Virus record (IMG/VR): IMGVR_UViG_3300011431_000002
Coordinates: 1 to 32,670 of that record
Origin: a virus
Length of the DNA: 32,670 nt
Strand: one strand, 5' to 3'
The notes under the pieces were generated by a model. That model searched no databases and was not told the DNA's origin. It saw nothing but the letters and a program-made list of their open reading frames with translations. The translations under genes and the position numbers were made by a program. How positions within the stretch are numbered: the first letter of the stretch is position 1; each line of letters begins with the position of its first letter. Positions 1 through 32,670 of this stretch are shown here, piece by piece.

Positions 1-70
1 GTCCGACGCGCCAGAACGCGCCTAATAGCGTTTTCTTGGCAGGGTGCCCGTAACCCATTGAAAACACGAA

Positions 71-93
71 GTAGTCAAATAATATTTGACTAC
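71..93. promoter_or_regulatory. Perfect AT-rich palindrome, candidate operator
   Basis: Two 10-base arms, GTAGTCAAAT (71-80) and ATTTGACTAC (84-93), are exact reverse complements around AAT. A stem this AT-rich with no T-run is unlikely to be a terminator, and its symmetry suits a dimeric DNA-binding protein. It overlaps a possible -10 (TAATAT, 80-85) that sits 16 bases after TTGAAA (58-63). The half-site TTGACTAC recurs in the promoter at 4248-4255 (minus strand). Operator function is inferred. Confidence 0.45.
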
Positions 94-150
94 CTGCCCA
101 GCCCTCACTTCTGGTCGACAAATGGGCAGTACGGCGCGCTAAGGCGTTGA

Positions 151-177
151 AACTACAGGCGGTGTAAACCTGTAGTT
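151..177. repeat. Inverted repeat, 9-bp arms
   Basis: AACTACAGG (151-159) and CCTGTAGTT (169-177) are exact reverse complements separated by 9 bases. No T-run follows on either strand, so a simple intrinsic terminator is doubtful. It shares the ACTAC core with the palindrome at 71-93 and could be a second binding site of the same kind, or an RNA hairpin downstream of the minus-strand operon. Confidence 0.4.
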
Positions 178-301
178 GTCATGGCGTCATTGCCATCGCA
201 CGGGGAGCTGTGCCATAGTCGGACCCAACGGCGCCGGCTTCCAACCAGGTCTCGGGAGTTTGCGAGGTGTGCCTGGGGCGTGATCGACCCCCGGCGCCGA
301 A

Positions 302-628
302 TCAGTATCGATAGTCGGCCAGCAGCAAGTCGCCGGACTGCGGGATCTGGCCGGGCACGAACACCAGCTTGTTGTAGGGCGCAATCAGCACGTAGTCGCA
401 CGGGCCCGCGATTCCATCACGACAGCGGCGCAGCCGGATCCCATTGCGAAAGACCTTGAGCGAGATCCAGGGCAGCGGCGCGCGCACGATCGTAAAGGTA
501 TCATTGACGCCGTCGATCGTGCCTCTGAGCACTTCTTCGTCGGCGAAGGCGCCGACTGCGGTCTGTCCGATCAGCAGCGACACGACGATCAGCGCGACAG
601 TGAAAGCGACCAGCCAACGAAAAATCAT
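302..628 (-). CDS. Exported or anchored small protein with virion-type beta domain
   Basis: This 108-residue protein starts with a hydrophobic stretch (about residues 5-28) followed by AFADEE, which looks like a signal peptide with a cleavage site or an N-terminal anchor. The rest (about 35-108) has the pattern G-x-I-D-G-x-N-D-T-F-T, then L-K-V-F-R-N-G, and finally F-V-P-G-Q-I-P-Q-S-G-D-L-L-L-A-D-Y-R-Y. That pattern is familiar from small beta-sandwich modules of phage tail and baseplate proteins. Two cysteines (in RRCRD and GPCDY) could form a disulfide outside the cytoplasm. It is the last gene of a minus-strand unit behind a glycosyltransferase, and its GAGGTAA ribosome site overlaps the stop of that gene. 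Export plus a virion-like fold suggests a cell-surface role such as receptor masking, which is inference only. Confidence 0.7.
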   Translation of the reverse strand: MIFRWLVAFTVALIVVSLLIGQTAVGAFADEEVLRGTIDGVNDTFTIVRAPLPWISLKVFRNGIRLRRCRDGIAGPCDYVLIAPYNKLVFVPGQIPQSGDLLLADYRY

Positions 629-643
629 GGCGACCGGCTTACC

Positions 644-1639
644 TCAGCGGTCGATCGAGTCTTCGTTGCGCGAGCGGAAGTACGCGCGGATGTCATCGCG
701 GAAGGCCGGCTTGTTGCCGCGCAGCTGCAGCACGCCGTTTTCGTCGTAGACCAAGTCGGTCAGCGGATCGTAGTGATGCTTGGCCAGGATCGCCGGGCGC
801 GTAGTGTAACCGCGCTTGGCCATGGGCCCGTGCCAGTTGTGGATCGCGTGCGCGTCGACATACCCGATGTTGCCCTTGAGCACCGTCGCATTCTCCTGCC
901 AGCGGCGGATCGCCTTGACGTACTCAGGGCAGCCGCGCAGCTCGGTCATCTCCGGATGGTAGTCTTCGCGGCCGGCCATCGCGAAGGCCATGTGCCAATC
1001 GCCGGATCCGAGGATGCAGATATCGAGCAGGCCGCCCAGCTGGCGCAACGCGGACCGGCGAAACGCCCAGGCGCCGCCGACCGCGCCCTGGTGGCCGTAG
1101 CGCTTCGGGATCGTCCCTTGGTTGCAGTGCGTAAACGCGAAGCTATCCATCGTGTTGTGCGTGCGATGGTCATGCCCTTCATATGTGAGGCAGGAGAACA
1201 TCTGCACGGCCTCATAGTGCTGCAGCATGTGGACAGTCTCAGTCGCCCAATCGGGCCGCGTGAAGTGGAAGTCGCCGTCGACGAAGGCGATGTACTCGGC
1301 GTCGGCCGGCAAGTGCTGCGTCGCGATGTTCTGTAGGTTTTCCTTGTACCAGATCTCGGAATGCCCACGGAGCTGGATCGTCTTCGGATCGAAGGAATCG
1401 GTCACCTGGTGATGACGATCGCGAAGCGCCAGCTCAATCGTGTAGAGGATCGCGCCGGCGTCGGCGCAGTGCTGGGCGAACTGCGTGTACAGGCGATCGC
1501 GCGATCGGAACCGCAACGGGTTAAAGTGGGCGCAGACAACGTACAGCGGCGCCGAGATGGGTTCGACGTGCAGCTGGCGGTGCGCGGGAGCGACGATGCG
1601 ACGCTTGGCAAGATGGTCTTCGGGCGTGATGTCTTTCAT
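644..1639 (-). CDS. GT-A-like glycosyltransferase
   Basis: The 331-residue product resembles nucleotide-sugar glycosyltransferases of the GT-A fold. It has an early strand-rich segment YVVCAHFNP (33-41), a hydrophobic strand leading into the metal-binding DGD motif (AFVDGDFHF, 118-126), GGAWAFRR (188-195) typical of the acceptor side, GSGDWHMA (211-218), and a late HxxHNWHG cluster (264-271) that could bind metal. Such enzymes transfer a sugar from a nucleotide donor; in phages they modify host surface glycans, virion proteins or DNA. The acceptor here is unknown. A GAGG ribosome site lies about 7 bases before the ATG. It sits between a small unknown gene and an exported protein on the strand opposite the virion genes, as accessory (moron-type) genes often do. 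The fold call is good, the target is not known. Confidence 0.78.
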   Translation of the reverse strand: MKDITPEDHLAKRRIVAPAHRQLHVEPISAPLYVVCAHFNPLRFRSRDRLYTQFAQHCADAGAILYTIELALRDRHHQVTDSFDPKTIQLRGHSEIWYKENLQNIATQHLPADAEYIAFVDGDFHFTRPDWATETVHMLQHYEAVQMFSCLTYEGHDHRTHNTMDSFAFTHCNQGTIPKRYGHQGAVGGAWAFRRSALRQLGGLLDICILGSGDWHMAFAMAGREDYHPEMTELRGCPEYVKAIRRWQENATVLKGNIGYVDAHAIHNWHGPMAKRGYTTRPAILAKHHYDPLTDLVYDENGVLQLRGNKPAFRDDIRAYFRSRNEDSIDR

Positions 1640-1657
1640 CGTGGACCTCGCCGGGCG

Positions 1658-1885
1658 CTAGCCGACCAGCAGCCAATCGACGCCAAACTCGTCCGTGAAT
1701 TTGTCATCCTGCCGCACGAAGGCAATCGCGGTAGCCCCTGGCGGCTGGTAATCCATCAGGGCCGTAAAGTCGCCACTGTCGGGGTTAAATCCGACGACGG
1801 TGCCGTGCACCGTGATCGAATTCTTGAGGGTTCGCTGCAGGCGCACGCGGTCATGGCTGCCGGTCGCGTTGGGCGGGATGGGCAT
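1658..1885 (-). CDS. Small hypothetical protein
   Basis: This 75-residue product is not recognised. It is rich in alternating hydrophobic and polar residues (for example TVVGFNPDSG and IAFVRQDD), suggesting a small beta-rich domain, with no signal peptide or membrane segment. The start is well supported: a GGAAGGAG ribosome site (1895-1902) lies 9 bases before the ATG. It is the first gene of the three-gene minus-strand unit, 18 bases ahead of the glycosyltransferase, and is probably expressed from the promoter at 1916-1944. Confidence 0.65.
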   Translation of the reverse strand: MPIPPNATGSHDRVRLQRTLKNSITVHGTVVGFNPDSGDFTALMDYQPPGATAIAFVRQDDKFTDEFGVDWLLVG

Positions 1886-1915
1886 TCAGGTGATCTCCTT
1901 CCAGGGATGGAAGCT

Positions 1916-1944
1916 ACTGTAGCGCCAAAAACGTGATCGCGCAA
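1916..1944 (-). promoter_or_regulatory. Promoter for the minus-strand glycosyltransferase unit
   Basis: On the minus strand, TTGCGC (1939-1944) and TACAGT (1916-1921) are separated by exactly 17 bases. Each box matches the sigma-70 consensus at four of six positions. The expected start lies about 20-25 bases ahead of the GGAAGGAG ribosome site of the 75-residue gene. The promoter diverges from a + strand TATAAT at 1953-1958. Confidence 0.5.
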
Positions 1945-1952
1945 TTCTGTTT

Positions 1953-1958
1953 TATAAT
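1953..1958 (+). promoter_or_regulatory. -10 box for the + strand unit starting at 2078
   Basis: A perfect TATAAT lies in an AT-rich patch of otherwise GC-rich DNA. No good -35 box is present at 15-19 bases upstream, so an activator or a phage-specific factor may be needed, or this is only an AT-rich spacer. Transcription from here would start near 1965 and produce the structured leader at 1966-2077. Confidence 0.45.
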
Positions 1959-1965
1959 CGCGACA

Positions 1966-2077
1966 CCCCTCCAGGGGCTTCCTCCGCCGAGGAAGGCTCG
2001 GGCCGGCTGTCACGTCGAAAGGCGTGTAGGCTTAGCGCAAGCGGCCTCCGGCCCGGGCGAACAAAGGAGAAGCGACC
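1966..2077 (+). ncRNA. Structured 5' leader with three-way junction
   Basis: The leader between TATAAT and the gene at 2078 folds on paper as follows. Hairpin A: CTTCCTC (1978-1984), loop CGCC, GAGGAAG (1989-1995). Closing stem P1: GCTCGGGCCGG (1996-2006) with CCGGCCCGGGC (2048-2058), 11 pairs with one G-U. Inside it, P2: CACGTC (2011-2016), GAAA loop, GGCGTG (2021-2026). P3: AGGC (2028-2031) with GCCT (2044-2047), topped by GC-GCAA-GC. Two GNRA tetraloops and short junctions (CUGU, U, none) give a compact three-way junction. The AAGGAGA ribosome site (2064-2070) follows 5 bases after P1. It may be a cis-regulatory RNA or an RNA processed from the messenger. I recognise no known riboswitch or ribozyme core. 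Confidence 0.5.
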
Positions 2078-2398
2078 ATGGATACGAAATTCGCAGACAC
2101 CGTCGAGATGATGTGGCGGCAGTTCAAAACCGGATGGCAAGCCGGCGCCGACATCCCGCTCACGCCGGCGGAATACACCGCCGAACTGCAGGGCGAAGAA
2201 GCGCGCGGGCCCAAAGTCGGCAATGCGCCATGGCAGGAAGACGCGCCCGCGCGGAAAAAGATGATAGCGACCAGCACGGCCAACTATCGCAAGTTCTACA
2301 ACACGATCGTGCTGCCCTGGCCCCTACCCTCGAACTGCGGCACCGAGTACATCGCCTGGTACAAGCGCACGCACCCGGGCAAAAAGATCGCGGCGTAA
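2078..2398 (+). CDS. Hypothetical protein
   Basis: This 106-residue product is not recognised. It is soluble-looking, with amphipathic N-terminal helices (DTVEMMWRQF) and a basic C-terminus ending KKIAA, and no membrane segment. The start is supported by an AAGGAGA ribosome site (2064-2070). It is the first gene of the + strand unit, directly behind the structured leader, and is followed 3 bases later by the next gene. Confidence 0.65.
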   Translation: MDTKFADTVEMMWRQFKTGWQAGADIPLTPAEYTAELQGEEARGPKVGNAPWQEDAPARKKMIATSTANYRKFYNTIVLPWPLPSNCGTEYIAWYKRTHPGKKIAA

Positions 2399-2401
2399 GC
2401 G

Positions 2402-2782
2402 ATGCGCACCGACAAGCACAATAATCCGACGGCGTTCACCACCGACGTCGCCAAAACCGCGGGCCTCAAAGAAGGCCTCGACTACGCCGTCGGTGATCCC
2501 TTCACGGTGCCGGGCCCGCACGGACCGATCACGCTCTATACTGCGAAGCTCCTGCTCGATCCGCTCGATACCACCATCCGCGTGATGGACAAGGTCGGAT
2601 TCTACACGCACTACGGCAGCGTCCGCTGGATCTATATGGCCATGCCGACCTGGCTGTGGTTGCAGCAGACGCGCGCGACCAAGATCCGGATCATCGGCGA
2701 GATGTACTCGCATGAAGGCGGCGTCGCAATGCGGTCACTTTTCCCGACTCCGCTCGCAGCACCACCGGCGCCAACTCACTGA
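2402..2782 (+). CDS. Hypothetical protein, conserved-looking phage type
   Basis: The 126-residue protein begins MRTDKHNNPTAFTTDVA and continues through GLDYAVGDPF, then a central segment (about 48-90) rich in aromatic and hydrophobic residues (IRVMDKVGFYTHYG, WIYMAMPTWLWLQQ). The phrasing recalls uncharacterised small proteins of environmental phages, but I cannot assign a function. The tryptophan-rich stretch could be a surface or membrane-active patch rather than a full transmembrane helix. It starts 3 bases after the previous stop, and its own stop overlaps the next small frame as TGATG at 2780-2784, suggesting coupled translation. Confidence 0.7.
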   Translation: MRTDKHNNPTAFTTDVAKTAGLKEGLDYAVGDPFTVPGPHGPITLYTAKLLLDPLDTTIRVMDKVGFYTHYGSVRWIYMAMPTWLWLQQTRATKIRIIGEMYSHEGGVAMRSLFPTPLAAPPAPTH

Positions 2783-2889
2783 TGGGCAACGGACGGCCAC
2801 TCGGCCCAAAACATGCAGCGAGGGAAATGTTATGCTCGCAACTGCACCAGCTCGAGACCGTCTGCGAATCGTCGCGAAGGACTTCATGA
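2782..2889 (+). CDS. Tiny 35-residue coupled ORF
   Basis: A 35-codon frame begins at the ATG of a TGATG overlap with the preceding stop and ends at a TGA forming an ATGA overlap with the gene at 2886. The product starts MGNGRPLGPKHAAREM and contains two cysteines but no membrane segment or lipobox. The double overlap is the main reason to list it. It may be a true small protein or only a translational bridge to the coiled-coil gene. No function is recognised. Confidence 0.35.
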   Translation: MGNGRPLGPKHAAREMLCSQLHQLETVCESSRRTS

Positions 2890-3323
2890 ACCCGCAAACC
2901 CCAGCAGGCGGCGACCACTTCACGCCGATCGATCGGGAACGCATCATCACCACGAGCGTCGATCTGAAAAATCTCCGCGAAGACTTCCTCGACCTAAAAA
3001 AGTCACTATACGATGGGGACAACCGATTCACCACCATGGTGAGCACGCAGGGCAACCGCTTCGAAAGCCTGCTGAACGCTCAGGCGAACCGCTTCGAAGG
3101 CCTGCTGAACGCTCAGGCGAACCGCTTCGAAGGGCTGGTGAACGCGAACCAGGCTAAGTTCGAAGCCCTGGTAACAAAAGTCGAGGGCAAACTGGACGCG
3201 CAGGCCAAGGACCACGGCGAGCGGCTGGGCAAGCTCGAGACCTACAAGTACTGGCTCATGGGCGCCGCGGCCGGATCCGGATCCCTCGCCGGCCTGCTCG
3301 GCTCGCGGTTCTTCCATCCGTAA
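2886..3323 (+). CDS. Coiled-coil protein with repeats and C-terminal membrane anchor
   Basis: I place the start at 2886, with GAAGG 5 bases upstream and an ATGA overlap with the small frame before it, giving 145 residues. An in-frame ATG at 2832 with AGGGA upstream would add 18. The middle holds 11-residue tandem repeats of the type NRFEGLLNAQA, encoded by a 33-bp DNA repeat, likely forming a coiled coil. The C-terminus has one hydrophobic segment (WLMGAAAGSGSLAGLLG) after KLETYKY. A coiled coil followed by one membrane helix is the layout of XhlA-type lysis accessory proteins, so a role near the lysis genes is plausible but unproven. The stop at 3321-3323 touches the target duplication of the inserted element. 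Confidence 0.75.
   Translation: MNPQTPAGGDHFTPIDRERIITTSVDLKNLREDFLDLKKSLYDGDNRFTTMVSTQGNRFESLLNAQANRFEGLLNAQANRFEGLVNANQAKFEALVTKVEGKLDAQAKDHGERLGKLETYKYWLMGAAAGSGSLAGLLGSRFFHP
3055..3160 (+). repeat. 33-bp tandem repeat inside the coiled-coil gene
   Basis: A unit beginning GCCTGCTGAACGCTCAGG at 3067 repeats exactly at 3100 (period 33). Diverged partial copies lie before and after (AACCGCTTCGAA at about 3054, 3087 and 3120). The period of 11 codons preserves the heptad-like spacing, so copy number can change without breaking the frame. Confidence 0.85.
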
Positions 3324-3330
3324 AACACAC
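3323..3330 (+). repeat. Left target-site duplication, AAACACAC
   Basis: These 8 bases directly before the left inverted repeat are identical to 4322-4329 directly after the right inverted repeat. Eight bases is the duplication length known for the IS1595 family. The first A is the last base of the stop codon of the coiled-coil gene, which the insertion left intact. Confidence 0.9.
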
Positions 3331-3353
3331 GGGAATTATATAGGTGACTACAT
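3331..3353 (+). repeat. Left terminal inverted repeat
   Basis: Begins GGGAATTATATA and ends CTACAT, matching the reverse complement of 4299-4321 at 20 of 23 positions. Read outward on the minus strand it contains a perfect TATAAT (3335-3340) with TTAACG (3358-3363) 17 bases upstream, a possible promoter leaving the element antisense to the coiled-coil gene. Confidence 0.9.
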
Positions 3354-3363
3354 CCATCGTTAA
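3335..3363 (-). promoter_or_regulatory. Possible outward promoter at left end of the element
   Basis: On the minus strand, TTAACG (3358-3363), a 17-base spacer, and TATAAT (3335-3340). The -35 matches at four of six positions, the -10 at six of six. A transcript would leave the element and run antisense to the coiled-coil gene. Confidence 0.4.
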
Positions 3364-3374
3364 GCCTCATATGG

Positions 3375-3926
3375 TTAGCCTTTCGCCTTCTTCGCGGCCT
3401 TGCGGCGGCGTTTCTTCGCCGCTTTCGACTTCGGTTTCGGTCGATACGCGAGCACTGCGTCCGCCATCTTGTCGAGCACTTCCGGGACGCATTCGTCCAC
3501 TTCGATCACGCCCCGGAGCTTGTCCAGTGGTCCATCAGGTCCACCGCACGCCTCACGCAGGCGACCGAGGATAAACCATGCGGTTTTCTGAGTGACCCCA
3601 ATTTCCTTGGCGAGTTGCAGGCTGCTGATCCCCTTACGCGCGGTCACGAGCAAGTACATGCTGTACAGCCATTTGTGCAGTGGGACCTTAGACCGCTCGA
3701 AAATGGTGTTCGTGCGGATCGTGAAGTCGAAGTTGCAAGCCAAGCAGCGGTAGAAACCGGCCTTGCGTGTGGCGCACGTCCCCAGGGCACTCACGCGCTC
3801 TCCAGACTTACAATCAGGGCAGACCGGACCCTTGGGCCAGAGCCGATCCTCCAAGTAGACCCGCGCCGTCTCTTCGTCGGGGAAGAGCGCGAAAAGCTGG
3901 AATGTGCTGATGGTGGACTTGCTCAT
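3375..3926 (-). CDS. IS1595/ISXO2-type transposase relative lacking the catalytic domain
   Basis: The 183-residue protein has the N-terminal layout of IS1595-family transposases: FPDEETARVYLEDRLWP, then a zinc ribbon with C36-x-x-C39 and C61-x-x-C64 (CPDC, CLAC), the segment FERSKVPLHKWLYSMYLL, and a helix-turn-helix (about 95-125, ISSLQLAKEIGVTQKTAW). The family then continues into a DDE/DDN domain starting near VDETYIGG. Here the first part is kept as IEVDEC (141-146), but the rest is replaced by about 37 residues ending in a lysine/arginine-rich tail. Family members are usually near 300 residues. It should bind DNA but lacks a complete active site. Its ATG lies 3 bases after the stop of the 96-residue gene, so the two are likely co-transcribed. 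It may be a repressor or accessory binding protein of the element. Confidence 0.82.
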   Translation of the reverse strand: MSKSTISTFQLFALFPDEETARVYLEDRLWPKGPVCPDCKSGERVSALGTCATRKAGFYRCLACNFDFTIRTNTIFERSKVPLHKWLYSMYLLVTARKGISSLQLAKEIGVTQKTAWFILGRLREACGGPDGPLDKLRGVIEVDECVPEVLDKMADAVLAYRPKPKSKAAKKRRRKAAKKAKG

Positions 3927-3929
3927 GAG

Positions 3930-4220
3930 TTAGCACCTGAAAGTTGCGAAGGCTACTGGCATGTCGGGACGCTCTCCCGTCCGCTCCCCGACTTCATCCA
4001 GCAAATCAGAAATCACGCTGGTCACGACGCTGGCGGGAATCTCTTCGCCCATCGCTTCGTGGAGGCAGTTGACCATGTAGTCTTCAATCAAATCAGCAGC
4101 CTGTTCGCGGGCGTTTTTGGCGGGAGATCCGTCATGAAGGCCCTGGGGAGTGACCAAGTCGTAGTCCAGGAGAATCGTCCCGACCATCTGGATTGCCGTG
4201 TGTTTTGTGTGAGTCATCAT
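3930..4220 (-). CDS. Hypothetical protein, first gene of the inserted element
   Basis: The 96-residue product is unrecognised. It is acidic and probably helical in the middle (NAREQAADLIEDYM, ISDLLDEVGERTGE), with no membrane segment. It begins with two ATG codons (MMTHTK). There is no ribosome site upstream; instead the promoter at 4227-4255 puts the transcript start on or next to the first ATG, so the messenger is likely leaderless. It is followed after 3 bases by the transposase relative. It may be a regulator, a passenger or a stabilising protein of the element. The promoter and tight linkage support expression; function is unknown. Confidence 0.65.
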   Translation of the reverse strand: MMTHTKHTAIQMVGTILLDYDLVTPQGLHDGSPAKNAREQAADLIEDYMVNCLHEAMGEEIPASVVTSVISDLLDEVGERTGERPDMPVAFATFRC

Positions 4221-4226
4221 GTCTTA

Positions 4227-4255
4227 ATAGTAGCTGACTGCACGCATGTAGTCAA
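4227..4255 (-). promoter_or_regulatory. Near-consensus sigma-70 promoter, leaderless start
   Basis: On the minus strand TTGACT (4250-4255) and TACTAT (4227-4232) are separated by exactly 17 bases; both boxes match the consensus at five of six positions for -10 and at least four for -35. Only 6 bases (TAAGAC) separate the -10 from the ATG at 4220, so the transcript should begin at or within a base or two of the start codon. TGACT (4235-4239) and AGTCA (4250-4254) form an inverted repeat across the spacer, a possible operator. Confidence 0.72.
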
Positions 4256-4298
4256 GTACAAAGCGAGGTCCGATGCAAGATTTGTGTAGAGAAGGCGA

Positions 4299-4321
4299 AT
4301 GTAGACATATATATAATTCCC
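4299..4321 (-). repeat. Right terminal inverted repeat
   Basis: On the minus strand it begins GGGAATTATATA and ends CTACAT, pairing with 3331-3353 at 20 of 23 positions. On the + strand it contains an outward-facing TATAAT (4312-4317) without a recognisable -35. Confidence 0.9.
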
Positions 4322-4329
4322 AAACACAC
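4322..4329 (+). repeat. Right target-site duplication, AAACACAC
   Basis: Identical to the 8 bases at 3323-3330, directly outside the right inverted repeat. It marks the right insertion junction. Confidence 0.9.
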
Positions 4330-4362
4330 GGCCAGGGCCAGCGGCGTGATATCCTTCGCCGC

Positions 4363-4740
4363 ATGAGCTTTTTATCTTCACTCGGCAAGGCACTGAAGTC
4401 GCGCACGGTCTGGGTCGGCATCGGCACGACCGCACTCGGCGGCGCCGAATTGCTCGCGCCCGTTGCGCCCTACATCGCGCCCTATGTTCCAGCTGGCACG
4501 CCCGTCGGCGCTGGCATCACCGCGGCGCTCGGCATCGCGACTATCATCGGCCGCATGCGCGCCAAGCAACCTATCGGGCCCGTCATCGACTCGACCATCG
4601 CGCAGACACTCGACGCCGTGCATCAGATCCAAGGCGGCGCGCAATCTGCAACCAGCTTCCCCAAAGTCGCGCCGATCGTGAAGGCGACGCCAACTGGCGA
4701 GCTGCCCAGCGAGCAACCCAAAACGATCCCGACGCGCTAA
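4363..4740 (+). CDS. Holin-like small membrane protein
   Basis: I use the ATG at 4363 (MSFLSSLGKALKSRTVW, 125 residues). The longer frame from 4273 would begin inside the inserted element. A basic amphipathic start (GKALKSRTVW) is followed by two hydrophobic stretches, about WVGIGTTALGGAELLAP and GAGITAALGIATIIG, and then a polar C-terminus. This layout and its position just ahead of the terminase genes resemble phage holin-like membrane proteins, but two weak segments are not enough for certainty. There is no strong ribosome site. A hairpin GCGGCG (4341-4346) / CGCCGC (4357-4362) abuts the ATG and could limit or time translation. The element inserted just upstream separates it from the gene before it. 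Confidence 0.65.
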   Translation: MSFLSSLGKALKSRTVWVGIGTTALGGAELLAPVAPYIAPYVPAGTPVGAGITAALGIATIIGRMRAKQPIGPVIDSTIAQTLDAVHQIQGGAQSATSFPKVAPIVKATPTGELPSEQPKTIPTR

Positions 4741-4803
4741 ACCTTCCGGATTGCACCGACGCGGGTTATCATCGAAACGACCCCCAAACGACCACCAGGT
4801 GTA

Positions 4804-5214
4804 ATGCCGGCAAAAGGGAAGAGCAAAGTTAGCCAGCGCCAGCGCCAGGCGATCGCCGCGGCCAAGGTCGCCGGCAAGCCCAACAAACAGATCGCCGCCG
4901 CGCTCGATCTGCATCCTGACACGGTCAAGAAAGTCGCTAGTGACACCCGCACGACGACGCTGATCCTGCGGCTCAAAGAGAAAAACGATGCGGCCTTCGG
5001 TAAGCTGTGGCAGGACATGATGAAGGGGCTGGGCAAGGACATCCGCGCGAAGGACTACAACGAGCGGCACGGTGCCCGCACCTTCCTGCTACGCGCGATC
5101 ACGGCCGGCGATCCGCCGCTCCATCGGGTGGGCGACGTCGGCGGCTCTGAGGGTGATTTCACGCTCGAAGAGCTGCTACTGACCATGCGCCGCGTGACGA
5201 AGAAATCGGCATGA
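4804..5214 (+). CDS. terS: Terminase small subunit
   Basis: The 136-residue protein has an N-terminal helix-turn-helix (about residues 10-38: SQRQRQAIAAAKVAGKPNKQ, then IAAALDLHPDTVKKV), a helical middle, and an acidic C-terminal part (EGDFTLEELLLTMRRV). Small terminases recognise the packaging site on phage DNA and load the large subunit. The assignment rests on the DNA-binding N-terminus, the size, and the ATGA overlap (5211-5214) with the unmistakable large subunit. An AGGTG ribosome site lies just before the ATG. Confidence 0.85.
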   Translation: MPAKGKSKVSQRQRQAIAAAKVAGKPNKQIAAALDLHPDTVKKVASDTRTTTLILRLKEKNDAAFGKLWQDMMKGLGKDIRAKDYNERHGARTFLLRAITAGDPPLHRVGDVGGSEGDFTLEELLLTMRRVTKKSA

Positions 5215-6941
5215 CCCTCGCACAACTCACCATCGCGCAGCGGCAGGATCTCGCGGTAGCCTTCGATGACCACGCCACGTTTTGCAAAGAATCGCTTTCA
5301 ATTCGCGATCGCGGCGGTTCCAAGGTTCCGTTGATCATCGAGCCCAGCCAGATCAAGCTGCACGCGGCGATCGAGCGGCAGCGCGCGAAACGAAAGCCGG
5401 TCCGCCTGGTCATCCTCAAAACGCGCCGTTCCGGATTCACCACCGGCGTGTGCTCGGAGATGTTTCATGCCGTGCCATTCTATCCAGGACGGAAGGGCCT
5501 GATCGTCGCCGATAACTTCAAGCCAGCTGGGGATGAGGCCTTCGATTACCTCCTGCAGTTCCATCGTGGCTATAAACCCTTCACCCGGCACGATGCGCGG
5601 ATCAAGCTGCCGTCGATCATCAAAGACGCCCAGCACGAGATCCAGTGGTCAAACGGTTCGGGCGTGGAGGTCATGTCGGCCGACACGGGCGAGATTCGCG
5701 GGGGCGGCCGGCATTGGACCCTCTGCGATGAGGTAGGCTTCTGGCGCGATCCGGCGCTGACTCTGCTGGGCGTGCTGAACATGGTGCCCTTCCTGCCCGA
5801 GACCGCGGTCATCATTCAATCCACCGCCAATGGGATCGGCGGCGAATTCTACGAATACTGTCAGCGCGCCCAGGATCCAGCCAACGAGGGCGGCTACGAG
5901 TTCGTTTTCTTCGGCTGGCTTGAGCATCCGCTCTTCGTGCGGCACTTCGACAGCGTACCCGAGATGGTGAAGTTCTCAAAGAGCCTCGACAAGGAAGAGC
6001 GCACCCTCCACGAGCTGCACGGCGCGACGCTCGAGCAGCTCTACTGGCGGCGCTGGAAAATTGCGACCGACCTCGGCAACTCGATCGACGCCTTTCACCA
6101 GGAATACCCGACGACGGCCGAAGAGGCCTTCCTCGCAACCGGACGCCCGGTGTTCGATCACAAGGCGCTGATGCGCATGCCCGTCGTCGGCGGCCAGTCG
6201 GGCGAGCTGGAGCAACTGGAAGACGAAGGCCCGATCAAGCGGCTGGTGTTCAAGCCCAACGACCGCGGCGCGCTGACCATCTGGAAGCGGCCGGTGCCCG
6301 GGCGCCGCTATGTCGCCGGCGGCGATCCGTCGAAAGGCATCGACGTCTCGGTGCGCAAGAAGGGCGAAGACCCCGACTTCAGCGTCGGCTTCATGATCGA
6401 TGGCGACACCGGCGAGCAGGTCGCGATGCTGCGCGCGCGGATCCGCCCCGTCGCCTTCGCAGAGTATTTCGCCCTGCTGGGCAAGTGGTACAACTACGCC
6501 TATCTGGTGCCGGAAGCCAACGACGCCGGCTTCATCGACGCGCTGGTGCGCACCAATTACCCAATGGCCAGCATCTACCAGCGGCAGCGGGATCCAATCG
6601 ACAAGCGGCCGGCAACCATCGAAGAGATCGGCTTCGAGACGACGCCGCTGACTCGCACCTGGCTGATCGGCGCCGGCGAAGACGCCGTGCGCACGCAGTC
6701 GATCACCATCGTCTCGCCCATCGCGCTGAATGAGTGCATCCGGTTCGTGATCAAACCGAACGGAAAGAAGGAAGGCCAGGCCGGCGCGCACGACGATTGC
6801 GTGCTCGCCATGTGTTTCACGGAGATAGGCCGCCGCGCGCTTCCGAAATTGATCGGCCGGCCAGGCAATGAACAGATCGGCAGCAAGGTGGTACGATACG
6901 GCGTAAAGCGATCGGTCGACGAAGACGACACCGACCACTGA
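5211..6941 (+). CDS. terL: Terminase large subunit
   Basis: The 576-residue protein carries both activities of a packaging motor. The ATPase part shows a Walker A-like KTRRSGFTT (70-78), a Walker B LCDE (171-174) in HWTLCDEVGFW, and a coupling-type STANG (204-208). The phrase EYPTTAEEAFLATGRPVF (298-315) is typical of the linker. The nuclease part has the RNase H-like acidic residues in GGDPS (D372), VPEAND (E435) and AHDDCVLA (D528/D529). It translocates DNA into the prohead through the portal and cuts concatemers. Translation is coupled to the small subunit by ATGA. Length is at the upper end of usual. Confidence 0.96.
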   Translation: MTLAQLTIAQRQDLAVAFDDHATFCKESLSIRDRGGSKVPLIIEPSQIKLHAAIERQRAKRKPVRLVILKTRRSGFTTGVCSEMFHAVPFYPGRKGLIVADNFKPAGDEAFDYLLQFHRGYKPFTRHDARIKLPSIIKDAQHEIQWSNGSGVEVMSADTGEIRGGGRHWTLCDEVGFWRDPALTLLGVLNMVPFLPETAVIIQSTANGIGGEFYEYCQRAQDPANEGGYEFVFFGWLEHPLFVRHFDSVPEMVKFSKSLDKEERTLHELHGATLEQLYWRRWKIATDLGNSIDAFHQEYPTTAEEAFLATGRPVFDHKALMRMPVVGGQSGELEQLEDEGPIKRLVFKPNDRGALTIWKRPVPGRRYVAGGDPSKGIDVSVRKKGEDPDFSVGFMIDGDTGEQVAMLRARIRPVAFAEYFALLGKWYNYAYLVPEANDAGFIDALVRTNYPMASIYQRQRDPIDKRPATIEEIGFETTPLTRTWLIGAGEDAVRTQSITIVSPIALNECIRFVIKPNGKKEGQAGAHDDCVLAMCFTEIGRRALPKLIGRPGNEQIGSKVVRYGVKRSVDEDDTDH

Positions 6942-6973
6942 CGCGCGCGGCGGCGCCTTAGATTAGGAGGCCC

Positions 6974-9259
6974 ATGACGCCGCGACCCCCAGCAGTTGAC
7001 CCCGGTGCCGAGCAGCCCATGGACCCGACGCAGCTGGCCGGCGCGCCGCCGCCGCTCGATCATGAGCCGCCGGATCCGCCCACCGAGCCCGCGGCGAAGC
7101 AGTCCTTCAAGCAGATCAAGCTGACCCCGCGCGAGCAGCAGCGTCTTTACTCGCACATCTGGGAGAACTTCATCGCCGCGCGCAGTGATCACGATGCGCG
7201 GATCGCTCGCTTCAGGCGCTACTGGCGCATGTGGCGCGGCCTCAATCAAACCGTCGGCGATCGCAACGTCGGCCCCGATTTGCAGATCCCGCTAATTAAG
7301 TGGACGGTCTTCGGACAGTGGGCGAAGTATATGTCGGCGCTGCTCGGCGACGATGCCGAAATCGTCGCGCGCGCCCAGGCACCGACCGCGCAGGCCGACT
7401 CGAAGAAGGTCGGCAAATACATGACCTGGCGCATCTTTGAGTACATGCAGGCGACGATCCCGCTCGCGAGCTGGGTCTTCCGCGCGATCCTGTTCGGCCG
7501 CGGCTTCGGCGAAACGATTTACGAGCAGGAGTATTACTTCGAGCGCGACGAGAACACCGGCGACGACAAGGAAGTGCTCGCCTATGACGGGCCCAAGCTG
7601 CGCGCGCTGTGGCCTTCGCAGCTGATCCTTCCGGCGATGGACGTCGATTCGATTGACGACTTCGATTGGAAGATCCGGCGCGATCGCATCACGCCGCAGG
7701 AGCTGCTTGACGGCGAAGAGCGCGGCAAGTATTTCGACATTCAAACCCGCTGGACCGAGATCAGCTCGGGCGCGCAGCAGCGGCAAGAGCGCGACTTCTG
7801 GTGGGACGATGAGAAGATCGACGCCGATGAAGCCGAGGGCGTCGACAAGGTCAACACGCTCGGCCGGCGCGATTCGCTCGAGGTGTGGCGCTGGTATGGG
7901 AAATGGAGACTGCCCAAGGGCGGCCGCGACGTCACCCCGGACAACATCAAATATCGGGAAGTGAAGCAGAGCGAGCTGCTGGTCACCGTGCTCCCCAAGC
8001 TCAACCTGGTGATCGGCGTCCAGGATCTGCGCGACATCTATCCGCGCATGCGCAAGCGGCACCCCTTCGTCGACCTGGCCACGGTCAAAGACGGAAGCTA
8101 CTGGTCGCCGGGCGCGGGCGAGCTGCTCGAGGATCTACAGAACGAACTGTCGATCAATCACGCGCTATTCCGCAAGGCCGGCATGCTCTCGACGGGCCCG
8201 GTGATCTTTTACAAACCCAACGGGCAATTCGATCCGCAGACGTTCAAGTACGACGCCGGCACGGCGATCCCGACGATGGACCCGACGAGTGTGAAGGTCA
8301 TCACCTTCAACGCGAATCTGGAATATTGCCAGATCATGAATCAGGCGATCAAGGCGATCGCCGAGCTGGTCACGGGCGTCAACGATCAGTCACTCGGCCG
8401 GGCAAGCGACCGTCCAAATGCCCCGCAGACGGCGGCCGGCCAGGCGATGCTACTGCAGGAAGGCAACACGCGCAGCGGACTCGACATGATGATGCTGCGC
8501 GAGGATCTCTCGAAGTTTGTAAGCCTGGTCTGGCTGCTCGATCGCGAGTATGGCGACCAGAAGGTTTTCTTCCGAGTGACGGAAGACGATGCCGTCGGCT
8601 TCGACGTGTCGAACGGCTTCGGCACCATGACGGCTGAAGAGCGCGAGCACCCTTTCGCCTTCGACGTCCGCTTCGCGACGAGCATCTGGGCGCGCGAGGC
8701 CAAGAAGCAGATGCTGATGCAGCTCTACGGGCTCAGCATGCAAAACCCGATCGTGCAGCAAGACCCGAAAGCGCTGTGGACCTTGCTGAATCGCGTGTGG
8801 CAGGCGTTCGGCGAAGACGGCTTCCAGGACGTGATCCCCGAGCCGCCACACCCGGAGCGGCCGAAGATGCCGAAAGAAGAATGGGCGCTGATGCTCAAAG
8901 GCGAGGTCGTGCACGTCTCGCCGATCGACGACGACGATCAGCACATCATCGACCACCGGCGCCGGCTCGAAGACGAAATCAACGAGCCCGACGAACGGCA
9001 GGACATGCAGCTGCAGCACATGGCCAAGGCGCACATCATCGAACACGAACGACAGAAGCGGCAGAAGATGGTCTTGCAGCAGCTGGCCGCGAAAGCGATG
9101 CAGGTGATGCAGTCCGCCCAGCAGCAGAACGGCGGCCAGCCGCCCGCGATCGCACCCGACGGATCCGGAGGCGCACAGCCCGCGGCCGCAGGCGCCGGCG
9201 GCTTCGGACCGCCGCCGCTCAACGCACCACCCGAACAGCCGGCGCTGGCAGCGACGTAG
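6974..9259 (+). CDS. Portal protein (long, podovirus type)
   Basis: The 761-residue protein follows the terminase, begins after a strong AGGAGG ribosome site, and has a proline-rich start (1-40) and a glutamine/alanine/proline-rich end (about 690-761). Between them are stretches typical of large portals: FRRYWRMWRGLNQ, an acidic/aromatic wing, and a long helical crown region (EINEPDERQDMQLQHMAKAH). A dodecamer of this protein forms the DNA channel at one capsid vertex and binds the terminase. Portals above 700 residues are common in short-tailed phages of the P22 type. No protease or head-morphogenesis domain is seen fused to it. Confidence 0.85.
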   Translation: MTPRPPAVDPGAEQPMDPTQLAGAPPPLDHEPPDPPTEPAAKQSFKQIKLTPREQQRLYSHIWENFIAARSDHDARIARFRRYWRMWRGLNQTVGDRNVGPDLQIPLIKWTVFGQWAKYMSALLGDDAEIVARAQAPTAQADSKKVGKYMTWRIFEYMQATIPLASWVFRAILFGRGFGETIYEQEYYFERDENTGDDKEVLAYDGPKLRALWPSQLILPAMDVDSIDDFDWKIRRDRITPQELLDGEERGKYFDIQTRWTEISSGAQQRQERDFWWDDEKIDADEAEGVDKVNTLGRRDSLEVWRWYGKWRLPKGGRDVTPDNIKYREVKQSELLVTVLPKLNLVIGVQDLRDIYPRMRKRHPFVDLATVKDGSYWSPGAGELLEDLQNELSINHALFRKAGMLSTGPVIFYKPNGQFDPQTFKYDAGTAIPTMDPTSVKVITFNANLEYCQIMNQAIKAIAELVTGVNDQSLGRASDRPNAPQTAAGQAMLLQEGNTRSGLDMMMLREDLSKFVSLVWLLDREYGDQKVFFRVTEDDAVGFDVSNGFGTMTAEEREHPFAFDVRFATSIWAREAKKQMLMQLYGLSMQNPIVQQDPKALWTLLNRVWQAFGEDGFQDVIPEPPHPERPKMPKEEWALMLKGEVVHVSPIDDDDQHIIDHRRRLEDEINEPDERQDMQLQHMAKAHIIEHERQKRQKMVLQQLAAKAMQVMQSAQQQNGGQPPAIAPDGSGGAQPAAAGAGGFGPPPLNAPPEQPALAAT

Positions 9260-9272
9260 TAGACTGTAGCCC

Positions 9273-9554
9273 ATGCCCACACCGCGCAAGAGCCCACGCA
9301 AGCGCCTGGTGCTCGATCGCGTGGACGCTGAGGCCATTCGCGAGACCCAGCAAAGCCGCGGCTATCGCCTGATCGTGCTGCGCATGCAGAAGATGCTCGA
9401 CATGAAACGGGCCGAACTGGAGCAAGAGAGCACCGAGATGATCACCGCTCACATCCGCGGCCACCTCGAGGCGCTGCGCGCGGTCGCCTCGATTCCTGAT
9501 ATTCTGATCCGCGAAGGTATGAAGGCGCCGGCAGGAGATTCGGACAATGGCTGA
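9273..9554 (+). CDS. Hypothetical basic helical protein
   Basis: The 93-residue product starts with a very basic segment (MPTPRKSPRKRLVLDR) followed by continuous predicted helix (LRMQKMLDMKRAELEQE, MITAHIRGHLEAL). It is likely a small virion or assembly protein because it sits between the portal and the scaffold-like gene, overlapping the next gene by 8 bases. No family recognised. Confidence 0.7.
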   Translation: MPTPRKSPRKRLVLDRVDAEAIRETQQSRGYRLIVLRMQKMLDMKRAELEQESTEMITAHIRGHLEALRAVASIPDILIREGMKAPAGDSDNG

Positions 9555-9798
9555 TTTTCAGAGCTTGAAGGATTTGCTCTTCCCTGCAGCGAAGCCACTG
9601 CGCACTGTTGCAGGCCCGGCCACACCTGCATCGCCGGCATCGCAGCCTTCAGGGATCGACGTCGGCGCACTCGCGCAGCAACAAGCGAATCGCCAGCTCA
9701 AACCACCGACACCAGCGACGACGCCAGCAGCCAAACCCGCGAAGAAGAAGCCGAATGTCGCGACCACGGTCGGCACGACGCTGATGGAGACACCCTAA
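9547..9798 (+). CDS. Hypothetical Pro/Ala-rich protein
   Basis: The 83-residue product is low-complexity, rich in alanine, proline, threonine and lysine (TPATTPAAKPAKKKP), with a short structured start (MADFQSLKDLLFP). A GGAG ribosome site lies inside the previous gene, which it overlaps by 8 bases, and its stop overlaps the next start (TAATG). It is probably disordered. Function unknown. Confidence 0.65.
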   Translation: MADFQSLKDLLFPAAKPLRTVAGPATPASPASQPSGIDVGALAQQQANRQLKPPTPATTPAAKPAKKKPNVATTVGTTLMETP

Positions 9799-10007
9799 TG
9801 CCCGCATTCCTCGAAAAGAAACTTAAAGCCGAGTACCCCGGCAACGACAATGCCGTCTACGGCACGATGAACAAGATCGGTGCGATGCGAGGCTCGAAGG
9901 AAACCGCGAAGGGCAAGGCCATGCAGGCCAAGCACGACGCCCATGGCAAGAAGATGAAATCGCGCGGCGTGGCAGCCAAGCTCGGCGCGCAGCTGATGGA
10001 GGCCTAA
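9798..10007 (+). CDS. Small conserved-looking basic phage protein
   Basis: The 69-residue product begins MPAFLEKKLKAEYPGNDNAV and continues YGTMNKIGAMRGSKET. This phrasing is familiar from small uncharacterised proteins near the portal of many phages. It is lysine-rich and probably helical. The start is coupled to the previous stop as TAATG. It may be a minor capsid or assembly factor; no precise role can be given. Confidence 0.72.
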   Translation: MPAFLEKKLKAEYPGNDNAVYGTMNKIGAMRGSKETAKGKAMQAKHDAHGKKMKSRGVAAKLGAQLMEA

Positions 10008-10008
10008 T

Positions 10009-10536
10009 ATGCATCTGACCGAACTGATCGACCAACTCCGCGGAGAACAGACCAAACGCGGCAACGTGCCGCTGTCGCGGGTGCATGTCATGCACGAAAA
10101 TACCGTGCTAATCGCCCACAACGACGAAGTTCCCGATCCGCCGGCGAAGCAAAAGATCGACATCACCGGGATGGGCGAAGACCAGATCGACGAGCTGCGC
10201 GCGGAGTTTTCCGACGCCGAGCTATTCGTGCGCCCGCAGTCGAAGGAAGAAGTCGAGGCTGCAGCGGCGCGCCAGGCGGCACATCAAGAGCACGCCGCGC
10301 TAATTCCGGAAGCGCTGCCGACGGAAGTCGCTGATCTCGAAGGCAAGGGGAAAGAGATCCGCATGCCGTGCCCGGTGTGGGATGGCAAGGGCCATGCGTG
10401 CGTGCTGCCGTTCGGGCATGAGGGCGATCACGTCTTCGAAGTGACTACGATCGGGCCGGTGAACACCAGCGACGACGGCGCAAGCCACGGCACGGAGACC
10501 GTGACGATTCCGATTCCCGACACGCCCAAGGAGTAG
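10009..10536 (+). CDS. Hypothetical protein with a C/H-rich metal-binding-like motif
   Basis: The 175-residue protein has an N-terminal globular part (MHLTELIDQLRGEQ, RVHVMHENTVLIAHND), an acidic helical middle, and a C-terminal segment CPVWDGKGHACVLPFGHEGD followed by HVF (about 122-144). The spacing of two cysteines and several histidines is like small zinc-binding modules in phage proteins. It is the first of three successive Cys-bearing proteins here. It starts one base after the previous stop. Function unknown. Confidence 0.68.
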   Translation: MHLTELIDQLRGEQTKRGNVPLSRVHVMHENTVLIAHNDEVPDPPAKQKIDITGMGEDQIDELRAEFSDAELFVRPQSKEEVEAAAARQAAHQEHAALIPEALPTEVADLEGKGKEIRMPCPVWDGKGHACVLPFGHEGDHVFEVTTIGPVNTSDDGASHGTETVTIPIPDTPKE

Positions 10537-10539
10537 CGC

Positions 10540-10827
10540 ATGGCCGAATCGACGACCGTGCGCGTGCCCGCTCTGCGGGCACGTCTCATCCAGGTGCCCT
10601 TCGAGCACCTGGTGCGCATCTTCAGCGGCAAGCTGCGCATCACCAACCTGCCCGAGACCAGCTACGTCCGCAGCGTCAACGTCAACATGAACGCGGAGTG
10701 CTTCGATCTCATGGTGATCGATCCGAGCTACGAGCCGCTCGAAAATCTAGGCGACATGCCGAGCGAGCCGGCCGCGATCGTCGACGTCGTGAGCAGCGAC
10801 GTGCCGAAAGCAAAAAAGAAGAAATGA
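10540..10827 (+). CDS. Hypothetical protein
   Basis: The 95-residue product is not recognised. The first two thirds look like a compact beta-alpha domain (VPFEHLVRIFSGKLRI, YVRSVNVNMNAECFDLMV), and the end is a lysine tail (KAKKKK). An AAGGAG ribosome site lies 6 bases before the ATG. Its stop overlaps the next start as ATGA. Confidence 0.65.
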   Translation: MAESTTVRVPALRARLIQVPFEHLVRIFSGKLRITNLPETSYVRSVNVNMNAECFDLMVIDPSYEPLENLGDMPSEPAAIVDVVSSDVPKAKKKK

Positions 10828-10988
10828 GCAAGGGCAAACAGAAGCGCGGCCACTGTGACGCCTGCCCCGCGACCAAGCGGGTGATCGGTGTCCGTGTCGC
10901 TGGTCGGCGCCTGGATCTCTGCGAGGATTGCCGTCTCGCATTGAGCCGGATCGAACGCGAACGCGCAGCCGAGAAAGCCGCGGGATGA
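10824..10988 (+). CDS. Small zinc-ribbon-like protein, 54 residues
   Basis: A 54-residue frame starts at an ATGA overlap with the preceding stop and ends in another ATGA overlap with the following gene. It has two CxxC pairs, CDAC near residue 11 and CEDC near residue 33, separated by a beta-like segment (VIGVRVAGRRLDL), the layout of a single zinc ribbon, then a charged helix. The two knuckles and the overlaps at both ends support a real gene. Partner unknown. Confidence 0.65.
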   Translation: MSKGKQKRGHCDACPATKRVIGVRVAGRRLDLCEDCRLALSRIERERAAEKAAG

Positions 10989-11329
10989 ACGACGGCACCA
11001 TTGTCATCAGTCGCCGTTGCATGGATTGCTCGAAGCAGGTCTCGCCCGCCGAGATCGTGCGCATCGGCATCGCGGCGATCGTCTGCTGGAACTGCTACGA
11101 AAAGCAGAAGCAGATCCTCGAAGGCTGGGCGCCCCCCAAAGAGTGCGCACTTTGTCACACCAGCTTCGAAGAGCTGGCCGCGCGCGAGCCGAGCCAGTCG
11201 GTCTCGATGTTCCCGCACTGGATCGACGGGACCTTCGGCATGCTCTGCGCGCCCTGTGACAAGGCCTATGTGCTGAAGCGGGCCGATCAGTTCCGCGGCA
11301 CGCCGTTCGGCGCCGCGCTGAAACTGTGA
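10985..11329 (+). CDS. Cys-rich zinc-binding-like protein, 114 residues
   Basis: I use the ATG at 10985 because it overlaps the previous stop as ATGA. The longer frame upstream is out of context. The protein carries four CxxC pairs: CMDC, CWNC, CALC and CAPC, enough for two zinc sites. The second pair of knuckles flanks a helical insert with a WIDG turn. Such proteins bind nucleic acid or protein partners. It ends 14 bases before the scaffold-like gene. Confidence 0.7.
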   Translation: MNDGTIVISRRCMDCSKQVSPAEIVRIGIAAIVCWNCYEKQKQILEGWAPPKECALCHTSFEELAAREPSQSVSMFPHWIDGTFGMLCAPCDKAYVLKRADQFRGTPFGAALKL

Positions 11330-11335
11330 TATAAA
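11327..11335 (+). promoter_or_regulatory. Extended -10 promoter before the scaffold-like gene
   Basis: TG, one base, then TATAAA (11330-11335) is an extended -10. No clear -35 is seen, which extended -10 promoters can do without. The expected start lies at about 11342, one or two bases before the ATG at 11344, so this would be a second near-leaderless start in the window. The stop of the Cys-rich gene lies within it. Confidence 0.4.
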
Positions 11336-11343
11336 ACATTCAC

Positions 11344-12309
11344 ATGCGCAGATGGTTTGAAGTGCTTCGCGCCCCTGATGACGATCGCGGCGGCGGCGGA
11401 TCCGACACAGTCCGGACGATCGACCCTCACGCTGAGCACGAAATGGACGACGAGCCGGCGCCTGCTCGAGGCGCGCCGACGGCGACCAAGACCGCCGCCC
11501 AGCAAGAAAGCGACGACCTGAAAGCGGAAAATACCCGCCTGAGGAAGCAGGCCGATGACAACGCCGCCGACGCCAAGTTCTGGTCCGATCGGGCCAAGAA
11601 CCGCAGCGCCGCTTCGGCGCGACCCGCTCCCGACGATGATGAACCGGCTCGACGCCCACCCGCGACCGAGCCGGCCATCACCGAACGACCCGAAGAGCTG
11701 ATCGACGATCTCAACAAGAAGGGTTTGCAAGCTCTCAAAGACCGCGGCTTCATCAGCAAGGACGAACTGGCGCAAGCGCTCGAGGATGTCCGCGCGACCA
11801 CCTCGGCCGAAATCAGCGACGCCCGCAGCGAGGCCGTCTTCAGCGGCCGGCTCGAGGCCGAGTTCCCCGAGATGATGGAAGACTCGGCGCGCGTGGGCAA
11901 GGGGCTGGCGCCCAAGTCTGAGCTGTTCCTCAAGGCCGGCGAAATCTATCGCGAGCTGGTCGACATGGATCCGAGCTTGAAGAATTCCCGCGGGCTGCTG
12001 CTGATCGCCGCGCGCCAGGCGAAGGCCGCGATCGAAGCCAAAGGCGGCAAGGGCGGCAAGGGCGGCGAAGCCGACGACGATGATCTGCCACCGTCGCAGC
12101 GGCGCACGAGTGAAGCCGATGCGCAGACCGCGCGCCGGCAGAAGATCGATCGACAGACGCCGACCAGGTCGCGCGAGGCCGAAGACGATGGCGCCGGGCA
12201 TCACAGTCCGGAAGCGAGCGAGGTCATGAAGCGCCTGAAGGTTACGCCTGAGGACTACAACAAGCACCGCGATGCCAAGGGAGGATCCGCACGCAATGGC
12301 CGACGCTAA
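11344..12309 (+). CDS. Scaffolding-like protein
   Basis: The 321-residue protein is highly charged and helical, with low-complexity stretches and no cysteine-rich or membrane parts: LKAENTRLRKQADDNAADAK (about 58-77), ELIDDLNKKGLQALKDRGFI, and a basic end (KRLKVTPEDYNKHRDAKGGS). These features, and its place between portal and capsid genes, match tailed-phage scaffold proteins, which shape the prohead and leave before or during packaging. No ribosome site precedes the ATG at 11344. A later in-frame ATG (MDDEPAPARG) is possible. Its end overlaps the next gene by 14 bases. Confidence 0.72.
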   Translation: MRRWFEVLRAPDDDRGGGGSDTVRTIDPHAEHEMDDEPAPARGAPTATKTAAQQESDDLKAENTRLRKQADDNAADAKFWSDRAKNRSAASARPAPDDDEPARRPPATEPAITERPEELIDDLNKKGLQALKDRGFISKDELAQALEDVRATTSAEISDARSEAVFSGRLEAEFPEMMEDSARVGKGLAPKSELFLKAGEIYRELVDMDPSLKNSRGLLLIAARQAKAAIEAKGGKGGKGGEADDDDLPPSQRRTSEADAQTARRQKIDRQTPTRSREAEDDGAGHHSPEASEVMKRLKVTPEDYNKHRDAKGGSARNGRR

Positions 12310-13090
12310 ACGCTCGCACTCGAAGAAAGAACCGAAGCCGATGGCGCAAGGAGTCGGCGAGTCGACCCGCTTCGGGGGCACCGACGAGAAGGGCGCCGCT
12401 ATTCCCGGCAAAGACCTCAGCATGTATACGGTCCAGGGGCAGCCGCTGCCGCCCGAGTGCTGGGACACGTTCCCGATCTCGCTGACCGATCAGGGTAAGG
12501 CCGCGATGGAACGCGAGCGCCAGGCGCTGCCGGTTGATTACAGCAAACGCGCCCGGCCGGCACAGGATCTCTACCAGGGCGTCGAAGACGACGACAAGAA
12601 GGCGCAGGCCTTCCGTGACGCGCTGACCCTCGACACCGAGGGCCTCACGATGTCGGTCGACCCGATGGGCCCGCTGCTCGAACAGTTCACCCCGGCCGGG
12701 CATAAGGGCATGTTTATGTCGCGCCGCCAGACCCAAGAAAAGGGACTGACCCGCGGCGTGTTGACCTATCAGCCCGTGCTGGTTTCAGACGGCAAGGGCG
12801 GCATGAAAGAGGTCACCTGCGGCAATATGTTCCTGGCCAGCGTGCCGCAAGAGCTGGTCCGGAAAAGCGACGCCTACTGGGCGCGCGTGAATCATGAGAA
12901 GCAAGTGAGCGCGCTCGACAAGGTCACCGAATCAAGTGAGAAACTGATGGACGGCCGCGCGCGCGATTCCATCCTCAGGCGCAAGGGCGCAAGCGACGCC
13001 GGCGTCGGTCTCGAGCACGAAGATCAGGAGCTGGGCGACACCGAAATGTTGCGCAATCTGCCGCTCGCCGAGCCCGTGCTGCACGAGTAG
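12296..13090 (+). CDS. Hypothetical virion-assembly protein
   Basis: I choose the ATG at 12296 (MADAKRSHSKKE) because AAGGGAGGA lies 10 bases upstream; an ATG 24 bases earlier has none. The 264-residue product has a charged disordered start, a middle with DLSMYTVQGQPLPPECWDTF, and a helical C-terminus. It lies between the scaffold-like and decoration-like genes, so it may be a minor head protein. No family is recognised. Confidence 0.65.
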   Translation: MADAKRSHSKKEPKPMAQGVGESTRFGGTDEKGAAIPGKDLSMYTVQGQPLPPECWDTFPISLTDQGKAAMERERQALPVDYSKRARPAQDLYQGVEDDDKKAQAFRDALTLDTEGLTMSVDPMGPLLEQFTPAGHKGMFMSRRQTQEKGLTRGVLTYQPVLVSDGKGGMKEVTCGNMFLASVPQELVRKSDAYWARVNHEKQVSALDKVTESSEKLMDGRARDSILRRKGASDAGVGLEHEDQELGDTEMLRNLPLAEPVLHE

Positions 13091-13099
13091 GAGTGCGAC

Positions 13100-13285
13100 T
13101 TGAGCGGATGGAATGCTGCGCAGGGAGAGCCTGCGAGTCGGCCTGGTTCGCCAGTGGGAACACCATCCGCTCTAGTGGCCCTTGACAACGCCCCCCAAAA
13201 TCGTGTTATCTTTCCCTTCGAGCAACAAGAGCACCTGCCCTACCGTGATCCTTCCGGATCCAATCGGGTGTTCGCCGGGAAGTAA
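13100..13285 (+). CDS. Possible small gene with TTG start
   Basis: A 61-residue frame starts with TTG 6 bases after AGGAG. The product (LSGWNAAQGEPASRPG as read, ending SNRVFAGK) is not recognised and is polar. It overlaps the promoter at 13182-13212. The good ribosome spacing is the only support. The stretch could equally be untranslated leader ahead of the capsid genes. Confidence 0.3.
   Translation: MSGWNAAQGEPASRPGSPVGTPSALVALDNAPQNRVIFPFEQQEHLPYRDPSGSNRVFAGK
13182..13212 (+). promoter_or_regulatory. Promoter upstream of the capsid genes
   Basis: A perfect TTGACA (13182-13187) is followed after 19 bases by TATCTT (13207-13212), preceded by TG one base apart, an extended -10. The long spacer is tolerable with an extended -10. 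It would give a leader of roughly 140 bases before the decoration-like gene and boost capsid expression. Confidence 0.5.
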
Positions 13286-13358
13286 GAGGCCGCCGGCACG
13301 ACTCGCGCAGTAGGCCCAAACCATCAATCCGCTATCTGATCGTTTGGAGGTTTTCGCG

Positions 13359-13892
13359 ATGTCGAACGTGAATAATCCGCACGGGCTTCGCCCCTTGATG
13401 CGTAACTCGAATGGCGGCCGCCCGTCGTGCGAGGCCTACACGAAAGAAGTCGGCTACGCCCAAGCGATCTACATCTGGGACCCGGTCACCGAGCTGGCCG
13501 GCGTCTTGAACGGACCCGCGTCGGGCATCACTGCCGGCACGACTCTCTACCGCGGCGTCGCGATGGATTATTCCCTCGCTTCCGTCGCCGCGCTGCTCAC
13601 CATCATGGACGACGTCGGCGCCATGTTCGAGGCGCAGGAAGATAACAGCGGCGCCGCCAACGTGGTCGCCGCGAAGATGGGCTATAACGCCAATCTGACC
13701 ACCACGGCGGGCGATTCGACGCGCAACACGTCGAAGGTGCAGGTCTCGGGCACCTCGATCAACACGACCGGCACGCTCGACGTGCGCATCGAGCGCATCC
13801 TGAACGTGCCCGACAACGCCTACGGCGCTTATGCCCGGCTCGAGATCCGGTTCAACAAGCACCTGGCGACGGTCGGAGTGACGGCCACTTAG
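13359..13892 (+). CDS. Probable head decoration (capsid cement) protein
   Basis: The start is at 13359 (MSNVNNPHGLRP), 8 bases after TGGAGG. The 177-residue protein has the pattern of small phage head proteins that precede the major capsid gene: a short conserved start NNPHGLRPLMRNSNGG, then beta-rich sequence with GDPV-like turns (IWDPVTELAGVLNG), FEAQEDNSGAANVV, and a C-terminal segment RIERILNVPDNAYGAYARLE with the FNKH end. Such proteins stabilise the expanded capsid from outside. No cleavage site or membrane segment is seen. The assignment is by position and style. Confidence 0.7.
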   Translation: MSNVNNPHGLRPLMRNSNGGRPSCEAYTKEVGYAQAIYIWDPVTELAGVLNGPASGITAGTTLYRGVAMDYSLASVAALLTIMDDVGAMFEAQEDNSGAANVVAAKMGYNANLTTTAGDSTRNTSKVQVSGTSINTTGTLDVRIERILNVPDNAYGAYARLEIRFNKHLATVGVTAT

Positions 13893-13940
13893 GCCGGAAG
13901 GTTTCGGCGGCAGAGTCCACAGTCAAGGAGAGATCAGATC

Positions 13941-14864
13941 ATGCTAGTCCCCGGAAATTTCGGAAACTTCTACGGCGAGACCATGCTGCCAGGCCTACGG
14001 GCCGTCATCGATCGCGGCTATCGCGCGCGGCCGGTGAAGTTCACGCAGATTTTCAACATGAACCCGTCGAGCCGCTCGATCGAGCAATTCTCGCAGGTGT
14101 CGGGCGTGGGCCGTTTCGGCCAGCTCGCGGTTGGCGGGAAGATCCGCTACGATCAGCCGGTGCAGGGGTTTAAGTCGACCTTCAAGCACACCCGCTTCGG
14201 CCTGGCTGTGCCGACCACGATCGACGTCGTCGAGGATGACGAGTGGTCGCTGATCGAGAACATGCACCGCGACCTCGGTTGGTCTTGCAACGAGACGCGC
14301 GAGCTGGATGCGGTCAGCACGTTCAACAACGCATTCACCAACTCGGCGGCCTTCTTCGGGCCCGACGGCGTGCCGCTCATCAGCGCATCGCATCCGCTGT
14401 ATAAGGCGGGTGGCCTGCAGTCGAATCTGATGACCGCGGCCGATCTGGACAGCTTCAGCCTGCAGCTCGCGCTGACCGTGTTCGAGCTGATGAAGCGCCC
14501 CTCGGGCGAACTGATCCACATCAAGCCGTCGAAGTTGATCGTGCACCCGAACAACCGGTTCGTCGGTTATGTGTTGACGAAGTCGCCAGACGATCCGGAG
14601 ACGGCGCAGCGCTCGATCAATCCCCTGGGCGGCGCCGAAGACGGCATGCCGAGCCTGTTCGTGTGGCCGTATCTTACGGCGCCGAACGCCTGGTTCCTGT
14701 CGGCCGAGCCGCAGGACACCGGCCTGATCTGGTTCGATCGCAAGAAGCCGTACACGAAGTCCTGGACCGACGACGAGACCGAAGTCGGGATCGTGGGCAT
14801 GCGCTACAAAAAGTCCCACGGCTGGAATAACTACATCGGCGTCGTCGGCAACGCCGGCCAGTAG
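13941..14864 (+). CDS. Major capsid protein
   Basis: The 307-residue protein follows an AAGGAGA ribosome site and begins LVPGNFGNFYGETMLPGL. It has the features of HK97-fold capsid subunits: an N-terminal arm, RPVKFTQIFNM, a spine-helix region, a surface-exposed middle with SASHPLYKAGG and IHIKPSKLIVHPN (the common capsid phrase before the A-domain), and a C-terminal segment with IVGMRYKKSHGWNN. No N-terminal delta domain is seen, in line with a separate scaffold-like gene. It should make the icosahedral shell. Tandem hairpins follow its stop. Confidence 0.9.
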   Translation: MLVPGNFGNFYGETMLPGLRAVIDRGYRARPVKFTQIFNMNPSSRSIEQFSQVSGVGRFGQLAVGGKIRYDQPVQGFKSTFKHTRFGLAVPTTIDVVEDDEWSLIENMHRDLGWSCNETRELDAVSTFNNAFTNSAAFFGPDGVPLISASHPLYKAGGLQSNLMTAADLDSFSLQLALTVFELMKRPSGELIHIKPSKLIVHPNNRFVGYVLTKSPDDPETAQRSINPLGGAEDGMPSLFVWPYLTAPNAWFLSAEPQDTGLIWFDRKKPYTKSWTDDETEVGIVGMRYKKSHGWNNYIGVVGNAGQ

Positions 14865-14877
14865 CCATCACAGGTAA

Positions 14878-14914
14878 GCCGGGCCCGTTCCAAACCGGCA
14901 GCCGCTCAAGCGGC
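14878..14914 (+). terminator. Tandem hairpins after the capsid gene
   Basis: GCCGG (14878-14882) pairs with CCGGC (14895-14899), and GCCGC (14901-14905) pairs with GCGGC (14910-14914) around TCAA. No T-run follows, so a classical terminator is unlikely. They may protect or process the capsid messenger, and the second hairpin ends next to the AAGGAG ribosome site of the next gene. Confidence 0.3.
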
Positions 14915-14928
14915 AAGGAGCTACGACC

Positions 14929-15909
14929 ATGAGCCTCGGAAAGACCAGATTTAACGCCGCGCAGCAGGTGCTCAACGCCTTCGGCGGTCAGTTCCCCGCG
15001 ACGCAGGGGCGCATCATCTTTTGCCGTCCTGGCACGGGTTCGGACGGCCGCGACGGATCGACGCCGCAGAAGGCCGTCAAGACCCTGGTCGAGGCGCTGA
15101 GCCTCGCCACAGCCAACCAGAATGACATCGTCGCCCTGATGGCCGAGTCGAACACCGCGGGCTCGACGACCGATTACCAGTCGACGCAGCTCGATTGGAA
15201 CAAAGATGGCGTGCACCTGATCGGCATTAACTGCGGGCCGATGATCGGGCAGCGATCGCGCATCTCGAATCTTTCAACCGCCGCGGCGCTCGCGCCCCTG
15301 TTCACGCTTTCGGCCAATAACTGCCTGATCGCGAATATCGAGTTTTTCCAGGGCACGCCGGCCTCGGGCACCACCAGCCGCTGCATGGACGTGACTGGTC
15401 AGCGCAACGTGATCCGCAATTGCCAGATCTCAGGCATGGGCGATCTGACGGCCGTCGCCGATGTGGCCGGCTCGCGTTCGCTCAAGCTGTCAGGCTCGGA
15501 GAATCTATTCGACCACTGCTTCATCGGCCTCGATACGGCGATCCGCGCCACGATGACGGCCGAGGTCGAGATCAACGCTGGCGCGCGCAACATCTTCGAG
15601 CGCTGCCATTTTGAAACATACACATCGCTCTCGACATTCAAGATGATCACGATCGCCACCGGCTGCGATCGTTTCGTCAAGTTCGTGGATTGCGATTTCG
15701 TCGCCGTGCAGAACATCACAGGCGCGGTCGCGCCGACCGGCCTCATCGGGATCACCACGATGAACGGCCAGACGCTGCTGCGAAACCCGTACCTATATGG
15801 CTTCGCGCAGTACGTGACGGCCGACAATACCTATGTGCGGATTCTCGGCTTCAACGGCGATTCGACGACCCACCTGGTGGGTCTCGCCGGCAGCGTCGAT
15901 GCGGCCTAG
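14929..15909 (+). CDS. Right-handed beta-helix virion protein
   Basis: The 326-residue protein has an N-terminal block (RIIFCRPGTGSDGRDGSTPQ) followed by repeating short beta rungs with polar turns and stacked aliphatic or aromatic positions (IEFFQGTPASG, NVIRNCQISGMGDL, NIFERCHFETY, FVDCDFVAVQN). This is the pattern of right-handed parallel beta-helix proteins such as pectate-lyase-like tailspikes. No complete catalytic site can be named. It follows the capsid gene with an AAGGAG site. It is likely a surface appendage or decoration protein that touches host glycans. No signal peptide is present, unlike the second beta-helix at 17534. Confidence 0.78.
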   Translation: MSLGKTRFNAAQQVLNAFGGQFPATQGRIIFCRPGTGSDGRDGSTPQKAVKTLVEALSLATANQNDIVALMAESNTAGSTTDYQSTQLDWNKDGVHLIGINCGPMIGQRSRISNLSTAAALAPLFTLSANNCLIANIEFFQGTPASGTTSRCMDVTGQRNVIRNCQISGMGDLTAVADVAGSRSLKLSGSENLFDHCFIGLDTAIRATMTAEVEINAGARNIFERCHFETYTSLSTFKMITIATGCDRFVKFVDCDFVAVQNITGAVAPTGLIGITTMNGQTLLRNPYLYGFAQYVTADNTYVRILGFNGDSTTHLVGLAGSVDAA

Positions 15910-15949
15910 TGCCGTGACGGCATGACGGCAATGGTCTAAACTGGACCGC

Positions 15950-16183
15950 ATGACGAAGACGGCATTACTGGCGCGGAAGGCTCAGCTCGAGGGCGAGATC
16001 GGCGACCAGCGCGGCGTCCAGGCGGTCGGCAGGGCAGACATTGAGCGGCTCACGGCGCAGGTCAGCCGGGCCCGCGATTTAGAGAACAGTCTCGGCGGCG
16101 CCCTGCAGGACGTCGAACACTGGCTGAAACAGCTGGAGCTGGAAGAGGCCGCGAAAGATCGGCCGAAGGAGCTGAAGCAATGA
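15950..16183 (+). CDS. Small coiled-coil protein
   Basis: The 77-residue product is a continuous charged helix (KAQLEGEIGDQRGVQ, IERLTAQVSRARDLENSL, VEHWLKQLELEEAAK), most likely a coiled coil. It overlaps the next gene as ATGA. It may be a minor virion or assembly protein. An imperfect inverted repeat GGTC/GACC lies just before the start. No family recognised. Confidence 0.68.
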   Translation: MTKTALLARKAQLEGEIGDQRGVQAVGRADIERLTAQVSRARDLENSLGGALQDVEHWLKQLELEEAAKDRPKELKQ

Positions 16184-16536
16184 GCGCGCCGGTGACGACG
16201 AACACAGCGACGATTGCGGCCGGGGCCGCCCTTTCCCAAGCCATGTATCTCGGGCACGGCGTGCTGGTGGGCATCCAGATGCCGGCCGCCTGGGATGCGG
16301 CGAATCTCTCATTTCAAGCATCGGCCGACGGAATCACCTACCAGGACGTCTATGACTTTCAGGGCGCCGAGGTCGTCGTCCAGGCCGCGGCCGCGCGCTT
16401 CGTCACGATCGACGAATTCCAGGGCGCGCCCTGGATCAAGGTGCGCAGCGGGACGACCGGGAGCCATGTCAACCAGACCCTGGACTCGGCTCTCATCCTG
16501 ATCGTGCAAAAGCTGCCGATGGTGATGGGAGGCTAA
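16180..16536 (+). CDS. Structural protein, beta-rich
   Basis: The 118-residue protein contains LVGIQMPAAWDAANLSFQAS followed by ADGITYQDVYD, a phrase typical of small phage structural proteins with a jelly-roll-like beta domain, then a segment WIKVRSGTTGSH. It is translationally coupled to the coiled-coil gene before it (ATGA). A virion role is likely from style and context; its location in the particle is not known. Confidence 0.7.
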   Translation: MSAPVTTNTATIAAGAALSQAMYLGHGVLVGIQMPAAWDAANLSFQASADGITYQDVYDFQGAEVVVQAAAARFVTIDEFQGAPWIKVRSGTTGSHVNQTLDSALILIVQKLPMVMGG

Positions 16537-16542
16537 GCCGAC

Positions 16543-17100
16543 ATGAGTCAAGGCCGATTCAAACCGCTGCCGACGGGCGCCGGCTCGGGCGACACGACCG
16601 CGCCCGGCACTAATACCGACGGCTTCATTCCACAGTGGAACGGCGCCAACTCGAAGACGCTCAAGGACGGCAAGGCCGCGCCCACGGGCACGATCGTCGG
16701 CACGAGCGACACTCAGACCCTCACCAACAAAACGGTCGGCGGGCCATCGCTGCAACCGACCGCGGTCGCCGTCATCGCCACGGCCGCGGGTCTGACGACA
16801 GGAACGATCCCCGACGGCACTTCGTTCGCTTCCGTGACGAGTTCCGCGGCTAACCAGCAGGTCATCCTGCCGGCGCCGACGCCCGGCCTGTTGCTGCGGA
16901 TCTACGTCGGGGCCAACGGGTTCGATCTGAAGAGTTCGGCGCCGGCGACGGTCGCGATCAACGGTGGCACGGGCTCAGCAGTCAAGAGCGCGGTCCCAGC
17001 CAACACCACGGTTTACCTCAGCTGCGAGACTACGCTGCTCTGGAAAGCCTACAAACAAACGATTGACGGCACGCTAACAGCGCTGGCCGCCGCGGCGTAG
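16543..17100 (+). CDS. Tail-fibre-like structural protein
   Basis: The 185-residue protein contains GTSDTQTLTNKTV (about 52-64), a phrase very common in tail-fibre and appendage proteins, within low-complexity glycine, threonine and alanine-rich sequence, followed by a beta-rich C-terminus (LLRIYVGANGFDLKSS, INGGTGSAVKSAVPANTT). It probably forms part of a fibre or head appendage. It starts 6 bases after the previous stop. Confidence 0.7.
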   Translation: MSQGRFKPLPTGAGSGDTTAPGTNTDGFIPQWNGANSKTLKDGKAAPTGTIVGTSDTQTLTNKTVGGPSLQPTAVAVIATAAGLTTGTIPDGTSFASVTSSAANQQVILPAPTPGLLLRIYVGANGFDLKSSAPATVAINGGTGSAVKSAVPANTTVYLSCETTLLWKAYKQTIDGTLTALAAAA

Positions 17101-17111
17101 GAGCGAACTTT

Positions 17112-17516
17112 ATGGCCCTCAAGTATTCCGTAGCGGTCCGCAATGCCCGGCTGGATGCCGTCGAGTCGACGATCGGCACGGGCGCGCTGCTGCAGCTCTG
17201 GACCGGATCGGCGCCGGCTAATTGTGCCGCGGCCGACTCGGGCACCAAGCTCATCGAAATCACGCTGCCGACCGATTGGATGAACGCGGCGTCGGGTGGA
17301 ACCAAGACCAAGCTGGGCACCTGGTCAGGCACGGCGATCGCCGCTGGCGATGCCGGCTACTTCCGCGTGAAGGACTCCACCGGCACGACCACCGGCATGC
17401 AGGGCACCGTGACCGCGACCGGCGGCGGCGGCGATCTGACCCTCGACAACATCACGCTGGCGATTAGCCAGGTTTTGACCGAATCCAGCTTTACTCTCAC
17501 CGCTGGCAACGCCTAA
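17112..17516 (+). CDS. Conserved-looking phage structural protein
   Basis: The 134-residue product begins MALKYSVAVRNARLDAVEST and continues GTGALLQLWTGSAPANC; this opening is typical of a widespread family of small phage virion proteins of unknown place. The remainder is beta-rich with G-rich turns and ends FTLTAGNA. A TAGGAG ribosome site overlaps the preceding stop. Confidence 0.75.
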   Translation: MALKYSVAVRNARLDAVESTIGTGALLQLWTGSAPANCAAADSGTKLIEITLPTDWMNAASGGTKTKLGTWSGTAIAAGDAGYFRVKDSTGTTTGMQGTVTATGGGGDLTLDNITLAISQVLTESSFTLTAGNA

Positions 17517-17533
17517 AAACGGAGGGCTTCATT

Positions 17534-18946
17534 ATGAAACGCTATCTGCTGGCGCTACTGCTGCTGGTATCACCCGCCGTCCGCGCGGCCATCTCGTCGA
17601 GCATGATCTTTGAGGTCCGCCAGGCGGGCAACAACGCTAACTCGGGCTGCTTCAAAGAAGGCGCGACCGGCACCGACCTGAGCCAGGCAAACTCGGAAAG
17701 CTACGGCTTCAGCAACTTGGTGATCGACGGCACGACCAACACGAAGGTCACCAGCGCGTCGCACAACTTCGTCGCGGCCGACGTCGGCAACTGCCTCCGG
17801 ATCAGCAGCGGGACCGGCTTCACCACCGGCGTCTTTGAGATCGTTTCGGTAGCCTCCAACGCCGCGACGCTCGATCGCTCGGCCGGCACGCTCAGCTCGA
17901 CCGGTGGCGTCTTCCACGTGGGCGGCGCGCTGGCCACGCTTACCCAGCTCAACACCGATATGTGCGGCGGCTGCCGGGCCTGGGTGAAGGCCGATGCCAC
18001 CTACACGATCACCGCGGGCGTGACGTTCAACTACAACGCTAATAACGCCTATACCCAGGTCAGCGGCTACACGTCCGCGCGGGGCGACGGCGGATCGTTC
18101 ACCGTTCAGATTTCAAGCGGCAGCAGCGTGGTGCCCATCACGCTGCAGACCGGCTCGAACGGGTCGCTCTACTTCCGGAACGCGATCATCGACGCCAACA
18201 GCCAGACGGATTCCCGCTGCATGACTATCTCCAGCATCAACAATTATGCGGAGAACATCGAGTGCAAAAACGGGAGCAGCACATCGACGCAGATTCTTTT
18301 CAATAACGTGCGGGTCGGCTGCTTCCGGTGCTACGTGCACGACGTCGCCAACGCCGGCGCCGCGTTCACTTTCAACAACGATGATCAGATCTGCAGGGGC
18401 TGCATCGCCGGCACCTTGACCGGCAGCGCGCACGCCGCCTTCGTGATGCCGCGCGGTCAGTGCTTCGACTGTGTCGTCTTCGGCAATGCTGTCGCCGGCA
18501 GCGACGGTTTCCAGCTGACTGCGGGCGGACCCACCACCATCGACCGCTGCGTCATTTACAACGTGGCGCGCGACGGGATCCGCTTCACGCCTTCCAACGG
18601 GAATGTCTACATCTCCAATTGCGTGATCTCCACGGTGACGAATGGGATCAACAACACCGGCACGGCTCTGCGCTCGGGCGACATCTATGACGACTACAAC
18701 TTCACTTACAATGCCTCGGGGTCGGTGGTCTCCGGAGTGACCGCTGGATCGCATAGCATGACGCTCACTGCGGATCCGTTCATCTCGGCAAGCACCAAGG
18801 ATTTCCGGCTGAGCAATAACGGCGGCGGCGGCGCGCTCGTGCGCGCGAAGGGATACCCGCAAACCCTGCCTGGCATCACCGGCACGTTTTACCCCGACCC
18901 TGGCGTCGCGCAACATCAAGATCCGAAGTTCCGATTCTTCTTCTAA
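17534..18946 (+). CDS. Secreted-type beta-helix protein with CxxC ladder
   Basis: The 470-residue protein starts with a clear Sec signal peptide (MKRYLLALLLLVSPAVRAA, cleavage probably after RAA), which is odd for a virion protein. The rest is a parallel beta-helix: repeated rungs such as YVHDVANAGAAFTF, VVFGNAVAGSDGFQL and VIYNVARDGIRFT. There are 14 cysteines after the signal, including four CxxC motifs (CGGC, CFRC, CRGC, CFDC) on successive rungs, suggesting a cysteine ladder or disulfides formed outside the cytoplasm. A GGAGG site precedes the ATG. It may be exported to the host envelope to modify or block a surface glycan, or be a virion fibre with an accidental-looking leader. No catalytic site is identified. 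Confidence 0.75.
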   Translation: MKRYLLALLLLVSPAVRAAISSSMIFEVRQAGNNANSGCFKEGATGTDLSQANSESYGFSNLVIDGTTNTKVTSASHNFVAADVGNCLRISSGTGFTTGVFEIVSVASNAATLDRSAGTLSSTGGVFHVGGALATLTQLNTDMCGGCRAWVKADATYTITAGVTFNYNANNAYTQVSGYTSARGDGGSFTVQISSGSSVVPITLQTGSNGSLYFRNAIIDANSQTDSRCMTISSINNYAENIECKNGSSTSTQILFNNVRVGCFRCYVHDVANAGAAFTFNNDDQICRGCIAGTLTGSAHAAFVMPRGQCFDCVVFGNAVAGSDGFQLTAGGPTTIDRCVIYNVARDGIRFTPSNGNVYISNCVISTVTNGINNTGTALRSGDIYDDYNFTYNASGSVVSGVTAGSHSMTLTADPFISASTKDFRLSNNGGGGALVRAKGYPQTLPGITGTFYPDPGVAQHQDPKFRFFF

Positions 18947-18949
18947 AAA

Positions 18950-19594
18950 ATGGAACTGAACATCCCAGCAGGCACGACGTCGAAGCGCATCGCGGTCTTC
19001 ATCCAAGACTCGGCCGCGGGCGATGGTTCGGGCAAGACCGGCCTGGTCTTCAACACCTCGGGCCTGGCCTGCTACTACTGGCGCGAGGATGAGGGCAACG
19101 CCAACGCGACGGCCGTTACGCTGGCAACCGCTACGCGCGGCAGCTTCACCTCGAGCGGCTTCAAAGAAAAAGACGCGACCAACCAGCCCGGCATGTACGA
19201 ATTCGGGATCCCCGACGCGGCACTCGCCGCCGGTGCCGGCTGGGTGGCGATTATGTTCACCGGATCGACGCCGGGCATTGTTCCGCGCATCGTGATGATT
19301 CAACTGACGCCGCTCCCGGTCTTCGCCAAGAACACGGCGCTGGCCGCCTTCACGTTCCCATTGTGCGATTCCTCAGGCGTCGCCGTGACGGGTGCGACCG
19401 TGACGGCCAAGCGCTCGATCGACGGGGGCGCGCTCGGCGCCTGCGCCAACTCGGTGACCGAGATCTCGCTCGGCGTCTACAAGATCAGCCTGGAGGCGTC
19501 GGACTTGAACGGCACGACCATCGAGCTGCTGTTCACGGCCTCGGGCGCCGTGGATGTCAACTATACGATCGTGACGCAGGCACTCACACCGTAG
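18950..19594 (+). CDS. Structural protein, beta-rich
   Basis: The 214-residue protein contains GKTGLVFNTSGLACYYWRED and a later NQPGMYEFGIPDAALAAGAG, phrases familiar from phage virion proteins of the tail/appendage type. The C-terminal part (AVTGATVTAKRSIDGG, SLGVYKISLEASDLNG) looks like an Ig-like or carrier domain. No ribosome site is visible in the A-rich spacer of 3 bases after the previous stop, so translation may be coupled. Role inferred from style and context. Confidence 0.72.
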   Translation: MELNIPAGTTSKRIAVFIQDSAAGDGSGKTGLVFNTSGLACYYWREDEGNANATAVTLATATRGSFTSSGFKEKDATNQPGMYEFGIPDAALAAGAGWVAIMFTGSTPGIVPRIVMIQLTPLPVFAKNTALAAFTFPLCDSSGVAVTGATVTAKRSIDGGALGACANSVTEISLGVYKISLEASDLNGTTIELLFTASGAVDVNYTIVTQALTP

Positions 19595-19600
19595 GACTCT

Positions 19601-20260
19601 ATGGGCCAGCTCAGGAGCAAAACCGGCAGCGGCTTAATCCCCTGGCGCCGGCAGCTGGGACCCTCTGGCCGCACCGGCAGCGCGGCCATCACCGAAGCGG
19701 ACGACACGATCAGCGCCGCCGGCGCCCTGGCAATCGCCGGCGCCGCGGCCATCGCCGAGGGCGACGATACACTCGCCAGCGCCGGCAGCGCGCCCATCAC
19801 CGGCAATGCGGCGATCACCGAAGCGGACGACACACTCAGCGCCGAGTTGCCGCTCGAGCCGCGAACCGGCGACGCCGACATCACCGAGGGCGATGACAGC
19901 GTCGCGGCCGAGCTGCAGCATACGCGGCTCGGTGATGCGGCGATCACCGAGGACGACGACACGATCTTCGCTTCGACGGTCGTCGGCGGCCATGCGGCCA
20001 TCACCGAAGACGACGATACACTCGCCAGCGCCGGCAGCGCGCCCATCACCGGCAATGCTGCAATCGTTGAAGGGTCGCCCGATACAGTCAGCGCGATCGC
20101 AACCGTCGCCGCGGCCGTGATCCCGCCGGGCGTCTTCCGGCCGGCAACTACCACGGGCGATCCGGATCGATTCAAGGCCGCCACCACCACCGGCACGCCC
20201 GGGCATTTCAAAGACGGCGACGAGGCCGGCACGCCTGGCCATTTCAAGCCGGGGGCATAG
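19601..20260 (+). CDS. Acidic repeat protein
   Basis: The 219-residue protein is built of degenerate repeats around ITEADDTLSA and ITGNAAI, about eight copies between residues 27 and 165, followed by a different tail with three FK-containing units (PDRFKAATTT, GHFKDGDEAG, GHFKPGA). The regular DD motif could bind calcium, but the loops do not match a known calcium repeat exactly. Two stretches of 48 bases are identical within it. It sits among appendage proteins, so a fibre, stalk or anchor is plausible. Function unknown. Confidence 0.68.
   Translation: MGQLRSKTGSGLIPWRRQLGPSGRTGSAAITEADDTISAAGALAIAGAAAIAEGDDTLASAGSAPITGNAAITEADDTLSAELPLEPRTGDADITEGDDSVAAELQHTRLGDAAITEDDDTIFASTVVGGHAAITEDDDTLASAGSAPITGNAAIVEGSPDTVSAIATVAAAVIPPGVFRPATTTGDPDRFKAATTTGTPGHFKDGDEAGTPGHFKPGA
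19762..19809 (+). repeat. 48-bp exact direct repeat, copy 1
   Basis: Identical to 20011-20058, 249 bases (83 codons) downstream, in frame within the acidic repeat gene. Exact identity, in contrast to the divergence between the other units, suggests recent duplication or gene conversion. Confidence 0.9.
20011..20058 (+). repeat. 48-bp exact direct repeat, copy 2
   Basis: Second copy of 19762-19809. Recombination between the two would delete 249 bases and keep the frame. Confidence 0.9.
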
Positions 20261-20321
20261 GAATGTTTTACGATGGATCTGATCGGATGAGCCAGGCGGC
20301 GGCCTGCAGGAAGCGGACCGC

Positions 20322-21257
20322 ATGACCTACGGCCAAATCAAGCTACAGCTCCAGAAGCAGCTGCCCGGCGTCGACATCGAGCTGATCGAAGGCTGGATCC
20401 AGGGCCGCTATACCCGCATTCTCGACGAGATCAGCTGGAAGCGGCAAGAAGCCGAGTCTGTCATCCAGGCGCCGCTCAGCTATGCGACCGGCACCATCAC
20501 CGCGACGCAGGGCTCGCAGGTCATCACCAGCGACGGATTGCCGTCGACGGCCTTTACCGCACTGATGGACGGCCGCATGATCCGGATCGGCAACACGGCC
20601 GAGTATTACCAGTTCACGTATGTCTCGCCGACGACCGGCAACCTTGACCGCGGCTACGAAGGACCCGACACCACGGCCGCGACCTTCCGGATCGATCAGG
20701 CCGTCTTCTTGCTGCCTTCGAATGCACGGATTCTTCGCCAGGTCACCCCGCTCCATAATCGCGATCGCCCGCTCGAGATCATCCAGCCGGGCGATCTGAA
20801 CCGGCTGAGCAGCTCGCGCAACTCTTACGGCACGCCCGGCTTCGCCGTCGCGACCTGGGACAATTTCAGCGACCCGCCCCAGCTGCAGGTCGAGCTGTAC
20901 CCGGTTCCCGACTGCCCCGACAACGCGAATACTCTTCTCAGCTGGTCGATCGATTACATCTACGAAGAGCCCGAGATCGACAGCGATGCGACCGGCGTGA
21001 CGCTCAAGCCCTTCGTGCGGCCGAGCTGCCTCATCGAAGGCGTCAAGGCCGATGCCATGCGTCCGCGGCCGCAGTGGGCCGGCAACCTGCAGGCGGCCGA
21101 AGCCTATGAGGCTCAGTACAAGGAGCTGCTCGGCCAGATGCAAATGATCCACGCGCAGCAGCGCGGACCGCAACAGATCCAGCTGGCCGACAATCTGAAG
21201 CGGCGCGGGCGTCCGCGCTACGGCCGTGGGCCGAAGCATGTGGGGTGGCCAGGATGA
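20322..21257 (+). CDS. Neck or connector-type protein
   Basis: The 311-residue protein begins MTYGQIKLQLQKQLPG and IEGWIQGRYTRILDEISWKR, a helical opening typical of adaptor proteins that bind beneath the portal. The middle has beta-rich sequence with EYYQFTYVSPTTGNLDRGYE and a conserved-looking RPLEIIQPGDLNRL. The C-terminal part has LLSWSIDYIYEEPEI and a helical end with a basic tail. It likely closes the DNA channel or links head and tail. The assignment rests on pattern and position between capsid and tail genes. Confidence 0.72.
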   Translation: MTYGQIKLQLQKQLPGVDIELIEGWIQGRYTRILDEISWKRQEAESVIQAPLSYATGTITATQGSQVITSDGLPSTAFTALMDGRMIRIGNTAEYYQFTYVSPTTGNLDRGYEGPDTTAATFRIDQAVFLLPSNARILRQVTPLHNRDRPLEIIQPGDLNRLSSSRNSYGTPGFAVATWDNFSDPPQLQVELYPVPDCPDNANTLLSWSIDYIYEEPEIDSDATGVTLKPFVRPSCLIEGVKADAMRPRPQWAGNLQAAEAYEAQYKELLGQMQMIHAQQRGPQQIQLADNLKRRGRPRYGRGPKHVGWPG

Positions 21258-21328
21258 TGATCGCGATCCTCGCGTTGACCGTGCTGGCGATGTGTATCGC
21301 GCTCTCCGGAGAAGACGACGAGCTATGA
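21254..21328 (+). CDS. 24-residue transmembrane micro-protein
   Basis: A 24-codon frame starts at an ATGA overlap with the previous stop and ends in an ATGA overlap with the next start at 21325. The peptide MMIAILALTVLAMCIAL followed by SGEDDEL is a single hydrophobic helix with an acidic end. The position of both overlaps suggests it is translated in line with its neighbours. It could be a micro-holin-like or regulatory peptide, or only a coupling device. Confidence 0.45.
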   Translation: MMIAILALTVLAMCIALSGEDDEL

Positions 21329-22020
21329 CCGTGTACGAATTGCAGCGCCGCACCCTCGAACGTCTGGGCGACGATCCGGATCTCGATCCGTCGCTCATGC
21401 ACTACACGCCCAGCGAGACGCTCGCCGCGCTCAACCAGGTGCAGCGCCTCTTCGTCCTTTACACGCTGTGCCTCGAGACGACCGCGAACTTCGGATTAAC
21501 CGGCGTCGCGCGCTATCACATGCTCGCGACCTTCGGCGACTGGATCGTGCCTCTGAGGATCCGCAACCAGATCGGCAACAAGGTGCGGCCGTGCCGCCTG
21601 GCGGATCTCGCCGCACTCGATCCCAACTGGTCGACCCAGACGGGCTTCCCCTTGCGCTATGCGCACACCGGTTTCGATCTGCTGAGTATTTACAAGACGA
21701 CAACGGCGACCGTGCCGATCACATACGCGCGCTCGCCCGTCGAGCTGCTCTCGAGCTACCCGGCCGACAATGCGCAAGTGCCCGAGATTCCGGAGCGCTA
21801 TCATCCGGCGTTGATCGACGGCGCGATCCCGATCCTCCGGACCAAAGAGGGCGCGCAGGAATGGCAGAAGACAATGCCGCAGTGGAACCGCTACATGGAA
21901 GCGGTCCAGGAGCTGGCGCAAAAAGTGCGGGCCCGGTGTCGCGAGCAAGGCTATGACGCGGCGCCGGTAGAAATCAACCGAGCGGATCAGAGCCGGTTTC
22001 TCAATCGAAAGGTGGGCTAA
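21325..22020 (+). CDS. Head-tail connector-like protein
   Basis: I use the ATG at 21325 because it overlaps the preceding stop. The 231-residue protein begins MTVYELQRRTLERLGDDPDL, a helical opening like that of many neck proteins, and has TPSETLAALNQVQRLFVLYTLC, a beta-rich middle, and YARSPVELLSSYPADNAQVP followed by IPERYHPALIDGAIPIL, the common C-terminal phrase of adaptor-type proteins. It ends against the next gene (TAAATG). Confidence 0.72.
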   Translation: MTVYELQRRTLERLGDDPDLDPSLMHYTPSETLAALNQVQRLFVLYTLCLETTANFGLTGVARYHMLATFGDWIVPLRIRNQIGNKVRPCRLADLAALDPNWSTQTGFPLRYAHTGFDLLSIYKTTTATVPITYARSPVELLSSYPADNAQVPEIPERYHPALIDGAIPILRTKEGAQEWQKTMPQWNRYMEAVQELAQKVRARCREQGYDAAPVEINRADQSRFLNRKVG

Positions 22021-23124
22021 ATGGCCGACAACGTACCGATCACCCCTGGATCCGGCATCACGATCGCGACCGATGACGTCTCAGGCGTCATGTTTCAGAA
22101 GTTCAAGCTCGACGTCGGCAGCGATGGCGTCTCGAAGCCGTGCTTTGCAGGCGGAAGCGACGGCCTGCCGGTCGACCTGCTCAGCTCGCCGGCGACGGGC
22201 ATTTACATCCGCCCGGCCGCGGGTCAGACCCTGCCCGTGTCGATCGCGGCGACTGTGGCCATCTCGGCCGCGGCTGCGCTGCCGGTTTCGGCCGCCGTGG
22301 GCTCGCCCGCCTTCGTGCGCCTCTCAGATGGAACCAACCCGATCGCCACACTGCCGGTCTCGGGAAGTATCACTGCATTGCAAGGCACACCAGCCGCAGT
22401 CGCAAGCGGCTGGCCGACGAAGATCACCGACGGCACCGATACCGTCGGCATTTCAAGCATCTCAACGGCGCGCGCGCTAAAGGTGGACGTGATCCAGTCG
22501 GTCGGCACAGTCGCGCCGGCAGACGAGGCCGCCTTCACGGCCGGCACGACCAAGACCCAGCCGATCGCCGGCGTATTCAACGACTCGCTGGGCGATCCCA
22601 GTTCCGGCCAGCTCGGGGCGCTGCGCATGACGCAGAAGCGCGGGCTGCACGTATCGCTCCGCGCGGAAGCTGGCACCGAAATCGGATCGAGCGGCGCCCC
22701 GCTACGTGTCGATCCGACCGATACCACCAAACAATCGGTAAAACTCTACGACAACGGTGGGACCGCCTTCAGTGACAGCAACCCGCTGCACACGCAGCCG
22801 GCACACGGCGGCAACACGCGCATCTCGGTCAGCGTTTCACTATCGGCCAGCCAGACCGGAGGCACGGTATGGACCCCGGCCAGCGGCAAGAAGTTCGTTA
22901 TTTTGGGCGGCTTCCTGATCGTCTCGGTCACCGGCACGCTCAAGGTGTTCGATCACACAGACACCGCCGCTAATCGGATGTTTGATGGCACGATCCCGAC
23001 CGGCGTCTTCCCGCTGACCTTCAACGGGCAGCCCTGGAAGGCCTCGGCCGGCGACAACATCGTCAAGTATACGAGCGGCACAGGCTTGACCGGCGTGCTC
23101 ACGCTCCACGGCTACGAGGTCTAA
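22021..23124 (+). CDS. Structural protein, appendage-type
   Basis: The 367-residue protein has a start phrase IATDDVSGVMFQKFKLDVGS that is common in phage structural proteins, a long repetitive alanine, serine and valine-rich middle with LPVS units, ALPVSAAVGS, and a C-terminal beta domain with FVILGGFLIVSVTGTLKVFD ending GVLTLHGYEV, a familiar end of virion proteins that form a plug or baseplate element. Position between two neck-type genes suggests a tail-attached component. Confidence 0.68.
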   Translation: MADNVPITPGSGITIATDDVSGVMFQKFKLDVGSDGVSKPCFAGGSDGLPVDLLSSPATGIYIRPAAGQTLPVSIAATVAISAAAALPVSAAVGSPAFVRLSDGTNPIATLPVSGSITALQGTPAAVASGWPTKITDGTDTVGISSISTARALKVDVIQSVGTVAPADEAAFTAGTTKTQPIAGVFNDSLGDPSSGQLGALRMTQKRGLHVSLRAEAGTEIGSSGAPLRVDPTDTTKQSVKLYDNGGTAFSDSNPLHTQPAHGGNTRISVSVSLSASQTGGTVWTPASGKKFVILGGFLIVSVTGTLKVFDHTDTAANRMFDGTIPTGVFPLTFNGQPWKASAGDNIVKYTSGTGLTGVLTLHGYEV

Positions 23125-23158
23125 ACCCCTGCTGCTGCTCTTCATAGTCCCGCAGCCC

Positions 23159-23800
23159 GTGCCGGCGTCGCCTGGCTTCATCAACGCGGCGCTGGTGGTC
23201 GGCGATCTGTGGGCGCCGCTCAATGCCCGCGGGCCGGCCGACGCCGTCTTCTGGACCGAAGACGAGCTGTATGTCTGGATCGATGAGGCCGTCAAGCGCT
23301 TCGCGCGCAAGCATGCGGCCTTCGTCGTCTACGATCAGAGCATCACCGCCGCGACCGGGACGGCCGACTACAACCTGCCGGCGGCGCATGTGCTGACCTT
23401 CCAGGCCGATCTGGGCGGCCGCTATCTGCGCGCGCGCAACGTGCAAGAGATGGACGCGCTCGACGCGACCTGGCCGACCGCGGCCGCTGGGAAGCCGAAG
23501 GCCTTTCTCGAGGACCTCCAGGGCCTCACGAAGATCGCGCTCTATCCGGCGCCGACGGTCACCTATAACGGCGTCGCCGTCGGTCTGACGATGGCCGAGC
23601 TGCCTGCGGCGATCGAAAAGTCGACGGCGATCCTCGCGGCGCCGCCGATCCTGCGCGAGTACTTCACTTTCTTCGCGCTGGGCGAGGCTCGGGCCAAGGA
23701 GACGAACGCCAGCATGGACGAAACGGCCGCATGGTTTCGCTCGATCGTCGACCAGATCGATCAGGTCGCCGAGCACCTCTGGAGTAGCCATGGCGAGTAA
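23159..23800 (+). CDS. Neck/adaptor protein
   Basis: The 213-residue protein (GTG start at 23159) has FWTEDELYVWIDEAVKRFAR (about 35-54), a phrase typical of phage head-tail adaptor proteins, then FQADLGGRYLRARNVQEM and a C-terminal helical region ending EHLWSSHGE. The start is uncertain: no strong ribosome site precedes the GTG and the frame stays open upstream. It overlaps the next gene by 11 bases. Role inferred from family style and neighbours. Confidence 0.7.
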   Translation: MPASPGFINAALVVGDLWAPLNARGPADAVFWTEDELYVWIDEAVKRFARKHAAFVVYDQSITAATGTADYNLPAAHVLTFQADLGGRYLRARNVQEMDALDATWPTAAAGKPKAFLEDLQGLTKIALYPAPTVTYNGVAVGLTMAELPAAIEKSTAILAAPPILREYFTFFALGEARAKETNASMDETAAWFRSIVDQIDQVAEHLWSSHGE

Positions 23801-26800
23801 GACCGAAAAACAGCGCATCATGACCGGCGGCATGCAGCTGCTGCCCCCGAGCGACAAGCTCGCGCAGGGCTACTCGAGCCTGGTCGAGAATTTTCGCGTC
23901 GACCAGGTCGACGAGCTGCGCACCCGCTTCGGATCCAACCTGGACGTCGGGCCGCTGGGCACCGGAAACTTCCACACGCTGCGCCGCACGGCCAACGATC
24001 GCTATCTGGGCATCGGGACCAGCCTCTGGCACAACAGCTTCGGCACACCGGGCGGCACCGAGATCGTCACGGGGCTCGATGGCAAGCCGCTCGGCCTGGC
24101 GTTCTACCGCGGCGCCGCCTGGCTGATGAACCAGGCCAAGCAAAAAAAGATCCGGAACTTCGGCAGCGAGGTCGTGCCGTGGTGTCCGTCGACGCCACTG
24201 ACGCCGGCCACCGCAACCGGCGGCGGCCAGATCACCAGCCTGGTCACCGAATTCGATGCAGCGACGCCCGACCTGAATGTCGGCGTAGACTCGCCGCCGA
24301 ATGGCGCGGATCCGTTCACCGATTACGCGATGAAGGCCGGCGCCGCGGTCGCCAATGGCACCGTCGTCGCGGACATCGACACCGACAACAAGCAGTCGGG
24401 CGCGGGCTCGCTGCGCCTCGCGATCGCCGGCGCCACGTCGACGACGGCATACGTCTCGCTCGGCAGCTTCGACGGATCGGTTGACGGCCAGACGCTCGAC
24501 ACCGACCTGATCCGGATCTGGATCTTCTGCACGAACCCGGCCGCGATCGACGCGCTGACCGTCTATGTCAAGACCGCACTCGGCACCGCGACCGAGGGCT
24601 ATGCCGAGTTCACCTTCCAGGATCCCTCGAAGTTCCTCAACCAGGCGTTGAATAGCTGGACGCAGCTCAAGATCCGCCGGCGGTTAAATATCGACGACTG
24701 GACGCAGCGGATCACCGAGGCGACGACTAAGGTCGTGGCTACCATCTCAAGTAATAATGTGAGTGATCTGGAGGCGCGCTTCGCGACCGAGCTGCAGCAG
24801 CCAACCTTCATTTACACGGGCTCAGCCTGGCCGCAGACCGGCATCGGCGCGGCGCCGCCGGCGACGTACCCGCCATCAGAAGCGATGCTGCGCATTGACT
24901 GGGCGAACGTCTCCGAGATCGGCGTCACGTTCAAAGTGAACAGCGCGTGCAACGTCGGCCTGGACCGGCTCGAATTCGTCGGCACGGTCGGCGAGAACAG
25001 CTCGGGCGCGATCACCTACTTCATCAGCAACGAGAACACCGACGGCGAAGACGGGCCGCCCGGGCCGCCTTCTAACGCCGTCGTCGCCGGCACGCAGACG
25101 ATCACATTGACCACGATCCCGATCTCACCCGACCCCAACATCGCCTTCAGGCGCATCTGGCGGATCGGCGGCGGGCTCAGCGCCGCGCTGCTGGTGGGCA
25201 AACTCGCCGGCAACGTATCGACCGGGCCATGGGTCGACACCACCACGAACCGCCAGGCGCAGACCGACAATGTCGAGATGCCCGTCTCGCGATCGGCGCC
25301 GCCGGCAGCCAAGGGCGTCGTCGGGCCGTTCTACGGCAAGCTGGTCGCCTTCAATGTTGACGGGCACCCGGCGCGCTACTTCTGGACCGACGCCGGCGTC
25401 GCCTGGTCTTTCCCTGGCGCGGTCGACGACTTCATCGGAAATTGGGAAGACGCCGGCAGCGATGAGGATGAGATCCTCACGGCCACCGTTCACAAGACGG
25501 TCATGCTGCTCTATAAGCGGCGCTCGATCTGGCGCCTGGTAGGCGATCCCGTTGCCGCGGATCCGATTCAAACCAACTCCGCAATCGGCGCGCTCGGTGA
25601 GAATGCAGTCTGTAGCGACGGCGCCGTCGACTGGGTCGCCGGCTGGGAGGGCATCTATCGCTTCGATGGCGACTCGGAAGAGAAGATCAGCTCGGCGATC
25701 GATCCGATCTTCAAGGGCGGATTTGTCGAGCTGAGCGACGGCGAGGTGCTACCGCCCATGGCCTTCGAGGCCGCCGCGGTTGCCAACGTCTCGATCGCCG
25801 TGATCGGCGACCGGCTTCGCTTCAGCTATCCGGAACAGGGCAAGACGCTGCCCAACGTCGTCGCGATCTATCATAAGCCGACGGCACGCTGGGCGCTCGA
25901 GAAATATAACAACCTGGCGGCGCCCGGCTTCACCGCGCTGCTCTATGAGGGCCCCGGCTTCCAGATGATGGCCGGCGCGACCGGCCCCACCGGCGGCGGA
26001 TATCTGTATTCGCTCGAGCTGGAGGGTTTCTACCTCGACAACGGACTGAGCGCGAAAGCCCGCTGGCAAAGTGCCTACTATGACATGGGCCTTCCGGATA
26101 ACCGGAAGGTGATGACCGACGTCGAGATCGATTGTCAGACTATGGCGCCCAGCGGGCCGAACGCGATCCTGTCGGTGTATCTGGTTTACGACAACGGCAC
26201 GAAGATCCTGCTCGGCACCTGCAGCAGCTCGACGAACGCAAAGCCGCGCTTCACGGCGATGTTTAAGACGACCACCGGCGACGACCCTGGCATCACTTGC
26301 AAAAACGCGGCCGTGCGCGTCGAGTCCGACTACCTGGGGACGATCGTCATCTATGGCGTGTACATTCACTGGTATCCAGAAGAGCGCCTGGCCGCGACGT
26401 TTGACACCGGCCCGACCGATCTGGGCCTGCCCGAGCGCGTCAAAGAGGTCGACTACGCCGAGTTCTATCTGACCGGCGCCGGCCAGGTCATCCGGAACGT
26501 AATCTCAAGCGATCTGCCGGGCTCGCTGCTCGCGCACCGCAACGACGAGAACTTCACGGCGCCCAACGGCCGCGGCAACATCCGCTTCCGGCTGCCGGCG
26601 CAGGTCGATGGCCGCAACTGGCGCATGTGGGCACAGGCGGCGACGGGTCTCTTTCAGGTTCACCAGGCGCGTCTGCGGATGCGCCCGATCGGAGAATACA
26701 TTGACGGCACCATCGGCGAGTATTTCGAGTCGGCCGAGTTCTCGGTCGCGCCGGCGCGCGTCGGGGAGCTGAAGGATCTGCTGCTTGATTACGACACGAT

Positions 26801-27518
26801 CGGCGGCTCGGGATCCGGCCGGCTCGAGATCTATGGCGACCTACCCGGCAATGTGATGGTGCTGCAGCGCACGATCGCGCTGCCCACGCAAACCCGGGCG
26901 CCGCGGATGCTGCCCTTTGAGGATCCGACGCTCTCGGCCGCAAGCGACGCGCAGACGGCGCTGCCCTATGGCCAGCTCTTCAAGGTCCGGATCTATCCGC
27001 CCGCCGGCGGCGTGCTGCGCCTGCACGGTCGCGCCACATTCCGCGCGCGCGTGATCGGCGTCTACTTCGATGGCACCCGCGGCGAAATCTGGGAAACGCA
27101 GCCGCTCGATCTTACCGACGGCATGAGCATCTATCGCGAGATCGAAGTGACCGCGCAGACCGAGGGCCCGATGGTGTTCGAGGTCTCGGCCGAGCAGCCC
27201 GACAACGACGTGCGCGTGAAGGCCCGCTTCCCCATGGACACGACGACGTCGACGGTCGGCCGCGCGCGGATCTCGGGCCGCCTGCCGGGCCACTTCAAAG
27301 GCCACTTAACCCGCTTCCGGATGGTCGGCCCATATGTCGCGCGGATCTTCGATGTGAGCATCCTCGGCCGGCGCGTCCAGACGAATGATACGCCCTGGGA
27401 GTGGCACACCGTGCCGCTCGAGGCGACGCCCGACGCCTGGCACGAAGTCGCGATGCCCGTGCGGCAGACGCCCGAGTCCTTCGAGTGGGTCGACCTGCCC
27501 GTCGATCCGATCCAGTGA
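23790..27518 (+). CDS. Large neck/tail protein, 1242 residues, propeller-like
   Basis: The N-terminus (about 1-130) has GYSSLVENFRVDQVDELRTR and LRRTANDRYLGIGTSLWH, typical of large phage neck or tail-nozzle proteins with propeller-like domains (P22 gp10-like or tail-tube B-like). A middle region has a short collagen-like GPPGPP stretch at about 414-419, SWSF-type and FDGDSEE motifs (about 500-640), and the C-terminal third is beta-rich with RG-containing folds. At 1,242 residues it is long for this group and could form the nozzle plus attached receptor-binding domains. The start follows GGAG with 11-base overlap with the preceding gene. Confidence 0.75.
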   Translation: MASKTEKQRIMTGGMQLLPPSDKLAQGYSSLVENFRVDQVDELRTRFGSNLDVGPLGTGNFHTLRRTANDRYLGIGTSLWHNSFGTPGGTEIVTGLDGKPLGLAFYRGAAWLMNQAKQKKIRNFGSEVVPWCPSTPLTPATATGGGQITSLVTEFDAATPDLNVGVDSPPNGADPFTDYAMKAGAAVANGTVVADIDTDNKQSGAGSLRLAIAGATSTTAYVSLGSFDGSVDGQTLDTDLIRIWIFCTNPAAIDALTVYVKTALGTATEGYAEFTFQDPSKFLNQALNSWTQLKIRRRLNIDDWTQRITEATTKVVATISSNNVSDLEARFATELQQPTFIYTGSAWPQTGIGAAPPATYPPSEAMLRIDWANVSEIGVTFKVNSACNVGLDRLEFVGTVGENSSGAITYFISNENTDGEDGPPGPPSNAVVAGTQTITLTTIPISPDPNIAFRRIWRIGGGLSAALLVGKLAGNVSTGPWVDTTTNRQAQTDNVEMPVSRSAPPAAKGVVGPFYGKLVAFNVDGHPARYFWTDAGVAWSFPGAVDDFIGNWEDAGSDEDEILTATVHKTVMLLYKRRSIWRLVGDPVAADPIQTNSAIGALGENAVCSDGAVDWVAGWEGIYRFDGDSEEKISSAIDPIFKGGFVELSDGEVLPPMAFEAAAVANVSIAVIGDRLRFSYPEQGKTLPNVVAIYHKPTARWALEKYNNLAAPGFTALLYEGPGFQMMAGATGPTGGGYLYSLELEGFYLDNGLSAKARWQSAYYDMGLPDNRKVMTDVEIDCQTMAPSGPNAILSVYLVYDNGTKILLGTCSSSTNAKPRFTAMFKTTTGDDPGITCKNAAVRVESDYLGTIVIYGVYIHWYPEERLAATFDTGPTDLGLPERVKEVDYAEFYLTGAGQVIRNVISSDLPGSLLAHRNDENFTAPNGRGNIRFRLPAQVDGRNWRMWAQAATGLFQVHQARLRMRPIGEYIDGTIGEYFESAEFSVAPARVGELKDLLLDYDTIGGSGSGRLEIYGDLPGNVMVLQRTIALPTQTRAPRMLPFEDPTLSAASDAQTALPYGQLFKVRIYPPAGGVLRLHGRATFRARVIGVYFDGTRGEIWETQPLDLTDGMSIYREIEVTAQTEGPMVFEVSAEQPDNDVRVKARFPMDTTTSTVGRARISGRLPGHFKGHLTRFRMVGPYVARIFDVSILGRRVQTNDTPWEWHTVPLEATPDAWHEVAMPVRQTPESFEWVDLPVDPIQ

Positions 27519-27569
27519 GGTTTTCGGCACTGATCGCGGAGTGAGTGAAATTTTGACCTGGAAAGTTTA

Positions 27570-28199
27570 ATGCCGACCGACCCTAGCAAACAGGCCCAGC
27601 AGATCCTGGAGATCCCCGCGGCCCCGGTCACCTCCAGTCTGATTAACGACCGCATTCAGCAGATCAACCTAGCCTTTCAGAAGTTCCTGCAGAATCCGGC
27701 GCTCGGCGAGGCCGACCTAGCGCAGTTCCGCATCATCAACCTGGCGGATCCGAAAGACGATCTCGACGGCGTCAACCTGCGCACGCTCAAGCGCTTCGCC
27801 GGGCAAGGCATCGCCCAGCAAGTCACCGGCACGGGCTCGGGCATCGAACAGCCGACGATTTACTTCACCATCGACGGCGAGCCATCGAACGGCGAGGCCT
27901 CGCCCTATGCGCAGATCATGGCCAACCGAGCCGGCTTCACGCCGATCGAGATTTCGGTCACCGCGGTCACCGCGCCGAGCACTGCCGATCTCACCGCGAA
28001 CGTGATCAAGTTCGGCGCCGGCAACATGCTGGCGTCAGATCTGACGTTGCCGATCGGCAGCGTCGGGCCGGTGTATGCGACAGGCCTGGCGCTGCCTGGC
28101 CCCTTCGCGCTCGGCACTCTACTCCAGGGCGTTGTCGTCATCGCCGGCGGCGCGAGCCAGGTGACGATCGCGATCCGACTCCGAGGTCTTGCTTCCTAA
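27570..28199 (+). CDS. Tail-fibre-like protein
   Basis: The 209-residue protein has the phrase FRIINLADPKDDLDGVNLRT at about residues 52-71, a typical opening of tail-fibre proteins that attach to the tail, following a helical start. The C-terminal domain is beta-rich (LPIGSVGPVYATGLAL, VVVIAGGASQVTIAI). The stop and the next start overlap as TAATG. It may be an adaptor for fibres, with receptor specificity elsewhere. Confidence 0.72.
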   Translation: MPTDPSKQAQQILEIPAAPVTSSLINDRIQQINLAFQKFLQNPALGEADLAQFRIINLADPKDDLDGVNLRTLKRFAGQGIAQQVTGTGSGIEQPTIYFTIDGEPSNGEASPYAQIMANRAGFTPIEISVTAVTAPSTADLTANVIKFGAGNMLASDLTLPIGSVGPVYATGLALPGPFALGTLLQGVVVIAGGASQVTIAIRLRGLAS

Positions 28200-29263
28200 T
28201 GTCCGACTATCTCTTCAAGGATTCCTTCAAGCGCTACAAGGTCGCGACGTCGGCCGATGCCGATCTCCTGGCCAACATGCGGCAGCGCTACACCTCGGCC
28301 GCCGGCTTCGCGATCGACAACACGGGTGGACTCAGCGGCAGCCGCGTCGAGCTGTTTCTGCAGAATGGAGCGATCGCCAAAACGACACCGCACGCCGCGC
28401 GCTGGGTCGTCGGGCATCGCTATCGCTATCTCTCGACAGCGCTCAGTAATGGCAGCATTTATGAGCTGTTCAACAATGACGTCCTGCTCGCGATCCTTCG
28501 GCAGAACGTCGATGGCACGTTATCGATGTTGACTAACAACGGCGCGACGTCCCTGCTGGTCACAGATCGCTCGCTCTTCTCGAACACGCGCTACATGCTC
28601 GAATGGGACATCCAGCTGACCGGAGGCACGCCGATCACCTGTGCTGTCGAGCTGCGGATCAACGGCCACGTCGAGGGCAGCGGCTCAGCCTCTTCCGGCA
28701 TCAACGCCAGCTCGCTCTTATCGTTCCCAACGACCGGCGGCGTCGATGCCAACCGGCACAAGTTCTCTGCCGCCGCAGGCGGAGCCGGTACCGGCAGCTG
28801 GATCACCGATCTGTACTTGAAAAACTACGCCAGCTATGAGGGCGACATCCGCAACGTGCCGCTCTATCCGGCTTCTGATGGCGGGATCCTCGACTGGACG
28901 CCCAACAGCGGCTCGACCCACTTCGATCGCGTGAACACGCACCCGGTCGATATTACGAAGTTCCTCAAGACGGCTACGCCAGGCGACATCGATCTCTGGG
29001 GCTTCGATTCGCTGCCGGCCTTCTCGGGCACGATCCTCGGCCTCAATATCTCGGTGCTGGTGCAGAAGGACGACGAGGGCACGAAGTCGTTTAAAATTGT
29101 GGTCGGATCCACCGGCACGGATGCCGAATCTGATGAGTTTTTCGTCTCGACCACCAATCCGGAATACTACGAGTTTTCGCTCAAGCTCGACCCCGCGACG
29201 GGCCTGGCCTGGACCGCGGCCGGCGTCAATGCGCTCATCGCCGGAGTGAAGTGTATCTCGTAA
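28199..29263 (+). CDS. Lectin-like structural protein
   Basis: The 354-residue protein begins DYLFKDSFKRYKVATSADAD and has a long jelly-roll-type region (LFSNTRYMLEWDIQL, AVELRINGHVEGS), then a second domain with GSTHFDRVNTHP and a common virion-protein ending TGLAWTAAGVNALIAGVKC. This resembles concanavalin/LamG-like virion proteins. It is coupled to the previous gene and followed 12 bases later by another lectin-like gene. Carbohydrate binding is plausible but no ligand can be named. Confidence 0.7.
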   Translation: MSDYLFKDSFKRYKVATSADADLLANMRQRYTSAAGFAIDNTGGLSGSRVELFLQNGAIAKTTPHAARWVVGHRYRYLSTALSNGSIYELFNNDVLLAILRQNVDGTLSMLTNNGATSLLVTDRSLFSNTRYMLEWDIQLTGGTPITCAVELRINGHVEGSGSASSGINASSLLSFPTTGGVDANRHKFSAAAGGAGTGSWITDLYLKNYASYEGDIRNVPLYPASDGGILDWTPNSGSTHFDRVNTHPVDITKFLKTATPGDIDLWGFDSLPAFSGTILGLNISVLVQKDDEGTKSFKIVVGSTGTDAESDEFFVSTTNPEYYEFSLKLDPATGLAWTAAGVNALIAGVKCIS

Positions 29264-29275
29264 GAAGTTCTTAGC

Positions 29276-30115
29276 ATGGCGTACCTCGATGACGATTTCC
29301 AGGGCTACTCGATCGGCACCAACCTGCCTTTTGGATCCTGGACCGGCTCGGGCTTCCTCGCGCAGATCGTATCCGAAGCGAATGGCACCGGGATCCCGGG
29401 CACCGATCGCACGCTCAGTCTCTTTCTGGCGTCGGCCAACTATGACCGCACGACGGCATCGTGCTTGGCCAGCTTCAGCGAGTTCTTCGCGACGAAACTC
29501 GGCGCCAGCACCAGCTCGCAGCAGCTGGTCTCGTTCATCAACGGGCCCAACGGCTCGGGCCATAGCTTTACCTTGCTGCAGATCCGCATCGAAATCGATG
29601 GCACTGTAACCGCGCTCGATCCGACCTCGGGAGAGATCCTGGGCAATTCCTGCGACAAGTTGTATCGGTTCTACACGTACAACTTTTTCCAGGTAAACGT
29701 GACCTTTTCCGACGTGACGATCGCCGGCGTGCTGCGCGTGCATATCAAGTGCGACATCGTCATGAACGGCGAGACGGTGATCAGCTTCGACAGTGACACC
29801 GCGACGGGCGCCCTGCAGCTGGCCAACAGCACCTCAGAGGTCAACATCTTCCAGCTGAACTCGGGCGCCTTCGGCGCCTTCACGCTCGACGTGCTGACCG
29901 CAATCAACACCTATCCGCACGCCGGCACGCCCAACCTGCGGGCCTACCAGGCCCCGGTCGAGGTCGACGAGCTGCTCGATTCTGGCGTGCTCGACGCGAT
30001 CCAGGCTGTCACCGAAGTCGACGTGCTGCCTGACTCGGCCGTGCTGGTCGCTTTGCAGATGGTCGTCGAGGTGGATATCCTCGAAACAACCCGCTGGTAT
30101 ATTAGCGAAAGCTGA
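29276..30115 (+). CDS. Lectin-like structural protein with C-terminal repeats
   Basis: The 279-residue protein opens with YLDDDFQGYSIGTNLPFGSW, the typical start of lectin-like phage virion proteins, followed by a jelly-roll-type body (about 30-210). The end has three similar units of the form VEVDELLDSGVLDAIQ, TEVDVLPDSAVLVALQ and VEVDILETT. Such repeat ends may serve as attachment or trimer modules. It ends in a TGATG overlap with the GNAT-like gene. Confidence 0.7.
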   Translation: MAYLDDDFQGYSIGTNLPFGSWTGSGFLAQIVSEANGTGIPGTDRTLSLFLASANYDRTTASCLASFSEFFATKLGASTSSQQLVSFINGPNGSGHSFTLLQIRIEIDGTVTALDPTSGEILGNSCDKLYRFYTYNFFQVNVTFSDVTIAGVLRVHIKCDIVMNGETVISFDSDTATGALQLANSTSEVNIFQLNSGAFGAFTLDVLTAINTYPHAGTPNLRAYQAPVEVDELLDSGVLDAIQAVTEVDVLPDSAVLVALQMVVEVDILETTRWYISES

Positions 30116-30843
30116 TGCACATCGAGCTGGTCCGCCCGTTTCCGACCGTGGCGCTGCCGCGCGTGTGGCGCTGGGTCGAGGCCTCGCGCGATCGCATCGC
30201 CGACGATTACTTCGCAAAGACGCTCGACCAGTTTGTCGACGACTGGGAGATCCTCGAGCGCCGCGGCCGCGTGAGCTGGGGCGTCGAACGCGACGGCCAG
30301 CTGGGCGGCGTGATCACCGCGCAGCAGGCGGGCCCGATCGTGTGGGAGCTGCACTGTGTCTTCGCGCGCGATTTCTGGGGACATAAGACCACGATCCCCG
30401 CGCTGATGCAGGCCTGCGAGGTCATCTTCGCGGCGCCGCCGGCCGGCTTCGGCGCTGATAAAATCTCGACCGTTGCATTTGCTGATAATCTATCTCTGAG
30501 TGGAATGGTGAAGGCGCTGGGCGGATCCCGCGAGGGAACCCAGCACGGGCAGACGAGGCGCGGCGGCGTCCTAGTAGATTTAATGCTTCTAGGCCTGCAG
30601 AAGGAGCGCTTCGACGATGTCGTTCGGAATCAATCACAGCTCGCAAAGCCAGACCAGCGACCAGGTCGCCAACAGCCTCTACAATCAGGGCGGGACGACG
30701 TCGGGCGAGACGACGCGCGAACTGACGCCGGAACAACTCCAGGCCCAGACGCAGATCACCCAGCTGATCCACGCGCTCTCGACGAATCCGGACCAGTTCC
30801 TGGCGCCGGCGCAGAATCAGGCCCGCAACCAGGTCAACGATAA
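30115..30843 (+). CDS. GNAT-like protein with overlapping C-terminal extension
   Basis: The first about 165 residues look like a GNAT acetyltransferase fold: VSWGVERDGQLGGVITAQ, ELHCVFARDFWGHKTTIPAL (cofactor-loop region), then VAFADNLSLSGMVKALGGSR near the usual N-x-x-S site. GNAT-fold proteins of this type occur near phage tail genes. The frame then runs 227 bases into the next gene, and the last about 75 residues (rich in Arg, Gly, Pro, Asp) look like a shadow of it. Either the extension is translated, or the true stop was lost or frameshifted. An enzymatic role is not proven, since the acetyl-CoA loop is degenerate. Confidence 0.65.
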   Translation: MHIELVRPFPTVALPRVWRWVEASRDRIADDYFAKTLDQFVDDWEILERRGRVSWGVERDGQLGGVITAQQAGPIVWELHCVFARDFWGHKTTIPALMQACEVIFAAPPAGFGADKISTVAFADNLSLSGMVKALGGSREGTQHGQTRRGGVLVDLMLLGLQKERFDDVVRNQSQLAKPDQRPGRQQPLQSGRDDVGRDDARTDAGTTPGPDADHPADPRALDESGPVPGAGAESGPQPGQR

Positions 30844-31192
30844 TTATTCGGGCGTGGCCGACTCGCTGCGCCAGCAGTTCATGGGCGGCACCGGCGGCGG
30901 CGGCTCTGGCAAGTATGGCACCGCGGCGCTCGCGACCGATCTCTCGCGGCGCAAGGCGCTGTCGGGAGTCGACACGACCTTCGCCACGGAGAAGAGCCAG
31001 CTGCCGCTGACCGCGGCGCAGCTCAGCCAGCAACTGCTCTCGATGAACATGGGGCAGAAGACCACTGGCACGACCGAAAACACCGGCACGTCGTCGACCA
31101 CGCAGACCGGAACGTCGAAGAGCAGCGGTACCGGCGTCGGGGCTGGCGTCGGCGCTAGCTTCAGCGCGGGTCCGCTGAAGCTGTTCGGATAG
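30617..31192 (+). CDS. Conserved-looking virion-associated protein
   Basis: The 191-residue protein has an N-terminal low-complexity region (SSQSQTSDQVANSLYNQGG), a helical middle (TPEQLQAQTQITQLIHALS, SGVADSLRQQFMG), a glycine-rich linker, ATDLSRRKALSGVDTTF, and a Ser/Thr/Gly-rich end (TGTSSTTQTGTSKSS). This style resembles internal or injected virion proteins of short-tailed phages. AAGGAG lies 10 bases before the ATG. It precedes the long gene at the window edge. Confidence 0.68.
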   Translation: MSFGINHSSQSQTSDQVANSLYNQGGTTSGETTRELTPEQLQAQTQITQLIHALSTNPDQFLAPAQNQARNQVNDNYSGVADSLRQQFMGGTGGGGSGKYGTAALATDLSRRKALSGVDTTFATEKSQLPLTAAQLSQQLLSMNMGQKTTGTTENTGTSSTTQTGTSKSSGTGVGAGVGASFSAGPLKLFG

Positions 31193-31208
31193 AGAGGACT
31201 TTCAAACC

Positions 31209-32670
31209 ATGGGCGCTTTCGGGCATATTTTCCAAGCAATCGGCCGGGGACTTACCCAGGGTCTTCCGGGCACCGTCGAACGGATGCAACACGACGCCGC
31301 CGACCTCAAGGAACGCGAGGCCGATCTGGAGTTTGCGAACCATCTACAATCGATCGGGGCGAAGCCCATCATGCACGGACTTGTCCGCGAAGACGTCGCC
31401 GCGCCAGATGGATCGAGCGCGCCGGTGTATCGCGCGCCCGATCCGAACCGCACCAAGACCACACAGAAGACCGCGCAAGGGCCGGTCCAGTGGGAAGTGC
31501 CCAGTCCGGATGAGCAGGCGAGCAATCTCATTGCGCTCAATCTCAAAAAACTACACCAGCAGTTCCAGGGCGAGGGCGACATCCGCGCGCAGCAGGACAC
31601 CGAGGCCGCGCGCAAAGCCGGCCAGGTAGCGACCGCCACCGGCCAGGCCTCGCAGCAGCTCGTCAATCAGAACCGCGAGCAGAATGGCATCGTCGCACCA
31701 CAGGCCTTACAAGACCGTTTCGGCGAGATCTTCACGCAACCCGACCAGGCGCCGGCGCCGACCAATGCCGCCGAGCTGCCGCCCGCGCGATCGAGCGCGG
31801 TCGCTGCGCCGCAAGGCGTCGGACCCACCGCAACTCTCGCCCCGGGCACGAAGCCGCGCAAGTTCCTGCCGGCCGAGCTGGATCCGCTGATGGCGGGCCT
31901 GGCTAACTCTGAGAACATCGCGACCACGGTCGACGCCAAGCAGCAGACCAAGGCGATCCAGCGGCTCTCGACGGTGGTCGGGAATCCCGAGGCGACGCAG
32001 GCCGATTATGATGCCGTGCGCACCGCCAACCCGCAGGCGACGGCCAGCTGGCCGAAGACCTACAACCCGGTAATGGCGAAGAGTCTGATCCGGCAGAATG
32101 TGCCCGTCGAAAAACAGCCCGAGTACGACATTCAGACCCTCACGAAGCAGGCGATGGATTCGATGGTGCACGATCCGGGCCAAATTGACACCGAGATCGA
32201 CAACATCATTCCGCCTAACGGTGACACCGCGAAGCTGAATGATCGCACGAAGCACTCGGTCCGGCTGGCTATGAGCCAGGGCGATCTGAAGGGCGCCCGC
32301 GCGCTGATCAAGGACGCCGGTGACAAGCTGAGCGATGAAGAGAAAGCGGTCATCATCGCGAAAAACACGGCGCCGATCAAGATCAATATCGCGGGCCAGG
32401 AGGCCGCCGCGCGCGCTGGGGCAACCATGCAGGTTTCGGGACTGACCGAGGACGATCTGCAGCGCGAGGGCCGGCAGCTCGCCATCACCGGGCAGAGCGT
32501 GCAGCTGGGCAATGGCAGCGGCGCGGTGAAGGCTAAAATCCTGCACTACAAGAATCAATTCGCCCGAGACTCCGGACTCTCGCCGGGGGACTTGGCTACA
32601 GCCGCGGCCGCCTACAAGGGCAACGCGAAGAGCCTGGCCGCTATGGTCGCCTCCCGCGACCAGATCGGCA
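31209..32670 (+). CDS. Long virion protein, N-terminal fragment running off the window
   Basis: The ATG at 31209 (MGAFGHIFQAIGRGLTQG) follows GAGAGGA and stays open to the right edge, giving at least 487 codons. The visible part is helical and charged, with a Pro/Ala linker (about 175-220) and a C-terminal visible segment that contains EDDLQREGRQLAITGQSVQL, ILHYKNQFARD and AAAAYKGNAKSLAAM. This arrangement recurs in large phage injection or tail-associated proteins. It is the next virion gene after the 191-residue protein, so an internal or ejection protein is likely. The C-terminus and any enzymatic domain are outside the window. Confidence 0.75.
   Translation, partial: MGAFGHIFQAIGRGLTQGLPGTVERMQHDAADLKEREADLEFANHLQSIGAKPIMHGLVREDVAAPDGSSAPVYRAPDPNRTKTTQKTAQGPVQWEVPSPDEQASNLIALNLKKLHQQFQGEGDIRAQQDTEAARKAGQVATATGQASQQLVNQNREQNGIVAPQALQDRFGEIFTQPDQAPAPTNAAELPPARSSAVAAPQGVGPTATLAPGTKPRKFLPAELDPLMAGLANSENIATTVDAKQQTKAIQRLSTVVGNPEATQADYDAVRTANPQATASWPKTYNPVMAKSLIRQNVPVEKQPEYDIQTLTKQAMDSMVHDPGQIDTEIDNIIPPNGDTAKLNDRTKHSVRLAMSQGDLKGARALIKDAGDKLSDEEKAVIIAKNTAPIKINIAGQEAAARAGATMQVSGLTEDDLQREGRQLAITGQSVQLGNGSGAVKAKILHYKNQFARDSGLSPGDLATAAAAYKGNAKSLAAMVASRDQIG

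Follow-up and report, generated by a model that had tools for sequence, protein, structure and literature searches.

The 991-bp element at positions 3331–4321 is the single copy in the window, a linear 32,670-base IMG/VR virus record, and is very probably a deletion derivative, non-autonomous and mobilised in trans, of an IS1595-family lineage that resides in phages and carries cargo genes.

Element boundaries and insertion site

The sequence-only reading had described 23-bp inverted repeats, a perfect 8-base duplication on both sides and two internal genes in an insertion that left the neighbouring phage genes unbroken, and all of these were found again (Table 1). The inverted repeats matched at 20 of 23 nt, both ends read GGGAATTATATA and began with the GGG typical of IS1595, the 8-bp target duplication was AT-rich as in that family, and both ORFs were on the minus strand. 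The insertion lay directly after the stop codon of the upstream gene (2814–3323), and the next phage ATG was at 4363, 33 nt beyond the insertion, so neither phage gene was broken. Among the genes of the phage are those for a terminase and a major head protein; its portal match was weak.

Table 1. Positions of the element's features in the window
Feature	Position	Strand	Remarks
Left copy of the 8-bp target duplication, AAACACAC	3323..3330		Begins with the final base of the upstream TAA stop
Terminal inverted repeat (TIR), GGGAATTATATAGGTGACTACAT	3331..3353		Adjoins the transposase 3′ end
Truncated transposase ORF, 183 aa	3375..3926	-	Residues 1–146 transposase-derived; zinc ribbon (residues 16–65) and HTH region
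C-terminal 37 residues of the 183-aa ORF (VPEVLDKMADAVLAYRPKPKSKAAKKRRRKAAKKAKG)	3378..3488	-	In frame; from the element's separate small basic gene
Deletion junction	3488..3489		About 515 bp of the full-length relative L002 (transposase catalytic domain) missing
Cargo ORF, 96 aa, orphan	3930..4220	-	Predicted mostly helical, low confidence
Sigma-70-like promoter, TTGACT-17-TACTAT	4227..4255	-	Directed into the cargo-transposase pair; L009 and L011 share this layout
Terminal inverted repeat (TIR)	4299..4321		Promoter/cargo end
Right copy of the target duplication, AAACACAC	4322..4329

An exact empty site was not found for the window or for two further sites tried. Relatives lacking the insertion, which had been proposed as a check, were obtained in part: in the closest relative, L176, whose terminase is 85% identical, the same two syntenic genes have no element between them, but to the left of the site lies a gene unrelated to the window's left gene, so a single-copy target could not be read there. 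Judged by this comparison, the gene left of the insertion is a variable slot in the window's phage type. For L137, a 20-mer search for the empty site gave no match, for L015 the relative ended short of the site, and cross-comparison of loci for empty sites returned only same-site copies or TIR matches. Joining the flanks and looking for ORFs across them, to see whether the insertion sites are intergenic, did not discriminate, since random positions gave ORFs of at least 100 aa 88% of the time. The window's gene at 2814–3323 encodes repeated RFExLLNAQAN-like units, and an unrelated gene occupies its place at 4625–5116 of L176.

Truncated transposase and small basic gene

The assignment to IS1595 was upheld by protein profiles as well as by the ends and the duplication. 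The 183-aa ORF matched the PF12760 zinc ribbon with 32.4 bits (cut-off 25.4), with weak HTH matches, and its full-length relatives contained PF12760 and PF12762 and scored 176–208 bits against NF033547 (cut-off 75), far above the cut-off. Against NF033547 the window transposase scored 67.8 bits and covered profile positions 1–96 of 215. The DDE catalytic domain was detected by PF12762 or NF033547 in relatives L002, L003 and L015 and was not detected by either in the window copy, which was therefore filed as an IS1595-family deletion derivative and not as a functional insertion sequence; the earlier description of the element as complete was given up.

The closest full-length relative, L002 (84.6% DNA and 98% protein identity over the shared N-terminal part), matched the window up to element position 836 (L002 position 511) and again from element position 834 (L002 position 1027), so that the stretch containing the DDE domain is missing from the window copy. 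As read from this alignment, a single clean deletion of about 515 bp removed the DDE core, leaving the DNA-binding half and the small basic gene as one continuous reading frame. With its catalytic domain deleted, the window copy is non-autonomous, and no transposase source was found within the 32,670-base window. In L005 the transposase had independently become fused, again in frame, to this small gene, and L004 and L009 carried in-frame internal deletions of the transposase.

The small basic gene (about 40–45 aa; (L)DKIADVVLAYRPKPKSKAAKKRRRK) was found at positions 1018–1137 of L002 and in the same place in L003, L007, L011, L019, L022, L032 and L033. Its start overlapped the transposase stop as ATGA in all 10 full-length relatives checked, and in nine of the 10 this frame encoded the conserved small protein. 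The protein matched no Pfam family and is likely an accessory transposition protein. In full-length members the first TIR is followed by the promoter, then by cargo and/or transposase, the small basic gene and the second TIR, with the cargo either upstream or downstream of the transposase.

In many relatives the TTGACT −35 box, followed by a 17-bp spacer, sits inside the TIR, so binding of the ends is expected to shut off expression. The 96-aa cargo ORF of the window had no relative in viral contigs, plasmids, Pfam or PHROGs, and its single-sequence structure model was poor (pLDDT 55); that this gene is useful cargo is a guess.

Distribution, cargo and mobility of the lineage

A protein scan of viral contigs, which are computational predictions, yielded 56 relatives. 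Elements L002–L035 mostly had the end sequence GGGAATTATATA..., most of them with perfect 8-bp duplications, and two end-sequence scans gave at least 97 distinct viral-contig elements with a matching TIR core and a perfect 8-bp target duplication. Among these listed elements, 46 contained a full transposase, 14 a partial one and 37 none; the median size was 1694 bp with a full transposase and 580 bp without any. Perfect 8-bp duplications flanked 84 of 135 inward-facing end-motif pairs in the fetched loci (three pairs had 7-bp and none 9-bp duplications), compared with no duplications at shifted control positions, so the paired ends are not chance matches. This disposes of the possibility, raised beforehand, that the repeats were accidental and had no copies elsewhere. 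Looser pairing of unpaired ends gave no further elements. Among the elements listed, the target duplications were 81% A+T, and the flanking DNA was mostly 35–48% A+T. As these sequences show, the lineage inserts into AT-rich 8-mers and duplicates them. The same AT-rich target preference is found in ISApl4, another IS1595 member (PMC12561309).

The 119 flanking genes included many phage hallmarks (several portal types, terminases, head proteases, DNA polymerase A, T7 endonuclease I and gp5.9), and the flanking families listed included only one integrase. In 50,697 INPHARED records nothing exceeded 38% identity, the best matches being 36–38% identical and located in gut fragments. In a tree built from the matches listed, a supported clade of 75 transposases comprised 46 viral ones and 29 that came from genome assemblies, with one MAG contributing 11 of the 29. 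Some of the genome matches listed lie beside chromosomal genes. Describing the lineage as phage-restricted was rejected because some genome matches are truly chromosomal; it is phage-associated, not strictly viral. Among the origins put forward in the sequence-only reading (a prophage, a recent insertion or a phage-adapted element), the number of viral-contig elements and their phage-gene flanks agree best with a recent insertion and with a phage-associated lineage.

Elements L014 and L015 were 85% identical over the left 1 kb and 93% identical over the right 155 bp, with unrelated cargo between, and L021 and L024 showed the same pattern of swapped cargo. On these pairwise comparisons, the cargo is modular and is exchanged between related transposase modules. 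DNA-modification genes made up 14 of 71 cargo ORFs in the first set listed (nine N4/N6 methylases, two C5, one Dam and two Mom) versus four of 119 flanking ORFs (Fisher p = 4e-4), the longest nearby ORF being taken for the flanking sample, a choice that should not work against methylases. PAPS-reductase-like and QueD-like genes were also present in the first set, and the second set added an N4/N6 methylase, an MT-A70 match, an ASCH protein and another PAPS-reductase-like gene. More than half of the cargo was without identification.

One 1561-bp element was present on three contigs (L154, L302 and L315; 99.7–99.9% identical) with three different duplications and no similarity between flanks, so the family has been recently mobile. 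One Gammaproteobacteria MAG (G004; L200–L212, L222 and L223) contained a burst of near-identical 1.45-kb copies, with 28 end matches in its 3.1-Mb genome and ten near-identical copies with perfect duplications, of which nine differ. That almost the same element occupies several sites is indirect evidence that catalysed transposition occurs in the lineage.

In L077, a 476-bp transposase-less element (7127–7602) apparently lies inside the terminal repeat of a same-family element (7107–8583). In L007, left ends occur at 3534 and 4052, about 520 bp apart, and the outer one pairs with the right end by its duplication; this looks like a stacked insertion or a one-ended event.

Probable mobilisation in trans and alternative explanations

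The window copy was most likely moved by a full-length transposase acting in trans, which may have come from another phage or from a prophage sharing the cell. What is left of the transposase, a zinc-ribbon/HTH protein, is still expected to bind the ends and could repress the promoter and compete with the active transposase, as InsA of IS1 does. Three other accounts of the copy were weighed against this one. It could be an ordinary bacterial IS1595 element that hopped by chance from the host chromosome into a phage and is now decaying: bacteria commonly carry IS1595 elements, the transposase of this copy is defective, and members of the clade are found in some chromosomes and distant ones in plasmids. 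We consider such an origin very unlikely, since the closest relatives in the protein scan (66–98% identical over the N-terminal part) are in viral contigs, whereas no plasmid match reached 60% identity, and the TIR pattern was present in one of about 693 sampled bacterial genomes (none of 397 Pseudomonadota genomes, the centre apart, and one of 297 Acidobacteriota genomes). The perfect target duplication and near-perfect TIRs also speak against long decay. Alternatively, the element transposed at full length, suffered its deletion later in place and is now an immobile relic, and indeed the deletion could postdate the insertion and the window supplies no transposase. A relic is unlikely, however, in that both ends are preserved and at least 37 transposase-less relatives with perfect target duplications show that products of deletion or replacement are mobilised.

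The third account holds that the truncated transposase has been selected as a DNA-binding-only regulator that represses autonomous copies or the promoter of its own element. Between the window and L002, the N-terminal half gave a dS of 1.21 and a dN of 0.007 over 125 codons, as under extreme purifying selection, and a three-way count from the pairwise numbers assigned about 25 silent and 1.5 replacement changes to the window branch; the ORF is intact, and the fusion in L005 to the same small gene is independent and in frame. InsA of IS1, which represses its promoter and competes for both ends, works in such a way (PMC12428005). Like InsA in the InsA/InsAB′ system, the window ORF has the transposase N-terminus without a catalytic domain and is predicted to be a DNA-binding-only protein, and a transposase of the clade weakly matches the IS1 family model; InsA, however, is made alongside the transposase by frameshift design, whereas its putative counterpart in the window arises from a genomic deletion. 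The dN/dS is as expected if the truncated protein has been under selection, but equally if the deletion is very recent, and selection for truncated transposases was dropped as a claim because it is unproven and such a deletion gives the same counts. The truncated copies L008, L010 and L018 are moreover not in frame, and L072, L157 and L321 keep only C-terminal remnants, as undirected decay predicts. Selection as a regulator is somewhat unlikely.

Beyond the derivation of this copy and its movement in trans, we tentatively suggest, as a real possibility, that the lineage is phage-adapted and mainly serves, in ecological terms, to shuttle small accessory genes, chiefly DNA-modification (anti-restriction) genes, between unrelated phages, with transposase-less single-gene cassettes mobilised by the transposase of co-resident phages. 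The cargo of sister elements is often a DNA-modification gene, and escape from bacterial restriction enzymes is therefore the likely benefit that the family as a whole brings to phages. Insertion sequences are generally considered rare in phages. The number of elements, the exchange of cargo and the transposase-less one-gene forms would together give accessory and anti-restriction genes, including DNA modification that may help phages dodge restriction, a concrete way of moving between unrelated phages without homologous recombination. If so, the lineage would be a transposition-based source of phage 'morons', whose origin becomes testable by looking for GGGAATTATATA ends and an 8-bp duplication around accessory genes.

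In the IS1595 family, passenger genes can lie beside the transposase; Siguier, Gagnevin and Chandler reportedly described the family (ISXO2-like), including members with passenger genes, in 2009. The lineage resembles the family in its GGG ends, 8-bp AT-rich duplications, zinc-ribbon, HTH and DDE transposase and passenger genes, and differs from it in residing mainly in uncultivated phages, in the small basic gene overlapping the transposase stop and in its many transposase-less cargo forms, the window copy itself being without a DDE domain. The window copy derives from this family, and its relatives are expected to function in the family's manner. In the openly readable literature, no account of a cargo-bearing IS1595 lineage in phages was found. 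MITEs and other non-autonomous derivatives likewise keep their ends, have no working transposase and are presumably moved in trans, whereas many of the transposase-less forms here hold an intact, recognisable cargo gene instead of filler. For the mycobacteriophage elements MPME1/2, we know of no IS1595 link or variable cargo. They too are very small inverted-repeat mobile elements among phage genes, but in MPME1, which measures 439 bp, 6 bp of unknown origin are added at a single end (PMC3029335), in contrast to the 991 bp and 8-bp direct duplication of the window element. A more distant viral IS1595-like group (L040, L043, L049–L051 and L055) had other ends (GGGAACGATATAC... and GGGAACTATATACCTG...) with perfect 8-bp duplications, and L053 and L055 were on contigs of about 412 kb.
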